Assembly (NCBI RefSeq): GCF_900104035.1
Contig: NZ_FNIT01000002.1
Location: 372,001-436,000 of the forward strand
Direction of reading: 5' to 3'
Source: Aureimonas jatrophae
Lineage (GTDB): Bacteria; Pseudomonadota; Alphaproteobacteria; Rhizobiales; Rhizobiaceae
Length of the DNA: 64,000 nt
In this document: piece by piece, positions 1 to 64,000 of the stretch
Layout: each line of letters opens with the position of its first letter
How positions within the stretch are numbered: position 1 is the stretch's first letter
Position numbers and translations under genes: made by a program
The notes under the pieces: generated by a model
The model's database searches: none
Seen by the model: only the letters and a program-made list of their open reading frames with translations
What the model was told of the DNA's origin: nothing

Positions 1-879
1 ATGACGCTGCAGCCGCTCGCCTCGGTCGCCGAGGCCCGCTTCCGTCCCGCCGAGCACTTCGGCTTCGCGGCGGGCTTGAGCTGGATTCCGGTCAACGACA
101 CCGAGTTCCACCTGACAGCCCACCACCTGCCGCTCACCGTCCGCCTCCTCGGCGGCATGCCGCGTCTCGGCGCCGTGGTGCATCCGGGCTTTCTCGCGCG
201 CGCGGCGGTGGACGGGGAAGGGCGCTGGCGGGCCGGCTACCGACCGCTGGCCCTGCGCACCTATCCCTTCGTCCTGTCGAACCGGCAGGGCGGACGGCCG
301 ATCGACGCGATCAGCTTCGTGGCCGAGGCGGCGCTTGTCGGACCCTGGGGCATGCCGGTCTGCGCCGACCCGGCGACCGGCGCGCTGTCGCCCGAGATGG
401 AAGCGGTGCGCAACACGCTTCTGATGACGCGCGCCGGCGCGGTGAAGCTGTCGGCCGCTCTCGATCTCCTGCGCATCTCCAACGTCCTCGTGCCCTTGCG
501 CGACCCCGAGGGCCGGCCTGCGCCCGACCTCGTGGTCGACGCCGCGCGTCTCGCCGCGCTCGACGAGGGCGCCGTGGCGGCGCTGGCGGGCCGCTCCTTC
601 CTGCCGCTGGATCTGGCCGGCGCGATCCTCTTCTCGCGGCGGCACTTGTCGCCCGAGCGCCTGCCGCTGGTCGAGGCCGAGCGGATGGCCGTTCCGGCGG
701 TACCAGCCGCCGCGCCGGGCTCCGCGGCCGACATCGTCCTGGCGAACCTGGCGGCCATGAACTTCGCGCTCGACGGAAGCGGCCTCTTCGACCTCGCCTC
801 GGTCGCGGACTGGACCGAGTTCGCTCCCCCGTCGCCGCCCGCCGAGGAGGAGGCCGCGCCGGCGGCCGCCGCGGCATGA
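1..879 (+). CDS. SapC-like protein, possibly 5' partial
   Basis: The 292-residue product resembles the SapC family. The family-like region runs from about residue 16, with the opening RPAEHFGFAAGLSWIPV, to about 200, followed by an Ala/Glu/Pro-rich tail (EEEAAPAAAAA). SapC proteins are named after an S-layer-linked gene and have no firmly established biochemical activity. An ATG sits at the very first base of the window, so the gene may start there or upstream; the about 15 residues before the conserved part fit a true start, but no ribosome site can be checked. The stop overlaps the next gene's start (ATGA), so it is co-transcribed with a glycosyltransferase and a pyruvyl transferase. This suggests a cell-surface or secretion role by context only. 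Confidence 0.7.
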   Translation: MTLQPLASVAEARFRPAEHFGFAAGLSWIPVNDTEFHLTAHHLPLTVRLLGGMPRLGAVVHPGFLARAAVDGEGRWRAGYRPLALRTYPFVLSNRQGGRPIDAISFVAEAALVGPWGMPVCADPATGALSPEMEAVRNTLLMTRAGAVKLSAALDLLRISNVLVPLRDPEGRPAPDLVVDAARLAALDEGAVAALAGRSFLPLDLAGAILFSRRHLSPERLPLVEAERMAVPAVPAAAPGSAADIVLANLAAMNFALDGSGLFDLASVADWTEFAPPSPPAEEEAAPAAAAA

Positions 880-2141
880 AGTACCTCTTCGTTCACAACA
901 ACTTCCCGGCCCAGTTCCGGCACGTCGCGACGCATCTGGGCTCCGACCCGGCCAACGAGGTGCGGGCGATCGGCGCGGAGGGTTCGCGCCCCTTGCCCGG
1001 CGTCACGCTGCACCGCTACACGCTGCCGGCCGCCTCGCTCGCCTCGACCCACCCCTTCGCCCGCCGCTTCGACGGCGAGGCGCGGCGCGCCGAGCAGACG
1101 CTCTATGTCTGCACCATGCTGCGCGCCTCGGGCTTCAGTCCCGACGTCGTGGTGGCCCATTCGGGCTGGGGCGAGGCCCTGCCGCTACGGGCGGCCTTTC
1201 CCGAGGCGCGCCTTGTCTCCTACGGCGAGTATTTCTACCGCTCCCACGATTCCGACGTGAACTTCGATCCCGAGTTCCCCGGTCTCGGGCTCGACGGACT
1301 GGTCGGGCTTCACGCGCGAAACGCCGCCAGCCTCCTGGCGCTCAGCGACTGCGACCTCGCGATCTCGCCCACCAGCTGGCAGCGCTCGACCTTCCCGCGC
1401 GAGTGGCGCGACAAGATCCGGACCGTTCACGAGGGCGTCGACACGCGGCTCGTCTCGCCCGACCCGAAGGCCGTCCTGCGGCTCGACGACGGCACCACGA
1501 TCCGGGCCGGCGAGGAAACCGTGACCTTTGTCGCGCGCAACCTCGAGCCGCTGCGCGGCTACCACGTCTTCATGCGGGCGCTGCCCGAGATCCTGCGCCG
1601 GCGCCCCGGCGCGCGCGTTCTCGTCGTCGGCGGCTTCGGCGTGTCCTATGGCCAGCGGCCGCCCGGAAGCGAGACCTGGCACCAGATCTTCCTGCGCGAG
1701 GTGGCGGGCGAGATCGACCTGTCGCGCATCCACTTTCTCGGACACCTGCCGTTCGCGCGCTATCTCGACGTCCTGCGCGTGTCGCGCGCCCACGTCTACC
1801 TGACCTATCCCTTTGTTCTGTCCTGGTCGTGCCTCGAGGCCATGGCGGCGGGCTGCGTGGTGATCGCTTCCGACACGCCGCCGGTGCGCGAGGTGATCGA
1901 CGGGCGCAACGGCATTCTCGTGCCCTTCCACGACAAGAACGAGCTGGCGCGGCGCGTCGCCGACGTTCTGGCCGACCCGGCGGCCCATGCCGAGCGCGGG
2001 CGTCTTGCGCGCGAGACCGTGCTGCGCCGCTACGACATGGCCACGGTCTGCGTGCCGGAGGCGATGCGCATCCTGCACGGGCCCGACCCGCACCGCCGCC
2101 GCCGGCCGGCGACCGAGCCCGGCCTTTGGAGCGTCGCCTGA
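876..2141 (+). CDS. Glycosyltransferase family 4 protein
   Basis: The 421-residue protein has the two-domain GT-B layout of GT4 retaining glycosyltransferases. The N-terminal half contains an acceptor-side Rossmann region (MKYLFVHNNFPAQFRHV). The C-terminal half has the segment NLEPLRGYHVFMRALPEI near residue 220 and the donor-nucleotide E-x7-E type motif (CLEAMAAGCVVIAS then PPVREVI) near residue 320. It would transfer a sugar from a nucleotide donor to a surface glycan or glycoprotein; donor and acceptor cannot be read from sequence. Its start overlaps the SapC-like stop by 4 bases, and a polysaccharide pyruvyl transferase follows after about 80 bases, so a polysaccharide or surface-glycosylation role is likely. 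Confidence 0.88.
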   Translation: MKYLFVHNNFPAQFRHVATHLGSDPANEVRAIGAEGSRPLPGVTLHRYTLPAASLASTHPFARRFDGEARRAEQTLYVCTMLRASGFSPDVVVAHSGWGEALPLRAAFPEARLVSYGEYFYRSHDSDVNFDPEFPGLGLDGLVGLHARNAASLLALSDCDLAISPTSWQRSTFPREWRDKIRTVHEGVDTRLVSPDPKAVLRLDDGTTIRAGEETVTFVARNLEPLRGYHVFMRALPEILRRRPGARVLVVGGFGVSYGQRPPGSETWHQIFLREVAGEIDLSRIHFLGHLPFARYLDVLRVSRAHVYLTYPFVLSWSCLEAMAAGCVVIASDTPPVREVIDGRNGILVPFHDKNELARRVADVLADPAAHAERGRLARETVLRRYDMATVCVPEAMRILHGPDPHRRRRPATEPGLWSVA

Positions 2142-2223
2142 GCGATCTCCCGCCCGTGTCCCCGGTTCTTAATCATTGCGCGCGATCATCGCGCCTCAAC
2201 GTCAAGCAAAGAAGGCCTTCGTC

Positions 2224-3354
2224 ATGCGCGCAGCCCTGGTGAAGTATTCCGGCCGGCGGCTCAACAACCACGAGGCGGTCTGGTTCGACACGCCGTTCAG
2301 CCGCACGCTCGAGGACTACTACAACACCGGCGACATCTGCGTGTACGACTCTACGCTGCGCGTCGTGGACTATTCGGAAGGCCTCTCGCTCAACATCGAC
2401 GAGCCGGTGACCGAGGAGGGCGTCCGGCGCGTCAAGGAGCGGTGCGACTTCATCCTCCTGCGCGGCTCCAACTACATCCACGAGGCGATGGACTGGGGCC
2501 ATTTCCCGGCCTGGGTCGAGGCGTTGGACCTGCCGGTCTTGTGCATCGGGGTCGGCGCGCAGGCCGAGACCGAGCGCCCGATCGCGCTGCCGCCCGAGGG
2601 GCGCCGCCTCTGGCAGATGATCGCCGAGCGCACGCAGATCGGCGTGCGCGGCGCCTTCTCGGCTGAGACCCTCCACCGCAACGGTATCCACAACCTCGAG
2701 ATCGTCGGCTGCCCCTCGATCTTTCGCGCGCGCGACCGCGACATGACGCTGCGCCATGCGCCGGGCGGGCCGCGCCGCGTCACCTTCTCGCTGCGGCGCG
2801 AGGTCGGCTCGACCTATGCGGTCGACCCTGCCGCCTTTATCGCCACGCAGAAGCGCATCATCGCCAAGCTCGACCTGTCGAGCGACCTCTATCTTTCCTG
2901 CCACGGCGAGCCCGAGGAGAAGGCTTTCTTCTTCCGCTCGCCGCGCCACATGGAGCGCGCCACCGCCAAGCTCGTCGCCGAGAACTGGTTCGACGAGGTG
3001 ACCGGCGCGCGCCTCAAGGCGCTCTACGAGAGCCGCCTCTATTATGTCGGGGCGCCCGGCGACTACGACGTCTACGCGCCGCAGTTCGACGCGGCGCTCG
3101 GCTACCGCGTCCATGCGGTCCTGCCGGCGGTGGCGACCGGCGTGCCGGGCGTCCTCTTCTCCTACGACACGCGCTCGCGCGAACTCGCCGAGACCTTCGA
3201 CCTGCCGATCTACTCGCCCGCCGAGTTCGAGCGCCAGACGCTCGCCGACGCCCTGGCGCCCGCGCGCTTCGCGCGCTTTCAGCAACTCTTCCCCGAGCGC
3301 TACGACCGCATGAAGAGCTTCATCGAGCGCAACGGCGTGCAGACCCGCATGTGA
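2224..3354 (+). CDS. Polysaccharide pyruvyl transferase family protein
   Basis: The 376-residue protein resembles the polysaccharide pyruvyl transferase family, whose members ketalise sugars with pyruvate from phosphoenolpyruvate. Visible features are the early FILLRGSNYIHEAM segment, the VLCIGVGAQAETERPIALPP loop, GVRGAFSAETLHRNGI, and a C-terminal GYRVHAVLPAVATGVPGVLFSYDTR block, whose RVHA element is typical of the family. The ATG at 2224 is chosen because AGAAGG lies about 9 bases upstream; an in-frame TTG at 2176 has no such site. It follows the GT4 gene in the same direction and ends 7 bases before a convergent gene. Substrate specificity is unknown. Confidence 0.78.
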   Translation: MRAALVKYSGRRLNNHEAVWFDTPFSRTLEDYYNTGDICVYDSTLRVVDYSEGLSLNIDEPVTEEGVRRVKERCDFILLRGSNYIHEAMDWGHFPAWVEALDLPVLCIGVGAQAETERPIALPPEGRRLWQMIAERTQIGVRGAFSAETLHRNGIHNLEIVGCPSIFRARDRDMTLRHAPGGPRRVTFSLRREVGSTYAVDPAAFIATQKRIIAKLDLSSDLYLSCHGEPEEKAFFFRSPRHMERATAKLVAENWFDEVTGARLKALYESRLYYVGAPGDYDVYAPQFDAALGYRVHAVLPAVATGVPGVLFSYDTRSRELAETFDLPIYSPAEFERQTLADALAPARFARFQQLFPERYDRMKSFIERNGVQTRM

Positions 3355-3361
3355 GTCTCGC

Positions 3362-4603
3362 TCAGTCCGCCGGCTCGATCCGGACGGGACGCATCGCGAC
3401 GTCGCGGTCGGTGCCGATCCGGCAGCCCTCGAGGCGGCTGCGCACGAAGGTGAGCATCGGCCGGTCGCCGACGGTCGCGAAGTTCCGGTCCGCGCTCTCC
3501 GGGTCGATCAGCGCGGGATAGCCGATCGGCTGGTCCGGCGCGCAAGGCTGCCCGCTGCCCATGAGCGGAGCCTCGAGGACGAGGGTCGGCCCCTGCCAGT
3601 GGAGAAGGTCGACGCTGGTCGACACGAAGACCCCGGTCCGCTCGCGCCCGTGCGCGTCGGCGCGCCGTCCCTTCATGGTGGCGATCCATTGCCCCGACCG
3701 CTCGTGGCGCACGAGGCTCGTGACCGGCCAGGGCAGGTGCGTGGGATCGATCGGGTCGCAGAGGTGGGCGGCCGGGTCCGCATCCTCGCGATACGGGTCG
3801 GCGATCCGCGTCCGGTACGCCCCGTCGTGCCAGGCGCGCCAGCGCGAGGCATCCGCGAGATCGTCGGTGCGCAGCAGGCAGTTGCCGGACCGCTGGGGCT
3901 CGGGTGCCACGACGTTCGCCATCATCGCGAAGCCGCCCGTGACGGGGACGATGTTGGTGGGCTCGAAGAAGCCCGCGCGCCTCCCGCGCGTCTCGTCCGC
4001 GCGCTGGGGAAGGGCTGCGACTAGGCGCGGCTCGGCCGGCTCGAAACGCGCGCCTCCGTCGTGCGAGACAGCCGCCGTCAACGTGTTGTACCAGCAGGCG
4101 TCGGCCTCGCTCGTATCGCAGCGCCCCGCCAGATGCCCGCGATACTCGTCGTGCAGCACGGCGTGGACGGTCCGCCCGTCGTGCGTGTAGGTGGCGGCGA
4201 TCCAGCTCCGGTTGCTGAACGAGGCGGGGTCGTCGAGCCCGGCGGCCTGATACGCCACGCGGCAGCTATGCGCGAGCGCGCCGAAGCTCCGGCCGGTCAG
4301 GGCGCGCGCCCGGTGGTGGCTCTGGAAGACGTGGATCGTGCCGGCGGCGTCGCGAAAGGCGCGGGTCGGCGTGTCGGGAATATCCCAGGGCTCGCAGGCA
4401 TCGCGCCCGTGGCTGAAGAGAACGCTCTCCTGCGGCTCCACCGTCAGCCGCAGCGCCGGCTCGCCGGCCTGCGCGCCGGCTCCCCCGCTCGCCAGAAGCG
4501 CCGCGCCGGCGATCGCACCCGTCCGGCGATGCGACAGTCGGCGCGCGGCGGCGGTTGCACGCGTATCGGCCTGCTTAAACAGAGCTTTACTCCCCGTGTG
4601 CAA
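3362..4603 (-). CDS. Secreted Cys-rich protein with sialidase/GH43-like propeller motifs
   Basis: I do not recognise a named family for this 413-residue protein. An N-terminal basic stretch with RRLSHRR, a hydrophobic alanine-rich core and an AQA site near residue 46 look like a signal peptide. The mature part has an Asp-box-like motif (SHDGGARF) and a blade motif of the kind seen in GH32/GH43 propellers (TSVDLLHW), suggesting a beta-propeller with possible glycan binding or hydrolysis. Around ten cysteines in the mature part suggest disulfides in the periplasm or outside the cell. The start is uncertain: 4603 is a TTG and is the first plausible initiation codon before the signal peptide. It converges on the pyruvyl transferase gene with 7 bases between. 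Confidence 0.6.
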   Translation of the reverse strand: MHTGSKALFKQADTRATAAARRLSHRRTGAIAGAALLASGGAGAQAGEPALRLTVEPQESVLFSHGRDACEPWDIPDTPTRAFRDAAGTIHVFQSHHRARALTGRSFGALAHSCRVAYQAAGLDDPASFSNRSWIAATYTHDGRTVHAVLHDEYRGHLAGRCDTSEADACWYNTLTAAVSHDGGARFEPAEPRLVAALPQRADETRGRRAGFFEPTNIVPVTGGFAMMANVVAPEPQRSGNCLLRTDDLADASRWRAWHDGAYRTRIADPYREDADPAAHLCDPIDPTHLPWPVTSLVRHERSGQWIATMKGRRADAHGRERTGVFVSTSVDLLHWQGPTLVLEAPLMGSGQPCAPDQPIGYPALIDPESADRNFATVGDRPMLTFVRSRLEGCRIGTDRDVAMRPVRIEPAD

Positions 4604-4812
4604 TTTTACCCGCTCGAACCGGCATCGGCCCGGTCCCTCAACGAGGCGGCGCAGCGGTTCGATCCCGAAAGCCGCGGCGTCCTCGGGATCGGGAACCGCC
4701 GGGAAAAAGGAGCGGGCATGCGCGAGCCCCGGAAAGCCGGGATGGGCAGGGTGGGCGGGGCCGAAGGGTCTCGACGCACCCGGCCGTGCGCCGACGGGGC
4801 GGGGTGTGCCGC

Positions 4813-6552
4813 GTGAAGCCCGTCCTGTCGTCGCCGCTTCTGGCCATCCTGCGCTCGCTCTCGTCGGGCTATCTCAACCTTCTCGCCTTCGGCTTCTTTC
4901 TGCCGTTCCTGTTCATGGCGATGTCGCTGATCCCCATGAGCATCATCGAGCGCGTCGGGACCAGCCGCAACGCCTCGACGCTCCTGACGCTGGTCGCGAT
5001 CGCGGTGATCGTGACGGCGACCTACACGCTGATGGAGTCGATCCGCGCGCAGGTGCTGGAGCGCATGGGCGCCGAGATCGACGCGCGCCTGACGCGCACC
5101 TGCTTCGATGCGTTCAATCGCGGACGAACGCCTGACGGCGGCTCCTCCGCCCAGGCGCTTCAGGACCTCCAGACCGTGCGCCGCTTCCTGGGTGGACCCT
5201 CGCTGTCGGCGGCGATCGACGCCTTCTGGTCGCCGCTCTTCGTGGTGGCGATGTTCTTCGTGAACGCCGCCTTCGGCTTCCTGATCCTCGGCCTCCTGGC
5301 CTTCTCCGCCGCCATGTCGGTCGCGACGCATTACTGGGTCTCGGGGCATCTCGCCTCGGCGGGCCGCCTCGACCTCGAGGCCAACGAGTTCGGCCTCGCC
5401 GTCTCGCGCAACGCCGAGACCGTGCGCGCCATGGGCATGCTGCCGGCCCTCACCGAGCGCTGGTACGCCCTGCATCGCGACGGGCTCGGATGGCGCGGGC
5501 TCGCTCAGGCGCGGGCCAGCGCGATCGGCCTCGTGCCGCGCATGGTCCAGAACGGGCAGATGATCATCGTCTACGGCCTTGGCGGCACGCTCTTTCTCGT
5601 GGACCAGATCCACCTGTCGGTGCTGTTCGTGGTCTTGATGATCATGATGCGCGCGCAGGGGCCGCTGCAGCATCTCATCGGCAACTGGAGCCAGATCCAG
5701 TCGTTCCGAATGGCGGCGGGGCGGCTAGACGCGCTTCTGCGCGGCATCGAGGCGGCGCCCAAGCCCCTGTCCCTGCCTGCGCCCTCCGGGACGCTCGCGG
5801 TCACCCGCCTCGTCGGCGGCCCGCCGGGCATGGAGCGCCCGGTGATCAACGACGTGTCCTTCACGCTCGCGCCCGGCCGCATCCTGGGCATCGTGGGACC
5901 GAGCGGGGCGGGCAAGAGCTGCCTGTCGCGTCTTCTCACCGGCATCTGGCGGCCCCGGCGCGGAACGGTCGTCTTCGGCGAGCAGGATCTCGCGCATTGG
6001 GACGCCGACGAGCTCGGGCGCCATGTCGGCTACGTGCCGCAGGACGTGGAGTTCCTGCCGGGCACGCTGGCCGAGAACATCAGCCGCTTCGACCCGGCCG
6101 CGACCGCCGACAGCGTCCTCGCAGCCGTGGACATGGCGGGTATCCACGACATCGTGCGAGGCCTGCCCGAGGGCTACGCGACGCGCCTCGGCGGCCCGGG
6201 CGGCCACACGCTGTCGGGCGGCCAGCGCCAGCGCGTGGCACTGGCCCGCGCGGTCTACGGCACGCCACGTCTTCTCGTTCTCGACGAACCCAACTCCAAC
6301 CTCGACGCCGGCGCCGAGCAGGTGCTCGGCCGCACGCTTCAGCGCATGCGCGACGCGGGCTCGGCGGTGATCGTCGTCTCGCACCGCATCAGCCTGCTCG
6401 GCTACTGCGACGACCTTCTCGTCCTGAACGAGGGCGTCGTGCAGGCGATCGGCGCGCGCGAGCGCATCTTCAGCCGCCTGCCGCGCCTGCGCGAGGCCGC
6501 AGCGCCCCAGCCCGCGGTGCTCGACCTGCCGCGTACGGGAACGGGCGGATGA
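4813..6552 (+). CDS. Type I secretion system permease/ATPase (PrtD-like)
   Basis: About 579 residues, the usual size for PrtD/AprD-type exporters: an N-terminal ABC transmembrane domain (hydrophobic segments in about residues 20-320) fused to an ATPase domain. Walker A (GPSGAGKS) lies near residue 362, the ABC signature (LSGGQRQR) near 467 and Walker B (LLVLDEPNSN) near 487, then a switch His in VSHRISLL. There is no N-terminal C39 peptidase-like domain. It would export an unfolded protein with a C-terminal signal across both membranes together with the HlyD-like adaptor, whose start overlaps its stop (ATGA), and an outer-membrane channel not in this window. The start is GTG at 4813 behind a G-rich site; a GTG at 4786 is possible. 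No RTX-type cargo gene is visible nearby. Confidence 0.9.
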   Translation: MKPVLSSPLLAILRSLSSGYLNLLAFGFFLPFLFMAMSLIPMSIIERVGTSRNASTLLTLVAIAVIVTATYTLMESIRAQVLERMGAEIDARLTRTCFDAFNRGRTPDGGSSAQALQDLQTVRRFLGGPSLSAAIDAFWSPLFVVAMFFVNAAFGFLILGLLAFSAAMSVATHYWVSGHLASAGRLDLEANEFGLAVSRNAETVRAMGMLPALTERWYALHRDGLGWRGLAQARASAIGLVPRMVQNGQMIIVYGLGGTLFLVDQIHLSVLFVVLMIMMRAQGPLQHLIGNWSQIQSFRMAAGRLDALLRGIEAAPKPLSLPAPSGTLAVTRLVGGPPGMERPVINDVSFTLAPGRILGIVGPSGAGKSCLSRLLTGIWRPRRGTVVFGEQDLAHWDADELGRHVGYVPQDVEFLPGTLAENISRFDPAATADSVLAAVDMAGIHDIVRGLPEGYATRLGGPGGHTLSGGQRQRVALARAVYGTPRLLVLDEPNSNLDAGAEQVLGRTLQRMRDAGSAVIVVSHRISLLGYCDDLLVLNEGVVQAIGARERIFSRLPRLREAAAPQPAVLDLPRTGTGG

Positions 6553-7889
6553 GCGCCGCGCTCGCACCCGCTTCGGGTACCGCCTTCACACCTGCGCCCC
6601 CACCCAACGCCGACTGGCGGCGCTCGCTCAAGGCCGGCTATCTCGTGCTCTCGCTGTCGGTCGGCCTGTGCGGCGGTTGGGCCGCGTTCGCGCGCATCAA
6701 CTCGGCGGTGGTCACCAACGGCACCTTCGCGGTGGAGTCGCACCGCCAGACCGTGCAGCACCTGGAGGGCGGCATCGTCGCCGAGATCCTGGTGCACGAC
6801 GGCGACCGGGTGGAGGCCGATCAGCTTCTTCTGCGGCTCGACACGACGCGCTCGGAAGCGGCCGCCGCAGCCGCCGCCAAGGGGCTCGCCGGTGCGCTCG
6901 CCACCGAGGCCCGGCTCGTCGCCCAGCGCGACATGGCCGACTACATGGTGCTTCCCGAAGAGGCCGTGACGCTGATGCGGGGCCTCGAGGGCAGCGCGAT
7001 CGACGACAACCATCGCGACTTCGAAAGCCGCCGGCAGGTGCTCGCGGGATCGCTCGAGCTTCTCGATGCGCAGGCCAAGCAGGTGCGCAACGAGATCGCG
7101 CAGGTGCAGCTCGACGCGCAAGGGGCGAGCGAGCAGCTGGCGAGCCTCGCCAAGGAGCTGAAGAGCGTGCGGCCCCTCTACGAGAAGGGCCTCGTCGCGC
7201 TGAGCCGCGTCACGACGCTGGAGCGCCAGAAGGCGCAGTTCGACGCGACCGTGCGCAAGAGCCGCAACGACAAGGTCAAGGGCGAGGACCGCCTGGCCGA
7301 GATCGCCCTGAAACGCGAGGCCCTGCGCAAGGACTACCGGCAGGAGGCGTCCGGCGCGCTGATCGAGGTCGGGCGCCAGATCGCGGCCTTCCGTCAGGAA
7401 CGGCAGGTCGCGCTCGACATGCTGGCGCGCTCGGCGATCCGCTCGCCGGTGGCCGGCACGGTCCAGGGCAGCCGCGTCTTCACGGTGGGCGGCGTGGTGC
7501 GCGGCGGCGAGCCGATCCTCGACGTCGTGCCCGAGGGCGAGGACATGCGCATCCGCGCCCGCGTCACGCCCGGCGACATCGACCGCATCCACGAGGGCAT
7601 GGCGGTGGAGATCCATGCCGGGGCGCTGACGCGCTACCGCGCCGAGAAGCTGACGGGGAGGCTGAGCTTCGTGTCGCGCGACACGGTGGCGGGAAGCGAT
7701 CCGAGCCAGCCGCCCGCCTATGCGGTGGAGGTGACGATGGACGCCGCCAGCCTTCCGGCCGACCTCCGCCCGCGCCTTGTCGCCGGCATGGACGCACAGG
7801 TCGTGATCCCGACGGAGGGGCGCACGGTGCTGCAGTATCTCGTCGCGCCGGTCACGCGGAACATCGAGGAGTCGCTGCGCGAGCGCTGA
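6549..7889 (+). CDS. HlyD family type I secretion periplasmic adaptor
   Basis: The 446-residue membrane-fusion protein has a short cytoplasmic N-terminus, one membrane segment at about residues 30-50, a lipoyl-like half (QHLEGGIVAEILVHDGDRVEADQLL) near residue 75, a long charged coiled-coil region at about 100-290, the second lipoyl half (RSPVAGTVQGSRVFTVGGVV) near 298, and a C-terminal beta-barrel ending in about residue 430. These are the hallmarks of HlyD/PrtE adaptors that bridge the inner-membrane ABC exporter to a TolC-like channel. The ATG overlaps the exporter stop, so the two proteins are translationally coupled. Immediately after the stop lie tandem 18-base repeats. Confidence 0.92.
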   Translation: MSAALAPASGTAFTPAPPPNADWRRSLKAGYLVLSLSVGLCGGWAAFARINSAVVTNGTFAVESHRQTVQHLEGGIVAEILVHDGDRVEADQLLLRLDTTRSEAAAAAAAKGLAGALATEARLVAQRDMADYMVLPEEAVTLMRGLEGSAIDDNHRDFESRRQVLAGSLELLDAQAKQVRNEIAQVQLDAQGASEQLASLAKELKSVRPLYEKGLVALSRVTTLERQKAQFDATVRKSRNDKVKGEDRLAEIALKREALRKDYRQEASGALIEVGRQIAAFRQERQVALDMLARSAIRSPVAGTVQGSRVFTVGGVVRGGEPILDVVPEGEDMRIRARVTPGDIDRIHEGMAVEIHAGALTRYRAEKLTGRLSFVSRDTVAGSDPSQPPAYAVEVTMDAASLPADLRPRLVAGMDAQVVIPTEGRTVLQYLVAPVTRNIEESLRER

Positions 7890-7950
7890 CGCTTCGGCGA
7901 GCGCTGACGCTTGGGCGAGCGCTGACGCTTGGGCGAGCGCTCACCCAAGC
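7879..7950. repeat. Four tandem 18-base units, last diverged
   Basis: Three near-identical copies of gcgagcgctgacgcttgg (7879-7896 ending in cg, 7897-7914, 7915-7932) are followed by a diverged fourth copy at 7933-7950. The first copy covers the last codons and stop of the HlyD-like gene; every unit carries a TGA in the same frame, because 18 is a multiple of three. Confidence 0.9.
7927..7950. terminator. Palindrome, possible bidirectional terminator
   Basis: A 24-base near-perfect palindrome (GCTTGGGcGAGCGCTCaCCCAAGC) lies between the convergent hlyD-like and response-regulator genes. It has a strong stem but no T-run, so termination is an inference from position. It is formed by the last two 18-base repeat units. 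Confidence 0.45.
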
Positions 7951-7961
7951 CGTGGGACCGC

Positions 7962-8498
7962 TCAGGAGACGCGGCTCTTGCCGAGTTTGCGCGCCAGGGT
8001 CCGCCGGTGCATGCCGAGGCGCCGCGCGGCCTCCGAGATGTTGAAGTCGACCTCGGCCAGGACCTCGTGAATGCGCTCCCATTCCAGCGTCTTGATCGAG
8101 GTCGCGCGCGTGCCGAGCGGAATGTCGGTCGAGCCTTCCGCGCGCGCGAAGGCGGCCTCGATGTCGTCGGTATTGGAGGGCTTGGCGAGGTAATGACAGG
8201 CGCCGAGCTTCACGGCCTCGACGGCGGTCGCGATGCTGGCGTAGCCGGTCAGCACCACGATGCGCATGTCGGCGTCGTGCTCATGAAGGATTTTCACGCA
8301 CTCGAGGCCCGAACCGTCGCCGAGCTTCAGGTCCACCACCGCGTAGTCCGGTGTCTCGGCCTCGATCGCCGCGCGCATCTCGCCGACGCCGGCGCAGACG
8401 CGGACCGTGTAGTCGCGCCGCTCGAAGGAGCGCTTCAACGTGCGCGAGAAGGTCGGGTCGTCCTCGACGATCAGGAGCGAGGTGTTAGCGTCGTCCAT
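7962..8498 (-). CDS. regA: ActR/RegA-family response regulator
   Basis: The 178-residue protein has a receiver domain (acidic pocket VEDD at residues 11-14, phosphoacceptor Asp56 in VVDLKLGDGSGL, Thr in VLTGYAS, Lys in LAKPSN) and a short C-terminal Fis-type helix-turn-helix (NISEAARRLGMHRRTLARKL, about residues 153-172). This compact form is characteristic of RegA/PrrA/ActR regulators, which control respiration, carbon or nitrogen fixation and oxidase genes in alphaproteobacteria according to quinone-pool redox state. Its start overlaps the end of the sensor kinase gene by 14 bases, so the pair is co-expressed at the end of the cyo operon. It probably regulates the upstream oxidase genes. 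Confidence 0.93.
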   Translation of the reverse strand: MDDANTSLLIVEDDPTFSRTLKRSFERRDYTVRVCAGVGEMRAAIEAETPDYAVVDLKLGDGSGLECVKILHEHDADMRIVVLTGYASIATAVEAVKLGACHYLAKPSNTDDIEAAFARAEGSTDIPLGTRATSIKTLEWERIHEVLAEVDFNISEAARRLGMHRRTLARKLGKSRVS

Positions 8499-9816
8499 CG
8501 GGGTCCTCCGCGCGCAGCCGATCGAGGGGCAGGGCCAGCGTCACCCGCGCGCCGCCGTCCGGCCGGTTGCCGGCCTCCACTGTTCCGCCGAGCTTGCGCA
8601 CGACGTTGACCACCAGAAACAGGCCGAGGCCCGAGCCCGCGCGGTTCTTGCTGGAGCGGTAGGGCTTGCCGAACTCGGCGAGCATGGTCTCGGAAAAGCC
8701 CGGACCCGCGTCCTCGACGTCGAGCACGAGTCGTTCCTCCTCGCGGCGCACGGTGACGCGCATCCAGTTGGGCGAGGCCTCGAAGGCGTTGTCGAAGAGG
8801 CTGGCGATCACCTGCTTCAGCGCCGGATCGGACAGGATGCGCTCATCGGGCCGAAAGAGGTTGAGATAGTCGAGCCGGCGCGGCGAGCGGAAGGCGCGCC
8901 ACTCGGCGACGAGCTCGTCCACGAAGTGGCTCGCGCTGGTGGAGACGATGTGCTCGCCCCGCGCCTCGCCGGCCGACAGGAGAATGCCGGTCACGATCGA
9001 CTTGCAGCGGTCGAGCTGGGCCTGCATGTCCTCCATCTCCTGCGCGGTCACGGGGTCGTCGCGGAAGGTGGGCAGGTGTCGCCAGTCGTTGAGGATCACG
9101 GCGAGCGTGGCGAGCGGTGTGCCGAGCTCATGCGCGGCCCCCGACGCGAGCAGGCCCATGCGCACGATGTGCTCCTCTTCCGCCGCCTGGCGCGCGAGGT
9201 CGCCGAGCCGCCGGTCGCGCAGGCGCAGGTTGCGGTTGATCTTGTCCACGAAGAAGACCAGCAGCCCGGCGGCGAGAAGAAAGCCGATGAACGTGCCCTG
9301 GACATGGAAAGGGAGGATGCCCTTCGCGTAGAGGTCCGGCGACGCGGCTAGAGCGATCCGGTCGTGCATCAGGCCGAGAAAGGCCGTGCCTGTGATCGCG
9401 ACGAGGGTCCAGGCGGACCAGGCTTCCAGCAGCACCGCACCCAGGATCACCTGCAGGAGAAACAGGATCACGAACGGATTGTCGGCGCCCCCGCTGAGCG
9501 ACAGCTGGATCGTGAGCGCCGCGACGTCGAGAAGAAGCTGCAGGAAGAGTTCGCCGTTCGAGACCGGTCGCCCGCCGCGCACGCTGCGGACGCTCGCCGC
9601 GTTGACGAGCAGCAGCGTCGCGATCACCACGGCCATGGGGGCGAGCGGCAGGTCGATGCCGATCGCGAAGCGCACGGCGAGGATCGTCGCGACCTGACCC
9701 AGCGCCGCGATCCAGCGCAGCTGGGTGAGAAGAAGGAGGTTCTGTCGGTTGGCGCTCTCGCGGATCGGCGCCACCACCGGCGCGTCGCGGCCCCGAACGG
9801 CGTCGGAGGCGGTCAT
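8485..9816 (-). CDS. regB: ActS/PrrB/RegB-family redox-sensing histidine kinase
   Basis: The 443-residue protein has about six hydrophobic segments (residues 35-195) followed by a DHp/HATPase kinase core. Diagnostic residues of the RegB family are present: the quinone-binding GGADNPF heptapeptide (residues 109-115), the phosphoacceptor His229 in ASGAAHELGTPL, and the redox-active Cys271 in DRCKSIVTGIL. The ATP-binding boxes are seen in SLFDNAFEASP, DVEDAGPGF and GSGLGLFL. It autophosphorylates in response to the ubiquinone pool and passes phosphate to the adjacent RegA-like protein. The ATG at 9816 overlaps the SURF1 stop (ATGA), placing the sensor in the same transcript as the quinol oxidase that draws on the pool it senses. 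Confidence 0.94.
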   Translation of the reverse strand: MTASDAVRGRDAPVVAPIRESANRQNLLLLTQLRWIAALGQVATILAVRFAIGIDLPLAPMAVVIATLLLVNAASVRSVRGGRPVSNGELFLQLLLDVAALTIQLSLSGGADNPFVILFLLQVILGAVLLEAWSAWTLVAITGTAFLGLMHDRIALAASPDLYAKGILPFHVQGTFIGFLLAAGLLVFFVDKINRNLRLRDRRLGDLARQAAEEEHIVRMGLLASGAAHELGTPLATLAVILNDWRHLPTFRDDPVTAQEMEDMQAQLDRCKSIVTGILLSAGEARGEHIVSTSASHFVDELVAEWRAFRSPRRLDYLNLFRPDERILSDPALKQVIASLFDNAFEASPNWMRVTVRREEERLVLDVEDAGPGFSETMLAEFGKPYRSSKNRAGSGLGLFLVVNVVRKLGGTVEAGNRPDGGARVTLALPLDRLRAEDPDGRR

Positions 9817-10571
9817 GCTGGCGGCTCCGACGCCGTCCGGCGGTCCGAGCGCAGAACCAGAACAAGGCCCACCAGCGCCAGCGCCGCCATGCCGAACCAG
9901 GTCAGCGCGTAGACCAGGTGGTTGTTGGGAAAGCGCAGGACCGTCAGGCCGCCGACCGGTCGAACCGCGGCCGAGCCCGACGGCACGCCCTCGGCTCCCG
10001 TGCGCGCGTCCACGAAGTAGGGGGCCAGACCCGAGACGCCGCGCGAGGCGCCGATCGCCGCGACGTCGCGCGAGTACCAGCGGTCGGCGGCCGGATCGTT
10101 GCTCTGGAGGAAACCGCCCTCGGGCTCGGTCAGCCGCAGGAGGCCGGTCACCGTCGTGTCGCCCTCCGGCGGCGGGGCGATGGCCTCGGCCGAGGTGCCG
10201 ACCGGCACGAAGCCGCGATTGACGAGCACCGCGAAGCCTTCGCGCGTGCGGAAGGGCGCCAGGACCCAGTCGCCGCCGCCGCGCTCGGTCACCGCCTGAA
10301 CCAGCGCCGGCCGGACCGACTCGAAGCGACCCTCGAGGCGGACGTTGCGGTACTCGGCCTCGGCGGGCGAGGACGTGGACCAGGCCTCGGGCGAGGGGGG
10401 CGCGGCCGGCTCGGCCTCGACGCGGGCCTCGACCCGAGCGATCAGGTCGAGCTTCCAGGCGCGGCGCTCGACCTGCCACAGGCCCAACGCCGTCAGCACG
10501 GCGACCAGAACGAGCATCAGGGCGGCGAGCGCGAACCGCTTGGCGCGGCCGCCCGCCGCCCGCCCGTTCAC
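9813..10571 (-). CDS. SURF1 family oxidase-assembly protein
   Basis: The 252-residue SURF1/Shy1 homologue has an N-terminal membrane segment (about residues 12-32, ending in LTALGLWQVERRAWK), a large periplasmic region and a C-terminal membrane segment (about 220-240). Family marks include GLWQVERRAWK, VLVNRGFVP and NNHLVYALTWF. SURF1 proteins help insert heme into heme-copper oxidases; here it lies directly after cyoD, so it likely serves the bo3-type oxidase. The start is a GTG at 10571 overlapping the cyoD stop (GTGA); an upstream in-frame codon would give a non-homologous extension read from cyoD. Confidence 0.92.
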   Translation of the reverse strand: MNGRAAGGRAKRFALAALMLVLVAVLTALGLWQVERRAWKLDLIARVEARVEAEPAAPPSPEAWSTSSPAEAEYRNVRLEGRFESVRPALVQAVTERGGGDWVLAPFRTREGFAVLVNRGFVPVGTSAEAIAPPPEGDTTVTGLLRLTEPEGGFLQSNDPAADRWYSRDVAAIGASRGVSGLAPYFVDARTGAEGVPSGSAAVRPVGGLTVLRFPNNHLVYALTWFGMAALALVGLVLVLRSDRRTASEPPA

Positions 10572-10969
10572 GGCATCTGGCTCATGTCGTGCATGTCGCC
10601 CGGCATCATGTTGGTGTTGAGGTTGTACATGACCCACAACGTGCCGCTCAGCGTGATCACCACCACGACCAGCGTGAACATCAGAGCCATGAAGGTCCAG
10701 CCTTCCTCGGCGCGGGCGTTCATGTGGAGGAAGAAGATCATGTGGACCACGACCTGGACGGCCGCGAAGGCCACCACCAGGAAGCCGATCCAGGCCGTGC
10801 TCTCGAGCGGGCGCTCCATCACGAGATAGAAGGGCACTGCGGTCAAAAGCACCGACAGGACGAAGCCCGTCATGTAGCCCTTCAGCGAGCCGTGTGCGGC
10901 GTCGCCGTCGTGCTCGTTGGCGGCGCGGTGCTCTTGCGCGATCTTGGTGTCGTTGGCCGGAGCGCTCAT
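10568..10969 (-). CDS. cyoD: Cytochrome o ubiquinol oxidase subunit IV
   Basis: The 133-residue protein has three membrane helices, a typical size and fold for CyoD. The conserved third-helix region includes QVVVHMIFFLHMNARAEEGW. CyoD stabilises the CuB site of the bo3 oxidase. The ATG at 10969 overlaps the cyoC stop by 4 bases. The C-terminus is Met-rich (MMPGDMHDMSQMP), which could bind copper, but that is only a suggestion. Confidence 0.94.
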   Translation of the reverse strand: MSAPANDTKIAQEHRAANEHDGDAAHGSLKGYMTGFVLSVLLTAVPFYLVMERPLESTAWIGFLVVAFAAVQVVVHMIFFLHMNARAEEGWTFMALMFTLVVVVITLSGTLWVMYNLNTNMMPGDMHDMSQMP

Positions 10970-11601
10970 CGCAGCATCCCCAGAAGATAAACGAAGGTGA
11001 AGACGCCGATCCAGATGACGTCCAGGAAGTGCCAGAACATGGACAGGCACATGAGGCGACGCTGGTTGGCCGGGATCAGGCCCTTTCGGGAGACCTGCAC
11101 CATCAGCGTCACCAGCCAGATCGAGCCGAAGAACACGTGAAGGCCGTGGGTGCCGACCAGCGCGAAGAAGGCCGACAGGAAGCCCGAGCGCTGCGGCGTG
11201 GCGCCGATCTCGATCAGGTGGTGGAACTCGTAGAGCTCGATGCCGAGGAAGGCGGCGCCGAAAACGCCCGTGATGCCCAGCCAAGCGAGCGTCGCGTTCT
11301 TGCGGCCGCGCGCCATCTCGAGCATCGCGAAGCCGTAGGTGATCGACGAGAAGAGCAGCATCGCCGTGTTGAGGGCGACGAGTTCCAGATCGAACAGATC
11401 CCTCGGGCCGGGACCGGCGGCGTAGTTGCCGCCGATCACGCCGAAGGTGGCGAACAGGATCGCGAAGATGAGGCAGTCGCTCATCAGGTAGATCCAGAAG
11501 CCGAGCAGCGTGGAGTGACCCTCCTCGTGATGCGGCTCCTCGACGAGGTGGAAGGCCACCTCGCCCTTGGCGTCGACGGTGGTTACGGTCGCCGAACTCA
11601 T
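10966..11601 (-). CDS. cyoC: Cytochrome o ubiquinol oxidase subunit III
   Basis: The 211-residue protein has five hydrophobic helices, matching quinol-oxidase-type subunit III (shorter than the seven-helix cytochrome c oxidase form). Characteristic stretches are [33 protein letters not shown] and [17 protein letters not shown]. The ATG at 11601 overlaps the cyoB stop. Part of the cyoABCD operon. Confidence 0.95.
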
Positions 11602-13610
11602 GCGCGCGCTCCCGCCGCCAGGAGGTCGGTCCGCTGCGCCTCGGTGCGCGACACCACGTCGGCCGGGATGTGGTAGTCCCGGTGGTAGTTGAACGTGTGG
11701 ACGATCGCCGCGCCGACGATGGCGACGAAGCTGAGCGCGGCCAGCCACCAGATGTACCAGATCATGGCGAAGGCAAAGGCGACGCTGAGCACCGACAGGA
11801 CGACGCCCGTGGCCGTGTTCGAGGGCATGTGGATCGGCCGGTAGCCGTCCAGCGGACGCTGGTAGCCGCGAGCCTTCATGTCCGCAAAGGCGTCGCCGTC
11901 ATGCACAACGGGCGTGAAGGCGAAGTTGTAGTCCGGCGGCGGCGAGGAGGTCGCCCATTCCAGCGTGCGCCCGCCCCACGGGTCGCCCGTGGTGTCGCGA
12001 AGCGCGTCGCGGCGCCAGATCGAGACCGCGATCTGCACGAGAAGGGCGCCGATGCCCGCCGCGATCAGAAGCGCGCCCACCGCCGCGACGACGAACCAGA
12101 TCTGGAGCGAGGGGTCGTCGAAGACGCGCATGCGCCGCGTCACGCCCATCAGGCCGAGCACGTAGAGCGGCATGAAGGCGACCCAGAAGCCGACCGTCCA
12201 GCACCAGAACGAGACGTGTCCCCAGAACGTGTCGAGCTTGTAGCCGAAGGCCTTCGGCCACCAGTAGTTGATCGCCGCGAACACGCCGAACAGGACGCCG
12301 CCGATGATGACGTTGTGGAAGTGCGCCACCAGGAACAGCGAGTTGTGCAGCACGAAGTCGGCCGGCGGCACCGCCAGGAGAACGCCCGTCATGCCGCCCA
12401 CCACGAAGGTGAGCATAAAGGCGATGGTCCACATCATCGGCAGGTCGAAGCGCACGCGCCCGCGATACATGGTGAACAGCCAGTTGAAGATCTTGGCGCC
12501 CGTCGGGATCGAGATGATCATCGTCGTGATGCCGAAGAACGAGTTCACGCTCGCGCCCGAACCCATCGTGAAGAAGTGGTGGAGCCACACGAGGTAGGCG
12601 AGGATCGTGATCACGACGGTGGCGTAGACCATCGAGGTGTAGCCGAAGAGGCGCTTGGACGAGAAGGTCGAGGTGACCTCCGAGAAGACGCCGAACAGCG
12701 GCAGGATCAGGATGTAGACCTCCGGGTGGCCCCAGATCCAGATGAGGTTCACGTACATCATGGAGTTGCCGCCCAGATCGCTCGTGAAGAAGTTCGTTCC
12801 CACGTAGCGGTCGAGCGTCAGAAGGGTCAGGACGGCGGTCAGGACCGGGAAGGACGCCACGATCAGGATGTTCGTGCACAGCGACGTCCAGCAGAAGATC
12901 GGCATCTTCATCATGGTCATGCCGGGCGCGCGCATCTTGATGATCGTGCAGATCAGGTTGATGCCCGACAAGGTCGTGCCGACGCCCGCCACCTGCAGCG
13001 CCCAGAGATAGTAGTCCACCCCGACATACGGACTGGACTCGATGCCCGAGAGCGGCGGGAAGGCGAGCCAGCCGGTCTGGGCGAACTCGCCGACGAACAG
13101 CGACATCATGATGACGATGGCGCCCGCCGCGGTCATCCAGAACGAGAAGTTGTTGAGGAACGGGAACGAGACGTCGCGCGCGCCGATCTGCAGCGGCACG
13201 ACGTAGTTCATGAGACCCGTGACGAAAGGCATCGCCACGAAGAAGATCATGATCACGCCATGGGCCGTGAAGATCTGGTCGTAGTGATGGGCGTTCAGGT
13301 AGCCTTCCGAGCCGTTGAAGGCGATCGCCTGCTGGGCGCGCATCATGATGGCGTCGGAGAAGCCGCGCAGGAACATCACGAGGCCGAGCACCATGTACAT
13401 GATGCCGATCTTCTTGTGATCGACGCTCGTGAACCACTCCTTCCAGAGGTAGCCCCAGAGCTTGTACTTGGTGATCAGGAACAGGACAGCGGCGCCGATC
13501 AGCGCGGTGCCGGCGAAGGCGCCCACCACGATGGGCTCGTGGAGCGGGAAGGCCTGAAGCGTCAGGCGCCCGAAGATCGGGCTGACGGGAGGGGAGGTTT
13601 CAAGAGCCAT
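11598..13610 (-). CDS. cyoB: Cytochrome o ubiquinol oxidase subunit I
   Basis: The 670-residue catalytic subunit of a bo3-type quinol oxidase reduces oxygen to water while pumping protons. Heme and copper ligands are visible: His117 (TAHGVI), His295 with Tyr299 (WGHPEVY), His344 and His345 (WLHHFF), His430 and His432 (AHFHNV). Quinol-site residues that distinguish it from cytochrome c oxidases are also present: Arg82 and Asp86 in [10 protein letters not shown], His109 and Gln112 in AHHYDQIF. About 15 membrane helices fit the family. It sits 9 bases after cyoA and overlaps cyoC. Confidence 0.97.
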
Positions 13611-13619
13611 GGCAGGGAA

Positions 13620-14825
13620 TCACAGCGAGCTGAGGAGGTCGAGCGGCGCGTCGGCGCGGCTGATGACGGGTTCGTTGCCCAGCGCGGAGAGCGGTCTGGG
13701 AAGGCCGAGGCCTAGGATCGCGGTGAAGCGGTCGCGCACCTCGTCCTTCGGGCGGTCACGCAGCGCGGCGAGAGCTTCTTCCTCGGTGCAGATCGAGGCG
13801 ACGAAGCGGGGTGCGGGACCGAGCACGGTGGCGCCGCGCGGCGCTCCGGTCCGGTCGACGAGCGGAAGCGTGGCGTTGAGGCTGGCAAGCCCGAGGCCGC
13901 CGCGCGCGTCGATCGCCATCATCTCGCTCATGCACATGCGACCCGGCTCAGCGCACAGGTTGACCACCGCGTCGAAGAGCGCGGGGTCGACACCGGCATA
14001 GCGCATGACCGGAACGCCCTCGCTCGGCTCGGCGAGCTCCAGATAGGTCGTGCGGTCGAGCGTCTGGCCGCTCGTGCGCGCCTCGTTCACCCAGGTGTCG
14101 AAGCCGGCCTGGTCGACCCCGTGGAACTTGAAGCGCATCTTCGAGAAGCCCGCCCCGCTGTAGTGCGAGGAGAAGCCGTCATAGGTGCCGGGGTGGTTGA
14201 TCACGCCGTGCAGCGTCGTTTCCATGCCGGGCATGGCGTAGATCATGCCGGCGAGCGTCGGCACGTAGAAGGCGTTCATCACCGTGGACGCGGTCAGCTT
14301 GAAGCGGATCGGCCGGTCCACCGGCGCCGCGAGGTCGTTGACCGTCGCGATGCCGTATTGCGGCAGGATGAAGAGCCACTTCCAGTCGAGCGCCACGACC
14401 TCGACCTCAAGCGGCTCGACGTTCGCCTCGATCGGCCGGTCGGCCGCCACGCGCCCGAGCGGGCGGTAGGGGTCGAGAAGATGGGTGCCCATCCAGGTGA
14501 AGGCGCCGAGCGCGATGACGATCAGGAGCGGGATCGCCCAGATTACCAGTTCGAGGCGCGTCGAGTGGTCCCAGTCGGGATCGTAGGCCGCGTCCTTGTT
14601 GGCGGCGCGGTAGCGCCAGGCGAACAGGACGGTCAGCACCATGACCGGAATGATCACGAGGAGCATCAGGCCGGTCGAGATCAGGATCAGGTCGCGCTGC
14701 TGGGCGGCGACGTCACCGGCCGGCGCCATGACGACCATGTTGCAGCCGGCCAGCGGCAGCAGGAGAAGGCCAGCGAGAGGAGCGCCGAGGCGCTTCCAGA
14801 CGGATCTGTGGCGAGCTTGGGTCAT
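13620..14825 (-). CDS. cyoA: Cytochrome o ubiquinol oxidase subunit II
   Basis: The 401-residue lipoprotein subunit has a signal peptide ending in the lipobox LAGC with Cys28, then two membrane helices (about 40-65 and 85-110), then a periplasmic cupredoxin domain. The CuA ligand set of cytochrome c oxidases is absent, as expected for quinol oxidases. The C-terminal part after about residue 300 is longer than in E. coli CyoA (315 residues) and holds extra cysteines (LCAEPGRMCMSEM). First gene of the minus-strand operon cyoABCD-SURF1-regBA. The ATG at 14825 is the first possible start after an in-frame stop; an AGGAGG lies further upstream than usual. Confidence 0.95.
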   Translation of the reverse strand: MTQARHRSVWKRLGAPLAGLLLLPLAGCNMVVMAPAGDVAAQQRDLILISTGLMLLVIIPVMVLTVLFAWRYRAANKDAAYDPDWDHSTRLELVIWAIPLLIVIALGAFTWMGTHLLDPYRPLGRVAADRPIEANVEPLEVEVVALDWKWLFILPQYGIATVNDLAAPVDRPIRFKLTASTVMNAFYVPTLAGMIYAMPGMETTLHGVINHPGTYDGFSSHYSGAGFSKMRFKFHGVDQAGFDTWVNEARTSGQTLDRTTYLELAEPSEGVPVMRYAGVDPALFDAVVNLCAEPGRMCMSEMMAIDARGGLGLASLNATLPLVDRTGAPRGATVLGPAPRFVASICTEEEALAALRDRPKDEVRDRFTAILGLGLPRPLSALGNEPVISRADAPLDLLSSL

Positions 14826-14858
14826 GGGGGCGCGCTAAACCTCCTTGCTGCGCTGCGA

Positions 14859-14879
14859 CATTGGACAATTTGCCCAATG
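14859..14879. promoter_or_regulatory. 21-base palindrome between cyoA and the MFS gene
   Basis: CATTGGaCAA-T-TTGcCCAATG: the arms match at 9 of 10 positions on each side around one central base. It lies 34 bases upstream of the cyoA start and about 85 bases upstream of the MFS start, a good position for an operator controlling either or both. The shape suits a dimeric regulator such as a MarR-type protein, but the regulator is not identified. Confidence 0.6.
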
Positions 14880-14963
14880 CCACGGGTCGATCCACCCGCG
14901 TGATAAGCTATGTGGGAAAAGGTACCGTTTTTCGCGACCCGGCGCGTCCGGGCTCCGACCGCG

Positions 14964-16292
14964 ATGGATGATATGACGCACACTGAAGCTTCGGCCGAGC
15001 GGGACGCCCGGCTCATCAACGCACGCCATCACGGCGATGTGCGCTCCGGCGACATCGCGATCGGCGTGATCATCGGGCGCACGTCGGAATTCTTCGACTT
15101 CTTCGTCTACGCGATCGCCTCGGTGATCGTGTTCCCGCGCCTGGTCTTCCCGTTCGTCGACCCGGTCACCGGCACGCTCTACTCCTTCGCGATCTTCGCC
15201 CTGGCCTTTGCCGCGCGCCCGCTCGGCACCTCGATCTTCAACGCCATCGACCGGACCTACGGGCGCAGCGCCAAGCTCACGCTGGCGCTGTTCATGCTCG
15301 GCACCTCGACGGTGGCGATCGGCTTCCTGCCGAGCTACGAGCGCATCGGTCTTTGGGCCGCGGTGGTCCTGACCACCTTGCGCGTCCTGCAGGGCATCGC
15401 GGTGGCCGGCACCTGGGACGGCCTAGCGCCGCTCCTCGCGCTCAACGCGCCCAAGGAGAAGCGCGGCTGGTACGCCATGATCCCGCAGCTCGGCGCACCG
15501 ATCGGGCTCCTGGTCGCGAGCCTCCTGTTCGCCTTCTTCGTCGGCAACCTGTCGGCGGCCGACTTCTACGACTGGGGCTGGCGCTACCCCTTCTTCGTGG
15601 CCTTCGCGATCAACGTCGTGGCCCTCTTCGCGCGCCTGCGCATCGTGGTGACGCCGGAATACACGCGCCTCTACGACGAGCGCGAGCTGAAGCCCGTGCG
15701 CATCCGCGAGACGCTGCGCGCTCAAGGGCGCACGGTTCTGGCGGGCGCCTTCGCGCCGCTCGCCAGCTTCGCGCTGTTCCACATGGTGACCGTGTTCCCG
15801 CTTTCCTGGGTGTTCCTCTACACGCGCGAGGCGCCGTCGCGCTTCCTGCTTCTGGAAAGCGCGGGCGCGGTGGTGTTCACGATCGCCATCATGGTCTCGG
15901 GCAACCTGTCGGACCGGTTCGGCCGGGCGCGTCTCCTGCAGGTCTGCGCGGTCGCGATCGCGGTGTTCAGCGGCTTCGCGCCGCAGCTTCTCGACGCGGG
16001 ACTGGCGGGCGAGGCCTTCTTCATGCTGTCGGGCTTCGCGCTTCTGGGCCTGAGCTTCGGCCAGTCCTCGGGTGCGGTCGCCTCGAACTTCCAGCCGCAC
16101 TACCGCTACACCGGCTCGGCCCTCACCTCGGACCTCGCGTGGATCTTCGGCGCGGGACTCGCCCCTTTGGCCGGCCTCGTTCTCGCCTCGCAGTTCGGCC
16201 TTCTGGCGGCCGGCGCCTATCTCCTGTCGGGCGCGATCTGCACGCTGGTGGCGCTGCGCTTCGCCTCGCGTCGCAACGACATGGAGGTCTGA
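14964..16292 (+). CDS. MFS transporter, MHS (metabolite:H+ symporter)-like
   Basis: About 442 residues with 12 hydrophobic segments. The opening RTSEFFDFFVYAIASVIVFP and the helix 2-3 loop with FAARPLGTSIF resemble the metabolite:proton symporter group (relatives of ShiA, ProP and KgtP), importers of organic acids, betaines or shikimate-like compounds. The substrate cannot be told. The start is set at ATG 14964 (MDDMTHTEAS); an in-frame ATG at 14910 would add 18 residues and neither has a strong ribosome site. It is divergent from the cyo operon and converges on a DUF4126 gene. Confidence 0.85.
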   Translation: MDDMTHTEASAERDARLINARHHGDVRSGDIAIGVIIGRTSEFFDFFVYAIASVIVFPRLVFPFVDPVTGTLYSFAIFALAFAARPLGTSIFNAIDRTYGRSAKLTLALFMLGTSTVAIGFLPSYERIGLWAAVVLTTLRVLQGIAVAGTWDGLAPLLALNAPKEKRGWYAMIPQLGAPIGLLVASLLFAFFVGNLSAADFYDWGWRYPFFVAFAINVVALFARLRIVVTPEYTRLYDERELKPVRIRETLRAQGRTVLAGAFAPLASFALFHMVTVFPLSWVFLYTREAPSRFLLLESAGAVVFTIAIMVSGNLSDRFGRARLLQVCAVAIAVFSGFAPQLLDAGLAGEAFFMLSGFALLGLSFGQSSGAVASNFQPHYRYTGSALTSDLAWIFGAGLAPLAGLVLASQFGLLAAGAYLLSGAICTLVALRFASRRNDMEV

Positions 16293-16299
16293 GCGACCG

Positions 16300-16758
16300 C
16301 TAGCGGCGACGGCGCGCCAGCGCCGCCGCCCCGAGCGCCAGCGCCAGGACCAGCGCGTCCTCGGCCGCGCCGCTCGGGCGCTGCCCGACCTCGCGCATCG
16401 CGCGCATTCGGGCCCGAAACGTGATGTGGGCGCTGGCCAGCGCGGTCACGGCACCGAGGATCGCGCCCAGATCCTGCGTGCGCCGGGGCGCCAGCGCCGC
16501 GCCGGCCACCGCACCGGTCGCGAGGCGCGCCGCCATGCCGGGCAGGACGATGCGATCGGGCGCCGTGCGCATCTTGTCGCCGAGGATCTCACCGACCGCC
16601 AGGAGCGTCGCGCCCGCGACCGCCGCGTCGCCGCCCAGAAGCCGCGCGAGCCGGCCCCGGTTCGGCAGCTCGCCGCGCCGCGCGAGCCAGGCCGAGACCG
16701 CCAACGGCGTCAGGGAGCGGGCGCCGGCCGCCACGCCCATCAGGATCGAAGGTACCAT
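16300..16758 (-). CDS. DUF4126-like small membrane protein
   Basis: The 152-residue hydrophobic protein opens with MGVAAGARSLTPLAVSAW and has several alanine/leucine-rich segments and a GEILGDKM motif near residue 55, consistent with the DUF4126 family of unknown function. The C-terminus is very basic (ARRRR). It lies between the convergent MFS gene, 7 bases away, and the end of a sugar-transport operon. No role can be inferred from context. Confidence 0.72.
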   Translation of the reverse strand: MVPSILMGVAAGARSLTPLAVSAWLARRGELPNRGRLARLLGGDAAVAGATLLAVGEILGDKMRTAPDRIVLPGMAARLATGAVAGAALAPRRTQDLGAILGAVTALASAHITFRARMRAMREVGQRPSGAAEDALVLALALGAAALARRRR

Positions 16759-16817
16759 CGTCTCGCACTCCGCTGCTGGCTTTCGCCCGCAAACGGTCGG
16801 CGACGAGACGGGTTGCG

Positions 16818-17894
<1,077 letters not shown>

Positions 17895-17905
17895 GTGTCT
17901 CTCCC

Positions 17906-18982
17906 TCAAGTCCCGTCCGGGCGCCAGCTCGCGTATTTCGGATGGTCGGCTCCCAGCGGCAGCGCCACGTCGCGGCCCGTTCCCGCCGACTCGTAGATCG
18001 CGGTCACGAGCTCCAGCGAGCGCCGCGCGTCGAGGCTCGTCACGGGCGGCGGGCCACCGGCGTCCAGCGCGGCGTGGAAGGCCTTCATCTGCCCCTGGAA
18101 GCGGCGACCGACCGGCTCCCAGCCCGCCAGCGCGTCCTCGATCCGCCGCGCGGTCTCGTCGTCGGCCGGAAGCACGGTCCAGGGACCGTCGCCCGGCGAA
18201 TACGCCGTGTGGGCGCTCTCGAAGGTCACGTTCTCGAAGTGGAGGCGCAGGCGGCTGACCTCGTCCACGCTGCCGAGCGTGGCGGTGGCCGAGAGGAGCG
18301 CCCCGTTCTCCATCAGCCAGGAGGCCGACACGCAGTCCTCCACCTCGATCGCGTTCACGCGCGTGGCGGTGCGCGCGAAGACGCGGGCGACCGGGCCGAG
18401 AAGGAAGGTCGCGAGGTCGTGGATGTGGATGGCGTGGGTCATCAGGACGCCGCCGAGCTCGGTGCGCCAGCGACCGCGCCAGGGATTGTCGTAATACTCG
18501 GCGGTGCGCCGCCAGAAGGTCTCGGCGACGCCCGCATAGGGCTTGCCGGCGATGCCCGCCTCGATGATGCGCTTGGCCTGCATCGCCCCGTCGCCGTAGC
18601 GATACTGGAAGATCGGCATGAGGCGTCCGCGCGCGCGGGTCTCGGCCTCGATGATCTCGTCCACCTCCTTGAGCGAGCCGACCAGCGGCTTCTCGCAGAC
18701 GACGTGCTTGCCCGCATTGAGCGCCTTCAGGATCATCTCGCGGTGGAGCGCGGGCGGCGTGCAGATGTCGAGGATGTCGATGTCGGGACGCGCGAGCAGC
18801 GCGTCGAAGTCGGCGACGCGCTCCTCGACGCCGAACGCGTCGCCGACCGACCCGAGGCGCGCCGGGTCGAGGTCGCAGAGCGCGGCCACCTCGAACAGCG
18901 CGGCGTTGGGCTGGTAGCCCTCCTCGATATGCGAGCGGCCGATGCCGCAGCCGACCACGGCGACCCGGTAGCGCCGGCTCAT
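17906..18982 (-). CDS. Gfo/Idh/MocA family oxidoreductase
   Basis: The 358-residue NAD(P)-dependent sugar dehydrogenase candidate has a Rossmann start VAVVGCGIGRSHIEEG, the family EKP motif (VVCEKPLVGS, near residue 97) and a C-terminal alpha/beta substrate domain including GGVLMTHAIHIHDLATFLLG, which supplies the usual catalytic His/Asp region. Members oxidise or epimerise sugars and cyclitols at a ring hydroxyl. The start at 18982 overlaps the preceding Gfo/Idh/MocA stop by 4 bases, so the two dehydrogenases are made together within a sugar ABC transporter operon. Confidence 0.88.
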   Translation of the reverse strand: MSRRYRVAVVGCGIGRSHIEEGYQPNAALFEVAALCDLDPARLGSVGDAFGVEERVADFDALLARPDIDILDICTPPALHREMILKALNAGKHVVCEKPLVGSLKEVDEIIEAETRARGRLMPIFQYRYGDGAMQAKRIIEAGIAGKPYAGVAETFWRRTAEYYDNPWRGRWRTELGGVLMTHAIHIHDLATFLLGPVARVFARTATRVNAIEVEDCVSASWLMENGALLSATATLGSVDEVSRLRLHFENVTFESAHTAYSPGDGPWTVLPADDETARRIEDALAGWEPVGRRFQGQMKAFHAALDAGGPPPVTSLDARRSLELVTAIYESAGTGRDVALPLGADHPKYASWRPDGT

Positions 18983-19986
18983 GCGCGGGCTCCTTCCGCC
19001 ATCGCTTGCGCCCGAAGCGCCAGCTCCATGGCCTTGAAGCAGCGCGCCTGCGGCATGGCGGTCTCGGTGCGGTCGCGGATGTCGGCGATGAGCTGGCGCC
19101 CGTAGGGCAGGGGCTCGGCCGAACAGTCGACATGCCGGACGCCCTTGGCATCCGTCAGGAAGAGGTGGTCCCCGCCGGGGCGCCCCGCGACGTCGACATA
19201 CTTGCGCAGCTCGATCATGCCTTCGGTGCCGGTGATGAAGAGGCGCCCGTCGCCCCAGACCGGCAGGCCCTCGGGGGTGAACCAGTCGACGCGGATGAAG
19301 CCGTTGACGTCGCGCGTCGCCAGGTGCGCGTCGCCCGTGTCCTGCACGCCTGGATGCTCGCGGTGTCCCCGGTTGGCGACGCGCGCCGACAGGATCTCGG
19401 CCTCCTCTGCATCGGCGAAGAACAGGAACTGCTCGAACTGGTGCGAGGCGATGTCGACGAGGATGCCCCCGTAGCGCTCGCGCTGGAAGAACCAGCCGGG
19501 GCGGCCGGCGGGGCGCATGCGGTGCGGCCCGAAGCCGGCGGTGGAGACGACCTGTCCTATCGCGCCCGCGCGCACGAGCTCGCCCGCCTTGACGGTCGCG
19601 CGGTTCTCGAAGTGCTCGGAATACAGGATCGACAGGATGCGGCCGGTCTCGCGCTGCGTCCGGCGCAGCGTTTCCAGCTGGTCCATCGTGGTCATGCCCG
19701 GCTTGTCGAGCATCACGTCCTTGCCGGCCCGCATCGCGCTCTCGGCGATCGCGGCGCGGTCGGCCGGCACGGCGGCACTCACCACGAGGTCGATCGAGGG
19801 GTCGTCCAGGATCCAGCGCGGGTCGTCCACCCTCCGTGCCTGCCCGTAGCGCGCGGCGAACGGGGCGGCGAGGTCGTCCTCGGCAGCGCAAAAGCCCGCG
19901 AACTCGGCGCCCTCGGCCAGGAGGCAGCCGACCTGTCCGTTGATGTGGTCGTGGTTGATGCCGATCACGGCGAAGCGGATGGTCAT
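18979..19986 (-). CDS. Gfo/Idh/MocA family oxidoreductase with DKP variant motif
   Basis: A 335-residue dehydrogenase of the same superfamily as the next gene downstream but clearly diverged. The Rossmann start is FAVIGINHDHINGQVG, with an unusual NHDHINGQ loop instead of the common G-x-G-x-x-G. The usual EKP motif reads LDKPGMTTMDQ near residue 97. The C-terminal domain carries ERYGGILVDIASHQFEQFLFF, with the catalytic-region His replaced by DIASHQFEQ type residues. It probably acts on the imported sugar or a derivative. Start ATG 19986; the overlap with the following gene is ATGA. Confidence 0.86.
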   Translation of the reverse strand: MTIRFAVIGINHDHINGQVGCLLAEGAEFAGFCAAEDDLAAPFAARYGQARRVDDPRWILDDPSIDLVVSAAVPADRAAIAESAMRAGKDVMLDKPGMTTMDQLETLRRTQRETGRILSILYSEHFENRATVKAGELVRAGAIGQVVSTAGFGPHRMRPAGRPGWFFQRERYGGILVDIASHQFEQFLFFADAEEAEILSARVANRGHREHPGVQDTGDAHLATRDVNGFIRVDWFTPEGLPVWGDGRLFITGTEGMIELRKYVDVAGRPGGDHLFLTDAKGVRHVDCSAEPLPYGRQLIADIRDRTETAMPQARCFKAMELALRAQAMAEGARA

Positions 19987-20000
19987 GGCGGTCCCGTGGC

Positions 20001-20888
20001 TCAGCGCTTCATGCCGGTGGTGGCGATGCCCTCGATCAAGAGGCGCTGGAAGAAGAGAAAGAACAGGAAGACGGGGATGAGCGACAGGTTGGACATGGCG
20101 AAGAGCGACGACCAGTCCGAAGCGCCGGTCGAGTCCACGAAGGAGCGCAGGCCCAGCTGCACCGTGTAGGTGTCGATGTCGTTGAGGTAGATCAGCGGCC
20201 CGAAGAAATCGTCCCAAGTCCAGATGAAGGAGAAGATCGCGGCGGTGGCGAGAACGGGCAGCGACAGCGGCAGCATGATGCGCCAGTAGATCCGCCAGGG
20301 CGAGCAGCCGTCCATGATCGCCGCCTCATCCAGCTCGCGCGGGATGCCGCGGAAGAACTGCACCATCAGGAAGATGAAGAACGCATCGGTCGCCAGGTAC
20401 TTCGGCACGATGAGCGGCAGCGCCGTGTTCACCCAGCCCATCTCCAGGAACATGATGTACTGGGGAATCAGGACGACGTGGTAGGGCAGCATCAACGTGC
20501 CCAGCATCAGCGCGAACCAGAAGTCTCGGCCCGCAAAGCGCAGCCGCGCGAACGCAAAGGCGGCGAGCGAGCAGCCCACCACGTTGCCGAGCGTGGCGAA
20601 GACCGAGATCACGAGCGAGTTCCAGAAGAACCGGCCGAAGCTCACCTGCAGCCCGGTCCAGCCGCGCACGTAGGACGAGACGTCCACCGCCGAGGGGATG
20701 AGCGAGGTGGTGCCGAAGAGTTCGTCCGCCGGGCGCACCGAGCCCGACACCATCCACAGGATGGGATAGAGCATCAGGAGCGAGGCGGCGATCAGCGCCG
20801 CGTGGATCAGAACCGACTGGAGCGCCAAGCGGCGGCGGACGGGCTTGGGCGGAGGCAGGGCACGGAGCGGGGCGGCGTCAGTCGTCAT
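20001..20888 (-). CDS. Carbohydrate ABC transporter permease (MalG type)
   Basis: The 295-residue inner-membrane protein has six hydrophobic segments and the coupling-helix motif EAAIMDGCSPWRIYWRIMLP near residue 205 that docks on the ATPase. The conserved C-terminal end LIEGIATTGMKR is typical of MalG-like CUT1 permeases. It overlaps the MalF-type permease gene by 11 bases. Part of the minus-strand sugar uptake operon. Confidence 0.93.
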   Translation of the reverse strand: MTTDAAPLRALPPPKPVRRRLALQSVLIHAALIAASLLMLYPILWMVSGSVRPADELFGTTSLIPSAVDVSSYVRGWTGLQVSFGRFFWNSLVISVFATLGNVVGCSLAAFAFARLRFAGRDFWFALMLGTLMLPYHVVLIPQYIMFLEMGWVNTALPLIVPKYLATDAFFIFLMVQFFRGIPRELDEAAIMDGCSPWRIYWRIMLPLSLPVLATAAIFSFIWTWDDFFGPLIYLNDIDTYTVQLGLRSFVDSTGASDWSSLFAMSNLSLIPVFLFFLFFQRLLIEGIATTGMKR

Positions 20889-21837
20889 AGTGCACCCAGT
20901 AGCGAGCCGACAGGAACGAGAAGGCCGTGAACAGGGCGACGATCAGGACGAGGATCCAGGCCAGCGCCGAGGCGTAGCCCATCCGCAGGAAGCCGAAGGC
21001 CTCCTGGTAGAGGTAGAGCGTGTAGAAGAGCGTCGAGTTGATCGGCCCGCCCGTGCCTTCCGAGATCACGAAGGCCGGCGTGAAGGCCTTGAACGCGTCG
21101 ATCGTCTGGATCACCGCGTTGAAGAAGATCACGGGCGTCAGGAGCGGCAGCGTGATGCGGAAGAACTGTCGCGTCTTGGAGGCGCCGTCGATCTCGGCCG
21201 CCTCGTACATGTCGGCGGGGATCTGGCGAAGCCCGGCGAGGAAGATGATCATGGGCGAGCCGAACTGCCAGACAGCCAGCACGACCAGCGTGTAGAGGGC
21301 GTAGTCGGGGTTCGAGACCCAGCTTGGCCCCTCGATGCCGAAGAGTTTCCAGAGCGCGAGGTTCACGAGCCCGTCGGAGGCGAAGAGCTGGCGCCACAGC
21401 ACGGCGATGGCGACCGAAGAGCCGAGCAGCGAGGGCAGGTAGAAGATCGCGCGGTAGACCGTGAGGCCCTTGAGGCCCCGGTTGAAGGCCATCGCGACGA
21501 GCAGCGCGAAAACGAGCTTCAGCGGCACCGACAGCGCGACGTAGAGGAAGGTCACCTGCATTGCGGCCGCGAACTTCGGGTCGGCGGTCGCGATACGCAC
21601 GTAGTTCGCAGCACCCACCCAGTTGGGCGAGCGGATGAGGTCGTAGTCGGTGAAGGAGAGGTAGAGCGAGGCCAGCGCCGGACCGAGCGTCAGGCCAAAG
21701 AAGCCGACGAGCCAAGGCAGAAGAAAGAGATAGGCCGCCCCGTTGCCCGAGAGCCGGCGGGCCCGCGCGCTGACGGACGCCGGCGCACGGGGCACGGATG
21801 CGCTCGGCAGGCCGGCTTCCCCGGTCTGGACGCTCAC
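20878..21837 (-). CDS. Sugar ABC transporter permease (MalF type)
   Basis: The 319-residue permease has a Ser/Ala-rich N-terminal leader followed by six membrane segments starting at AYLFLLPWLVGFFGLTLGP and the coupling motif EAAEIDGASKTRQFFRITLP near residue 225. It starts with GTG at 21837, three bases after the stop of the binding-protein gene. It pairs with the MalG-type permease immediately downstream. Confidence 0.93.
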   Translation of the reverse strand: MSVQTGEAGLPSASVPRAPASVSARARRLSGNGAAYLFLLPWLVGFFGLTLGPALASLYLSFTDYDLIRSPNWVGAANYVRIATADPKFAAAMQVTFLYVALSVPLKLVFALLVAMAFNRGLKGLTVYRAIFYLPSLLGSSVAIAVLWRQLFASDGLVNLALWKLFGIEGPSWVSNPDYALYTLVVLAVWQFGSPMIIFLAGLRQIPADMYEAAEIDGASKTRQFFRITLPLLTPVIFFNAVIQTIDAFKAFTPAFVISEGTGGPINSTLFYTLYLYQEAFGFLRMGYASALAWILVLIVALFTAFSFLSARYWVHYDD

Positions 21838-21840
21838 CGC

Positions 21841-23127
21841 TCAGCCCCGCTGGAGGATGGCGTTCGCTTCGTTGACGAGAGCCTCGCCGGCCGCCTCCGG
21901 CGCCGTCCGCTCGAAGCCGACCTCCTCGTTGAGCCGCTTGAGCACGAAGGCGAGTTCGCCCGCGCCCGGCGGCGGCGAGGGCGGAAGCGGGCCCGCCTCC
22001 GGCGTGATCAGCGCGATATAGTCCACCATCGCGCGGTCGGTCTCGCTGAGGCTCGGCGTCAGGACGGCGCGCATGGACTCGGAGGCCGGCACGCCGCGCT
22101 CGACGCCGAGCGCCTTCACGCCCTCGGGGTTGGCCACCAGGAAGTTGGCGAAGGCCAGCGCCGGATCCTTGGGCGCGTTGGCCGAAAGGCTGATCAGCAT
22201 CGATGGCTTGAGGTAGTGGCCGGACGGCGCTTCGGCCGACAGGCGCGGATAGGGACCGAGCGTCAGCTTCGCCTTATTGAGCTTCTGGTAGCCCACGAAC
22301 TGGTTGGAGTGCATGAAGGCGGTGGCCGCCTTGCCGGTGGTGAGCGCGTTGGACTCGATGTTGAGCTGGTCGAGCGCCTGGACGTCGGCGGGCACGCAGG
22401 CCTTGGCCTCGCGCAGGTCGGCCCACAACTGGAACCAGGCCGCGGCGTCGGCCGCGTCGTAGCCGAGCTTGGCATCGTTCGTGTAGAGCGCCTTGCCGCG
22501 CTGGCGCAGCCACAGCTCTAAGGCCGGCTCCGTGCCGCCACCGTCGGCCAGCGCGAAGACGCCGGGTCGAGCGCGGTTGGCGGCAAAGCGCTTGGCGCTC
22601 TCGGTGATCTGGTCCCACGTTTGGCCGGGGGCGGGCGGCTCAGCCTTGGCATCCTCCCACATCTTGGCGTTGAAGCAGATCGAGGAGGAGTTGACCCCGA
22701 GGTTCACGCCGTAGAGCTTGCCGTCGACACGGCCCGAGTCGATGTTGGCCTGGCCGAAGTCGTTGATCGCCAGCGCGCCGCCGACCGCCTCATCCAGCGG
22801 CATCAGGGCGCCGCGCCGCGCGTATTCGAAGATGTAGCGGTAGTCCATCTGGATGAGGTCGGGCGCGTTGCGGCCCGCGACCTGCGTGGCGAGGCGCGGC
22901 CAGTAGTCCGACCAGCCGGCGAACTCGCCGACGATCTGCGTGCCCGGCGCGACGCTCTTGTAGGCGCCGATCGCGACCTGCGTGCGGTCGGCGCGCTCCT
23001 GACTGCCCCACCACAGGAAGCGCAGGCGGCTGTCCTGCGCGAGCGCGCGGCCTCCACCCAGCGCAAGGAGCGAGAGCGAAGCCGCACCGCCCTGCAGGAG
23101 GGCACGCCGCGTCACGGACTGGATCAT
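21841..23127 (-). CDS. ABC transporter sugar-binding protein
   Basis: The 428-residue family 1 solute-binding protein has a twin-arginine-like leader (TRRALLQGGAASLSLLALGG) ending at a probable AQ/D cleavage site near residue 31. The body has the MalE/UgpB-type fold, with LRFLWWGSQERADRTQ and the DLIQMDYRYIFEYARRGALM lobe. A GGGAGG-type ribosome site sits just upstream of the ATG. It heads the minus operon (binding protein, two permeases, two dehydrogenases, ATPase). A palindromic site shared with the plus-strand operon lies about 85 bases upstream. Confidence 0.92.
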   Translation of the reverse strand: MIQSVTRRALLQGGAASLSLLALGGGRALAQDSRLRFLWWGSQERADRTQVAIGAYKSVAPGTQIVGEFAGWSDYWPRLATQVAGRNAPDLIQMDYRYIFEYARRGALMPLDEAVGGALAINDFGQANIDSGRVDGKLYGVNLGVNSSSICFNAKMWEDAKAEPPAPGQTWDQITESAKRFAANRARPGVFALADGGGTEPALELWLRQRGKALYTNDAKLGYDAADAAAWFQLWADLREAKACVPADVQALDQLNIESNALTTGKAATAFMHSNQFVGYQKLNKAKLTLGPYPRLSAEAPSGHYLKPSMLISLSANAPKDPALAFANFLVANPEGVKALGVERGVPASESMRAVLTPSLSETDRAMVDYIALITPEAGPLPPSPPPGAGELAFVLKRLNEEVGFERTAPEAAGEALVNEANAILQRG

Positions 23128-23145
23128 CGCATTCCTCCCTTGGCG

Positions 23146-23162
23146 GCCCCGCTTTGCGGGGC
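23146..23162. promoter_or_regulatory. Perfect GC hairpin in binding-protein leader
   Basis: GCCCCGC-TTT-GCGGGGC: a 7-base perfect stem with a 3-base loop in the untranslated leader of the sugar-binding-protein mRNA, about 7 bases before its ribosome site. It could modulate translation or mRNA stability. Just beyond it a direct repeat of GCGCACCGG occurs at 23166 and 23187, 21 bases apart. Confidence 0.4.
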
Positions 23163-23209
23163 ACGGCGCACCGGTTTTCGTTGGTTGCGCACCGGCTTTG
23201 TTGCCGGCT

Positions 23210-23229
23210 TATAACTGATTGGTTACAAG
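23210..23229. promoter_or_regulatory. TetR-family operator candidate, copy 1
   Basis: TATAACTGATTGGTTACAAG contains an inverted repeat TAACt-N4-GGTTA (23212-23216 and 23221-23225). It shares 15 of 19 aligned bases with a second site at 24017-24035. It lies between the divergent sugar-transport operon (start 23127) and the tetR-like gene (start 23273), so one bound dimer could repress both. Confidence 0.65.
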
Positions 23230-23272
23230 GGTGCGCATCGATCCAAGGCGATGTCAAGCAGGAGGGCGCCGG

Positions 23273-23956
23273 TTGGGCGACGTCGATCAAGCCGAAACGA
23301 AATTCGACCACAAGCCGCCCGCCGCCTCGCGCGCGCAGCGCCTCGCGCGCAATCCGGAGAAGACCCGCGCCGCGATCCTGGAGGCGGCACGGCGCGAGAT
23401 CGCCGAGAAGGGGCTGGCGGGCGCGCGCGTCGATGTCGTGGCGCGCCGCGCGGCGACCAACAAGCGGATGATCTACCACTACTTCGGCGACAAGGACGGG
23501 CTCTACCTCGCCGTTCTGGAGGAGACCTACCGGCATATCCGCCAGGCCGAGCGACGGCTGGACCTCGCGCGCCGCGAGCCCGAGGAGGGCCTGCGCGAAC
23601 TGGCGCTCTTCACGTGGCACTACTACCTCGACCACCCGGAATTCCTGAGCATCCTTTCGACGGAAAATCTCAATCACGCCCGCTATCTCCGGCAGGCGCC
23701 AGGCATCGCGGAGATGCACTCGAACTTCATCTCGGAACTGGCGGGCGTCCTGGCGCGCGGGGCCGAGCGCGGCGTCTTCAAGCCGGACCTCGACCCGGTC
23801 ACGGTCTACATGACCATCGCCTCGCTCTCATGGTTCCACCGCTCCAACCGCTACACGCTGTCCGCCATCTTCCGGCGCGACCTGCAGGCCAGGGGCGAGC
23901 TCGACCGGTGGGGCGACCATATCGTGGCGACCGTGCTCGCCTCGGTTCGCGCCTGA
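23273..23956 (+). CDS. TetR/AcrR family transcriptional regulator
   Basis: A regulator of about 227 residues with an N-terminal helix-turn-helix: TRAAILEAARREIAEKGLAG, then RVDVVARRAATNKRMIYHYF, at about residues 28-75, and an all-helical ligand domain behind. The start is placed at TTG 23273 because GGAGG lies 7 bases before it; an in-frame TTG at 23219 would start inside the operator. It stands between a divergent sugar ABC operon and a downstream catabolic operon, and near-identical palindromes precede both, so it probably represses both until the sugar or a derivative binds. Confidence 0.88.
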   Translation: MGDVDQAETKFDHKPPAASRAQRLARNPEKTRAAILEAARREIAEKGLAGARVDVVARRAATNKRMIYHYFGDKDGLYLAVLEETYRHIRQAERRLDLARREPEEGLRELALFTWHYYLDHPEFLSILSTENLNHARYLRQAPGIAEMHSNFISELAGVLARGAERGVFKPDLDPVTVYMTIASLSWFHRSNRYTLSAIFRRDLQARGELDRWGDHIVATVLASVRA

Positions 23957-23987
23957 CAAACATGTCCGATCGACATCGTAAGGCCGG

Positions 23988-24035
23988 TTGACAAGACGCC
24001 CGCCTGCGCCCAACAAATAACCAAACGGTTACAAG
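23988..24035 (+). promoter_or_regulatory. TetR-family operator candidate, copy 2, with -35-like hexamer
   Basis: AATAACCAAACGGTTACAAG (24016-24035) has the perfect inverted repeat TAACC-N4-GGTTA (24018-24022 and 24027-24031) and closely matches the site at 23210-23229. A consensus -35 hexamer TTGACA is at 23988-23993, so a repressor bound here would cover the -10 region of the downstream operon. The exact -10 is not clear. Confidence 0.62.
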
Positions 24036-24079
24036 TTCGACGTCGGATCCCGGCGATCGATCGCCAGGGAGGATCAGCG

Positions 24080-25240
24080 ATGAAGCGCATCGGCGTCATC
24101 ATGCACGGCATCACGGGCCGCATGGGCTACAACCAGCATCTGGTGCGCTCGGTGCTCGCGATCCGCGACCAGGGCGGCGTCCAGCTATCCACCGGCGAGC
24201 GCGTCTCGCTCGATCCCATCCTGGTCGGCCGCAACGGTGCGAAGATCGAGGAGATCGCGCGCCGCCACGGCGTCGAGCGCTGGACCACCGACGTCGACGC
24301 CGCGCTCCGCAACCCCGACGACACGCTGTTCTTCGACGCCGGCACGACGCAGATGCGCGCCGGCCTCATCGCCAAGGCGATCGAGGCGGGCAAGGACGTC
24401 TACTGCGAGAAGCCCATCGCCGACACGATGGAGGAGGCGCTCGCCGTGGCCGAGCTCGCCGAGCGTTCCGGCGTGCGCCACGGCGTGGTGCAGGACAAGC
24501 TCTTCCTGCCGGGCCTGCGCAAGCTCGCCATGCTGCGCGACGCCGGCTTCTTCGGGCAGATCCTGTCGGTGCGCGGCGAGTTCGGCTACTGGGTCTTCGA
24601 GGGCGACCTCCAGCCCGCCCAGCGGCCGTCCTGGAACTACCGCGCCAAGGACGGCGGCGGCATCATCCTCGACATGCTCTGCCACTGGCGCTACGTGCTC
24701 GACAACCTCTTCGGCGAGGTGCGCGCCGTCTCCTGCCTGGGCGCGACGCACATCCCGAGCCGCACCGACGAGCGCGGCCAGCGCTACCAGGCGGACGCCG
24801 ACGACGCGGCCTATGCGACCTTCGAGCTGGAAGGCGGTGTGATCGCCCAGATCAACTCATCCTGGACCGTGCGCGTGCGCCGCGACGACCTCGTGACCTT
24901 CCAGGTCGACGGCACGCACGGCTCGGCGGTGGCGGGGCTCACGAAGTGCTGGACCCAGCATCGCGTCAACACGCCCAAGCCCGTCTGGAATCCCGACCAG
25001 CCGCAGACGATCGACTTCTACCGGACCTGGGACGAGGTGCCCGATACGGTCAGCTACGACAACGGTTTCAAGGCGCAGTGGGAGATGTTCGTGCGCCACT
25101 TGGCGGAAGGGGCGCCCTGGTCCTACGGCTTGATGGAAGGCGTGAAGGGCGTCCAGCTCGCCGAGCTGGGCCTTCGGTCCTGGCGCGAGCGGCGCTGGCT
25201 CGACGTGCCCTCGCTCGCCCGTCGGCAGATGGCGGCCTGA
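24080..25240 (+). CDS. Gfo/Idh/MocA family oxidoreductase
   Basis: A 386-residue dehydrogenase. Its Rossmann region starts IGVIMHGITGRMGYNQHLVR, unusual in carrying a DapB-like GITGRMG rather than the classic glycine pattern. EKP motif: VYCEKPIADTMEEA near residue 113. Substrate-domain motif: KDGGGIILDMLCHWRYVLDN near residue 195. The ATG follows GGGAGG. First gene of a four-gene operon (dehydrogenase, DUF993 protein, isomerase-like protein, dehydrogenase) downstream of a TetR-type operator. It probably starts degradation of the sugar imported by the divergent ABC system. Confidence 0.88.
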   Translation: MKRIGVIMHGITGRMGYNQHLVRSVLAIRDQGGVQLSTGERVSLDPILVGRNGAKIEEIARRHGVERWTTDVDAALRNPDDTLFFDAGTTQMRAGLIAKAIEAGKDVYCEKPIADTMEEALAVAELAERSGVRHGVVQDKLFLPGLRKLAMLRDAGFFGQILSVRGEFGYWVFEGDLQPAQRPSWNYRAKDGGGIILDMLCHWRYVLDNLFGEVRAVSCLGATHIPSRTDERGQRYQADADDAAYATFELEGGVIAQINSSWTVRVRRDDLVTFQVDGTHGSAVAGLTKCWTQHRVNTPKPVWNPDQPQTIDFYRTWDEVPDTVSYDNGFKAQWEMFVRHLAEGAPWSYGLMEGVKGVQLAELGLRSWRERRWLDVPSLARRQMAA

Positions 25241-25251
25241 GGGGCGCTCCC

Positions 25252-26418
25252 GTGACCGAGATCCGCCTTCCCACCGACGCGGGACGCGTCGAGCCCTACC
25301 GTCTCGCCGGCACGCCTGTTCCGCTCGAGCGCCGCAGCGCCGCGGACTTCAACCGCGTCGCCTATGCCGCCGCCCACGTCGTCGCCGATCCGCTCGCGCC
25401 CTCCGACCCCTGGCTCGAGCCGGCGATCGACTGGGAGGCGACGCTGCGATTCCGCCACCGGCTCTGGGACCTCGGCCTCGGCGTCGCCGAGGCGATGGAC
25501 ACGGCCCAGCGTGGCATGGGTCTGTCCTGGCCGGACGCGCAGGAGCTGATCCGCCGCTCGCTCAAGGAGGCGCGCTCGCGCGACGATGCCCTGATCGCCT
25601 GCGGGGCCGGCACCGACCATCTGGCGCCCGATCCCGCGCTGTCGCCGGGCGACATCGCGGCCGCCTACGAGGCGCAGACCGGCTTCGTGGAAGGCGAGGG
25701 CGGGCGCGTCATCCTGATGGCGAGCCGGGCGCTCGCGGCCGCCGCGCGGAGCCCCGACGACTACCTCGAGGTCTATGGCCGCGTTCTCTCCGGCGTGCGA
25801 AGCCCCGTCATCATCCATTGGCTCGGCGAGATGTTCGATCCCGCGCTGGAGGGGTACTGGGGCTCGCGCGACCATGGCCGAGCCATGGACACGTGCCTCG
25901 CGATGATCGAGGCGAACGCGGCGAAGATCGACGGCATCAAGATCTCGCTCCTGTCGAAGGACAAGGAGATCGCCATGCGCCGCCGGCTGCCGGCGGGCGT
26001 GCGCATGTATACGGGCGACGACTTCAACTATGCCGAGCTCATCGCGGGCGACGAGGAGGGCCATTCCGACGCCCTGCTCGGCATCTTCGACGCCATCGCG
26101 CCCGCCGCCTCGCAGGCGCTGGCCAGCCTCAGCCGCGGCTCTCTCAACGAGTTTCACGACACGCTGGAGCCGACGGTCGCCCTGTCGCGCCACATCTTCC
26201 GCGCGCCCACCCGCTTCTACAAGACGGGCGTCGTCTTCCTGGCCTGGCTGAACGGGCTGCAGAGCCACTTCACCATGGTGGGCGGGCAGGAGAGCGCGCG
26301 CTCGACGCTGCACTTTTCGGAGCTCTTCCGCCTCGCCGACCGGGCGGGCGCGCTCGCCGAGCCCGATCTCGCCGCGCGGCGCATGGGCCGCTTTCTCGAG
26401 CTGCGGGGCGTCGCATGA
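25252..26418 (+). CDS. DUF993-like (dihydrodipicolinate synthase superfamily) protein
   Basis: The 388-residue TIM-barrel-like protein resembles DUF993, a distant branch of the DapA/aldolase superfamily with no settled reaction. Visible blocks include MDTAQRGMGLSWPDAQELIR, RSPVIIHWLGEMFDPALEGY, KIDGIKISLLSKDKE (a candidate Schiff-base lysine region near residue 230) and VRMYTGDDFNYAELI. It starts with GTG at 25252 behind GAGGGG, 11 bases after the dehydrogenase stop, and overlaps the isomerase-like gene by 4 bases. In context it could cleave a keto-sugar made by the dehydrogenases. This is inference. Confidence 0.8.
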   Translation: MTEIRLPTDAGRVEPYRLAGTPVPLERRSAADFNRVAYAAAHVVADPLAPSDPWLEPAIDWEATLRFRHRLWDLGLGVAEAMDTAQRGMGLSWPDAQELIRRSLKEARSRDDALIACGAGTDHLAPDPALSPGDIAAAYEAQTGFVEGEGGRVILMASRALAAAARSPDDYLEVYGRVLSGVRSPVIIHWLGEMFDPALEGYWGSRDHGRAMDTCLAMIEANAAKIDGIKISLLSKDKEIAMRRRLPAGVRMYTGDDFNYAELIAGDEEGHSDALLGIFDAIAPAASQALASLSRGSLNEFHDTLEPTVALSRHIFRAPTRFYKTGVVFLAWLNGLQSHFTMVGGQESARSTLHFSELFRLADRAGALAEPDLAARRMGRFLELRGVA

Positions 26419-27230
26419 GCGTCGAGGGGCTGTCCATCAACTTCGCGACCCTGCGCCAGGGCGGCAGCTTCGGCGCGATCGTCGACGCGTGCCTTGCGGA
26501 GGGCGTCACCGCCATCTCGCCCTGGCGCGAATATGTCGGTGACCTGGCGGAGGCCACGCGCATCGTCGCGCTCAACGGGCTGCGCGTCACCGGCCACTGC
26601 CGGGGCGGCTTCTTTCCCGCCGCCGATGCTCAGGGTCGGCTTGCCGCGCTCGAGGCGAACCGGCGCGCCGTGGACGAGGCGGCCGCGCTCGGCGCCGCGT
26701 GCCTCGTGATGGTGGTGGGCGGCCTGCCGCCGGGCTCGCGCGATCTGCCGGGCGCGCGCGCCATGGTCGCGGACGGCATGGCCGAGCTTCTGCCCTATGC
26801 GCGCGCTGCCGGCGTGCCGCTGGCGATCGAGCCGCTCCACCCCACCTACGCGGCGGACCGCGCCTGCATCAACACGCTCAAGCAGTCGCTCGACCTGTGC
26901 GACGAGCTCGGGAGCGGCGTCGGCGTCGCGATCGACGTCTACCATGTCTGGTGGGACCCCGAGCTGGAAGCGCAGATCGAGCGGGCGGGCCGGGGCGGGC
27001 GCATTCTCGCCCACCATGTCTGCGACTGGCTGGTGCCCACCACGGACCCGCTCAACGACCGCGGCATGATGGGCGACGGGGTGATCGACCTCAGGCGCTT
27101 CCGCGCCCTGATCGAGACGGCGGGCTTCCATGGACCGCAGGAGGTCGAGATCTTCTCGACGCGATGGGGCACGCGGCCGATCGGCGAGGTGGTGCGCACC
27201 TGCGTCGAGCGTTACCGGACGGTTTGCTGA
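26415..27230 (+). CDS. Sugar phosphate isomerase/epimerase-like TIM-barrel protein
   Basis: The 271-residue protein belongs to the xylose-isomerase-like AP-endonuclease-2 superfamily. Likely metal ligands are Glu139 (AIEPLHP), Asp174 (AIDVYHVWWDP), His200 or His201 (ILAHHVCDW) and Glu245 (VEIFSTRW), the usual Glu-Asp-His-Glu set. Members isomerise or epimerise sugars, or in some cases cleave 3-keto-glycosides. The ATG overlaps the DUF993 stop (ATGA), indicating tight coupling with that step. Confidence 0.87.
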   Translation: MSVEGLSINFATLRQGGSFGAIVDACLAEGVTAISPWREYVGDLAEATRIVALNGLRVTGHCRGGFFPAADAQGRLAALEANRRAVDEAAALGAACLVMVVGGLPPGSRDLPGARAMVADGMAELLPYARAAGVPLAIEPLHPTYAADRACINTLKQSLDLCDELGSGVGVAIDVYHVWWDPELEAQIERAGRGGRILAHHVCDWLVPTTDPLNDRGMMGDGVIDLRRFRALIETAGFHGPQEVEIFSTRWGTRPIGEVVRTCVERYRTVC

Positions 27231-27244
27231 GAGGGCGCAAGGGC

Positions 27245-28492
27245 ATGGACATGGGCAGGAAGCGCACGCGCTACGCGCTGGTCGGCACGGGCAATCGCGG
27301 CACCACCATGTGGGGACGCGAGCTCCTCGACGGGTGGAGCGAGTTCGTGGAACTCGTCGGCATCTGCGACCTGAACCTCATGCGCGCCGAGCGGGCGCGC
27401 GCGATGATCGGGTCGGATGCGCCGCTCTACGACGATGTCGACCGCATGCTCTCGGAGCTGCGGCCCGAGCTCGTGATCGTCTGCACGCCCGACGACACGC
27501 ACGACGATATCGTGGTGCGCGCACTGGAGGCGGGAGCCGACGTCATCTCCGAGAAGCCCATGGCGACGACGCGCGAGAAGGTCGCGCGCATCCGCGAGGC
27601 GGAGCAGCGCACCGGCCGGCGCGTCGACGTCTCCTTCAACTACCGCTTCTCGCCGACCGCCGCGCGCATCAAGGAGCTGATCGAGGAGGGCGCGATCGGC
27701 GAGGTCACCTCGGTGGACTTCCACTGGTACCTCGATAACCGGCACGGGGCCGACTACTTCCGGCGCTGGCACGCCTTCACGCGCCATTCGGGCTCGCTCT
27801 TCGTCCACAAGGCGACCCACCATTTCGACCTTCTGAACTGGTACCTCGACTCCGATCCGGCCGAGGTGAAGGGCTTCGGCCAGCTTCTCCATTACGGCCG
27901 CAACGGCCCGTTCCGGGGCGAGCGCTGCCGCACCTGCCCGCACAAGGACGCGTGCGACTACTACATGGACCTTGCCGCCGACCCGTTCCTCGACACGCTC
28001 TATGAAGACCCGTCGAGCGTCGACGGCTACCATCGCGACGCCTGCGTCTTCCGCGAGGATATCGACATCCCCGACACGATGACCGCGGCGATCCGCTACG
28101 CCAGCGGCGTCCAGGTCTCCTACTCACTCAACACCTACATGCCGATCGAGGGCCACCATATCGCCTTCAACGGCCATCGCGGCCGCATCGAGATGCGGCA
28201 GTACGAGAAGCAGCCCTGGAGCGAGCCGCCGGCCGACGAGATCCTGCTCGTCAAGAGCTTCGGCGGCGGGGTGGAGCGCATCTGGGTGCCGCATGAGCCC
28301 GGCGGGCACTACGGCGGCGACAACCGCATGCGCGACATGATCTTCCGCCCCGGCTCCAACGACCGCCTCCGCCAGCGCGCGGGCTCGCGCGCGGGCGCCA
28401 TGTCCGTGCTCTGCGGCCTCGCGGCGCTCCAGAGCTCGCGCGAGGGGGATACGGTGCGGATCGAGCCTCTCTCGCCGGAGATCGTACGCTAG
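27245..28492 (+). CDS. Gfo/Idh/MocA family oxidoreductase with Cys cluster
   Basis: A 415-residue dehydrogenase, longer than the usual 330-390. Rossmann start YALVGTGNRGTTMWGREL; EKP motif VISEKPMATTREK near residue 105; substrate domain SGSLFVHKATHHFDLLNWYL near residue 185. An insertion follows with RCRTCPHKDACDYYM and then DACVF, a C-x2-C-x5-C...C pattern near residues 225-265 that looks like a metal-binding loop. Start ATG 27245; ATG 27251 is also possible. Last gene of the TetR-linked operon. Confidence 0.87.
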   Translation: MDMGRKRTRYALVGTGNRGTTMWGRELLDGWSEFVELVGICDLNLMRAERARAMIGSDAPLYDDVDRMLSELRPELVIVCTPDDTHDDIVVRALEAGADVISEKPMATTREKVARIREAEQRTGRRVDVSFNYRFSPTAARIKELIEEGAIGEVTSVDFHWYLDNRHGADYFRRWHAFTRHSGSLFVHKATHHFDLLNWYLDSDPAEVKGFGQLLHYGRNGPFRGERCRTCPHKDACDYYMDLAADPFLDTLYEDPSSVDGYHRDACVFREDIDIPDTMTAAIRYASGVQVSYSLNTYMPIEGHHIAFNGHRGRIEMRQYEKQPWSEPPADEILLVKSFGGGVERIWVPHEPGGHYGGDNRMRDMIFRPGSNDRLRQRAGSRAGAMSVLCGLAALQSSREGDTVRIEPLSPEIVR

Positions 28493-28654
28493 CCCGCCTG
28501 CGAGGCACGAACAGGACATGTGCAGGGTCCGGCGCGCGACCGCTCCGCCGACCGCTTCGTCACGCACGAGCCGTGCCGTCGCGGCAGCGGATCCCCGATC
28601 GGTGGTTGCGACCTAGTTGTGGGGCATCGCACATCCGAACTGGGACCTTGCATC

Positions 28655-29626
28655 ATGCGCAGCCTCGTCTTCGACCGTTTCGGCGACCCCGCCGAGGTGT
28701 TGAGCCTGTCCGAGCGCGAACCGCCGGCTCCCGGGCCGGGCGAGGCGCGGCTGCGCATGGTCCTGTCCCCGATCCACAACCACGACCTGATGACGATCGC
28801 GGGGACCTACGGTCACAAGCCGCCGCTTCCGGCGGTCGGGGGCACCGAGGCGCTCGGCATCGTGGAGGCGCTCGGCGACGGCGTGGATCACCTTCGGGTC
28901 GGCCAACGCGTCACCGGCGGCGCGCGCCAGACCTGGGCGGACCGCTATCTGGTGGATGCCCGGCAGGCGCGCCCCGTGCCGGATGCGATCGCCGACGAGA
29001 CCGCCTGCCAGCTCATCGCGATGCCGCTCAGCGCCCGGATGCTGCTGGCGACACTGGGGCTCGGGCGCGGCGACTGGCTGGTTCAGAACAGCGCCAACGG
29101 CGCGGTGGGACGTCTCGTGTCGCGCTTCGCCGCAGAGCAGGGCATCAACGTTCTCGGTCTCGTTCGCCGCGATGCCGCGGTCGATGAGCTGGCCGCCGTC
29201 GGCATCACCCGTGTCGTGTCGACCGAGTAGCCCGACTGGGATACCCGCGCCCGCGATCTGATCGGCGACGGCCGGGTCCGCGCGGGACTGGACTCGATCG
29301 GTGGCGACGGCCCGGCGCAACTGGCGCGGCTGGTCGCGGAGGGCGGCGAGATCGTCATCTTCGGCGCGCTGAGCGGAGAACCGATCCGCCTCGATCCATC
29401 GGTCGCGATCTTTCAGCAGATCACGGTGCGCGGCTTCTGGGCCGCCCAGTCGGGCTTGTCGCCGGAGACGATCGGCGGTCTCCTGGAGGAACTCGTCGCC
29501 GAGGCGTCAGAGGGCCGGCTCACGCTTCCGGTCGAGGCCATCATCCCGCTCGATCGCTACGCCGACGCCCTCGCGGCCACCCGCAGGCCCGGACGCAAGG
29601 GAAAGGTTCTCCTGCAAGGCCGGTGA
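28655..29626 (+). pseudogene. Zinc-type alcohol dehydrogenase/quinone reductase (MDR), interrupted by an in-frame TAG
   Basis: Translation from ATG 28655 gives a medium-chain dehydrogenase/reductase of the 2-enoyl-thioester-reductase-like branch: an N-terminal catalytic domain (NHDLMTIAGTYGHKPPLPAV, VGGTEALGIVEALG) and an NAD(P)-binding segment WLVQNSANGAVGRLVSRFAA. At 29228-29230 a TAG stops it after ...VVSTE. The same frame then stays open to 29626 with fully family-like sequence (LDSIGGDGPAQLARLVAEGG, ending KGKVLLQGR), so the full protein would have 323 residues. A single C-to-T change of a CAG (Gln) codon explains it. Either a recent pseudogene or a sequencing error. Confidence 0.85.
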
Positions 29627-29674
29627 CGCATCGGCGCAGCCGGGATCCCGATCGGCTTGGGAACGCACCGCCCG

Positions 29675-30448
29675 TCAGGCTGCCGGCTCGTAGCGGCCGT
29701 CGGTTCGGCGTGCGAGGCGCGGCGAGCGCAGCGCGGCGACCACCCGCAGGCCGGGCGCCACGCTTTCCAGGACGTCGCGCCAGAGCTCGCCCTGCAGCAT
29801 GGCCGCCCCGACCGCGACCGGCCGGCAGCCCGCCGCCTCCAGAAGGCGCAGGGCCGAGCCGATCGAGGCACCGGTGCTGAGGACGTCGTCGATCAGGAGG
29901 ACGCGCCGGCCCTCGATCAGCGGCAGCATACGCGGGTCGAGGTAGAGCGTCTTGCCGGCGCCGGGGCTGGTGATCGAGCGCAGCGGCTGGCTGAGCTTCT
30001 CGTCGTACCAGAACTTGCGCGAGGTCCCGAGCGCCACCATCCGCGCGTGGCCGAGCCGGCGCGCGACCCCGTTCGCCAGCGGGAGGCCGAGCGTCGGAAC
30101 GCCCACCACGACCTCGGGCGCAAGAGGCCTTGCAAGGTCGGCCACCGCGTCCGCCAGCGCGTCCTCGACCGCGAAGCTCGCCTGGTTCACGATCAGCGAG
30201 GCGACCGCCCTGGAGCCGTCGCCCGGCAGCACGCGGATCGGCAGGAGGATTTGCCGCCCGTCGGGAAGGCTTGCGGGATAGGCGCCGCGATGGCCGCTGG
30301 ACGGCGCGGCCTCGAACGTGCCGGGCGGGTGGAGTTCCTGCCAGAATTCATGCGGATCGGGAATGGATGGCGGTGCGGACAGGGCTTGCTCTCCGGCTGG
30401 GGAACGGCTGCAAGGAATTAGCGAACAGGCGCGGAAGGAACCAGTCAT
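29675..30448 (-). CDS. Phosphoribosyltransferase family protein
   Basis: About 257 residues with a type I PRTase core: PRPP-binding loop RRVLLIDDVLSTGASIGSAL near residue 178, preceded by the flexible-loop region SRKFWYDEKLSQPLRSITSPG, and VVVGVPTLGLPLANGVARRL near residue 115. It probably makes a nucleotide from a free base, consistent with purine-metabolism genes nearby. The start is doubtful: ATG 30448 shares its bases with the opposite-strand M20 start, and the first about 30 residues look non-conserved, so translation may begin downstream at a non-ATG codon. It converges on the broken dehydrogenase gene. Confidence 0.8.
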   Translation of the reverse strand: MTGSFRACSLIPCSRSPAGEQALSAPPSIPDPHEFWQELHPPGTFEAAPSSGHRGAYPASLPDGRQILLPIRVLPGDGSRAVASLIVNQASFAVEDALADAVADLARPLAPEVVVGVPTLGLPLANGVARRLGHARMVALGTSRKFWYDEKLSQPLRSITSPGAGKTLYLDPRMLPLIEGRRVLLIDDVLSTGASIGSALRLLEAAGCRPVAVGAAMLQGELWRDVLESVAPGLRVVAALRSPRLARRTDGRYEPAA

Positions 30449-31616
30449 GATGGACGGCGGCGACCGGGACGGCTTCGAGATCGAGGCGATGACCGCGCTC
30501 CGGCGCGATCTCCATGCCCATCCCGAGCTCGGCTTCGAGGAACATCGCACGAGTGCGATCGTCGCGGCGCAGCTGGAGGAGGCGGGGATCACGGTGACGC
30601 GCGGCCTCGGGCGGACCGGCCTCGTCGGCACCCTGCAGGCGGGCGAGGGGACGCGGGCCATCATGCTGCGAGCCGACATGGACGCGCTCGCCATGCCCGA
30701 GGTCGGCACGCCGCCCTGGCGTTCCACCGCCGAGAACCGCATGCATGCCTGCGGCCACGACGGGCATACCGCGATGCTGCTTGCGGCCGCCCGGCATCTC
30801 GCCCGAACGCGCCGCTTCTCCGGCACGGTGCACTTCGTGTTCCAGCCCGCCGAAGAGGGACGGGGCGGCGCCAAGGCGATGGTCGAGGATGGCTTGTTCA
30901 AGCGCTTTCCCGTGGCGCGCGCCTTTGGCCTTCACAACATGCCGGGTCTGGAGACCGACGAGATGGCGGTGGTGGCCGGGCCGCAGCTCGCCTCCTCCGA
31001 CAGCTGGACCGTCACCTTCCGGGGCGTCGGCACGCATGGCGCCAAGCCCCATCTCGGGCGCGACGCGGTGACGGCGGCCGCGCAGTTCCTTAGTGCCCTT
31101 CACACGATCGTCGCGCGCCGCGTCGACCCGCTCCAGCCGGCCGTGGTCAGCGCCTGCGCGCTGGAGGCGGGAAACTTCGCGGCGCTCAACGTCATTCCCG
31201 ACGAGGTGCGGATCGGGGGAACGGCGCGCGCCTACGAGGCCGGGGTTCGCGACCAGCTGGAGGCCGAGATCGGTCAACTGGCGCAGGGCGTGGCCATGAC
31301 CTTCGGCATTGCGGCCGACTACCGATTCATCCGCCGCATCCCGCCCGTGGTGAACGAGCCCGAGGCGACGGCATCGGCGCTGGAAGCCGCCAGGGCTGCG
31401 ACCGGCGGACGCGTGCGCACCGCGTTCCCGCCGTCCACCGCCGGCGACGATTTCGCCTTCTTCGGCCGCGTTCCCGCAGCCTACGTCTGGCTCGGCAACG
31501 GCCCGGCGGTGGACGGGGCACTGCACCACAACTCGGCCTACGACTTCAACGACGCGGCGCTCCTCACCGGTGCGCGCTTCTGGACCGCGCTGGTGGAGCG
31601 CGAGCTGCCGGCCTAG
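30447..31616 (+). CDS. M20 family amidohydrolase/peptidase
   Basis: The 389-residue protein resembles hippurate hydrolase and IAA-amino-acid hydrolases (M20D). Metal-site elements are DLHAHPELGFEEHRT near residue 17, the ADMDAL motif near 76, HACGHDGHTAMLL near 95 (with Cys and His ligands), PAEEGRGGAKAM near 135 and a C-terminal LHHNSAYDFND. The dimerisation domain contains GVGTHGAKPHLGRDAV. It cleaves N-acyl or amide bonds of amino acid derivatives in the cytoplasm. The ATG follows GGAAGGA by 7 bases. It converges with and overlaps the nucleoside hydrolase gene by 4 bases. Confidence 0.92.
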   Translation: MMDGGDRDGFEIEAMTALRRDLHAHPELGFEEHRTSAIVAAQLEEAGITVTRGLGRTGLVGTLQAGEGTRAIMLRADMDALAMPEVGTPPWRSTAENRMHACGHDGHTAMLLAAARHLARTRRFSGTVHFVFQPAEEGRGGAKAMVEDGLFKRFPVARAFGLHNMPGLETDEMAVVAGPQLASSDSWTVTFRGVGTHGAKPHLGRDAVTAAAQFLSALHTIVARRVDPLQPAVVSACALEAGNFAALNVIPDEVRIGGTARAYEAGVRDQLEAEIGQLAQGVAMTFGIAADYRFIRRIPPVVNEPEATASALEAARAATGGRVRTAFPPSTAGDDFAFFGRVPAAYVWLGNGPAVDGALHHNSAYDFNDAALLTGARFWTALVERELPA

Positions 31617-32518
31617 CGAAGGCTCTGCACGAAGAGGGCGAGCGCCGCCTCGCCGTCCGCACCGAGCGCGACGTTGGCGGGTGCTCCGGTCGGATCGACG
31701 TGGAGGCGACCGGCCTCGGGCCCGTCCGAACGATCCACGCGCAGATGCAGCGTTTCCGCCGGAAACAGGTCGGGGCGCAGCAGCTGAAGCGGGACGCAGG
31801 GGTCGTGCAACGGGCGGCTTTCGCGCGTCGCCGCATCGCGAAAGTAGGCCTCCACGATCTCGCCGGCCTTGCGGGCCAGCGGCGAGGACAGCGCCAGGAG
31901 ATCGCGCACCGTGTCGCGCGAGGCCCGCACGCGGCGCGTGGCGTCGAGCGGCACGAGCGTCAGGTCGAGACCGGCGCGCAGCACCGCGTCGGCGGCCTCC
32001 GGGTCGTAGGCGAGGTTGAACTCCGACATCGGACCGACATTGCCGGGTTCGCGGATCGTCCCGCCCATGGCGACGACCCGTCCGATGCGTCGCGCGGCGT
32101 CGGGTGCCTCTTCGAGCAGACGTGCGAGGTTGGTGAGCGGCCCGAGGCAGAGAAGGTCGATCGTGCCCGCCGCCTCGGTGCGCAGCGTTTCGGCCAGGAA
32201 ACGGGCGGCCGATCCCGTGCGCGCAGGAACGGGGGCCGGCAGCGCGACGCCCCCGAGCCCGTCCGCGCCGTGGATCGCCGCCTCGTCGATGCCCGCCCGC
32301 ACCGAGGGTGCGGCGGCGCCGGCATGGAGCGGCACGTCGTGCCGGCCGGCCAGCGCCAGAAGCGCCCCGGCATTGGCCGAGGTGCGCTCGAGGCCGATAT
32401 TGCCGGCAAGCGTGGTGACGCCGCGCAGCGCGAAGCCGGGATGGGCCAGCACCAGAAGGATCGCCAGCGCATCGTCGAGGCCGGGGTCGGTGTCGACGAG
32501 GACCGGACGGGGGGTCAC
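31613..32518 (-). CDS. Inosine-uridine-preferring nucleoside hydrolase family protein
   Basis: The 301-residue protein has the Ca2+-binding N-terminal motif DTDPGLDDALAILL (residues 9-22) that defines the family, plus GLGGVALPAP near residue 85, the LLCLGPLTNLARLL segment near 120 and VAMGGTIREPGNVGPMSEFN near 150. The C-terminal His site is in RPLHDPCVPLQLLRP. It hydrolyses the N-glycosidic bond of nucleosides to free base and ribose. Start GTG 32518 overlaps the deaminase-like gene's stop (GTGA). Last gene of a transporter operon, so the importer probably brings in nucleosides. Confidence 0.92.
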   Translation of the reverse strand: MTPRPVLVDTDPGLDDALAILLVLAHPGFALRGVTTLAGNIGLERTSANAGALLALAGRHDVPLHAGAAAPSVRAGIDEAAIHGADGLGGVALPAPVPARTGSAARFLAETLRTEAAGTIDLLCLGPLTNLARLLEEAPDAARRIGRVVAMGGTIREPGNVGPMSEFNLAYDPEAADAVLRAGLDLTLVPLDATRRVRASRDTVRDLLALSSPLARKAGEIVEAYFRDAATRESRPLHDPCVPLQLLRPDLFPAETLHLRVDRSDGPEAGRLHVDPTGAPANVALGADGEAALALFVQSLR

Positions 32519-33846
32519 GGCGCAGTCCCCTCGTCGATGCGCCGCATCTCGGCCCCGAAGGCGAGGGCGATCTGCCGCGCGTCGGCGACGGCCTTCGCCT
32601 CGTCCACCGTTTCCACCACGCGGTCGCGCATCAGCCAGCGGCCCGCGACCATGGTCGCGCGGATGTCGGCCGGCGTGGCTGCGAAGACCAGCGCGGCGTG
32701 CGTGTCGTAGATCGGCTGGAGGCGCGCGGCCGAGAGGTCGACCCGTAGGAGGTCGGCCTGTTTGCCCGGCTCCAGCGAGCCGATCCTCGCCTCCAGTCCG
32801 AGCGCGCGGGCGCCCTCGACGGTGGCCATGCGAACGACGTCGCGGGCCGGCAGCGGCCGGCGCGAGCCCGCCAGAAGCTTGGCGAACATCGAGACGGGCG
32901 CGAGCTGTGCGAAGAGATCGAGCGTGTTGCCGCTCATCGGTCCGTCCGTGCCGATGCCGACCGGGATGCCGGCGGCGCGCAGTCGCTCCACCGGCGCGAT
33001 GCCGCGCCCCGCCTTGCCGTTGGAGCGCGGGTTGGTGGCCGCGCGCACGCCGTTCTCGGCCAGGAGCGCGACGTCGCGCTCGTCCACATGGATGACGTGG
33101 GCGCCGAGGAGGTTGGCCCGGAGCACGCCGGTCGGCGCAATCGCCCGGACCGGCGTGGCGTCGTGGTTCTCGCGCGCCCAGCGCACTTCGAGATCGCTCT
33201 CGGCCAGATGCATCTGGACGGGCAGCGCCGGATGGTCGGCGCTCCACCGCACGACGCGCTCCAGGGTCGCAAGCCCTGTGGAGTAGGGCGCGTGGGGGGC
33301 GAGCGAGGGGGTGACGAGCGGATGCTCTTCGAACTCGGCGACGAGGTCGGCGACGCGCCGCCAGCCCGCCTCCATGTCGGCATGGTCGGGGGCGGCGAAG
33401 TCGGCGATGGTCTGCCCCACCACGCCGCGAAGGCCGGCGTGGGCGAGGACGCGTCCGACCTGCGTCTCGAAATAGTACATGTCGGCGAGCGTTGTGACGC
33501 CGCCCCGAATGCTCTCGGCCGCCGCCAGCGCCGTTCCCGCGCGCACCACCTCGGCGGTCACGAAGCGGCGCTCCAGGGGCAGGATGTAGCGGTAGAGTCG
33601 GTCGTCGATGTCCTCGGCCAGACCCCGGAACAGGGTCATGGCGAGATGGGCATGGGCGTTGACGAAGCCCGGCATGACGAGATCGCCCGCGCAGTCGACG
33701 CGCTCGGCCTCCGTCCGCGGCGGCGCCTCGCCGGACCCGAGCGCGCGGATCGTGTCGCCCTCGACCAGCAGCCAGCCGCGCTCGATCTCGCGGCCCGCCG
33801 CATCCATCGTGAGGATGCGGGCATCGTGAAGGAGCGTTGTGCTCAC
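32515..33846 (-). CDS. MTA/SAH deaminase-like amidohydrolase
   Basis: The 443-residue amidohydrolase of the ATZ/TRZ group is closest by motif to 5'-methylthioadenosine/S-adenosylhomocysteine deaminases. Metal and catalytic residues: VNAHAHLAMTLFRGLAEDI near residue 58, VQMHLAESDLEV near 205 (His and Glu), AHVIHVDERD near 240 and GIGTDGPMSGNTLDLF near 285 (Asp). Nucleoside or purine deamination is therefore likely, though guanine or other heterocycle deamination is possible. GTG start at 33846, overlapping the ATPase gene stop (GTGA). It sits between the ABC transporter and a nucleoside hydrolase. Confidence 0.87.
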   Translation of the reverse strand: MSTTLLHDARILTMDAAGREIERGWLLVEGDTIRALGSGEAPPRTEAERVDCAGDLVMPGFVNAHAHLAMTLFRGLAEDIDDRLYRYILPLERRFVTAEVVRAGTALAAAESIRGGVTTLADMYYFETQVGRVLAHAGLRGVVGQTIADFAAPDHADMEAGWRRVADLVAEFEEHPLVTPSLAPHAPYSTGLATLERVVRWSADHPALPVQMHLAESDLEVRWARENHDATPVRAIAPTGVLRANLLGAHVIHVDERDVALLAENGVRAATNPRSNGKAGRGIAPVERLRAAGIPVGIGTDGPMSGNTLDLFAQLAPVSMFAKLLAGSRRPLPARDVVRMATVEGARALGLEARIGSLEPGKQADLLRVDLSAARLQPIYDTHAALVFAATPADIRATMVAGRWLMRDRVVETVDEAKAVADARQIALAFGAEMRRIDEGTAP

Positions 33847-34904
33847 GCGCTCGCCGGCAGGATGGCGCACTGCTCGAGACGCGGCACGAGGCGGGCGCGG
33901 GTGCCGGGTTCGAGCGGACGGTCGAGCGCGCCGTTCGCGAGCAGCGGCCCGGCCGCCGTGCCGCACTGGTACTGGTAGGCGCGGCCAAGATACGTGCGCA
34001 GCCCGAGATCGGCGGGCAGGCCCTCGCCCTCGCCGGTCTCGACGCCGAGCCCTTCGGGGCGGGTGGCGAGCACGAAGCGGTCCGGGATCGCGCCTAGGCG
34101 CTCGGGGTCGAGACGAAGCGTGCCGCCGTCGGCGGTGCGGGCCACGACGTCGCGCTCGCGTCGCTCGTGAACCGTCATGGGCACGAGGTTCTCGAAGCCG
34201 ACGAAGCGGGCGACGAAGCTGTCCACCGGCCGGCTGTAGAGCACCTCCGGCCGGTCGAGCTGGAGGATGCGCCCGTCGCGCATGATGGCCACGCGATCCG
34301 AAATCGAGAAGGCCTCCTCCTGGTCGTGCGTGACGTAGAGGGCCGTGGTGCCGTTGGCGCGCTGCAGGGCGCGGATCTCGACGCGCATGTCGACACGCAG
34401 CTTGGCATCGAGGTTGGAGAGTGGCTCGTCGAACATCAGGAGCGGCGGCTCGATCACGAGCGCGCGGGCGAGCGCGACGCGCTGCTTCTGACCGCCCGAC
34501 AAGGCGGCCGGCATCCGGCCGGCAAAGGCGGAAAGGCCGACGCGCTCCAGCATGGCCGATGTGCGCCGCTCTCGCTCCGCCTTGTCGACGCCGCGCTGCT
34601 TCAGGCCGTAGCTGACGTTGGAGGCGACGTCGAGATGGGGAAACAGGGCGTAGTTCTGGAACACGAGGCCGATGTCGCGCCGGTGCGCGGGCAGGCGCGT
34701 GAGGTCGCGCGCACCCAGCCGGATCTCGCCGGCGCTCGGCTCGAGGAAGCCCGCGACGAGACGCAGCGTCGTGGTCTTGCCGCAGCCCGAGGCGCCGAGC
34801 AGCGAGACGAGCTCGCCCTCGGCCACCTCCAGCGAGAGGTCCTTGAGGACGGTGGTCGCGCCGTAGCGCGCCGAGACGTTCCGGATGGACAGCGGCTGAG
34901 CCAA
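33843..34904 (-). CDS. ABC transporter ATP-binding protein (PotA type)
   Basis: The 353-residue ATPase has Walker A GASGCGKTTTLRLV near residue 40, Q-loop VFQNYALFPHL near 82, signature LSGGQKQRVALARAL near 137, Walker [12 protein letters not shown] near 157 and H-loop VTHDQEEAFSISDR near 193, then a TOBE domain from about residue 270. The sequence LSIRNVSARYGATTVLKDL starts right at TTG 34904, which has AAGG about 9 bases upstream. It belongs to the polyamine/opine/iron group of importers and works with the two permeases and binding protein upstream. Confidence 0.9.
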   Translation of the reverse strand: MAQPLSIRNVSARYGATTVLKDLSLEVAEGELVSLLGASGCGKTTTLRLVAGFLEPSAGEIRLGARDLTRLPAHRRDIGLVFQNYALFPHLDVASNVSYGLKQRGVDKAERERRTSAMLERVGLSAFAGRMPAALSGGQKQRVALARALVIEPPLLMFDEPLSNLDAKLRVDMRVEIRALQRANGTTALYVTHDQEEAFSISDRVAIMRDGRILQLDRPEVLYSRPVDSFVARFVGFENLVPMTVHERRERDVVARTADGGTLRLDPERLGAIPDRFVLATRPEGLGVETGEGEGLPADLGLRTYLGRAYQYQCGTAAGPLLANGALDRPLEPGTRARLVPRLEQCAILPASA

Positions 34905-34915
34905 GACGAAAACCC

Positions 34916-35704
34916 TTACTTGGCGAGGACGGTGAGGCCGAGCGTGCGCTCCACCACGGCCATGACGGCGACGGTGAGCGCCATCAGCAGAACCGAGACC
35001 GAGGCGATCGTCGGGTCGAAGAACTGCTCGACATGGGCAAGGATCTGGATCGGCAGGGTGGAGATGCCCGGCCCCGTCAGGAAGATCGAGATCGACACGT
35101 CGTTGATCGAGGTGATGAAGGCGAGGATGAAGGCCGCCATGACGGCGGGCCGCACGTTCGGCAGGACGATCGTTCCGAAGGCCTTCAGCGGCGGCGTGCC
35201 GAGGCTGATCGCCGCCTCCTCGATCGCGAAGTCGAAGGACGCAAGGCTCGCCCCCACGATCCTCACGATATAGGGCAGGACGAGCAGCGTGTGCCCCAGA
35301 AGCAGCGACAGGAAGATCGGCGCTTCCAGCCCCACCGCGAGGCTGCGCAGGAGGGAGAAGCCGAGCACGAGCTCGGGGACGAGCACCGGCAGGACGAAGA
35401 GCGTCGAGAGCCACGAGGGCAGGGCGATACGGTAGCGGTTCATCGCATAGGCCGCCGGCACGCCGATCAGGAGCGCCAGGGCGGTCGCGAGAAACGCGAT
35501 CTGCAGGCTGGTGACGATCGTGCGCCGGAAGGCCGCGATCGCGAAGATGTTCTCGAACCAGCGCAGGGAGAGGCCCTGCGGCGGGAAGGTGAGGTAGGTG
35601 GTGTCGCTGAGCGAGGCGCCCACCACAATGACCAGGGGCCCGAGCAGGAACAGGAAGACCAGCGCCGTGAAGACGGCGAGAACCGGGTGGACGCGGCGGG
35701 TCAT
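34916..35704 (-). CDS. ABC transporter permease (PotC type)
   Basis: The 262-residue permease has six membrane segments. The coupling-helix motif EEAAISLGTPPLKAFGTIVL near residue 160 is characteristic of the PotC/ModB-like group. Four bases separate it from the stop of the partner permease. It would form the translocation pore with the PotB-type protein. C-terminal end: VVERTLGLTVLAK. Confidence 0.93.
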   Translation of the reverse strand: MTRRVHPVLAVFTALVFLFLLGPLVIVVGASLSDTTYLTFPPQGLSLRWFENIFAIAAFRRTIVTSLQIAFLATALALLIGVPAAYAMNRYRIALPSWLSTLFVLPVLVPELVLGFSLLRSLAVGLEAPIFLSLLLGHTLLVLPYIVRIVGASLASFDFAIEEAAISLGTPPLKAFGTIVLPNVRPAVMAAFILAFITSINDVSISIFLTGPGISTLPIQILAHVEQFFDPTIASVSVLLMALTVAVMAVVERTLGLTVLAK

Positions 35705-35708
35705 CGGC

Positions 35709-36533
35709 TCACACCGCCGCCGGATTAAGGCGCCGGGCCAGGCGCGTCATCAGGAGAACGGCGAGAAGCGTAATCACCAGCATGATCGCCGCGATGGTCG
35801 AGGCCGCGGTCCAGTCGAAGCGCACCATGGCCTGCTGGTACATCAGCGTTCCCATCATCATCTGCTGCTCGCCGCCGAGCAGCTGCGGCGTCGCGTAGGC
35901 GGTGAAGGAGCCTGTGAAGACGAGAACGGCGCCGACGATGAGGCCCGGCACGGCGAGCGGCAGCGTGACCCCGAAGAAGGTCGAGAGCGGCGTGGCGCCG
36001 AGCGAGGCGGAAGCCTGCACGACGTCGTCGGGGATCTGCTCGAAGACGCCCACCATGGTGAGGATCATCAGCGGCACGAAGAGGTAGACCATCGCCGCGA
36101 TCACCGACCCTTGCGTGTAGAGAAGGCTGAGCGGACGCTCCAGGAGGCCGAGGCGCAGGAGCGTGTCGTTCAGGATGCCGTTCTTGCCGAGGATGATGAG
36201 CCAGGCGAACGAGCGCACGACGACGCCGGTGAGCAGCGGAAACACCGCTGCCACCACCAGCGCCGACTTCAGCCAGGGCGGGCAGCGCGACACGGCATAG
36301 GCGGCGAGGAAGCCGATCACGAGCGAGATCAGCGTGGTGATGCCGGCCACCTGCAGCGTGCGCCACACGACCCGCCGCCGGTAGCCGCTCGAGAAGAAGG
36401 CGAGGTAGGGCGCGAGCGGCCCGTCCGGCCCCGTCAGCGTCGCAAGGAGCGTCAGGAGCACCGGGACGACGAGGATCGCGACCAGAAACAGGGTTCCGGG
36501 CGAGGCGAGAAGCCAGCCGCTGAAGCGCTTCAT
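35709..36533 (-). CDS. ABC transporter permease (PotB type)
   Basis: The 274-residue permease has six hydrophobic segments starting at WLLASPGTLFLVAILVVPVL, with the coupling motif QASASLGATPLSTFFGVTLP near residue 180. It is followed directly by the PotC-type permease. It lies 10 bases after the binding-protein stop. Confidence 0.93.
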   Translation of the reverse strand: MKRFSGWLLASPGTLFLVAILVVPVLLTLLATLTGPDGPLAPYLAFFSSGYRRRVVWRTLQVAGITTLISLVIGFLAAYAVSRCPPWLKSALVVAAVFPLLTGVVVRSFAWLIILGKNGILNDTLLRLGLLERPLSLLYTQGSVIAAMVYLFVPLMILTMVGVFEQIPDDVVQASASLGATPLSTFFGVTLPLAVPGLIVGAVLVFTGSFTAYATPQLLGGEQQMMMGTLMYQQAMVRFDWTAASTIAAIMLVITLLAVLLMTRLARRLNPAAV

Positions 36534-36543
36534 GGAATGGGTC

Positions 36544-37575
36544 TCAGCCGCCGAAGATCTCGTTCCAGCGGTCGATCCAGTCGTTCTTGGCCGCGTTCAG
36601 CTTGGCGTAGTCCAGCACCTGGAGCTTCGCGACGACGTCGGCGCCGTAGGTCCAGAGGCGCGCCTGCTCCGGCGTCAGCTCGACGGCCTTGGCGGCGGGC
36701 GCGTCCACCCCCTGCTCGGCGAGCTTCTGCTGCACCTCGGGCGAGAGGATGAAGTTGATGTACTGGAGCGCGAGCTCCGGCTCGGCCGCGCCCTTGGGAA
36801 TGTTCACCGTGTTGACGGTGGCGATCGCGCCTTCCTTGAGGTCCGCCCAGGCGGCGGTCGGGACGGCGGCCTGGATCTGGCCGAGCGTGAAGTCCTGCGC
36901 GACCGCGGCCGAGACCTCGCCGGTGGAGAAGAGATTGATCATCTCGGAGCCGGTGTTGTAGGTCTTCACGACGTTGGGCTTGAGTGCGTCCACCGCCTCG
37001 AACGCGGCGTCCGGATTGTCGAACGCGTTCTCGCCGGCATGGTCGCCTGCCTTCAGGACCACCATCGGGCCGGCGGTCGTGGTGATGCCGGGCAGCGTCA
37101 GGCTGGCCGCCATGTCCTCGCGCCACAGGTCATCCCACGAGGTCACCGGCGTCGTGACGCGCGCCGTGTCGGTGACGATGCCGACGCGCCCGATCGTGTA
37201 GGCCGGACCATAGGGACCCTGAGGCGCCTTGGCGATGTCGTAGAGGCCCGCGATGTTGGGAACCTTGGCGGGGTCGATCTCCTGAAACAGCCCTTCCGTG
37301 ACGCCGATCTGGGAGAAGGAGTCGGAGAAGTAGGCGACATCGACGCCCGCACCGCCGCGAATGCGGATCTTGGCAAGGCGGTCGGCGTTGTTGCCGGTCT
37401 CGAACACGACGTCGCAGCCGCACTGCTGTTTGAAGGGCTGGATCACGATCTGATCCAGCTTCTCGCCGTTGAAGCCCCACCAGGAGATCGTCAGCGTCTT
37501 CGCCTGCGCCGCGCCGGCGGTGAGCGCCAGGGCCGCGGAAGCGGCTAGGGCCAGGCGAAGGGGCGTGCGGATCAT
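36544..37575 (-). CDS. ABC transporter extracellular solute-binding protein (PotD type)
   Basis: The 343-residue periplasmic protein has a signal peptide (MIRTPLRLALAASAALALTA, AQA site near residue 25). The two-lobed body has ISWWGFNGEKLDQIVIQPFK, DVAYFSDSFSQIG and WADLKEGAIATVNTVNIPKG. By type it belongs to the polyamine-like binding proteins, but its neighbours are a nucleoside hydrolase, a deaminase-like amidohydrolase and adenine deaminase. I therefore infer a nucleoside, nucleobase or modified purine ligand. First gene of the minus operon, divergent from the adenine deaminase gene. Confidence 0.88.
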   Translation of the reverse strand: MIRTPLRLALAASAALALTAGAAQAKTLTISWWGFNGEKLDQIVIQPFKQQCGCDVVFETGNNADRLAKIRIRGGAGVDVAYFSDSFSQIGVTEGLFQEIDPAKVPNIAGLYDIAKAPQGPYGPAYTIGRVGIVTDTARVTTPVTSWDDLWREDMAASLTLPGITTTAGPMVVLKAGDHAGENAFDNPDAAFEAVDALKPNVVKTYNTGSEMINLFSTGEVSAAVAQDFTLGQIQAAVPTAAWADLKEGAIATVNTVNIPKGAAEPELALQYINFILSPEVQQKLAEQGVDAPAAKAVELTPEQARLWTYGADVVAKLQVLDYAKLNAAKNDWIDRWNEIFGG

Positions 37576-37700
37576 GGCGGGTCTCCGGAATGGGTGGGGA
37601 AACGGTCAGGGCCGCGAACGGACTAGCGTATTTTTTCCGCAAAGGACAAGCCTGTCGCGTTATTGTGCGCGGCGTTGCGGGGCGGCTAGAAGCCTTTCCC

Positions 37701-39575
37701 ATGACCCAGCCGCCCGAACTGCCCGACGATCTCCTCATCCACGCGTCCGACGAGGTGCGCATCCGACAGGATCTCGCGCTGGTGGCGCTGGGCAAGCGTC
37801 CGGCTGACCGCGTCCTGCGGGTCGGTCGGCTGCTCGACGTGCACACGCGGCGCTGGCATGCCGACCAGGAGATCGTCATCCGCGCCCGGCGCATCGCCTA
37901 TGTCGGCGGTGCCGGCTCCTGGCCCGGCGAAGCGGCCGAGCGTGTCCACGAGCCCGACCGTCATGCGGTGCCGGGCTTCGGCGAGGTGCACAAGCATATC
38001 GAGTCGAGCCACCTGACGCCCGACCGCGAGGCGGCCCTCGTCCTGCCCTTCGGCTGCACCTGGACCTGCGAGGCGAGCCACGAGTTCTCGAACGTCGACG
38101 GCGCGCGCAACCTCGACTTCTGGCTTGCCGCGCGCCGTGCCGGGAGCCCCGCCAAGATCTTCCCGCTGCCCGGCTCGGCCGTGCCGCCCACCGCCTACGA
38201 GTGGGGCGGCGGCCATTACGGCTACGAGGAGCAGCGCGATTTCCTGCGCGACACGCTGCTGGTTCCCGGCCTCGACGAGGTGATGGACTGGCCCGCCGTC
38301 TGGGACGCCGCCAACCCCTCGCACGAGCGGCTCTGGGGCATGATCCGGGCGACCTTCGAGGCGCGCGGCGTCGTGGAGGGCCATGCCGCGGGCATGCGCG
38401 GCGCGCCCGAGATCAACGCGTTCGCGGCCGCCGGCATGGCCTCGGACCACGAGGCCTGGACGCCGGACGAGGTCCGCGACAAGTTGCGGCGTGGCCTGTT
38501 CCTAGAGCTGCGCCCCCATTCGCTGCCCGAGATCATCCAGGCGCTCGTCGCCGACGGCCTCGCCGACTGGAGCCAGATCGCGCTCTGCACCGACGACCGC
38601 TCGGCCTCCGACACGATGCGCATCGGGGCGACCGACCACAACGTGCGCCTCGCCATCCGGAACGGCCTCGCGCCCGAGATCGCCGTCCAGCTCGTCACGA
38701 TCAACCCGGCGCGCCACATGCGCCTGACCCCTTGGGTCGGCGCGATCGCGCCGGGGCGCTACGCCGACATGGTGCTTCTGTCCGATGTCGAAAGCTTCAT
38801 CATCGCCTCGGTCTGGGCGGACGGGCGCGAGGTCGCACGGGACGGCCGCATGACCGTGGCCGTTCCCGAGATCGCGTGGCCGGACTGGACGCGCCGGACG
38901 GTGCGCATCGACCGCGAGATCACGGCGGCCGACTTCGCGATTCACGCCGAGCCGGGTCGCGCGACGATGCAGGCCGCGCTTCTGCGGCCCTTCCACTGGT
39001 CGGACGCGTTCATCACGGCCGAACTGCCCGTCGCCGACGGCCACGTCCAGCGCGACGCCGCGCGCAACATCACGAAGTTCGCGATCGTCGACCGCTTCTC
39101 GGGCGAGGGGCGAACCGCGAAGATGTTCTGGCTCGGCACCGGCCCGCGCACGCCGGGCACCGCGCTCGCCTGCTCGATGGGCCACGACAAGCACAACATC
39201 TGGACCGTCGGCTCCTGCGACGAGGCCATGGCGCTTGCCGTCAACACGTTGCGCGAGATGGGCGGCGGCTGGGCCCTGGTGCGGGACGGCGAGGTGCTGG
39301 CGCGGGTGCGCTACGAGGTCGGCGGCCTGATGACGGCGCGCCCGCCGGAAGAGCTCGACCGGGAGATGCAGGCTCTCTACCAAGCGGCCGAGACGATCGA
39401 CTGGATGTACGAGCCGACCTTCTCGCCGCGCTGGAGCCCGGGCTTTCCCGAGCGCCTGGCCTTTGCGACGCTGACCTGCGCGCCCTGGCGTTGGGTGCTC
39501 GTCGCACCCTCGCCGCTCGCGCCGGAGGGCTTCGTCGACGTCGGAACGGGACGCCCCCATCCCGTTGTGTGGTGA
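37701..39575 (+). CDS. ade: Adenine deaminase-like amidohydrolase
   Basis: The 624-residue protein has the adenine deaminase (AdeC) layout: an amidohydrolase barrel with VPGFGEVHKHIESSHLTP near residue 90 (HxH metal motif, family form HxHIESS), GCTWTCEASHEFSNVDGARN near 120, EGHAAGMRG near 230, CTDDRSASDTMR near 300, then a C-terminal domain from about 430 with FWLGTGPRTPGTALACSMGH and KHNIWTVGS. It converts adenine to hypoxanthine and ammonia. The ATG at 37701 is preferred, giving a normal length. Divergent from the PotABCD-like transporter operon by 125 bases. The EASHE motif differs from the more usual DPHE form, so another purine is possible. Confidence 0.87.
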   Translation: MTQPPELPDDLLIHASDEVRIRQDLALVALGKRPADRVLRVGRLLDVHTRRWHADQEIVIRARRIAYVGGAGSWPGEAAERVHEPDRHAVPGFGEVHKHIESSHLTPDREAALVLPFGCTWTCEASHEFSNVDGARNLDFWLAARRAGSPAKIFPLPGSAVPPTAYEWGGGHYGYEEQRDFLRDTLLVPGLDEVMDWPAVWDAANPSHERLWGMIRATFEARGVVEGHAAGMRGAPEINAFAAAGMASDHEAWTPDEVRDKLRRGLFLELRPHSLPEIIQALVADGLADWSQIALCTDDRSASDTMRIGATDHNVRLAIRNGLAPEIAVQLVTINPARHMRLTPWVGAIAPGRYADMVLLSDVESFIIASVWADGREVARDGRMTVAVPEIAWPDWTRRTVRIDREITAADFAIHAEPGRATMQAALLRPFHWSDAFITAELPVADGHVQRDAARNITKFAIVDRFSGEGRTAKMFWLGTGPRTPGTALACSMGHDKHNIWTVGSCDEAMALAVNTLREMGGGWALVRDGEVLARVRYEVGGLMTARPPEELDREMQALYQAAETIDWMYEPTFSPRWSPGFPERLAFATLTCAPWRWVLVAPSPLAPEGFVDVGTGRPHPVVW

Positions 39576-39588
39576 GGTGCCTCGCCCG

Positions 39589-40650
39589 TCAGGGGATGAG
39601 GCGGTCTGTGCGCAGCTTGGCGAAGAGGTCGAAGAAGCTGTCGTCGGTGGGCTGGTAGTCGAGAAAGCCGAGCCGGCGGCTCTTGCCCATGTCGGTCACG
39701 ACCTCGAAGGGACGGCCGAGATCGGCATCCGTGTGCCAGGGCGAGGCGAGGCGCGACAGATCGGGCTCCGCCAGACCCTCGCGTGTCGCGATGCGGCGCC
39801 AGACCGGCGCGTCGTCCCGCATCTGGTCCTCGAGCGGGCGCACCGTGCCGTCGAAGGGGGCGGCCTCGATCCCGAACCACTCGGCGATGCGGCCCCACAT
39901 CCAGTTCCAGCGGAAGACGTCGCCGTTGACGATGTTGAAGGCTTCGTTGGCGGCCGCCGGCGTTTGCGTCGCCCACAGGAGCTGGCGGGCGAGCTGGCGC
40001 GCATCCGTCATGTCGGTGAGGCTCTCCCACTGCGCTTCCGAACCCGGAAAGCGGAACGGGCGCCCCGTCTCGCGGCAGAGCGTGGCGTAGACCGCCAGCG
40101 TCGTGCCCATGTTCATGGCGTTGCCGACCGCCTGGCCGATCACGGTGTGTGGGCGGTGGACGCTCCAGCGGAAGCCGTCGCGCGTGGCTGCCGCGAAGAC
40201 CTCGTCCTCCTGCGCGTAGTAGAAGTTGTCGACCGGCAGGCGGCCCTGCGTCTCGCGGAACGGCGTCTTGGGCAGCTCGCCCTTTCCGTAGGCCTCGAAG
40301 GGTCCGAGATAGTGCTTGAGGCCCGTCACCAGCGCCACGTGGCGCGTCGTGCCACCAAGCCGCAGCGCGTCGAGAAGGTGGCGCACCATGCCGGCGTTGA
40401 CGCGGATGTTCTCGGCTTCCGTCGCCTGCCGGGCCCAGGTCGTGATGAACACGGCATCGGGCCGCACGTCGCGCAGCGCCTTTGTTGTGGCCGCGGCATC
40501 CTGCAGGTCGGCCGCCACCGGCAGGATGCCGTTCTGGCTGGCGGGGCGTCGGGCCAGACCCAGCACCCGCCAGCCCTGTTCGTTGAGAAGCGCGGCGGTC
40601 GCGCTGCCCACGATGCCGCTGGCACCCACCACGAGGGCTGTCTTGGTCAT
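39589..40650 (-). CDS. PRISE-type SDR (progesterone 5-beta-reductase/iridoid-synthase-like)
   Basis: The 353-residue atypical short-chain reductase has nucleotide-binding ALVVGASGIVGSATAALL at residues 5-22, LARRPA near 33, and the two PRISE hallmark blocks TGLKHYLGPFEAYG near residue 110 (catalytic Lys) and DNFYYAQEDEVF near 140 (catalytic Tyr). These enzymes use NADPH to reduce enones such as progesterone or small unsaturated carbonyls. The bacterial physiological substrate is unknown. Start ATG 40650 after GGAGACGGA. Divergent from an HxlR regulator, which probably controls it. Confidence 0.9.
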   Translation of the reverse strand: MTKTALVVGASGIVGSATAALLNEQGWRVLGLARRPASQNGILPVAADLQDAAATTKALRDVRPDAVFITTWARQATEAENIRVNAGMVRHLLDALRLGGTTRHVALVTGLKHYLGPFEAYGKGELPKTPFRETQGRLPVDNFYYAQEDEVFAAATRDGFRWSVHRPHTVIGQAVGNAMNMGTTLAVYATLCRETGRPFRFPGSEAQWESLTDMTDARQLARQLLWATQTPAAANEAFNIVNGDVFRWNWMWGRIAEWFGIEAAPFDGTVRPLEDQMRDDAPVWRRIATREGLAEPDLSRLASPWHTDADLGRPFEVVTDMGKSRRLGFLDYQPTDDSFFDLFAKLRTDRLIP

Positions 40651-40772
40651 GCTGTCCGTCTCCGTCTGGGCTCGGTTGTGTATGGGTTCGCGTTCCGCCC
40701 GAGCTAGGCAGCCCGGACGCCGGCGGCTAGACGGAACCGAATGGGGACATAGGCACCCGGAGGTATCCACGC

Positions 40773-41171
40773 ATGCGACCCGGAACGCCCGACGAGGCGT
40801 GGCGCGAGGACTGCGCGCCGCGCCGCGTTCTCGAACTCTTTGCCACCAAGTGGACGAGCATGGTGCTCCACACGCTCCATGCGCGGCATGCAGGCGCGGC
40901 GCGCACCGGCGTCCTGCAGCGCTCGCTGCCCGGCATCTCCAAGAAGATGCTGACGCAGACGCTGCGCGAGATGGAGGCGAGCGGGCTCGTGACGCGCCAC
41001 GTCGCGGGCACCGTTCCGCCGGCGGTCGAGTACCGGCTGACGGCGCTGGGCACGCGCTTCGTCGAGCCGGTCGAGATGCTCTACCGCTGGGGCCGCCTCA
41101 ACGCCGACGCGCTGGACGCCCTGCGCGAGCGCACAACCTCGCGCCGACGCGCGCCAGAGGCGAACCCGTAA
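40773..41171 (+). CDS. HxlR family transcriptional regulator
   Basis: A 132-residue winged-helix regulator. Family marks are DCAPRRVLELFATKWTSMVL, LQRSLPGISKKMLTQTLREM (recognition helix, about residues 50-70) and EYRLTALGTRFVEPV. HxlR proteins commonly respond to aldehydes, quinones or other electrophiles and control a divergent oxidoreductase gene. That arrangement is present here with the PRISE-type reductase 122 bases away. The ATG follows GGAGGT. Confidence 0.93.
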   Translation: MRPGTPDEAWREDCAPRRVLELFATKWTSMVLHTLHARHAGAARTGVLQRSLPGISKKMLTQTLREMEASGLVTRHVAGTVPPAVEYRLTALGTRFVEPVEMLYRWGRLNADALDALRERTTSRRRAPEANP

Positions 41172-41235
41172 GGTCAGCTTCCCGTCATATTGCGGTGCGA
41201 AAAGAGCGCTTGTTCTGTCTGGATGGAGGGATCCT

Positions 41236-42228
41236 TTGTCCCACCCCGCAGCACGGGCCCGGCGCGGGAGGCGCCGTTTTGGGTTCCGCTCGCTTGTTCT
41301 TGCGCTTCCGGCCCTCCTCTTCGGCGGGGACGCGGGCGCCTCGCCCGCCGCCGACGCTGCGCGCGCCGCCGCCGAGCGCCTCGGCGAGCGTCTGGAGCGC
41401 ATCCGCGACCCCGAAGTCGATCCGCCGCGCCTCGACATCGACCTGCGACTGGAGGCCGGCGACGACGAGCAGCGCATGGAAAGCTGGGACAGGCTGACGC
41501 CCGATCCGGCGGACGAGCGCTTCGGACGCACCCTCTTCGATCCGCGCGCCGCGCCCCGGCGCGAGATGCACCTGCGCAGCGATGGCTTGGCGACGGACGC
41601 CGAGGGCAGCTGGAGCCGCGGCTCGGTCACGCTTGCGCCGGGCGGCCGGGTCGGCGAAAGCGACCTGTCGCTGACGGCGGGCTTCGACGGGATCGGCCGG
41701 GGCGGGCGTATCGCAGGCGTCGCGGCCAGCATCGACCAGCGCCGCTTCGGCGAGCGCGAGGCCGACTTGGCCGGGGTCGCCGCCTACGGCTCGCTCCAGC
41801 TCCTTGCGTCCTCGTTCCTGGACCTCAGCGCCGGCACGATGGCGCCGACCGGTGGGGATGGGGGCGCAGCCTTCGGCACGGCACGCTTCGGCGTCGAGCG
41901 TCGCGTCTCGGGTTGGCTGGTGAACCCCTACGGACGAGCCGAGATCACCCGCGAGCGCGGCCGGGACCCCTATGGCGCGCTCGTCTCGGGCCTGCGCCTC
42001 GAGCGCAGCATCGACCTCGGCGGCCTTCGCCTTCGCCCACAGATCCGGTGGGAGGGCGAGCGGCGCCGCGTGCCGGGCACGAACGCGGTGGAGCGCACGC
42101 GCAGCGTCACGCCCGCGCTTCTGGTGGATGTGGCCAAGGACTGGACCGCGCGCATCGAACACCGCAGCCGCACCGGCACGACGGGCCGCGAGGAGCGCCT
42201 GGAATTTCGCGTCTCGGGCACGTGGTAG
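41236..42228 (+). CDS. Hypothetical secreted protein, possible beta-barrel
   Basis: I do not recognise this 330-residue protein. A basic N-terminus with a hydrophobic stretch (FRSLVLALPALLFGGDAGAS) suggests a signal peptide cleaved near residue 36. Then comes a helical charged segment (AAAERLGERLERIRDPEVD). From about residue 125 to the end, alternating polar and hydrophobic strands about 10 residues long (GSVTLAPGG, DLSLTAGFDG, TARFGVERRVSG, ARIEHRSRTG) end in VSGTW with a terminal aromatic residue, as in outer-membrane beta-barrels. TTG start at 41236 after GGAGGG. It stands alone between HxlR and a GNAT gene. Confidence 0.6.
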   Translation: MSHPAARARRGRRRFGFRSLVLALPALLFGGDAGASPAADAARAAAERLGERLERIRDPEVDPPRLDIDLRLEAGDDEQRMESWDRLTPDPADERFGRTLFDPRAAPRREMHLRSDGLATDAEGSWSRGSVTLAPGGRVGESDLSLTAGFDGIGRGGRIAGVAASIDQRRFGEREADLAGVAAYGSLQLLASSFLDLSAGTMAPTGGDGGAAFGTARFGVERRVSGWLVNPYGRAEITRERGRDPYGALVSGLRLERSIDLGGLRLRPQIRWEGERRRVPGTNAVERTRSVTPALLVDVAKDWTARIEHRSRTGTTGREERLEFRVSGTW

Positions 42229-42308
42229 CGATGAAGCGACCGTCGCTTGTCGCCGGTCGGGGACGTGCGCTACGGGCTCCGGCCGACAGGCACGGGGAGC
42301 GAGGCAAA

Positions 42309-42839
42309 ATGGAGCCGATCCGGACGGAGCGACTGATCCTGCGCCGCTTCCGGCGCGAGGACGCGGCCGGGCTTCTCGCCTATCTGCGCGAGCCGCGATC
42401 GACGTGCTTCGCCTCGCTGCGCCTACCCGACCTTGATGCCGCGCACGCGGAGGCGGAGCGGCGCGCGGCGAACGACGAGGCGATCGCTGTCGCGCTGCGC
42501 GACACCGACCAGCTGATCGGCGACCTCTTCGCGGTGCCCGAGCCGCCCGACACGTTCAGCATCGGCTGGAACTTCGACGCCGCCTTCGCCGGGGCCGGCT
42601 ACGCCTCCGAGGCGGCCCAAGCGCTGGTGCGGCACCTGTTCGAGGAGCGCGGCGCGCGGCGTCTCTACGCCTATGTCGAAGACCACAACGTTGCCTCGCA
42701 GCGCCTGTGCGAGCGGCTCTGCATGCGCCGCGAGGGCGTGTTTCTGGAGTTCGTGTCCTTCGTCGACGACGCCAAGGGGCGGCCGGTCTACGAGAACACG
42801 ATGCAGTACGCCCTTCTTCGCAGGGAATGGCGGGGCTGA
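42309..42839 (+). CDS. GNAT family N-acetyltransferase (RimJ/RimL-like)
   Basis: A 176-residue acetyltransferase. It opens with the typical IRTERLILRRFRREDAAGLL. The acetyl-CoA-binding region lies near residues 85-115 (GWNFDAAFAGAGYASEAAQA), where the R/Q-x-x-G-x-G/A loop reads FAGAGYASEA. It is followed by ARRLYAYVEDHNVASQRLCE, a hallmark of the RimJ/RimL branch. It would acetylate an amine on a protein, amino acid or drug; the substrate is unknown. It ends at a strong hairpin. Confidence 0.92.
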   Translation: MEPIRTERLILRRFRREDAAGLLAYLREPRSTCFASLRLPDLDAAHAEAERRAANDEAIAVALRDTDQLIGDLFAVPEPPDTFSIGWNFDAAFAGAGYASEAAQALVRHLFEERGARRLYAYVEDHNVASQRLCERLCMRREGVFLEFVSFVDDAKGRPVYENTMQYALLRREWRG

Positions 42840-42840
42840 C

Positions 42841-42877
42841 GCCGGACGGGGGCGGGTCGGGTCCACCCCCGTCCGGC
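42841..42877. terminator. Strong hairpin between convergent genes
   Basis: GCCGGACGGGGG at 42841-42852 pairs perfectly with CCCCCGTCCGGC at 42866-42877 (12-base stem, 13-base loop). It lies right after the GNAT stop and just beyond the ThuA-like stop, so it can terminate both converging transcripts. No T-run is present. Confidence 0.7.
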
Positions 42878-42882
42878 TGCGG

Positions 42883-43524
42883 TCAGCGCGCGGCCCAGAC
42901 CAGTCCGCGTTGCAGGATGGTGCGCATCTGCGGCACCTGGAACTCCGAGGCGACGTGGCCGAGCGAGGAGTAGAAGACGCGCCCCTGTCCGTAGCGGCGC
43001 TTCCACACCACCGGCATCACCACGCCGTCGATCCACTCGGCGTGCTCGCCCGTGAAGCGCGTGGTGGCCAGCACCTCGTTCGAGGGGTCGACATGCATGT
43101 AGTACTGCTCGGAGCGGTAGGGGAAGCTCGCGATCCCCTCCATCACCGGATCGTCCGGCCGCGTGACGTCGACCGTGTAGTCGATGATGTTGCCGGGATG
43201 GGCGACCCACTGCCCGCCCACCATGAACTGGTATTCGGGCTGGTCGCGGAAGGCGTCGCCCATGCCGCCGTGGTAGCCGCCGAGGCCCACCCCGCCCCGC
43301 ACGGCGGCGGTGAGGTTGGTCAGCTCCTCCTTCTCGATCTTGGCCATGGTGATCAACGGGACGATCAGCGACAGGTCGTGGATCGAGGGATCGGCGAAGG
43401 CCTCGGTCGTGTTCTCGCTGAACACCGTGAAGCCCTCCTCGCGCAGCATGTCGCCCAAGACAGCCGCGCACTGCTCGGGCTCGTGCCCGCTCCAGCCGCC
43501 CCAGACGATGAGTGCCTGCTTCAT
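42883..43524 (-). CDS. thuA: ThuA-like protein
   Basis: The 213-residue protein has the class I glutamine-amidotransferase-like fold of the ThuA family: ALIVWGGWSGHEPEQCAAVL at residues 4-23, GVGLGGYHGGMGDAF near 80, WVAHPGNIIDYTVDV near 105, and a C-terminal VVWKRRYGQGRVFYSSLGHV. In rhizobia, thuA and thuB sit with a trehalose/maltitol ABC importer and act in a 3-keto-disaccharide route. Here a ThuB-like dehydrogenase and an ABC importer are adjacent, which supports that assignment. Its start overlaps the dehydrogenase stop. Confidence 0.8.
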   Translation of the reverse strand: MKQALIVWGGWSGHEPEQCAAVLGDMLREEGFTVFSENTTEAFADPSIHDLSLIVPLITMAKIEKEELTNLTAAVRGGVGLGGYHGGMGDAFRDQPEYQFMVGGQWVAHPGNIIDYTVDVTRPDDPVMEGIASFPYRSEQYYMHVDPSNEVLATTRFTGEHAEWIDGVVMPVVWKRRYGQGRVFYSSLGHVASEFQVPQMRTILQRGLVWAAR

Positions 43525-44633
43525 CAGATTGTCTCCTCCAGTATGCCTGTCAGCGAAGGGTCGGCGCTCAGCGGCGCCGGCCGTTCGGGCCGTGTCTCGA
43601 TCGTGATCGCCGCGCCCGTCTCGGCAGAGCGCGCGAAGGCCTCCATGACCTCGAGGACGTGGAGCGCCAGCGCGCCGCTCGCCCGGTGCGGCCGGTTTCG
43701 GCGGATCGCGCTCGCCATGTCGGCCAAGCCGATCGAGCGGTAGTTGCCGTCCGCGAAGGGCTCGGTGACCGCGACCTCCTCCCATTCGCCGCCCTTGCGC
43801 AGGAACAGCGGCGCGCCGCCGAAGTGGTTGGGATCGGGCACGGTGAGCGAGCCTTCCGTACCGTAGACCTCGAGCGGCAGATGCTTGTGGCCGGCGACGT
43901 CGAAGCTCATCACCATGGTGACCACGGCGCCGCTCGCGAACTGCAGCGCGCCCGCGACGTGGGTGGGCACCTCGACCTGGATCAACTGGCCGCGGCGCGG
44001 CTCGCTCGTGATCGTGCGCTCGCGGCGCGGCTCGGGCGACAGGCCGACGACGCGCGAGACGGGACCCAGAAGGTTCACGAGGTCGGTGATGTAGTAGGGG
44101 CCCATATCCAGCATCGGCCCGCCGCCCGGCTTGTAGTAGAAGTCGGGATCGGGGTGCCAGCGCTCGTGGCCCGGGCCCATCATGAAGGCCGTGCCCCCGA
44201 CCATCTGGCCGAGATGTCCCTCGTCCACGAAGCGCCGCGCGGCCTGGTGCGCGCCGCCAAGGAACGTATCGGGCGCCGAGCCGAGGCGCAGGCCCCGACG
44301 GTCCGCCTCCGCCGTCAGGCGCGTGGCGTCGCGATAATCGATGCCGAGCGGCTTCTCGCCGTAGGCGTGCTTGCCCGCGGCGAGGATCCGCAAGCCGACC
44401 TCGACATGCGCGGCGGGGATCGTGAGGTTGAGGACGATCTCGATCGCGGGATCGGCGAGGAGGTCCTCGACGCTTCTTGCAGGAATGCCGAACTCGGCGC
44501 CGCGCATTTCTGCCGCCTCGCGCCGCTGATCGGCTACAGCGCGGATGTCGAGGACGGGGAAGCCGCGCGCGGCCTTCAGGTAGGCCGCGCTGATGTTACC
44601 GCATCCGATGATGCCGATGCCGACGGGTCGCAT
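43524..44633 (-). CDS. Gfo/Idh/MocA oxidoreductase (ThuB-like by context)
   Basis: A 369-residue dehydrogenase: Rossmann GIGIIGCGNISAAYLKAARG, EKP motif HAYGEKPLGIDYRDATRL near residue 95, and substrate-domain helix GGGPMLDMGPYYITDLVNLL near 178. It likely oxidises a sugar hydroxyl, possibly forming a 3-keto sugar as ThuB does with trehalose. It is encoded between the ROK regulator and the ThuA-like gene and overlaps the latter by one base. Specificity is not readable from sequence. Confidence 0.88.
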   Translation of the reverse strand: MRPVGIGIIGCGNISAAYLKAARGFPVLDIRAVADQRREAAEMRGAEFGIPARSVEDLLADPAIEIVLNLTIPAAHVEVGLRILAAGKHAYGEKPLGIDYRDATRLTAEADRRGLRLGSAPDTFLGGAHQAARRFVDEGHLGQMVGGTAFMMGPGHERWHPDPDFYYKPGGGPMLDMGPYYITDLVNLLGPVSRVVGLSPEPRRERTITSEPRRGQLIQVEVPTHVAGALQFASGAVVTMVMSFDVAGHKHLPLEVYGTEGSLTVPDPNHFGGAPLFLRKGGEWEEVAVTEPFADGNYRSIGLADMASAIRRNRPHRASGALALHVLEVMEAFARSAETGAAITIETRPERPAPLSADPSLTGILEETI

Positions 44634-44669
44634 GGTGGGGTGATCCTCCCGAGATCGTTTCGCGTTGTG

Positions 44670-45887
44670 TCAGGGCCGGGCGAGCGGGCGCGCCGGTCCC
44701 GTGGTGTTGAAGGGCGAGCCGTAGAGGTCGCGCAGCGCCACGGCCGCCGCGCCGCGCCCGAGGCGCTCCGGCTCGCCCGGCGGCTGGAAGACGAGTTCCG
44801 TGACGCCGACGAGCGGCTCGGCGAGGACGTCCGAGAAGGTGCGGGCGATCTCGCGCTCCAGCGCCGCCCCCAGCTGCAGGAGCGAGCCGGTGAGGAGGAT
44901 GCGGGGCGGGGCGAAGAGCGTCGCGACGTTGGCGGCGCTGATGCCGACCGCCCGTCCGGCCCGCTCCACCGCGCCGAGGACGCCCGCCTCGCCGCAGCCC
45001 ATCCGGTCGAGCACGTGGCGCAGGCCGAAGCCGGCGCGGGCGGCGTCGCGCGAGGCCGGATCGAGATCGAGCTCGGCGAGCACCGCCCCTTCCGAGGCGA
45101 CGTCGAGGAGCCGCACGAGGTGGCCGCCCGGGTTCGTCCCGATCACGAGGCCGCCGATGTCGTGGCTGAGGCCGTGCGCGCCGCGGAAAAGCTGCCCGTC
45201 GTGGAGGATGCCGAGCCCGATCGCCTGGTCGAGGAGGATCAGAGCGAAGTCGTCGATCTCGCGGCAGTTGCCGAACCAGTGCTCGGCGAGCGCGAGCGCG
45301 GCGGCGTCGCTCTCCACCGCGACTGGCACGCCGAGGCGCGTCGACAGAGCCTCGCCGAACAGGACGTCGCCCTCGGCAAAAAGCGGCGTTCGTCGCACGA
45401 GCCCGGTCTTGGTCTCGACGATGCCGGGCAGGGTGGCGCAGACGTTGCTGACCTCGTCCAGCGTCAGGCCGGCCTCCACGACGACGCGGCGCACCGCATC
45501 CTCGGCAAGGTCCGCGACGACCGGCACGGGCTGGCGCCGCACGCGCAAGGGCAGCTGGAGGCTGGCGAGAACGTCGCCCCGGAAGTTCGTGACCGCCGCC
45601 ACGATCCCCTGCGGCCCGAGGGCCAGACCCACCACGCGCGCCGCGTCCGGGTTCAGCTGCAGCATGACGCGGGGGCGGCCGCGCGCCGGCTCGTGGATGC
45701 CGCCGAGCGAGACCGGCTGGATGATGCCGTCCTCGATGAGAGCGCCGGTGATGGCCGAGACGGTGGTGGGCGAGAGCTCGGCGCGCGCCGCGATCTCGAC
45801 GCGCGAGATCATCCCGTGCCGGCGCACGAGGTCGAGGATGCGGAAGCGGTTGATCTCCCGCATCAGTTCGGGATCGCCGGTCTTCAT
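44670..45887 (-). CDS. ROK family transcriptional regulator lacking the zinc motif
   Basis: A 405-residue NagC/Mlc/XylR-type regulator: winged helix-turn-helix at about residues 10-60 (VEIAARAELSPTTVSAITGA) and an actin-like sugar-binding ROK domain behind. The phosphate-loop-like segment reads LLDQAIGLGILHDGQLFRGA and the sugar site GLSHDIGGLVIG. The CxCGxxGC zinc cluster normal in ROK proteins is missing; the region reads GTNPGGHLVRLLDVASEG. It is therefore likely a regulator without kinase activity. It heads the minus-strand operon with the ThuB-like and ThuA-like genes and faces the ABC importer genes. Confidence 0.87.
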   Translation of the reverse strand: MKTGDPELMREINRFRILDLVRRHGMISRVEIAARAELSPTTVSAITGALIEDGIIQPVSLGGIHEPARGRPRVMLQLNPDAARVVGLALGPQGIVAAVTNFRGDVLASLQLPLRVRRQPVPVVADLAEDAVRRVVVEAGLTLDEVSNVCATLPGIVETKTGLVRRTPLFAEGDVLFGEALSTRLGVPVAVESDAAALALAEHWFGNCREIDDFALILLDQAIGLGILHDGQLFRGAHGLSHDIGGLVIGTNPGGHLVRLLDVASEGAVLAELDLDPASRDAARAGFGLRHVLDRMGCGEAGVLGAVERAGRAVGISAANVATLFAPPRILLTGSLLQLGAALEREIARTFSDVLAEPLVGVTELVFQPPGEPERLGRGAAAVALRDLYGSPFNTTGPARPLARP

Positions 45888-45899
45888 GCCGAACCATGA

Positions 45900-45922
45900 T
45901 TAATTTCGGATCGCGGAAATAA
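45900..45922. promoter_or_regulatory. ROK-type operator candidate
   Basis: TTAATTTC-GGATCGCG-GAAATAA is an imperfect palindrome (ATTTC-N8-GAAAT core) 12 bases upstream of the ROK start. Its AT-rich arms and CG-rich centre resemble NagC/Mlc operators. A weaker relative (TTTAATCCGCAAGGCGAAAA and following bases, 46031-46052) lies next to the importer promoter, so the ROK protein may bind both. Confidence 0.6.
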
Positions 45923-46003
45923 GAGGGCTCGCGTCCCGCCTGTCAACGCCCAAACTTCGGTGCGGGCGACCGTTCAACCTCGGCGCATGCGGCGTGGAAG
46001 CTC

Positions 46004-46034
46004 TTGACATGCGTAGCTCAACGCGCCCTATTTA
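46004..46034 (+). promoter_or_regulatory. Sigma70-like promoter for the importer operon
   Basis: TTGACA at 46004-46009 is followed by an AT-rich -10 region (CTATTTAAT, about 46028-46036; spacing 18-19 for CTATTT/TATTTA). The binding-protein ATG is at 46081 with GGGAGG 7 bases before it. The -10 abuts the weaker ROK-like palindrome. Confidence 0.55.
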
Positions 46035-46080
46035 ATCCGCAAGGCGAAAAAACACCGCGCCGGCGATGGGAGGAAATGGC

Positions 46081-47373
46081 ATGACGAAGGGCATCCGTTC
46101 GCGCTTGGCGCGCTGTCTCACCGCGACCGCTCTTGCCGGGGCGACGCTGCTTTTGGCGGCGGGCGCGCAGGCGCAGACCACGGTGCGCCTCATGCACGTC
46201 GAGGCCAACCCCGCCTATGCGGCGATCTGGCGCCAGCTCGCCGATACGTACCAGAACGAGCATCCCGGCGTCACGGTGGAACTGCAGTTCCTGGAGAACG
46301 AGGCCTTCAAGGCCAAGCTGCCGACGCTTCTTCAGAGCAACGACGCGCCTGATCTCTTCTATAGCTGGACCGGCGGCGTCCTGAAGGCGCAGCGCGAGGC
46401 CGGCGCGGTGCAGGATCTCACAGCACCCATGCAAGCCGACGGGGGCGCCTGGGCCAAGAGCTATCTGCCGGCCGCGGTGGACGGCGTCACGATCGACGAC
46501 CAGGCGCTCTGCGTGCCGCTCAAGATGTCCATGGTCGGCTTCTTCTACAACAAGGCCTTGTTCGAGAAGGCCGGCGTCGACGGCACGGCGATCCGCACCT
46601 GGGACGACTTCATGGGCGCGGTCGGCAAGCTCAAGGCCGCCGGCGTGACGCCGATCGCGGGCGGGGGTGGCGACAAGTGGCCGCTGCACTTCTACTGGTC
46701 CTATCTCGCGCTGCGCCTCGGCGGCGAGCCCGCCTTCACGGCGGCCAAGGCCGGCGAGAACGGTGGCTTCACCGCCGAGCCCTTCGTCCAGGCCTTCGCC
46801 AAGTTGAAGGAACTCGGCGCGGCGGAGCCCTTCCAGGCGGGGTATCTCGGCACGCGCTGGCAGGACACGCTCGCCCTGTTCGGCGATGGTCGCGCCGCCA
46901 TGCTCCTGACCTTCGACGATTCCGCCAACCGCCAGGCCAAGGCGGCCGCCGACGGCAAGGGCATCCCCCGCGACCAGCTCGGCACCTTCGCCTTCCCCGT
47001 CGTGGACGGGGGAGCCGGCGCGCCCGAGGCGACCTTCGGCGGCGTCAACTGCTGGGCCGTGTCGCGCAACGCGAAGCCGGAAGCCATCGACTTCGCCCGC
47101 TGGTTCACGAGCGAGGCGGCCGAGAAGACCATGGCCGAGAACGGCATGCTGATCCCCGCCGCGGCCGGCGCCCAGGCCTCGCTCACCGATCCGATCGTCA
47201 AGGGTTTCGCCGAGCAGCTCGCCCGCTCGCCCTTCCACCAGCTCTTCCTCGACCAGGACCTCGGCCCCTCGGTCGGGCGCGTGGTGAACGACGTGACCGT
47301 CGAGGTCGTGTCGGGCCAGATGGAACCTGAAGAGGCCGCGCAGGAGATCCAGGACGCCTTCGAGCTGCAGTAG
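46081..47373 (+). CDS. ABC transporter sugar-binding protein
   Basis: The 430-residue family 1 solute-binding protein has a signal peptide with hydrophobic core TATALAGATLLLAAGAQAQ (cleavage near residue 32). The body contains AIWRQLADTYQNEHPGVTVE, DAPDLFYSWTGGVLK, VPLKMSMVGFFYNKALFEKA and GGGGDKWPLHFYWSYLALRL, typical of CUT1 binding proteins. First gene of a plus-strand importer operon divergent from the ROK-ThuB-ThuA genes. ThuE-like by context, so trehalose, maltitol or a similar disaccharide is a reasonable guess. Confidence 0.92.
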   Translation: MTKGIRSRLARCLTATALAGATLLLAAGAQAQTTVRLMHVEANPAYAAIWRQLADTYQNEHPGVTVELQFLENEAFKAKLPTLLQSNDAPDLFYSWTGGVLKAQREAGAVQDLTAPMQADGGAWAKSYLPAAVDGVTIDDQALCVPLKMSMVGFFYNKALFEKAGVDGTAIRTWDDFMGAVGKLKAAGVTPIAGGGGDKWPLHFYWSYLALRLGGEPAFTAAKAGENGGFTAEPFVQAFAKLKELGAAEPFQAGYLGTRWQDTLALFGDGRAAMLLTFDDSANRQAKAAADGKGIPRDQLGTFAFPVVDGGAGAPEATFGGVNCWAVSRNAKPEAIDFARWFTSEAAEKTMAENGMLIPAAAGAQASLTDPIVKGFAEQLARSPFHQLFLDQDLGPSVGRVVNDVTVEVVSGQMEPEEAAQEIQDAFELQ

Positions 47374-47383
47374 CAGCCTGCCC

Positions 47384-47411
47384 GGCGGGGAGGGGCTGGC
47401 CCGTCCCCGCC
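47384..47411 (+). promoter_or_regulatory. Intergenic hairpin after the binding-protein gene
   Basis: GGCGGGGA (47384-47391) pairs with TCCCCGCC (47404-47411), with three further inner pairs. Located between the binding-protein and first permease genes. Such hairpins often raise binding-protein mRNA over the permease message by partial termination or 3' protection. Confidence 0.5.
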
Positions 47412-47440
47412 TTCGATCCCGGATCCACCCAGGAGGCGCC

Positions 47441-48388
47441 ATGACCGACGTGACCGGAGCGCTGCCGCGTGCGGCCAACCCGTTGAGCCCCGTCAAGCGG
47501 CGCCCGAAAGGCGCGCGCTACCGCAACATCGGCGGCGTCGTGCCGGTGCTGGTGCTGTTCCTGCCGCCGGCGCTGCTTCTGTTCACGCTCTTCGTGATCC
47601 TGCCGATGGGCGAGGCGGCCTGGTACTCGCTGTTCAACTGGAGTGGCTACGGCTCGCCTGAGAACTTCGTGGGCACCCGCAACTTCGAGGTGCTCTGGCG
47701 CAACGGTGCCTTCCGCACCGCGATCACCAACAACGTCCTGATCATCGTGGTGTCGCTTCTTCTGCAGCTGCCGCTGGCGCTGTGGCTGGCGACGCTCGTG
47801 TCGCACCGCATTCCCGGCGCCACCGCCTTCCGCCTCGTCTTCTTCCTGCCTTACGTGCTCGCGGACGTGGCGGCCGGCCTCATCTGGCGCTTCATCTACG
47901 ATGGCGACTACGGTCTCGTCGCCTCGGTCGCGAGCCTTCTCGGCTTTGCCACGCCTTATGTCCTCGCCGACCGCGACTACGCGATCTACGCCGTGCTCGC
48001 GGTGGTCGTGTGGAAGTATTTCGGCTTCCACATGATGCTCTTCATCGCCGGGCTCCAGTCGATCGACAAGTCGCTCTACGAGGCGGCCGACCTCGACGGC
48101 GCGACGCCCTGGCAGCGCTTCCGCTTCGTGACCCTGCCGCTGCTCTCGCCGACCATCCGCCTGTCGGTCTTCTTCTCGGTGATCGGCTCGCTGCAGCTCT
48201 TCGACATGATCATGCCGCTTACCGGCGGCGGCCCGTCCAACTCGACGCAGACCATGGTCACCTTCCTCTACACCTACGGCGTGACGCGCATGCAGGTCGG
48301 CTTCGGCAGCGCGGTGGGCGTCGTGCTCTTCGTGATCTGTGTCACCCTCGCCTTCGGCTACCGACGGATCTTCATGCGCCATGACTGA
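47441..48388 (+). CDS. Sugar ABC transporter permease (MalF type)
   Basis: The 315-residue permease has six hydrophobic segments beginning VPVLVLFLPPALLLFTLFVI and the coupling motif EAADLDGATPWQRFRFVTLP near residue 210. A perfect AGGAGG precedes the ATG. Its end overlaps the MalG-type permease start by 8 bases. Confidence 0.94.
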   Translation: MTDVTGALPRAANPLSPVKRRPKGARYRNIGGVVPVLVLFLPPALLLFTLFVILPMGEAAWYSLFNWSGYGSPENFVGTRNFEVLWRNGAFRTAITNNVLIIVVSLLLQLPLALWLATLVSHRIPGATAFRLVFFLPYVLADVAAGLIWRFIYDGDYGLVASVASLLGFATPYVLADRDYAIYAVLAVVVWKYFGFHMMLFIAGLQSIDKSLYEAADLDGATPWQRFRFVTLPLLSPTIRLSVFFSVIGSLQLFDMIMPLTGGGPSNSTQTMVTFLYTYGVTRMQVGFGSAVGVVLFVICVTLAFGYRRIFMRHD

Positions 48389-49253
48389 CGCCGCGCTCTC
48401 CGAACCGACCTATCAGGCGAGCCGGCGCCGGCCGGGCTTCGTGGGCGGTCTTTATCTCTACGCCAGCCTGTTCCTGATGGCGGCGGTGGTGCTGGTGCCT
48501 CTGCTCACCACCGCGGTCGGCGGCTTCAAGAGTCTCGGCGACCTGCGCGTCAACCCGTTCGGCCTGCCGGCCGAATGGCAATGGGCGAACTACTGGGACA
48601 TCCTGTCCTCGGGTCGCTACTGGCGCATGCTCGGCAACTCGTTCCTGATCGCCTCGCTCACCGTCGTCCTCACCGTCTCGGTCGCGGCCATGGCGGCCTT
48701 CGCGCTCGCCCATATCCGCTTCTTCGGGGCGGCCTTCCTGATGAACTACTTCCTGGTCGGGCTGATGTTCCCGATCGCCACCGCCATCCTGCCGCTCTTC
48801 ATCCGCATCCGCGACCTCGGCCTTCTCGACACCTATCTCGGCGTGGTGCTGCCGCAGGTCGCCTTCGGGCTCGGCATGAGCATCCTCCTGTTCCGCAACT
48901 TCTTCCGCAACGTGCCGCGCGAGCTCTTCGACGCCGCCTTCGTGGACGGCTCGGGCTATATCCGCTTCTTCTGGTTCGTCACGCTGCCGCTGTCGCGCCC
49001 GATCCTGGCCACCGTCGCGATCGTCTCCTTCGTGAACAGCTGGAACAACTACATCATGCCGCTCATCATGCTGAACAGCCAGGACAAGTTCCCCTGGCCG
49101 CTCGGCATCATGATCTACCAGGGCGAGTTCTCGACCGACTGGCAGCTCGTGCTCGCCTTCATCACGCTGACGATCGCCCCCACCGTGATCGTCTTCTTCG
49201 CCGCCCAGAAGCACATCGTCGCCGGCCTCACCGCCGGCGCTGTAAAGGGTTGA
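48381..49253 (+). CDS. Carbohydrate ABC transporter permease (MalG type)
   Basis: The 290-residue permease has six membrane segments and the coupling helix [20 protein letters not shown] near residue 190, ending with the family-typical [12 protein letters not shown]. The ATG at 48381 overlaps the preceding permease stop. It forms the importer with the MalF-type protein and the ATPase 6 bases downstream. Confidence 0.94.
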
Positions 49254-49258
49254 CCTCG

Positions 49259-50341
<1,083 letters not shown>

Positions 50342-50357
50342 TCCTCGCCCGCTCGGA

Positions 50358-51029
50358 TCAGGCCAGACCCAGAAGTCTGGCGAGGCCGTCGATGCCGTTC
50401 ACCGTGTGGGTGGCATAGCCGGTGGCCGGCGGCTCATGGCCGCGCTCCACGAGCACGCGTGCGCCCATGCGCAGATCCGAGGCCGTCATCAGGTCGTAGC
50501 GATGCGATGAGGAACAGTGCACCACCTCTTCGGGTCGCGCGCCGAGCGTGTCCAGCATGTAGTCGAAGGCTTGGCGGCGTGGCTTGTAGGCGCCGGCTTC
50601 CTCGGCCGTGACGACGCGGTGGAAGGGCGCCTGCATCGCCGCGATCGAGGGGGGAATGAGGTCCGCCATCGAGTTGGTCAGACCCACAACGGGGATCGCC
50701 TGGGCGATGCGGGCGAGCGCCGGCACAACGTCAGGGTGCGGCCCCCAGGTCGGGATGGCGCGGTAGAGCGCGTCGAGATCGTGCTCGTCGGTCGCGATGC
50801 CGTGAAGCCGTGCCGTGCGCGCCAGGGCGTCGCCGATCACCTCGCGATACGGCTTGAAGGGGCCCAACACCTCGTCGAGGCGAAAGGCCTTGAAGTCGGC
50901 AAGGAAGCGATCCATCCGCCCGGCCGGGATGCGCGCGGCGAAGAGTTCGCGCGCGAGGGCCGCCATGCCGAAGTGGATCAAGGTCCCGTAGCAGTCGAAC
51001 GACACGAAGCGGGGGGTGAAGCTCAGCAT
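50358..51029 (-). CDS. Haloacid dehalogenase type II-like HAD hydrolase
   Basis: The 223-residue HAD protein has motif I FVSFDCYGTLI (nucleophile Asp near residue 12), motif II VVGLTNSMADLI near 110, motif III Lys in AGAYKPRRQAFDYML near 143, and motif IV-like HCSSSHRYDLMTA near 168. The F-D-x-Y-G-T form and the SSxxxD arrangement fit (S)-2-haloacid dehalogenases, though many family members are phosphatases of small metabolites. ATG at 51029 after GAGG. It lies 10 bases beyond the FecE-type ATPase gene and may be co-transcribed with it. Confidence 0.85.
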   Translation of the reverse strand: MLSFTPRFVSFDCYGTLIHFGMAALARELFAARIPAGRMDRFLADFKAFRLDEVLGPFKPYREVIGDALARTARLHGIATDEHDLDALYRAIPTWGPHPDVVPALARIAQAIPVVGLTNSMADLIPPSIAAMQAPFHRVVTAEEAGAYKPRRQAFDYMLDTLGARPEEVVHCSSSHRYDLMTASDLRMGARVLVERGHEPPATGYATHTVNGIDGLARLLGLA

Positions 51030-51039
51030 CGGGGTGCCT

Positions 51040-51825
51040 CTAGGTTTCGATCTCGCCCTTGGCGAAGGGCAGGAAATGGATGTGGGGCCGCCCATGATGG
51101 GGCGAGGTCGCAACGCGGGCGTCCACCGCGAAGACCTCGCGCAGCAGCGTCTCGGTCAGCGTCTCGGCGGGCGGCCCGCTGGCCACGACCCGGCCCCGGC
51201 TCAGGACCACCACCCGGTCGCAGAACAGGGCGGCATGGTTCAAGTCGTGCAGCGAGACGATGCAGGTCACGTCGAGCCCGGCGACGAGCTGCAGGAGGCC
51301 GATCTGGTGGTGGACGTCGAGGTGGTTCGTCGGCTCGTCGAGGATCAGCTCGCTCGGCGTCTGGGCGAGCGCGCGCGCGATATGGACACGCTGCCGCTCG
51401 CCGCCCGAAAGGTTCTGCCACCGGTCGAAGCGCCTGTCCGTCAGGCCGGTGCGGGCCAGCGCGTCCGCGACCGCCGCCTCGTCGGCGCCCGTCCAGCCCG
51501 AAAAGGGCGAGCGATGCGGGAAGCGGCCGAGCTTCACGACGTCGCAAACCCGCAGGTCCGCGTTGGTCGCCCCGTGCTGCTCGACGAAGGCGATGCGCCG
51601 GGCGAGGCGACGCCGTCCAAGCGCGCGCAGGTCCTCGCCGTCCACCTCGACTTGGCCCGCATCCGGGCGGCGCAACCCCGCCAGGATGCGAAGGAGCGAG
51701 GTCTTGCCCGAACCGTTGGGCCCGATCAGGCCGAGCACCCGGCCGGGCTCGGCCTCGAGCGACACACGATCGAGGATCTGGCGCTTTCCGGCCCGCCACG
51801 AGATGCCTTTGGCTCGGATGCTCAT
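51040..51825 (-). CDS. ABC transporter ATP-binding protein (FecE/BtuD/HmuV-type)
   Basis: The 261-residue ATPase of the iron-siderophore, heme and cobalamin importer family has Walker A GPNGSGKTSLLRIL near residue 36, signature LSGGERQRVHIARALAQ near 138, Walker B LILDEPTNHLDVHHQ near 160 and H-loop VSLHDLNHAALFCD near 190. Its start overlaps the permease stop (ATGA). The exact substrate cannot be assigned; no TonB-dependent receptor is in the window. Confidence 0.92.
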   Translation of the reverse strand: MSIRAKGISWRAGKRQILDRVSLEAEPGRVLGLIGPNGSGKTSLLRILAGLRRPDAGQVEVDGEDLRALGRRRLARRIAFVEQHGATNADLRVCDVVKLGRFPHRSPFSGWTGADEAAVADALARTGLTDRRFDRWQNLSGGERQRVHIARALAQTPSELILDEPTNHLDVHHQIGLLQLVAGLDVTCIVSLHDLNHAALFCDRVVVLSRGRVVASGPPAETLTETLLREVFAVDARVATSPHHGRPHIHFLPFAKGEIET

Positions 51826-52862
51826 GGCGCCCGCTGCAGGCGGAAGAGAATCGCGGCAAAGACCGGCACGCCGACCAGCGCGGTCACGACGCCGATGGGC
51901 AGCACCTGCTGTGGGATCAGGACGCGCGAGGCGATGTCGGCGAGAACCATGAAGATCGCGCCCGCCACCGCACAGGCCGGCAGGAGGCGCCCGTGGACCG
52001 GGCCCACGACGAAGCGCGCGGCGTGAGGCACGACAAGGCCGACGAAGCCGATCGACCCGACCATGCTGACCACCGTCGCGGTCATCACGGCGGTGATCGC
52101 GAAGAAGCCGAGCCGTGCGCGTCCGACATCGACGCCGAGCGCGGCGGCCGCCTCGTCGCCGAAGGCGAAGGCATCGAGAACGCGGGCAAAGAAGAGGCAG
52201 AGCGCGAGGCCGAGGCCCATCACCGCCGAGACCAGCGCGAACTCGGGCCAGCGCACGCCGCCGAAGCTGCCGAGCAGCCAGAACATGACATCGCGGGCCT
52301 GCTGCGCGTTGCCCGAGGTGGTGACGACATAGGAGGTCGCGGCGTTGAAGAGCTGCGAAGCGGCGACGCCGGCCAGAATCGTGCGGTCCGCCCCGCCGCG
52401 CGTCCCGCTCGACAGAAGCGCCACGAAGAAGAACGAGGCGAACGCGCCCAGGAACGCCCCGGCCGAGAGCGAGACCGCGCCCGCGCCGATCCCGAGGATC
52501 ACCACCGCGACCGCGCCGGTCGAAGCGCCCGCCGAGATGCCGAGAACGTAGGGCTCGGCCAGCGGATTGCGCAGCAGCGCCTGCATGATCGCGCCCGACA
52601 TGGCAAGGCCCGCGCCACAGAAGGCGGCGACCAGCGCCCGGCTGAGGCGGTAGTCCCAGATCACCGTCTCGTGGATACGGTTGAGCTCGGCCGTGGTCCA
52701 GCCGAGGCGGTTGGTGACCGCGAGCCCGGTCGTCGAAAGCGGGATCGGCAGGTCGCCGATGCCGACGCTCACCCCGATGACGAGGCCGACCGCGCCGAGC
52801 GAGACGAGAAGGAGGCCGGCGAGCGTCGCCGCGCCCCGCAGCGGGCCGGCCCCAAGGCTCAC
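51822..52862 (-). CDS. FecCD family ABC transporter permease
   Basis: The 346-residue permease has about ten hydrophobic helices and family motifs RLSRALVAAFCGAGLAMSGA near residue 70, MQALLRNPLAEPYVLGISAG near 95 and GFVGLVVPHAARFVVGPVHG near 278. It imports Fe3+-siderophore, heme or vitamin B12-type ligands. It begins with GTG at 52862, overlapping the binding-protein stop (GTGA). Confidence 0.93.
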   Translation of the reverse strand: MSLGAGPLRGAATLAGLLLVSLGAVGLVIGVSVGIGDLPIPLSTTGLAVTNRLGWTTAELNRIHETVIWDYRLSRALVAAFCGAGLAMSGAIMQALLRNPLAEPYVLGISAGASTGAVAVVILGIGAGAVSLSAGAFLGAFASFFFVALLSSGTRGGADRTILAGVAASQLFNAATSYVVTTSGNAQQARDVMFWLLGSFGGVRWPEFALVSAVMGLGLALCLFFARVLDAFAFGDEAAAALGVDVGRARLGFFAITAVMTATVVSMVGSIGFVGLVVPHAARFVVGPVHGRLLPACAVAGAIFMVLADIASRVLIPQQVLPIGVVTALVGVPVFAAILFRLQRAP

Positions 52863-53887
52863 TGGCGCAGACCGAGCGCCTTCAACTGCTCGGCCACCTG
52901 CTCGGCGCCGTAGATCGTGCGCACGGTCGGGTTCATGGCCTGCCCGTCCATCACCACGATCGCCTTGTTGCGCACCGCCGGCATCTGGCTGGTCGCGGGA
53001 TCGGTGTTGAGGAACTCGATCTTGGCGGCCGGCTTGTCGAGCGCCCAGCGGTTGCGATCGAGGCTCGCCACGACGATCACGTCGGGCGCGGCGGCGATGA
53101 TGCTTTCCCAGCCGAGCGCCGGCCATTCCGCCTCGGTCTGGATCGCATTGGTGCCGCCCAGGATATCGGCGATGAAGCCCGAGGCGCCGTTCTTGCCGCC
53201 GAGATAGGCATCGGCGGACGGGGAGGGGCTGGAGAACCAGAACAGGTAGGAGAGCTTCTTCTCGCCGCCGGCCGGCGAGGCGGCCCGCAGGGCGTCCTCG
53301 CGCGACTTGAAGTCCGCGATCAACGCGCGTCCGCGATCCTGGACGTCGAAGATCCGCGCCAGTTCGTCGATCTCCGCGTAGAGGTCGCTCGTGTTCCAGA
53401 GCCGTTCGCGTGCGCCGTAGGCGTCGGTGCCCTCCCGCTTGGCCAGACACGTGCTGGGCGACAGGTAGGTCGGCACGCCCACGCGCTCGAAGTCCTCGCG
53501 CTTGGCGACCTTGCTGTCGGGGCCGAGCAGCGTGGGCAGGGCGGCGGCCACGAAGTCCGGGTTTTCCGCCAGGATCGACTCGAAGGTCGGGAACTCGACG
53601 GTCAGGAGCTTGACCTTCGCATTGGCCTCGGCGAGCTCGGGCAGGACCTGGCTCGGCCAGAAGGCCGTACCCACCATACGGTCCGCCAGGCCCAGAAGAA
53701 GCAGGATCTCGGCGCTGTTCTGGCCGAGGCCGACCGCTCGCTCCGGCGCCTTCTGGAAGGTGACCTCGATGCCGCAGTTCTCGATCGTCAGGGGGTAGCG
53801 TGTCGCTTCCGCCGAGGCAGGCCGGACCGCCGCGAGAAGGACGAGCGCGAGGCTCGAGGCGGCCAGAAACGTCGACGGGAAAGCCAA
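52859..53887 (-). CDS. Iron-siderophore/cobalamin-type ABC binding protein
   Basis: The 342-residue class III solute-binding protein has a signal peptide of AFPSTFLAASSLALVLLAA type ending ASA near residue 27, two lobes joined by a rigid helix, and family stretches CGIEVTFQKAPERAVGLGQN, SAEILLLLGLADRMVGTAFW and NPDFVAAALPTLLG. TTG 53887 is preferred as start because GAGG lies 8 bases upstream and it opens the signal peptide directly; a TTG at 53950 would add 21 unlikely residues. Four scattered cysteines are unusual but not diagnostic. First gene of the importer operon. Confidence 0.87.
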   Translation of the reverse strand: MAFPSTFLAASSLALVLLAAVRPASAEATRYPLTIENCGIEVTFQKAPERAVGLGQNSAEILLLLGLADRMVGTAFWPSQVLPELAEANAKVKLLTVEFPTFESILAENPDFVAAALPTLLGPDSKVAKREDFERVGVPTYLSPSTCLAKREGTDAYGARERLWNTSDLYAEIDELARIFDVQDRGRALIADFKSREDALRAASPAGGEKKLSYLFWFSSPSPSADAYLGGKNGASGFIADILGGTNAIQTEAEWPALGWESIIAAAPDVIVVASLDRNRWALDKPAAKIEFLNTDPATSQMPAVRNKAIVVMDGQAMNPTVRTIYGAEQVAEQLKALGLRQ

Positions 53888-53984
53888 GGGGCGAACCTCA
53901 AACGGAGGGTGGGCGGGCGAACGGCTCCCTAGCGTGACCGGTCGCGGCAAACAAGATTGCGGGTGTCATGTTTTTCGCGCCGCC

Positions 53985-56033
53985 TCACGGCACGCTCAAG
54001 GCCGCGCTCCGGCACGGATGGGCCAGAAGGTCGGCGAGCTCGTCGTCGAGGTGAATCAACGACAACGAGACGCCGGCCATGTCGAGCGAGGTATAGTAGG
54101 GGCCGACAAGCGAGGAGACGACCTCGACGCGGCGCGCCCGAAGGCGTTGCGCGACGCGGCGGTGAACGACGTAGAGCTCCATGGCCGGGGTTCCGCCGAG
54201 CGAGTTCACGAGAACCGCGACCCGGTCGCGCTCACGGAGGCGCATCTCGTCGAAGAGGCGGTCCACCAGAAGGTCGGCGACCGCGTCGGCGCTGGCCAAC
54301 GCCTCGCGCGAGACGCCGGGCTCGCCGTGGACGCCGACGCCGATCTCCATGTCACCGGGGCCCAGCGCGAAGCTCGGTCGCCGCGTCTCGGGCATGGAGC
54401 CCCGCTCCAGCGCGACGCCCATCGAAACGGTGCGGGCGGCCGCGCGCCGCGTCACGGCCTCGCATTCGGCGAGCGACATCATCCGGTCGGCCGCGGCGCC
54501 CGCCACCTTGAACACGAAGACGTTGCCCGCGACCCCGCGCCGCGAGCCGATCGCGTCGGCGGGCGCCGAGGCGACGTCGTCGGTGGTCACCACGGAGCGA
54601 ACCGCGATGCCGGCCTCGGCCGCCTCCTCGGCGGCCATGTCGAAGTTCATCACGTCGCCGGAGAAGTTGCCGTAGACGCACAGAACGCCGGCGCCTCCGT
54701 CGATGGCGCGCATCGCGGCCAGGATCGGGGCCGGCGGCGGGGCGGCGAAGACGTTGCCCACCGCCGCCGCATCAGCCAGGCCCGCGCCGACATAGCCCCA
54801 GAAGGCCGGCTCGTGGCCCGCACCGCCGCCGATCAGGACTCCGACCTTCCCGGGGCGCGGTCCGTGAACGGCTCGCACGGCGCGGGGCGCTCGCGGGACC
54901 GGGGCGATCAGGTCGCGGTGGGCGGCGAAGGCGCCTTCGAGCGCCTCGTCCACCGCCTGACGGGGATCGTTCAGGAGCTTCTTGGTCTGAGTGCGAAGGG
55001 GCAGGGCACGCGGCGCGGCGGCCAGCGCCTCGCGCCGCGGCGGCTCGGTCCAGCCGTCGGCGGCCAGGACGCCCCAACCCGTCACCGCGTCGGTCACGAG
55101 AACGCTGGCGTAACCGCCACGCAGGGCGCCGAGCACCGCCGGCACCTTGTCGGACCCGCCCACCACGGCCACGCGCTGGGGAATGGCGCGCAGCGCCGCG
55201 AGGTCGAGGCCGATCGTGCGTCCGTCGAGCGGACCCCCCACCACGTCGCCCGAGGCCGAGATGAAGCGTCCCGCGATCGAGCCGATCGCCCGCTCCTCGT
55301 AGTGATGATGCTCGATGCCCTCGAAGAAGCCGCTCGTATGGATCGTGCTCTCGGGACGCAGCGAGGAGATGCCGAAGACGATGCGGTTGGCCTCCGCCAG
55401 AACGGTCATCTGCTCGGCGAGCACGGTTTCGGCGAGCAGCATGTCGCGCATGGCCGCGCTCGACACGATGGCCGGGGCCGACAACGGAATGCAGCGCGCC
55501 CCCATCGCCTCGGCCAGGCGCGAGGCGCAGGCCTCCGGCGTCCACGGGATCTTGGCGGTGGTGCCACCGGTCGCCTGCACGACGCGCAGGTCGGTCAGGC
55601 CCGGCAGGCGCAGCGCTTCGGCTAGCGCCAGGACGGTGCGCCCCCAGGTCACGGCGGTCGTGTCGCCCGAGCGCACGAGGCGTGCGAGGGTCTGAGCGCC
55701 GGCCGCGCCGAGGCGCGCGATCAGCGAGCGCTCGCCGCCCGTGGTCGGCACGACGAGGCAGTCCTCCAGCCCGAAGCGCTCGCGCAGCGCCCCGGCCAGC
55801 GTCAGCGCGCGGAACTGGCGCGGCTCGATCTCGACCGTCACGAGGCCGCGCGCACGCGCTTCCGCCAGGTAGCTGTTCACGGACGCGCGCGAGATGCCCA
55901 TCTCGGCGGCGATGTCGCCCTGCGTCATGTTCTCTTCGTGGTAGAGCCACGAGGCCCACAGCAGCGCGTCGTCGCCGAAGCGCAGCGGGATCACCGGTTG
56001 CTCGCCCGCAGGGCGTCCGGAGGGGCGGGCCAT
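53985..56033 (-). CDS. SorC-type transcriptional regulator fused to DhaK
   Basis: A 682-residue two-part protein. Residues about 20-65 are a helix-turn-helix (MTQGDIAAEMGISRASVNSY) and 75-325 a SorC/DeoR sugar-binding domain, with RVVFGISS-like IVFGISSLRP near 218, GSIAGRFISASGDVVGGPLD and LRGGYASVLVTDAVTGWGVL near 303. Residues about 349-682 are a complete DhaK domain with His407 in GGGAGHEPAF, Asp460 in GNFSGDVMNF and the substrate-binding His569 in GVGVHGEPGV. All three residues match those that bind dihydroxyacetone-like ketoses in DhaK. The start overlaps the DhaL gene stop (ATGA), so both are made together. It probably senses a short ketose and controls the divergent ABC operon. Confidence 0.9.
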   Translation of the reverse strand: MARPSGRPAGEQPVIPLRFGDDALLWASWLYHEENMTQGDIAAEMGISRASVNSYLAEARARGLVTVEIEPRQFRALTLAGALRERFGLEDCLVVPTTGGERSLIARLGAAGAQTLARLVRSGDTTAVTWGRTVLALAEALRLPGLTDLRVVQATGGTTAKIPWTPEACASRLAEAMGARCIPLSAPAIVSSAAMRDMLLAETVLAEQMTVLAEANRIVFGISSLRPESTIHTSGFFEGIEHHHYEERAIGSIAGRFISASGDVVGGPLDGRTIGLDLAALRAIPQRVAVVGGSDKVPAVLGALRGGYASVLVTDAVTGWGVLAADGWTEPPRREALAAAPRALPLRTQTKKLLNDPRQAVDEALEGAFAAHRDLIAPVPRAPRAVRAVHGPRPGKVGVLIGGGAGHEPAFWGYVGAGLADAAAVGNVFAAPPPAPILAAMRAIDGGAGVLCVYGNFSGDVMNFDMAAEEAAEAGIAVRSVVTTDDVASAPADAIGSRRGVAGNVFVFKVAGAAADRMMSLAECEAVTRRAAARTVSMGVALERGSMPETRRPSFALGPGDMEIGVGVHGEPGVSREALASADAVADLLVDRLFDEMRLRERDRVAVLVNSLGGTPAMELYVVHRRVAQRLRARRVEVVSSLVGPYYTSLDMAGVSLSLIHLDDELADLLAHPCRSAALSVP

Positions 56034-56698
56034 CAGCGCGTCCCGCTCCGGCGGACGATCGCCGCGTGCGCCTCGCGCATCGCCTCGACCAGGATGGCCG
56101 CGGAGGCCGCGCCCGGATCCACGTGCCCGAGGCTTCGCGTGCCCAGACGCGCCGCGCGGCCCTTCGAGGCCGTCATGGCCCGCGTCGCTTCGCGCCCGTC
56201 CGCCGCGGCCAGCGAGGCGGCCGCCAGCGCGTCCTGAACGCCCGATCCCTCGTTGAGCGCGGCGCTCGCCGCCCGCACCGCCGGGCCGAACGCGTCCATC
56301 ATGGTCTTGTCGCCGGGCGCTGCGCCGCCGCGCCGCGCGATGCCATCCGCCAGGCCAGCCAGCAGATCGATCAGCGCCCGGTCGTCGAGTTCATCCCGAC
56401 CTGCCAGGCGTCGTCCCGCTTCCGCCAGCCCGCCGGCATAGAGCGGGCCGGCCGTCGCCCCGACCGCATCCAGAAACGAGCGGGCGGCGATCGCCAGCAG
56501 CTCCGCCGCCGCGACGCCGCGCGAGGCCGCGGCCTGCGTGTCGCGGGCAACCGCCGCGAAGCCCTCGGACATGGTGCGTCCGTGATCGGCGTCGCCGATC
56601 GCCCCATCGAGTTCGCCGAGCGCGTCGCGTGCCTCGTCGAGGCGCAGCGCGACGGTGCGCAGAATGTCGACGAGCAGATCGGCGGTCAGTCGGGTCAT
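56033..56698 (-). CDS. DhaL-type kinase subunit paired with the SorC-DhaK fusion
   Basis: A 221-residue DhaL domain protein. The nucleotide/metal motif DGAIGDADHGRTM sits at residues 31-43 (family DGxxGDGDHG), with GPLYAGGLAEAGRRL near 85 and APGDKTMMDAFGPAV near 127. DhaL supplies the nucleotide for phosphorylation of a ketose held by DhaK. The ATG at 56698 starts the minus transcript, and its stop overlaps the SorC-DhaK start. The middle Asp-Ala-Asp replaces the usual Asp-Gly-Asp, a mild change. A second DhaL is encoded at 62380. Confidence 0.9.
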   Translation of the reverse strand: MTRLTADLLVDILRTVALRLDEARDALGELDGAIGDADHGRTMSEGFAAVARDTQAAASRGVAAAELLAIAARSFLDAVGATAGPLYAGGLAEAGRRLAGRDELDDRALIDLLAGLADGIARRGGAAPGDKTMMDAFGPAVRAASAALNEGSGVQDALAAASLAAADGREATRAMTASKGRAARLGTRSLGHVDPGAASAAILVEAMREAHAAIVRRSGTR

Positions 56699-56768
56699 CG
56701 CGCGAGTGTCGGAGCGGCCTGGCGATTCGGCAAGCGGACCACCCGCCGACCATCTGTTCAAGCTGCAG

Positions 56769-56806
56769 ATTAGCCGATTGACATATTCCGACGTCAATCG
56801 AATATT
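56769..56806. promoter_or_regulatory. Symmetric divergent promoters with embedded palindrome
   Basis: CGATTGAC (56775-56782) and GTCAATCG (56793-56800) form a perfect 8-base inverted repeat with a 10-base spacer. On the plus strand TTGACA (56778-56783) and AATATT (56801-56806) are 17 bases apart; on the minus strand TTGACG (56797-56792) and GCTAAT (56774-56769) are also 17 apart. The two promoters would fire toward the ABC operon and toward dhaL/sorC-dhaK and cannot both be occupied at once. Confidence 0.65.
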
Positions 56807-56875
56807 GTCGAAGTCGGCATCCGGGAGGGAATCAGTCGGCGGGGGCTCACGGTTCGGGCTCCGGGAGGACATGCC

Positions 56876-58357
56876 ATGACAACCCCGCTTCTGAAGGTGG
56901 AAGGGCTGCGCAAGTCCTTCGGCGGCGTCGCCGCGCTGCGCGACGGCCGCTTCGAGCTGGAGGCCGGCTCGGTGCACGCCCTGTGCGGCGGCAACGGCGC
57001 GGGCAAGTCCACCTTCCTCACGATCGTCATGGGCATACAGAAGCGCGACGGCGGCACGATCTGGCGCAACGGCCAGCCGGTCGATTTCTCCAGTCCCGCC
57101 GATGCCCTGAAGGCCGGCATCGCGATCATCGAGCAGGAGCTGAGCCCGGTTCCGCACATGAGCGTCGCCGAGAACATCTTCCTCGGCCGCGAGCCCTCGC
57201 GCCGTTTCGGCGGCATCGACTTCCGGGCCATGAACCGGCGGGCCCAGGCGTTGCTCGACGAGCTGGGCTTTGCGATCGACCCGCGCCAAGCCATGGCGAC
57301 GCTGTCGGTCGCCCAGATGCAGCTCGTCGAGATCGCCAAGGCGCTGAGCCACGACGCCGAGGTCATCTTCATGGATGAGCCGACCTCGGCCATCGGCGAG
57401 CGCGAGGCGCAGCACCTCTTCGCCGCGATCGAGCGGCTGAAGGGGCAGGGGCGCGGGATCGTCTACGTCTCGCACCGCCTGTCCGAGATCTTCCAGATCG
57501 CCGACAGCTACACCGTGTTCCGCGATGGCGCCTATGTCGCGAGCGGCAAGCTCACCGAGACCGACCGTCCCGGCCTCATTCGCATGATCGTCGGGCGCGA
57601 GCTCGGCGAAGAGTACATCAAGACCAACACGCCGAGCGAGACCGTCGGGCTCTCGGTGGACGGCCTCAGCAGCCCGGGCCGCATCGACGACATCTCGTTT
57701 TCCGTGCGCAAGGGCGAGATCTTCGGCATCTACGGCCTGATGGGTTCGGGGCGCACCGAGATCTTCGACGCGCTGTTCGGCCTCGACCCGAAGGCGCAGG
57801 GGCGCATCGCACTGGACGGCGCGCCGGTCACCGTGCGCCGCCCGGCGGACGCGATGGCGGAAGGTCTCGCCTTCGTCACCGAGGACCGCAAGAACAGCGG
57901 GCTGAACCTCCACGACACGGTGCGCGGCAACATCGCGCTGGCAAGCCTGCCCGAGATGAGCCCCGCCTTCGCCATGCGCGGGCGCGAGGAGGCCGAGGCG
58001 AGCCGGACCATGATCGAGCGCTTCCGCATCAAGGCGGCGCGCGACACGATGCCGGTGTCGGGCCTGTCGGGCGGAAACCAGCAGAAGGTCGTGCTCGGCA
58101 AGTGGTTCCTGCGCAAGCCTCGCGTCCTCCTCCTCGACGAGCCGACGCGCGGCGTCGATGTCGGGGCCAAGCGCGAGATCTACCGCATCATCTGCGAGTT
58201 CGCCGCCGAAGGCGGAACCGTGGCCATGATCTCCTCGGAGATCGACGAGGTTCTCGGCCTGTCGGACCGCGTCATGGTGATGCGCGGAGGGCGCTCGGCC
58301 GGCATCCTCGCGCGTGGCGAGGCGAGCGCGCAGTCGCTCGTCCACCTCTCGACCTGA
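56876..58357 (+). CDS. Sugar ABC transporter ATP-binding protein (RbsA/MglA type)
   Basis: The 493-residue CUT2 ATPase has two fused nucleotide-binding domains. N-domain: Walker A CGGNGAGKSTFLTIV near residue 38, degenerate signature LSVAQMQLVEIAKAL near 144, Walker B FMDEPTSAIGE near 162. C-domain: degenerate Walker A GLMGSGRTEIFDAL near 288, signature SGLSGGNQQKVVLGKWF near 395, Walker B LLLDEPTRGVDVG near 418. A GGGAGG site lies 7 bases before the ATG. First gene of an operon with permease, binding protein, SDR, DhaK and DhaL, so it likely imports a short polyol or ketose rather than ribose. Confidence 0.94.
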   Translation: MTTPLLKVEGLRKSFGGVAALRDGRFELEAGSVHALCGGNGAGKSTFLTIVMGIQKRDGGTIWRNGQPVDFSSPADALKAGIAIIEQELSPVPHMSVAENIFLGREPSRRFGGIDFRAMNRRAQALLDELGFAIDPRQAMATLSVAQMQLVEIAKALSHDAEVIFMDEPTSAIGEREAQHLFAAIERLKGQGRGIVYVSHRLSEIFQIADSYTVFRDGAYVASGKLTETDRPGLIRMIVGRELGEEYIKTNTPSETVGLSVDGLSSPGRIDDISFSVRKGEIFGIYGLMGSGRTEIFDALFGLDPKAQGRIALDGAPVTVRRPADAMAEGLAFVTEDRKNSGLNLHDTVRGNIALASLPEMSPAFAMRGREEAEASRTMIERFRIKAARDTMPVSGLSGGNQQKVVLGKWFLRKPRVLLLDEPTRGVDVGAKREIYRIICEFAAEGGTVAMISSEIDEVLGLSDRVMVMRGGRSAGILARGEASAQSLVHLST

Positions 58358-58401
58358 ACCTCAAACGACGCGCCGCGCCCGCCGGAATAGGGAACCGCCA
58401 C

Positions 58402-59406
58402 GTGACCGACATCAACGCGAAAGCCGCCGACCCGGCGCTGGGCGCCGAGCGCCGTCGCCTCCTGATCCAGGAATACGGCATCTTCATCGCCTTCCTGATC
58501 CTGGTCGGAGTCCTGTCGGTCGCCAGCCCCTACTTCCTGACCGCCGGCAACATCTCCAACGTCCTCCTGCAGACGTCGATCAACGGCATCCTCGCCATCG
58601 GCATGACCTTCGTCATCCTGACGCGCGGCATCGACCTGTCGGTCGGCTCGGTGGTGGCGCTGGCGGGCATCGTCAGCGCGAGCTTCGTTACCACCACGGC
58701 GAACGCGAGCGTGGCGGGCGGGCCCTATCCCGTGGTGCTGGCGCTGGCCATCGGCATCGGCGTCGGCGTCGTCAGCGGCGCGATCGTCGGCGCGATCGTC
58801 TCGCGCTTCAACGTCCCCGCCTTCGTGGCGACGCTCGGCATGCTGTCGGCGGCGCGCGGCATGACCCTGATCTACGGCGGCGGACGGCCCGTGCCGGGCC
58901 TCGTCCCCGACTTCCGCTGGATCGGCACCGGCAACATCCTCGGCGTGCCCATGCCCGTCGTGATCCTGGCGGTGGTCTTCGCCGCCTCCTGGTGGCTGCT
59001 CTCGTCCACCCGCTTCGGCCGCTACATCTACGCGGTGGGCGGCAACCCGCACGCCGCCAAGACGTCCGGCATCAACGTCGCCCGCATCCGCTTCCTGGTC
59101 TACGTGATCTCGGGGGCGCTCTCGGGCCTGGCCGGCATGATCCTGTCGGCGCGCACCGGCTCGGCCCTGCCGCAGGCGGGCGTCGCCTACGAGCTCGACG
59201 CGATCGCGGCGGTCGTGATCGGGGGCACCTCGCTGTCGGGCGGCGTCGGGCGCGTCACCGGCACGCTGATCGGGGCCCTCATCATCGGCGTCATGAACAA
59301 CGGCCTCGATCTCATGGGCATCCAGTCCTACTACCAGCAGATCCTGAAGGGAGCCCTGATCGTGGGCGCGGTGATGCTGGACCAGAAGCGCAGCCACGCG
59401 GCCTGA
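58402..59406 (+). CDS. Sugar ABC transporter permease (RbsC type)
   Basis: The 334-residue CUT2 permease has about ten hydrophobic segments. Family marks are TSINGILAIGMTFVILTRGI near residue 50, DLSVGSVVALAGI, GRYIYAVGGNPHAAKTSGIN near 207 and AVVIGGTSLSGGVGRVTGTL near 270. The start is GTG at 58402 behind AGGGAA, 44 bases after the ATPase stop. It forms the pore of the importer. Confidence 0.93.
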   Translation: MTDINAKAADPALGAERRRLLIQEYGIFIAFLILVGVLSVASPYFLTAGNISNVLLQTSINGILAIGMTFVILTRGIDLSVGSVVALAGIVSASFVTTTANASVAGGPYPVVLALAIGIGVGVVSGAIVGAIVSRFNVPAFVATLGMLSAARGMTLIYGGGRPVPGLVPDFRWIGTGNILGVPMPVVILAVVFAASWWLLSSTRFGRYIYAVGGNPHAAKTSGINVARIRFLVYVISGALSGLAGMILSARTGSALPQAGVAYELDAIAAVVIGGTSLSGGVGRVTGTLIGALIIGVMNNGLDLMGIQSYYQQILKGALIVGAVMLDQKRSHAA

Positions 59407-59422
59407 CGCATCGGAGAGTTTC

Positions 59423-59440
59423 GCCCGGCCGCCGCCGGGC
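59423..59440 (+). promoter_or_regulatory. Hairpin between permease and binding-protein genes
   Basis: GCCCGGC-CGCC-GCCGGGC, a perfect 7-base stem with a 4-base loop, 16 bases after the permease stop. Followed by GAAGGGGGGGG rather than a T-run, so it is more likely a stabiliser or processing hairpin than a terminator. Confidence 0.45.
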
Positions 59441-59502
59441 CGAAGGGGGGGGCGTGCGCCATTCCGGGCCGCCCCGACGGTTCCACAGGGAGGATACCTC
59501 AC

Positions 59503-60483
59503 ATGAAGACCTTGCTGCTCGCCCTCGGGCTCGCGACCGCGCTGTCGGCGCCGGTTCTCGCGCAGGAGAAGCTGAAGATCGGCGCGACCGTCTACGGCCT
59601 CAACGCCGAGTTCATGCAGATCTGGACCGCCGCGCTCCAGAAGCACCCCGCCGTGCAGAGCGGCGAGGTCGAGGTGACCGTGTTCGACGGCCGCTACGAC
59701 GCGCTGGTCCAGCAGGAGCAGTTCAACACGATGATCACGCAGAAGTATAACGCGATCATCTTCGTGCCGATGGACATCGAGGCGGGCGCGGCGCCCGTGC
59801 AGGCGGCGGTCGACGCCGGCATCCCGGTGGTTGGCTCGAACGCCCGCGTCAACTCCGACGTCCTCACCTCCTATGTCGGCTCCAACGACGTCGAGGCGGG
59901 CGAGCTCGAGGCCAAGGCCGTGCTCGACAAGATGGGCTGCAAGGGCAACGTCGTGATCATCGAGGGTCCGATCGGCCAGAGCGGTCAGATCCAGCGCCTC
60001 GAGGGCAACCAGAAGGCGCTGGCCGCCTGCCCGGACGTCAAGGTCCTGGAGCAGCAGACCGGCAACTGGTCGCGCGCCGAGGCCCAGACCCTGATGGAGA
60101 ACTGGCTGACCTCGCATCCCGGCCAGATCAACGGCGTGATCGGCCAGAACGACGAGATGGCGCTGGGCGCGATCGAGGCGATCAAGGCCGCCGGCCTCAA
60201 CGTCTCGGACTTCGCGATCGCGGGTGTCGACGGCGTGACGGATGCGATCAACGCCGTGAAGGCGGGCGAGATGGCCTCGATCCTGCAGGACGCGAACGCA
60301 CAGGCGCAAGGCGCGCTCGACATCGCGATCAAGGCTGTGAAGCCCGACTACCAGCCCCAGTCGGCGATCTGGAAGCAGTACCCCTCGATGGGCTGGGAAG
60401 ACGGCAAGGCCAAGACCTACCTCGTGCCCTGGACCCCGGTCACGACCGCCAACGCCGACGAACTCCTGAAGTCGCGCCAGTAG
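59503..60483 (+). CDS. ABC transporter sugar-binding protein (RbsB type)
   Basis: The 326-residue periplasmic-binding protein of the LacI/ribose-binding fold has a signal peptide (MKTLLLALGLATALSAPVLA, cleaved near residue 20). Family stretches are KIGATVYGLNAEFMQIWTAA, NAIIFVPMDIEAGAAPVQAA, NDEMALGAIEAIKAAGL near 220 and FAIAGVDGVTDAINAVKAGE. A strong GGGAGG ribosome site precedes it. It delivers the sugar or polyol to the importer. The ligand is unknown; downstream DhaK/DhaL genes suggest a short-chain polyol or ketose. Confidence 0.94.
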   Translation: MKTLLLALGLATALSAPVLAQEKLKIGATVYGLNAEFMQIWTAALQKHPAVQSGEVEVTVFDGRYDALVQQEQFNTMITQKYNAIIFVPMDIEAGAAPVQAAVDAGIPVVGSNARVNSDVLTSYVGSNDVEAGELEAKAVLDKMGCKGNVVIIEGPIGQSGQIQRLEGNQKALAACPDVKVLEQQTGNWSRAEAQTLMENWLTSHPGQINGVIGQNDEMALGAIEAIKAAGLNVSDFAIAGVDGVTDAINAVKAGEMASILQDANAQAQGALDIAIKAVKPDYQPQSAIWKQYPSMGWEDGKAKTYLVPWTPVTTANADELLKSRQ

Positions 60484-60492
60484 CATGACCTT

Positions 60493-60519
60493 GCGGCGGC
60501 CGGGCGACCCGGCTGCCGC
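60493..60519 (+). terminator. Strong hairpin after the binding-protein gene
   Basis: GCGGCGGCCGGG (60493-60504) and CCCGGCTGCCGC (60508-60519) form a 12-pair stem with one G-T pair and a 3-base loop, 10 bases after the stop. It could partly terminate transcription, lowering expression of the downstream SDR and kinase genes. Confidence 0.55.
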
Positions 60520-60557
60520 ACCCCTTAGCCGTTCCCATTCTTGCCCGGAGCCTCCCG

Positions 60558-61328
60558 TTGAGCGACGCCGCCCCTTCCATCGATCTCGACTTCTCGCTGG
60601 CAGCCAAGGTCGCCCTCGTGACCGGCGGCGGCTCGGGGATCGGCCAGGCCATCGCGCAGGCGCTGAGTGCCAAGGGCGCGCGCGTCGCGCTGCTCGACAA
60701 CAATCTCCAGGCCGCCGAGGCGACCGCCGCGACCTTGCATGACGCGCGCGCCTTTCGCTGCGACGTCGCCGACCCCGCTTCCGTCGAGGAGGCGGTCGGC
60801 GCGGCGGCGGATGCCTTCGGGCAGCTCGACATCGTGGTGAACAGCGCGGGCATCGTGGCGCTGGCCCCCGCCGAGGCGCTGACGCTCGACCAGTGGGACC
60901 GCACCATCGCGATCAACCTCAAGGGCACCTTCCTCGTGAGCCAGGCCGCCGGCCGCCGCATGATCGCGGCTGGTCGAGGCGGGCGCATCGTCAATCTCGC
61001 CTCGCAGGCCGGCACGGTCGCGATCGAGGAGCACGTCGCCTACTGCGCCTCGAAGTTCGGCGTGATCGGCCTCACCAAGACGCTCGCCGCCGAATGGGGT
61101 CGCCACGGCATCACCGCCAACACGATCTCGCCGACCGTCGTCCTCACCGAACTCGGCAAGGCCGCCTGGGCGGGCGAGAAGGGCGAGGCGGCCAAGAAGC
61201 GCATCCCGACCGGCCGCTTCGCCTTCCCCAACGAGATCGCGGCCGCGGCCCTGTTCCTCGCCTCCGACGCCGCCGCCATGATCAACGGCGCCGACCTCGT
61301 GGTCGACGGCGGCTACACGATCCTCTGA
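60558..61328 (+). CDS. SDR family NAD(P)-dependent oxidoreductase
   Basis: The 256-residue classical short-chain dehydrogenase has cofactor motif VTGGGSGIGQAIAQAL near residue 22, NSAGIV near 93, and the catalytic Ser-Tyr-Lys set in NLASQAGTVAIEEHVAYCAS followed by K near residues 140-160. Asp-Asn after strand 2 (ALLDNN) suggests preference for NAD. The C-terminus is VVDGGYTIL. TTG start at 60558 behind GGAG. It probably oxidises an imported polyol to a ketose that the DhaK/DhaL pair then phosphorylates, as in known tetritol routes. Confidence 0.92.
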   Translation: MSDAAPSIDLDFSLAAKVALVTGGGSGIGQAIAQALSAKGARVALLDNNLQAAEATAATLHDARAFRCDVADPASVEEAVGAAADAFGQLDIVVNSAGIVALAPAEALTLDQWDRTIAINLKGTFLVSQAAGRRMIAAGRGGRIVNLASQAGTVAIEEHVAYCASKFGVIGLTKTLAAEWGRHGITANTISPTVVLTELGKAAWAGEKGEAAKKRIPTGRFAFPNEIAAAALFLASDAAAMINGADLVVDGGYTIL

Positions 61329-61366
61329 TCCCCCCAAAGCCCCTTTTCTGAACGGACCCCAGTCCC

Positions 61367-62365
61367 ATGCAGCGCTTCATCAACGACCCCGATCAGGTGG
61401 TCGACGACACCGTCCGCGGCTTCGTGAAGGCCCATTCCGACCTCGTGCGCCTGTCGGAGCGGAACCGGCGCGTCGTGGTCTCGACGGCTGCGCCGAAGGC
61501 GGGACGCGTCGGCGTCGTGACGGGCGGCGGCTCGGGCCACGAGCCGGCCTTCATCGGCTACACCGGCCGCGGGCTGGTGGACGCGGTGGCGGTGGGTGAG
61601 CTCTTCTCCTCGCCGACCGCGAAAAGCTTCCACGACGCCATCAAGGAGGCGAGCGGCGGGGCGGGCGTCGTCTGCCTCTACGGCAACTACGCCGGCGACA
61701 ACATGAACGTGAAGATGGCGCAGAAGCTCGCAGCCAAGGACGGGATCGAGGTCGCGGTCGTAGTCGCCAACGACGACGTCTGCTCGGCGCCCGCAGCCGA
61801 GCGCGAGAAGCGCCGGGGCGTCGCGGGCGAAATCTTCATGTGGAAGATCGGCGGCGCCAAGGCGGCGGAAGGGGCGAACCTCGAGGAGGTGCGCGCCACC
61901 GCCCAGAAGGCGATCGACAGCTGCCGCTCGATCGGGGTGGGTCTCGGCCCCTGCACGCTGCCGGCCGTCGGTCATCCGAACTTCCAGATCGAACCCGGCA
62001 CGATGGAGGTCGGCATCGGCCACCACGGCGAGCCCGGCATCCGCGTGGAGCCGCTGAAGACGGCGGCCGAGGTCGCCCGCGACATGGCGCGCATCGTGCT
62101 CGACGACCACGACCTGGCCTCGGGAACCGAGGTGGCCGTGCTCGTCTCCGGCCTCGGCGCGACGCCGCTGAACGAACTCTACATCCTGAACGACACGATC
62201 GAGGAGGAGATCCGCGCGCGCGGCCTCACGATTCACCGCACCTATGTCGGCAACTACTTCACCTCGCTCGAGATGGTCGGCGCGACGCTCACCGTCGTGG
62301 CGCTCGACGACGAGCTGAAGCGGCTTCTGGACGCCGAGGCGCGCGCGCCCGGCTTCGCGGGTTGA
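61367..62365 (+). CDS. DhaK-type ketose kinase subunit
   Basis: The 332-residue DhaK domain protein has GGGSGHEPAFIGY with His58, YGNYAGDNMNVKMAQKLA with Asp111, and GIGHHGEPGI with the substrate-binding His220. These residues hold dihydroxyacetone or erythrulose-like ketoses as a hemiaminal. The segment RTYVGNYFTSLEMVGATLTV is typical of the C-terminal region. The adjacent DhaL gene and lack of any DhaM/PTS gene suggest an ATP-dependent kinase. A second DhaK occurs in the SorC fusion at 53985-56033. Confidence 0.93.
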   Translation: MQRFINDPDQVVDDTVRGFVKAHSDLVRLSERNRRVVVSTAAPKAGRVGVVTGGGSGHEPAFIGYTGRGLVDAVAVGELFSSPTAKSFHDAIKEASGGAGVVCLYGNYAGDNMNVKMAQKLAAKDGIEVAVVVANDDVCSAPAAEREKRRGVAGEIFMWKIGGAKAAEGANLEEVRATAQKAIDSCRSIGVGLGPCTLPAVGHPNFQIEPGTMEVGIGHHGEPGIRVEPLKTAAEVARDMARIVLDDHDLASGTEVAVLVSGLGATPLNELYILNDTIEEEIRARGLTIHRTYVGNYFTSLEMVGATLTVVALDDELKRLLDAEARAPGFAG

Positions 62366-62379
62366 GGGAGACGGGACCG

Positions 62380-63021
62380 ATGCAGAGCTTTCCCAATGCC
62401 GGGGGCGGCGCGATCGTCGAGGCGATGGCCGCGCGGATCGTCGAGAACCGGGCCTATCTCTCGGAGATCGACGGCAAGATCGGCGACGGCGATCATGGCG
62501 TGAACATGGCCAAGGGCTTCGGCATGGCGGCCGAGCGCCTCGCCGGTCAGGACGCGACGCTGTCGCAGGCCATGGCGCAGCTCGGCGACGTCCTGATGGG
62601 CGAGATCGGCGGGTCCATGGGGCCGCTCTACGGCATGACCTTCACCGAGTTCGCCGAAGCCATCGAGGGCCAGGACGCGATCGATGCCGCCCTGTTCTCG
62701 GCCATGCTGCACAAGGGGCTGGAGGGCGTGCAGTCGATCGGCTCCGCCCAGGTCGGCGACAAGACGCTGCTCGACACGTTCGTGCCGGCGGTGGACGCCT
62801 TCGATGCTGCGACCGGCGAAGGCCGGTCCTTCGCCGACGCGCTCGACGCGCTGGTGGCGGCGGCCGAGCGGGGCCGCGACTCCACGGTCGACCTCGTCGC
62901 CAAGGTCGGCCGCGCGAGCCGGCTCGGCGAGCGCTCGCGCGGTGTTCTGGATGCCGGCGCGACGTCATGCGCCATGATCCTCGGCACGCTGGCCGAGGGG
63001 GCGAAGGCGCGCCTCGCCTGA
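62380..63021 (+). CDS. DhaL-type kinase subunit
   Basis: The 213-residue DhaL protein has the metal/nucleotide motif DGKIGDGDHG at residues 31-40, GGSMGPLYGMTFTEFAEA near 77 and QVGDKTLLDTFVPAVDAF near 124. It donates phosphate from nucleotide to the ketose bound by the DhaK encoded 14 bases upstream. It keeps the canonical GDGDHG, unlike the other DhaL at 56033. ATG at 62380 after GAGGGAG. Confidence 0.93.
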   Translation: MQSFPNAGGGAIVEAMAARIVENRAYLSEIDGKIGDGDHGVNMAKGFGMAAERLAGQDATLSQAMAQLGDVLMGEIGGSMGPLYGMTFTEFAEAIEGQDAIDAALFSAMLHKGLEGVQSIGSAQVGDKTLLDTFVPAVDAFDAATGEGRSFADALDALVAAAERGRDSTVDLVAKVGRASRLGERSRGVLDAGATSCAMILGTLAEGAKARLA

Positions 63022-63046
63022 GACCCGCCTCAGGGCGTGGAGCGGA

Positions 63047-64000
63047 TCACCACTCCACGCCGATCTTGCCGAAATGCCCGGCGCCCTCCTCGTAGCGGAA
63101 GGCGTCGGCGAGATCGTCGAGCGCGAAGCGGCGGTCGATCACCGGGCGAACGTCGTTGGCCTCCAATGCTCTGACGAAGTCCTGCTGCTGCTGGCGGCTG
63201 CCGACGATCAGGCCTTGAAGCCGGGCCTGCTTGGTCATGAAGGCGCCGGTCGGGATCTCGCCCGAGAAGCCGGTGAGAACGCCGATCAGCGAGATATGGC
63301 CGCCGATCCGCACGGCCTCGATGGACTGGGCAAGCGTTCCTGGCCCGCCGACCTCGACCACGTGATCGACGCCCGCCCCACCCGTCCAGTCGCGGATGCG
63401 CCGGCCCCATTCTGGCTCGGCCTTGTAGTTCAGCGTGAACTCGGCGCCCATCGCCTTCGCCCGCTCCAGCTTCGCGTCGGACGATGACGTGATCGCGACG
63501 CGCGCCCCGAACAGGCGGGCGATCTGCAGCGCCCAGATCGATACGCCGCCGGTGCCTAGTAGGAGAACCGTATCGCCAGCCTTGAGCGCGCCGTCGCTCA
63601 CCAGCGCGCGCCAGGCGGTGAGGCCGGCCGTGGTGATCGCGGCCGCCTCCACCGCGTCGTAACCCCTCGGCGCATGGGTGAAGGCGGTGGCGGGCAGAAC
63701 CACGGTTTCCTGCGCGAAGCCGTCGATGCCGTCGCCCGGCGTGCGGGCGAAGTCGCCGACGCGGGCTGGACCTGCCTGCCAGTCCGGAAAGAAGCACGAC
63801 ACCACCATGTCGCCGGTCCGAAACTCCGTGACGCCTTCGCCGACGGCTTCCACCAGTCCCGCGCCGTCGGCAAGGAGCACGCGCCGGTCGTCCGCCTTCA
63901 TCAGGCCCTTGGCGACCGACAGGTCGTGGTAGTTGATGGAACCACCATGCAGCGCGACGCGGATCGCGCCGCGTCCGGGTTGGCCGGGGTCGGGCCTGTC
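63047..64000 (-). CDS. NAD(P)-dependent alcohol dehydrogenase (MDR), 5' end off the window
   Basis: The reading frame is open from 63047 to the window edge, so the start lies beyond 64000; at least 317 residues are present. An in-frame ATG at 63901 is internal, because family-like sequence (INYHDLSVAKGLMKADDRRV) continues upstream of it. Rossmann motif LLLGTGGVSIWALQIARLFG, then EVGGPGTLAQSIEAVRIGGH and a C-terminal FGKIGVEW fit zinc-type or quinone-reductase-like medium-chain dehydrogenases. It converges on the DhaL gene. It may take part in the polyol route, but strand and position do not prove it. Confidence 0.9.
   Translation of the reverse strand, partial: DRPDPGQPGRGAIRVALHGGSINYHDLSVAKGLMKADDRRVLLADGAGLVEAVGEGVTEFRTGDMVVSCFFPDWQAGPARVGDFARTPGDGIDGFAQETVVLPATAFTHAPRGYDAVEAAAITTAGLTAWRALVSDGALKAGDTVLLLGTGGVSIWALQIARLFGARVAITSSSDAKLERAKAMGAEFTLNYKAEPEWGRRIRDWTGGAGVDHVVEVGGPGTLAQSIEAVRIGGHISLIGVLTGFSGEIPTGAFMTKQARLQGLIVGSRQQQQDFVRALEANDVRPVIDRRFALDDLADAFRYEEGAGHFGKIGVEW

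Follow-up and report, generated by a model that had tools for sequence, protein, structure and literature searches.

A conserved SorC-DhaK fusion and its DhaL partner in alphaproteobacteria: a candidate repressor that may make its own inducer

A single chain joining a SorC-type regulator to a DhaK domain is encoded in a 64,000-nucleotide stretch of the Aureimonas jatrophae genome (hereafter the window), and together with its dhaL partner, another dhaK/dhaL pair and a conserved operator-like site it forms the constant module of the related loci. From sequence comparisons, the protein is read, with a probability of roughly 45%, as the local repressor of a ketose uptake and catabolism operon that is also a working ATP-dependent ketose kinase in association with DhaL1, the kinase product being the inducer. 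Such a regulatory switch may produce the very signal that triggers it. The architecture is already named in RefSeq and hence has been recorded before, contrary to an earlier sequence-only reading of this DNA, which knew of no described example; that reading stands in so far as no published study of the architecture or the locus was found among the matches listed, most subscription journals lying outside the search.

Domain organisation and catalytic residues of the fusion

53985..56033, minus strand: SorC-DhaK fusion (K1), 682 aa, single open frame (Pfam Sugar-bind and Dak1)
55833..55967, minus strand: helix-turn-helix (HTH) part, residues ~23-67 (HTH-type Pfam models at ~29-72; modelled helices)
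55077..55814, minus strand: SorC effector-binding domain, residues 74-319 (Pfam Sugar-bind; Foldseek)
54984..55058, minus strand: linker between the halves, residues ~326-350 (variable in the alignment; low pLDDT)
54003..54983, minus strand: DhaK domain, residues 351-677 (Pfam Dak1)
54813-54815, minus strand: His407
54654-54656, minus strand: Asp460
54327-54329, minus strand: His569

The open reading frame, the Pfam matches and the motif alignment agree on the 682-residue HTH-SorC-DhaK chain with His407, Asp460 and His569 that the sequence-only reading had described. The Sugar-bind domain (PF04198) spans residues 74-319 (E 2.1e-54, 184.9 bits against 27) and Dak1 (PF02733) residues 366-677 (E 2.4e-112, 375.3 bits against 31.4). 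The chain carries the N-terminal HTH and Sugar-bind domain that define the SorC family, and its DhaK part has the substrate-binding His and the catalytic His/Asp of the Dak1 proteins. The AlphaFold model comprises two confident halves (mean pLDDT 82.5, pTM 0.53) whose relative arrangement is unreliable, with pLDDT below 50 at the joint (residues 334-342) and helices at residues 23-32, 38-45 and 49-61 of the HTH region that have low model confidence. Foldseek searches with this model matched the SorC part to DeoR, SorC, LsrR and CggR, and the best matches for the fusion include the DhaK-DhaL and DhaR(N)-DhaK complexes of E. coli (PDB titles 3pnl, 4lrx, 4lry). On alignment of the effector pocket with LsrR and DeoR, the Asp of the AVGD motif is found replaced by Ser, Val, Cys or Thr, and the position of the DeoR lysine is occupied by Thr155 in the fusion. 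Both replaced residues presumably have functional roles in the pocket.

When aligned with E. coli DhaK, His407, Asp460 and His569 match its GHEP, GD and GVGIHGEPG motifs, presumably as the equivalents of His56, Asp109 and His218, and are present in 79/79, 78/78 and 78/78 readable rows, respectively, of the alignment of related loci. The dN/dS values are 0.059 for the fused DhaK, 0.064 for the free paralogue K2 and 0.069 for the SorC effector half, as obtained from non-independent pairs with K1 identity of 86-98.5% and dS of 0.1-1.6 in all seven genes. Since the catalytic residues are kept in all readable copies and the constraint is like that on K2, the fused DhaK looks like an active kinase rather than a dead sensor. 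It scores 346.6 bits with the NCBIfam dhaK1 equivalog model TIGR02363, below the cut-off of 406.25, and is therefore not filed as a dhaK1 equivalog; with the DhaQ model TIGR02362 it scores 225.3 bits, also below the cut-off (413.25). A PTS-driven kinase, considered as a candidate, is disfavoured by the lack of a DhaM (EIIA-man) partner: no dhaM was found for the SorC-DhaK system on searching its own genome, in which the one EIIA-man match is on another contig, beside open reading frames read by eye as HprK-like and HPr-like.

Partner genes, operator-like site and distribution

56033..56698, minus strand: dhaL1, cognate ATP-binding subunit (Pfam Dak2; TIGR02365 156.1 bits against 138.3)
56778..56812, no strand assigned: operator-like inverted repeat; a sigma70-like promoter of the divergent operon overlaps it
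56876..58357, plus strand: ATPase of a ribose-type ABC importer (Pfam ABC_tran; best NCBIfam match RbsA, under its cut-off)
58240..59406, plus strand: ABC importer permease; coordinates of the scanned stretch, the true start being further downstream and uncertain (Pfam BPD_transp_2 at residues 104-377 of the stretch)
59503..60483, plus strand: periplasmic sugar-binding protein (Pfam Peripla_BP_4)
60558..61328, plus strand: SDR dehydrogenase of the GolD/DthD family (NF005309 385 bits, cut-off 286)
61367..62365, plus strand: dhaK2, free-standing second DhaK (K2; Pfam Dak1)
62380..63021, plus strand: dhaL2, partner of dhaK2 (Pfam Dak2, scan from 62389; start codon from the sequence)

The overlap of the fusion start with dhaL1, noted earlier, consists of one base common to the dhaL1 stop and the fusion ATG (TGATG). 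DhaL1 adjoins the fusion in 77/78 loci, all except one on a 4.2-kb contig, and it carries the Asp triad for the Mg-nucleotide expected of a DhaL partner (Asp31, Asp36 and Asp38 in 77/77 readable rows), with GDKTM also kept in every readable copy. K1 and DhaL1 covary across the loci (r 0.94). A role of the trigger-enzyme type, as suggested by the sequence-only reading, would fit this covariation and the retention of the catalytic residues. That reading had taken dhaL1 as the only partner and overlooked the second dhaK/dhaL pair (61367-63021), present with the fusion in 76/77 loci with visible flanks, two of these 76 having a pair of the K1 type; the reading was also silent on the GolD/DthD-type dehydrogenase. 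The catalytic residues are kept in both pairs; comparison of distant species shows greater divergence of K1/L1 than of K2/L2. A set of 19 group-specific positions, some adjoining the active-site motifs, distinguishes K1 from K2, and the two may therefore have different substrates. The dehydrogenase does not adjoin the kinases at some related loci, and RpiB adjoins the operon in 6/80 loci. Neither the window nor the 80 loci gave a match to a triose-phosphate-isomerase query; in Thalassospira marina a triose-phosphate isomerase lies beside the operon.

The two-part site, predicted at the promoter where a SorC-family operator would be expected, recurs with the fusion at loci whose transporter genes differ, and a relaxed operator pattern occurs once in its own genome. 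The region 56769-56806 proposed earlier as the DNA target does hold a conserved operator-like site, though its actual bounds are 56778-56812. A dyad score was applied to 54 regions, including the Aureimonas regions from which its half-site was read; shuffling was of single bases for this score and of two-base blocks for the variable-gap model, exact dinucleotide counts being preserved by neither. The fixed-spacing model misses the window site, the spacer of which is one base shorter, whereas the variable-gap model scores it 34.2 at 56778. With the latter model, 10/50 held-out loci have no site above their own shuffles. The loci with another transporter (L077, L079, L085, L088, L095, L096, L130 and L132) were hand-picked by gene order, leaving out L078, which carries both transporter kinds; among them L088 scores only 11.4. 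In L126 some 6 kb separate the best site from dhaK, and in L102 the best site lies in no nameable promoter.

The fusion protein occurs in many soil and marine alphaproteobacteria. The loci compared, the 80 highest-ranking of 257 in similarity to the SorC part, therefore lean to close relatives. SorC and DhaK are in a single open frame in 78 of these loci, the remaining two (L099 and L137) being truncated by contig ends. In the 87-row phylogenetic tree, the 80 loci are represented by 20 that were hand-chosen for spread; all 24 fused rows form one clade, and K1 and K2 fall into distinct branches with good support. Closest to K1 are free-standing DhaKs, among them L031, L032, L033, L038 and L151, which, together with the distinct branches, rules out origin of the fusion from a recent copy of dhaK2.

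Proposed mechanism and its alternatives

We infer kinase activity, DNA binding, repression and the inducing role of the product from the findings above. The operon substrate would be a ketose, probably a tetrulose or a triose. When it is absent, the SorC part would occupy 56778-56812 and cover the promoter of the ABC-SDR-dhaK2-dhaL2 operon. Basal entry of the sugar would be followed by its conversion to the ketose and phosphorylation by the fused DhaK with DhaL1; binding of the phosphorylated product to the SorC effector domain would release the repressor, and DhaK2/DhaL2 would then handle the bulk flux. The specific proposal that the repressor makes its own inducer, with the DhaK half, DhaL1 and ATP phosphorylating the ketose and the product being passed on within the assembly to its SorC half while the free second pair does the bulk work, is put forward tentatively. 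The phosphorylated product, rather than contact with DhaL, is favoured as the signal because the effector domains of described SorC-type regulators sense small sugar phosphates; according to PMC11229326, DeoR and CggR are tetramers on DNA released by sugar phosphates, DHAP in the case of CggR. Counted against the favoured mechanism are the pocket differences from LsrR and DeoR, the siteless held-out loci and the low score of L088, the group-specific K1/K2 positions and the greater divergence of K1/L1 between distant species.

Signalling by contact, as with DhaR, is a less likely alternative: the fused DhaK would hold the ketose by a covalent bond, and whether it is loaded or phosphorylating, as reported by docking of DhaL1, would directly alter DNA binding, with no need for the product to enter the SorC pocket. 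The E. coli complexes among the best Foldseek matches, the association of DhaL1 with the fusion and its covariation with K1, and the flexible linker between the modelled halves are in its favour, but the SorC effector half is complete and under a constraint like that on the kinase half, a hint that it has some ligand, and the SorC domains described in PMC11229326 answer small sugar phosphates. It is quite unlikely that the protein is simply bifunctional, with K1/L1 and K2/L2 phosphorylating different ketoses (for example, the two erythrulose isomers), the fusion only securing co-expression, and the SorC half sensing a pathway metabolite with no involvement of the fused kinase. The 19 group-specific positions, the two clades of K1 and K2 and the catalytic residues of both pairs would agree with such an arrangement; however, co-expression needs no single chain, and yet the fused rows form one clade, the fusion is kept in 78/80 loci and no unfused arrangement of SorC plus K1-type DhaK is present among the 80 loci, which were drawn with a SorC-part query that leans to fusions.

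That the fused DhaK is a catalytically dead, DhaQ-like sensor merely binding the ketose is very improbable; a DhaK paralogue of Lactococcus is a co-activator (PDB 2iu4 title), but here the catalytic residues and the DhaL partner are kept throughout, and the fused DhaK scores 347 bits with the dhaK1 model but 225 with that of DhaQ, under the cut-off in each case. A frameshift or assembly artefact at the joint, which the sequence-only reading had asked to be checked, can practically be dismissed, as the same in-frame joint occurs at 78/80 loci of other genomes and no supporting point was found.

ABC transporters deliver their sugars unphosphorylated, so that regulators sensing sugar phosphates face a start-up problem: the first molecules need to be phosphorylated. 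A built-in, fully conserved kinase would let a repressor overcome this problem in a single chain, and induction would then report the kinase flux, that is, ketose and ATP jointly, and not the metabolite pool. With a defined operator and partner, the idea is testable with two proteins and a short DNA, and the fusion might serve as a modular ketose biosensor.

Comparison with known systems

The RefSeq name 'bifunctional sugar-binding transcriptional regulator/dihydroxyacetone kinase subunit DhaK', given to annotated plasmid homologues, denotes the identical architecture, but is a name only, with no partner, operator or mechanism described. DeoR, CggR, LsrR and SorC share with the fusion an HTH and a NagB-like effector domain (Pfam Sugar-bind, Foldseek, phmmer), whereas their chains stop after the effector domain without a kinase and the aligned pocket residues differ. 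DeoR also has a similar two-part operator, the sequence printed in PMC11229326 resembling the window site.

The locus is set apart from the E. coli system by having regulator and DhaK in one chain and no dhaM found. E. coli DhaK and DhaL have roles in control as well as catalysis, and DhaR, a member of a different family, is a protein on its own. The E. coli kinase is PEP-driven via DhaM, according to PMC6643234. The fused DhaK scores higher as a kinase subunit than as DhaQ, and differs from it in this respect. Lactococcus DhaQ is a separate protein, with a partner regulator of another type. DhaQ (with DhaS) is alike in being a DhaK relative engaged in regulation (PDB 2iu4 and 2iu6 titles; TIGR02362).

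The present locus, with its GolD/DthD-type dehydrogenase and Dak kinases, and RpiB beside the operon in some relatives, resembles the tetritol pathways, its own substrate being a predicted one, and differs in that the dehydrogenase does not adjoin the kinases at some related loci. Those pathways reportedly employ the DthD dehydrogenase and erythrulose kinases. In BirA and NadR, DNA-binding and catalytic parts occur in one chain, and BirA produces its own effector. These enzyme-regulators are like the fusion in kind, with unrelated folds and pathways; should the proposal hold, the fusion would clearly belong with those that synthesise their own effector.

Architecture of the fusion and its neighbours

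Judged from sequence comparison, the SorC-DhaK fusion of Aureimonas jatrophae is a real and conserved protein; a DhaL of its own and a further pair of kinase subunits accompany it, and an operator-like site follows it as well. The sequence-only reading had described a 682-residue chain joining a helix-turn-helix (HTH), a SorC domain and a DhaK domain with His407, Asp460 and His569, its start overlapping dhaL; both descriptions are borne out by the open reading frame, Pfam and the motif alignment, in which three conserved DhaK motifs contain the three residues.

53985-56033, - strand: SorC-DhaK fusion, 682 residues; HTH models at about 29-72, Pfam Sugar-bind 74-319, Dak1 366-677 (the DhaK part is K1)
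56033-56698, - strand: dhaL (product L1), preceding the fusion with a one-base overlap, TGATG
56876-63021, + strand: divergent genes for a ribose-type ABC importer, a GolD/DthD-family dehydrogenase and a second dhaK2/dhaL2 pair (products K2, L2)

Both the Asp triad and the GDKTM motif known from E. coli DhaL are retained in L1. The dehydrogenase scores 385 bits with NF005309 (cut-off 286), and the free-standing dhaK2/dhaL2 pair was absent from the sequence-only reading. Three genes at 51040-53950 on the - strand appear by eye to encode an iron or cobalamin ABC importer (ATPase, permease, binding protein). The AlphaFold model of the fusion (mean pLDDT 82.5) has two confident halves with a low-confidence joint at 334-342, the mutual placement of the halves not being reliable (pTM 0.53).

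Distribution, conserved module and origin

When GTDB species genomes were searched with the SorC part of the fusion, 257 relatives came up, of which the best 80 were kept. The proposed domain order, SorC then DhaK, was recovered in a single frame in 78 of these 80 loci, the other two (L099, L137) ending at contig ends. Record titles place nearly all of them in the alphaproteobacteria (Aureimonas, Paracoccus, Gemmobacter, Rhizobium, Shinella, Mesorhizobium, Martelella, Thalassospira, Labrys and others), the closest named relatives among the best 80 being Aureimonas; one locus (L112), from a metagenome-assembled genome labelled Ectothiorhodospiraceae (Gammaproteobacteria), reflects either transfer or a mis-binned contig. 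The fusion is present in 15 of 21 genomes of its own genus (once split across two contigs), in 5/40 from other genera of the family and in 0/40 from other families of the order. Of 397 genomes from the order, 24 have it at E <= 1e-150, including G543 (three internal stops) and G749 (partial); for the phylum the figure is 5 of 398, all from its own class; a sparse class sample gave 1/385, the own genome only (two or three candidates were scored per genome in these three scans). The G543 copy (G543:C167:7476-9503, same order), with one TGA and two TAA in frame, has apparently decayed. The claim that the architecture lacks a described example holds for function, as no functional description of a SorC-DhaK fusion was found in the literature searched, but not for the architecture itself, since RefSeq plasmid records already carry a matching product name, and the name only.

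L1 was found in 77 of the 78 fusion loci, the exception (L098) being a 4.2-kb contig, and K2 and L2 in 74 each. The four loci lacking K2 comprise the cut L098, two (L088 and L126) that carry a K1-type pair in its place, and L078, the only one with no second pair in its flanks. In Aureimonas and Rhodobacterales L1 is found upstream of the fusion, in most rhizobia downstream of it. Most loci have a ribose-type ABC importer and dehydrogenase, while eight picked from gene order (L077, L079, L085, L088, L095, L096, L130, L132; L078, with both kinds, was left out) have a two-permease ABC, also seen in Paracoccus, Roseibium and S. meliloti records, with 28-39% identity to the ABC of the window. The transporter thus varies, and the constant part is the fusion, L1, K2 and L2. 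In Metarhizobium album (L126, 7177-13935) a free K1-type dhaK and dhaL directly precede the fusion in place of the K2 pair, and another SorC gene follows it. K2 and L2 form a single open frame in L082, L085, L086, L093, L104 and L110 (several Rhodobacterales and others), K1 and L1 being separate there. The dhaL preceding the fusion is spread over two frames in Limimaricola cinnabarinus LL-001 (L102, ~3588-4389), perhaps through sequencing error, and occupies one frame in another strain (L109). In Ponticoccus alexandrii (L162) the K2-L2-L1-fusion set adjoins inositol catabolism genes.

In a DhaK tree of 87 sequences, for which 20 of the 80 loci were hand-chosen for spread, the 24 fused rows fall without exception into one clade (100/100), a single fusion event being the simplest reading. 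The 21 K2 rows group on a separate branch (100/100 vs the fused rows) with four free DhaKs; a free DhaK on this branch comes from an operon on a Raoultella plasmid that also has RpiB, transaldolase, transketolase, DhaL and an unfused SorC. An origin of K1 as a fresh copy of K2 was rejected because of these separate branches and because K1 has free DhaKs as its closest kin in the tree. A third DhaK-like stretch of the own genome (L003, G000:C16:98090-99118) has a long branch.

Constraint on the kinases and the operator-like site

In an alignment of 78 loci and the window, His407 is retained in 79/79 readable rows and Asp460 and His569 in 78/78 each, a row that is presumably the truncated L070 being gapped at the latter two; Asp31, Asp36, Asp38 and His39 of L1 are retained in 77/77. 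Median dN/dS over 134 close, non-independent pairs (K1 identity 86-98.5%, dS 0.1-1.6 in all seven genes) is 0.069 for the SorC half, 0.059 for K1, 0.114 for L1, 0.064 for K2 and 0.101 for L2, values by which the kinase half is as constrained as a free kinase. Pointing the other way, K1/L1 diverge faster than K2/L2 between distant species, as mean pairwise identity over 64 loci is 67% for K1 vs 79% for K2 and 53% for L1 vs 69% for L2. Pairwise identities over 72 loci correlate at r 0.94 for K1-L1 and 0.92 for K2-L2 vs 0.69-0.78 for cross pairs, which fits two separate cognate kinases, though gene linkage also raises such correlations.

An intergenic block around TTGACA recurs in seven Aureimonas loci as well as in the window. 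Of 54 regions preceding the ABC ATPase gene, 32 have a dyad score of at least 15 vs 1.7% of 540 single-base shuffles, the half-site being taken from Aureimonas regions within the same 54. The consensus of thirty sites is TTGACATTTGTCGA-N7-TNGAATATTGTCAA. The window site overlaps a sigma70-like promoter, TTGACA-17-AATATT (56778-56806), but consensus columns beyond the two promoter hexamers (TGTCG, as well as the G and T that follow ATT) are conserved to the same degree as those within them. In the own genome a relaxed pattern has a single match, at this locus. Among 50 held-out loci, scored against shuffles of two-base blocks, 40 exceed their own five shuffles and 25 the top of all 400 (17.8); ten fail against their own, some on contigs without the operon start. 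Seven of the eight other-transporter loci score 20.5-41.6 with the site in front of K2, as also in S. meliloti L009, and the eighth, L088, scores 11.4; the site thus follows the fusion and not the transporter.

Putative substrate and mode of regulation

The dehydrogenase family, RpiB adjoining the operon in 6/80 loci, an isomerase gene (triose-phosphate isomerase) beside the operon of Thalassospira marina (with none found in the 80 loci searched) and the Raoultella operon point to a tetrulose such as erythrulose, feeding the pentose phosphate pathway. DHA is a possible alternative. The phosphoryl donor is probably ATP, since EIIA-man has a single match in the genome, on a different contig. The one RpiB of the own genome lies ~5 kb from another SorC-type gene, which is followed by an apparent FGGY kinase (L005 and L158, G000:C5:275709-281694), an arrangement reminiscent of erythritol loci with EryD.

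Sugar delivered by ABC importers is unphosphorylated, and DHAP is the product of classical DhaK. In the simplest model, the fusion would be a repressor phosphorylating its own incoming ketose, and the ketose-phosphate product would release it; this is given a probability of about 0.45. Foldseek pairs the DhaK half with E. coli DhaK (DhaK-DhaL and DhaR-DhaK entries among them) and the SorC half with DeoR, SorC and LsrR, no match among the 50 listed covering both halves. A DhaR-like contact mechanism is considered less likely than the self-made inducer. K1 and K2 have 76 near-invariant positions in common and differ at 19, so that different substrates are possible; a plain reading in which K1/L1 and K2/L2 serve two different substrates is rated slightly less likely again. 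Against the self-made inducer stands an effector pocket unlike that of LsrR or DeoR: where AVGD has its Asp the fusions have Ser, Val, Cys or Thr, and the DeoR lysine position is Thr155, both being positions with roles in the pocket.

The proposed product-released repressor may be compared with DeoR and CggR, described in PMC11229326 as tetramers on two-part operators, the effector of DeoR being deoxyribose-5-phosphate and CggR being released by FBP and by DHAP. The predicted operator resembles the DeoR operator, ATTGAACAAAATTTCAATTACCAATTTACATATGTTCAA, as given in PMC11229326.
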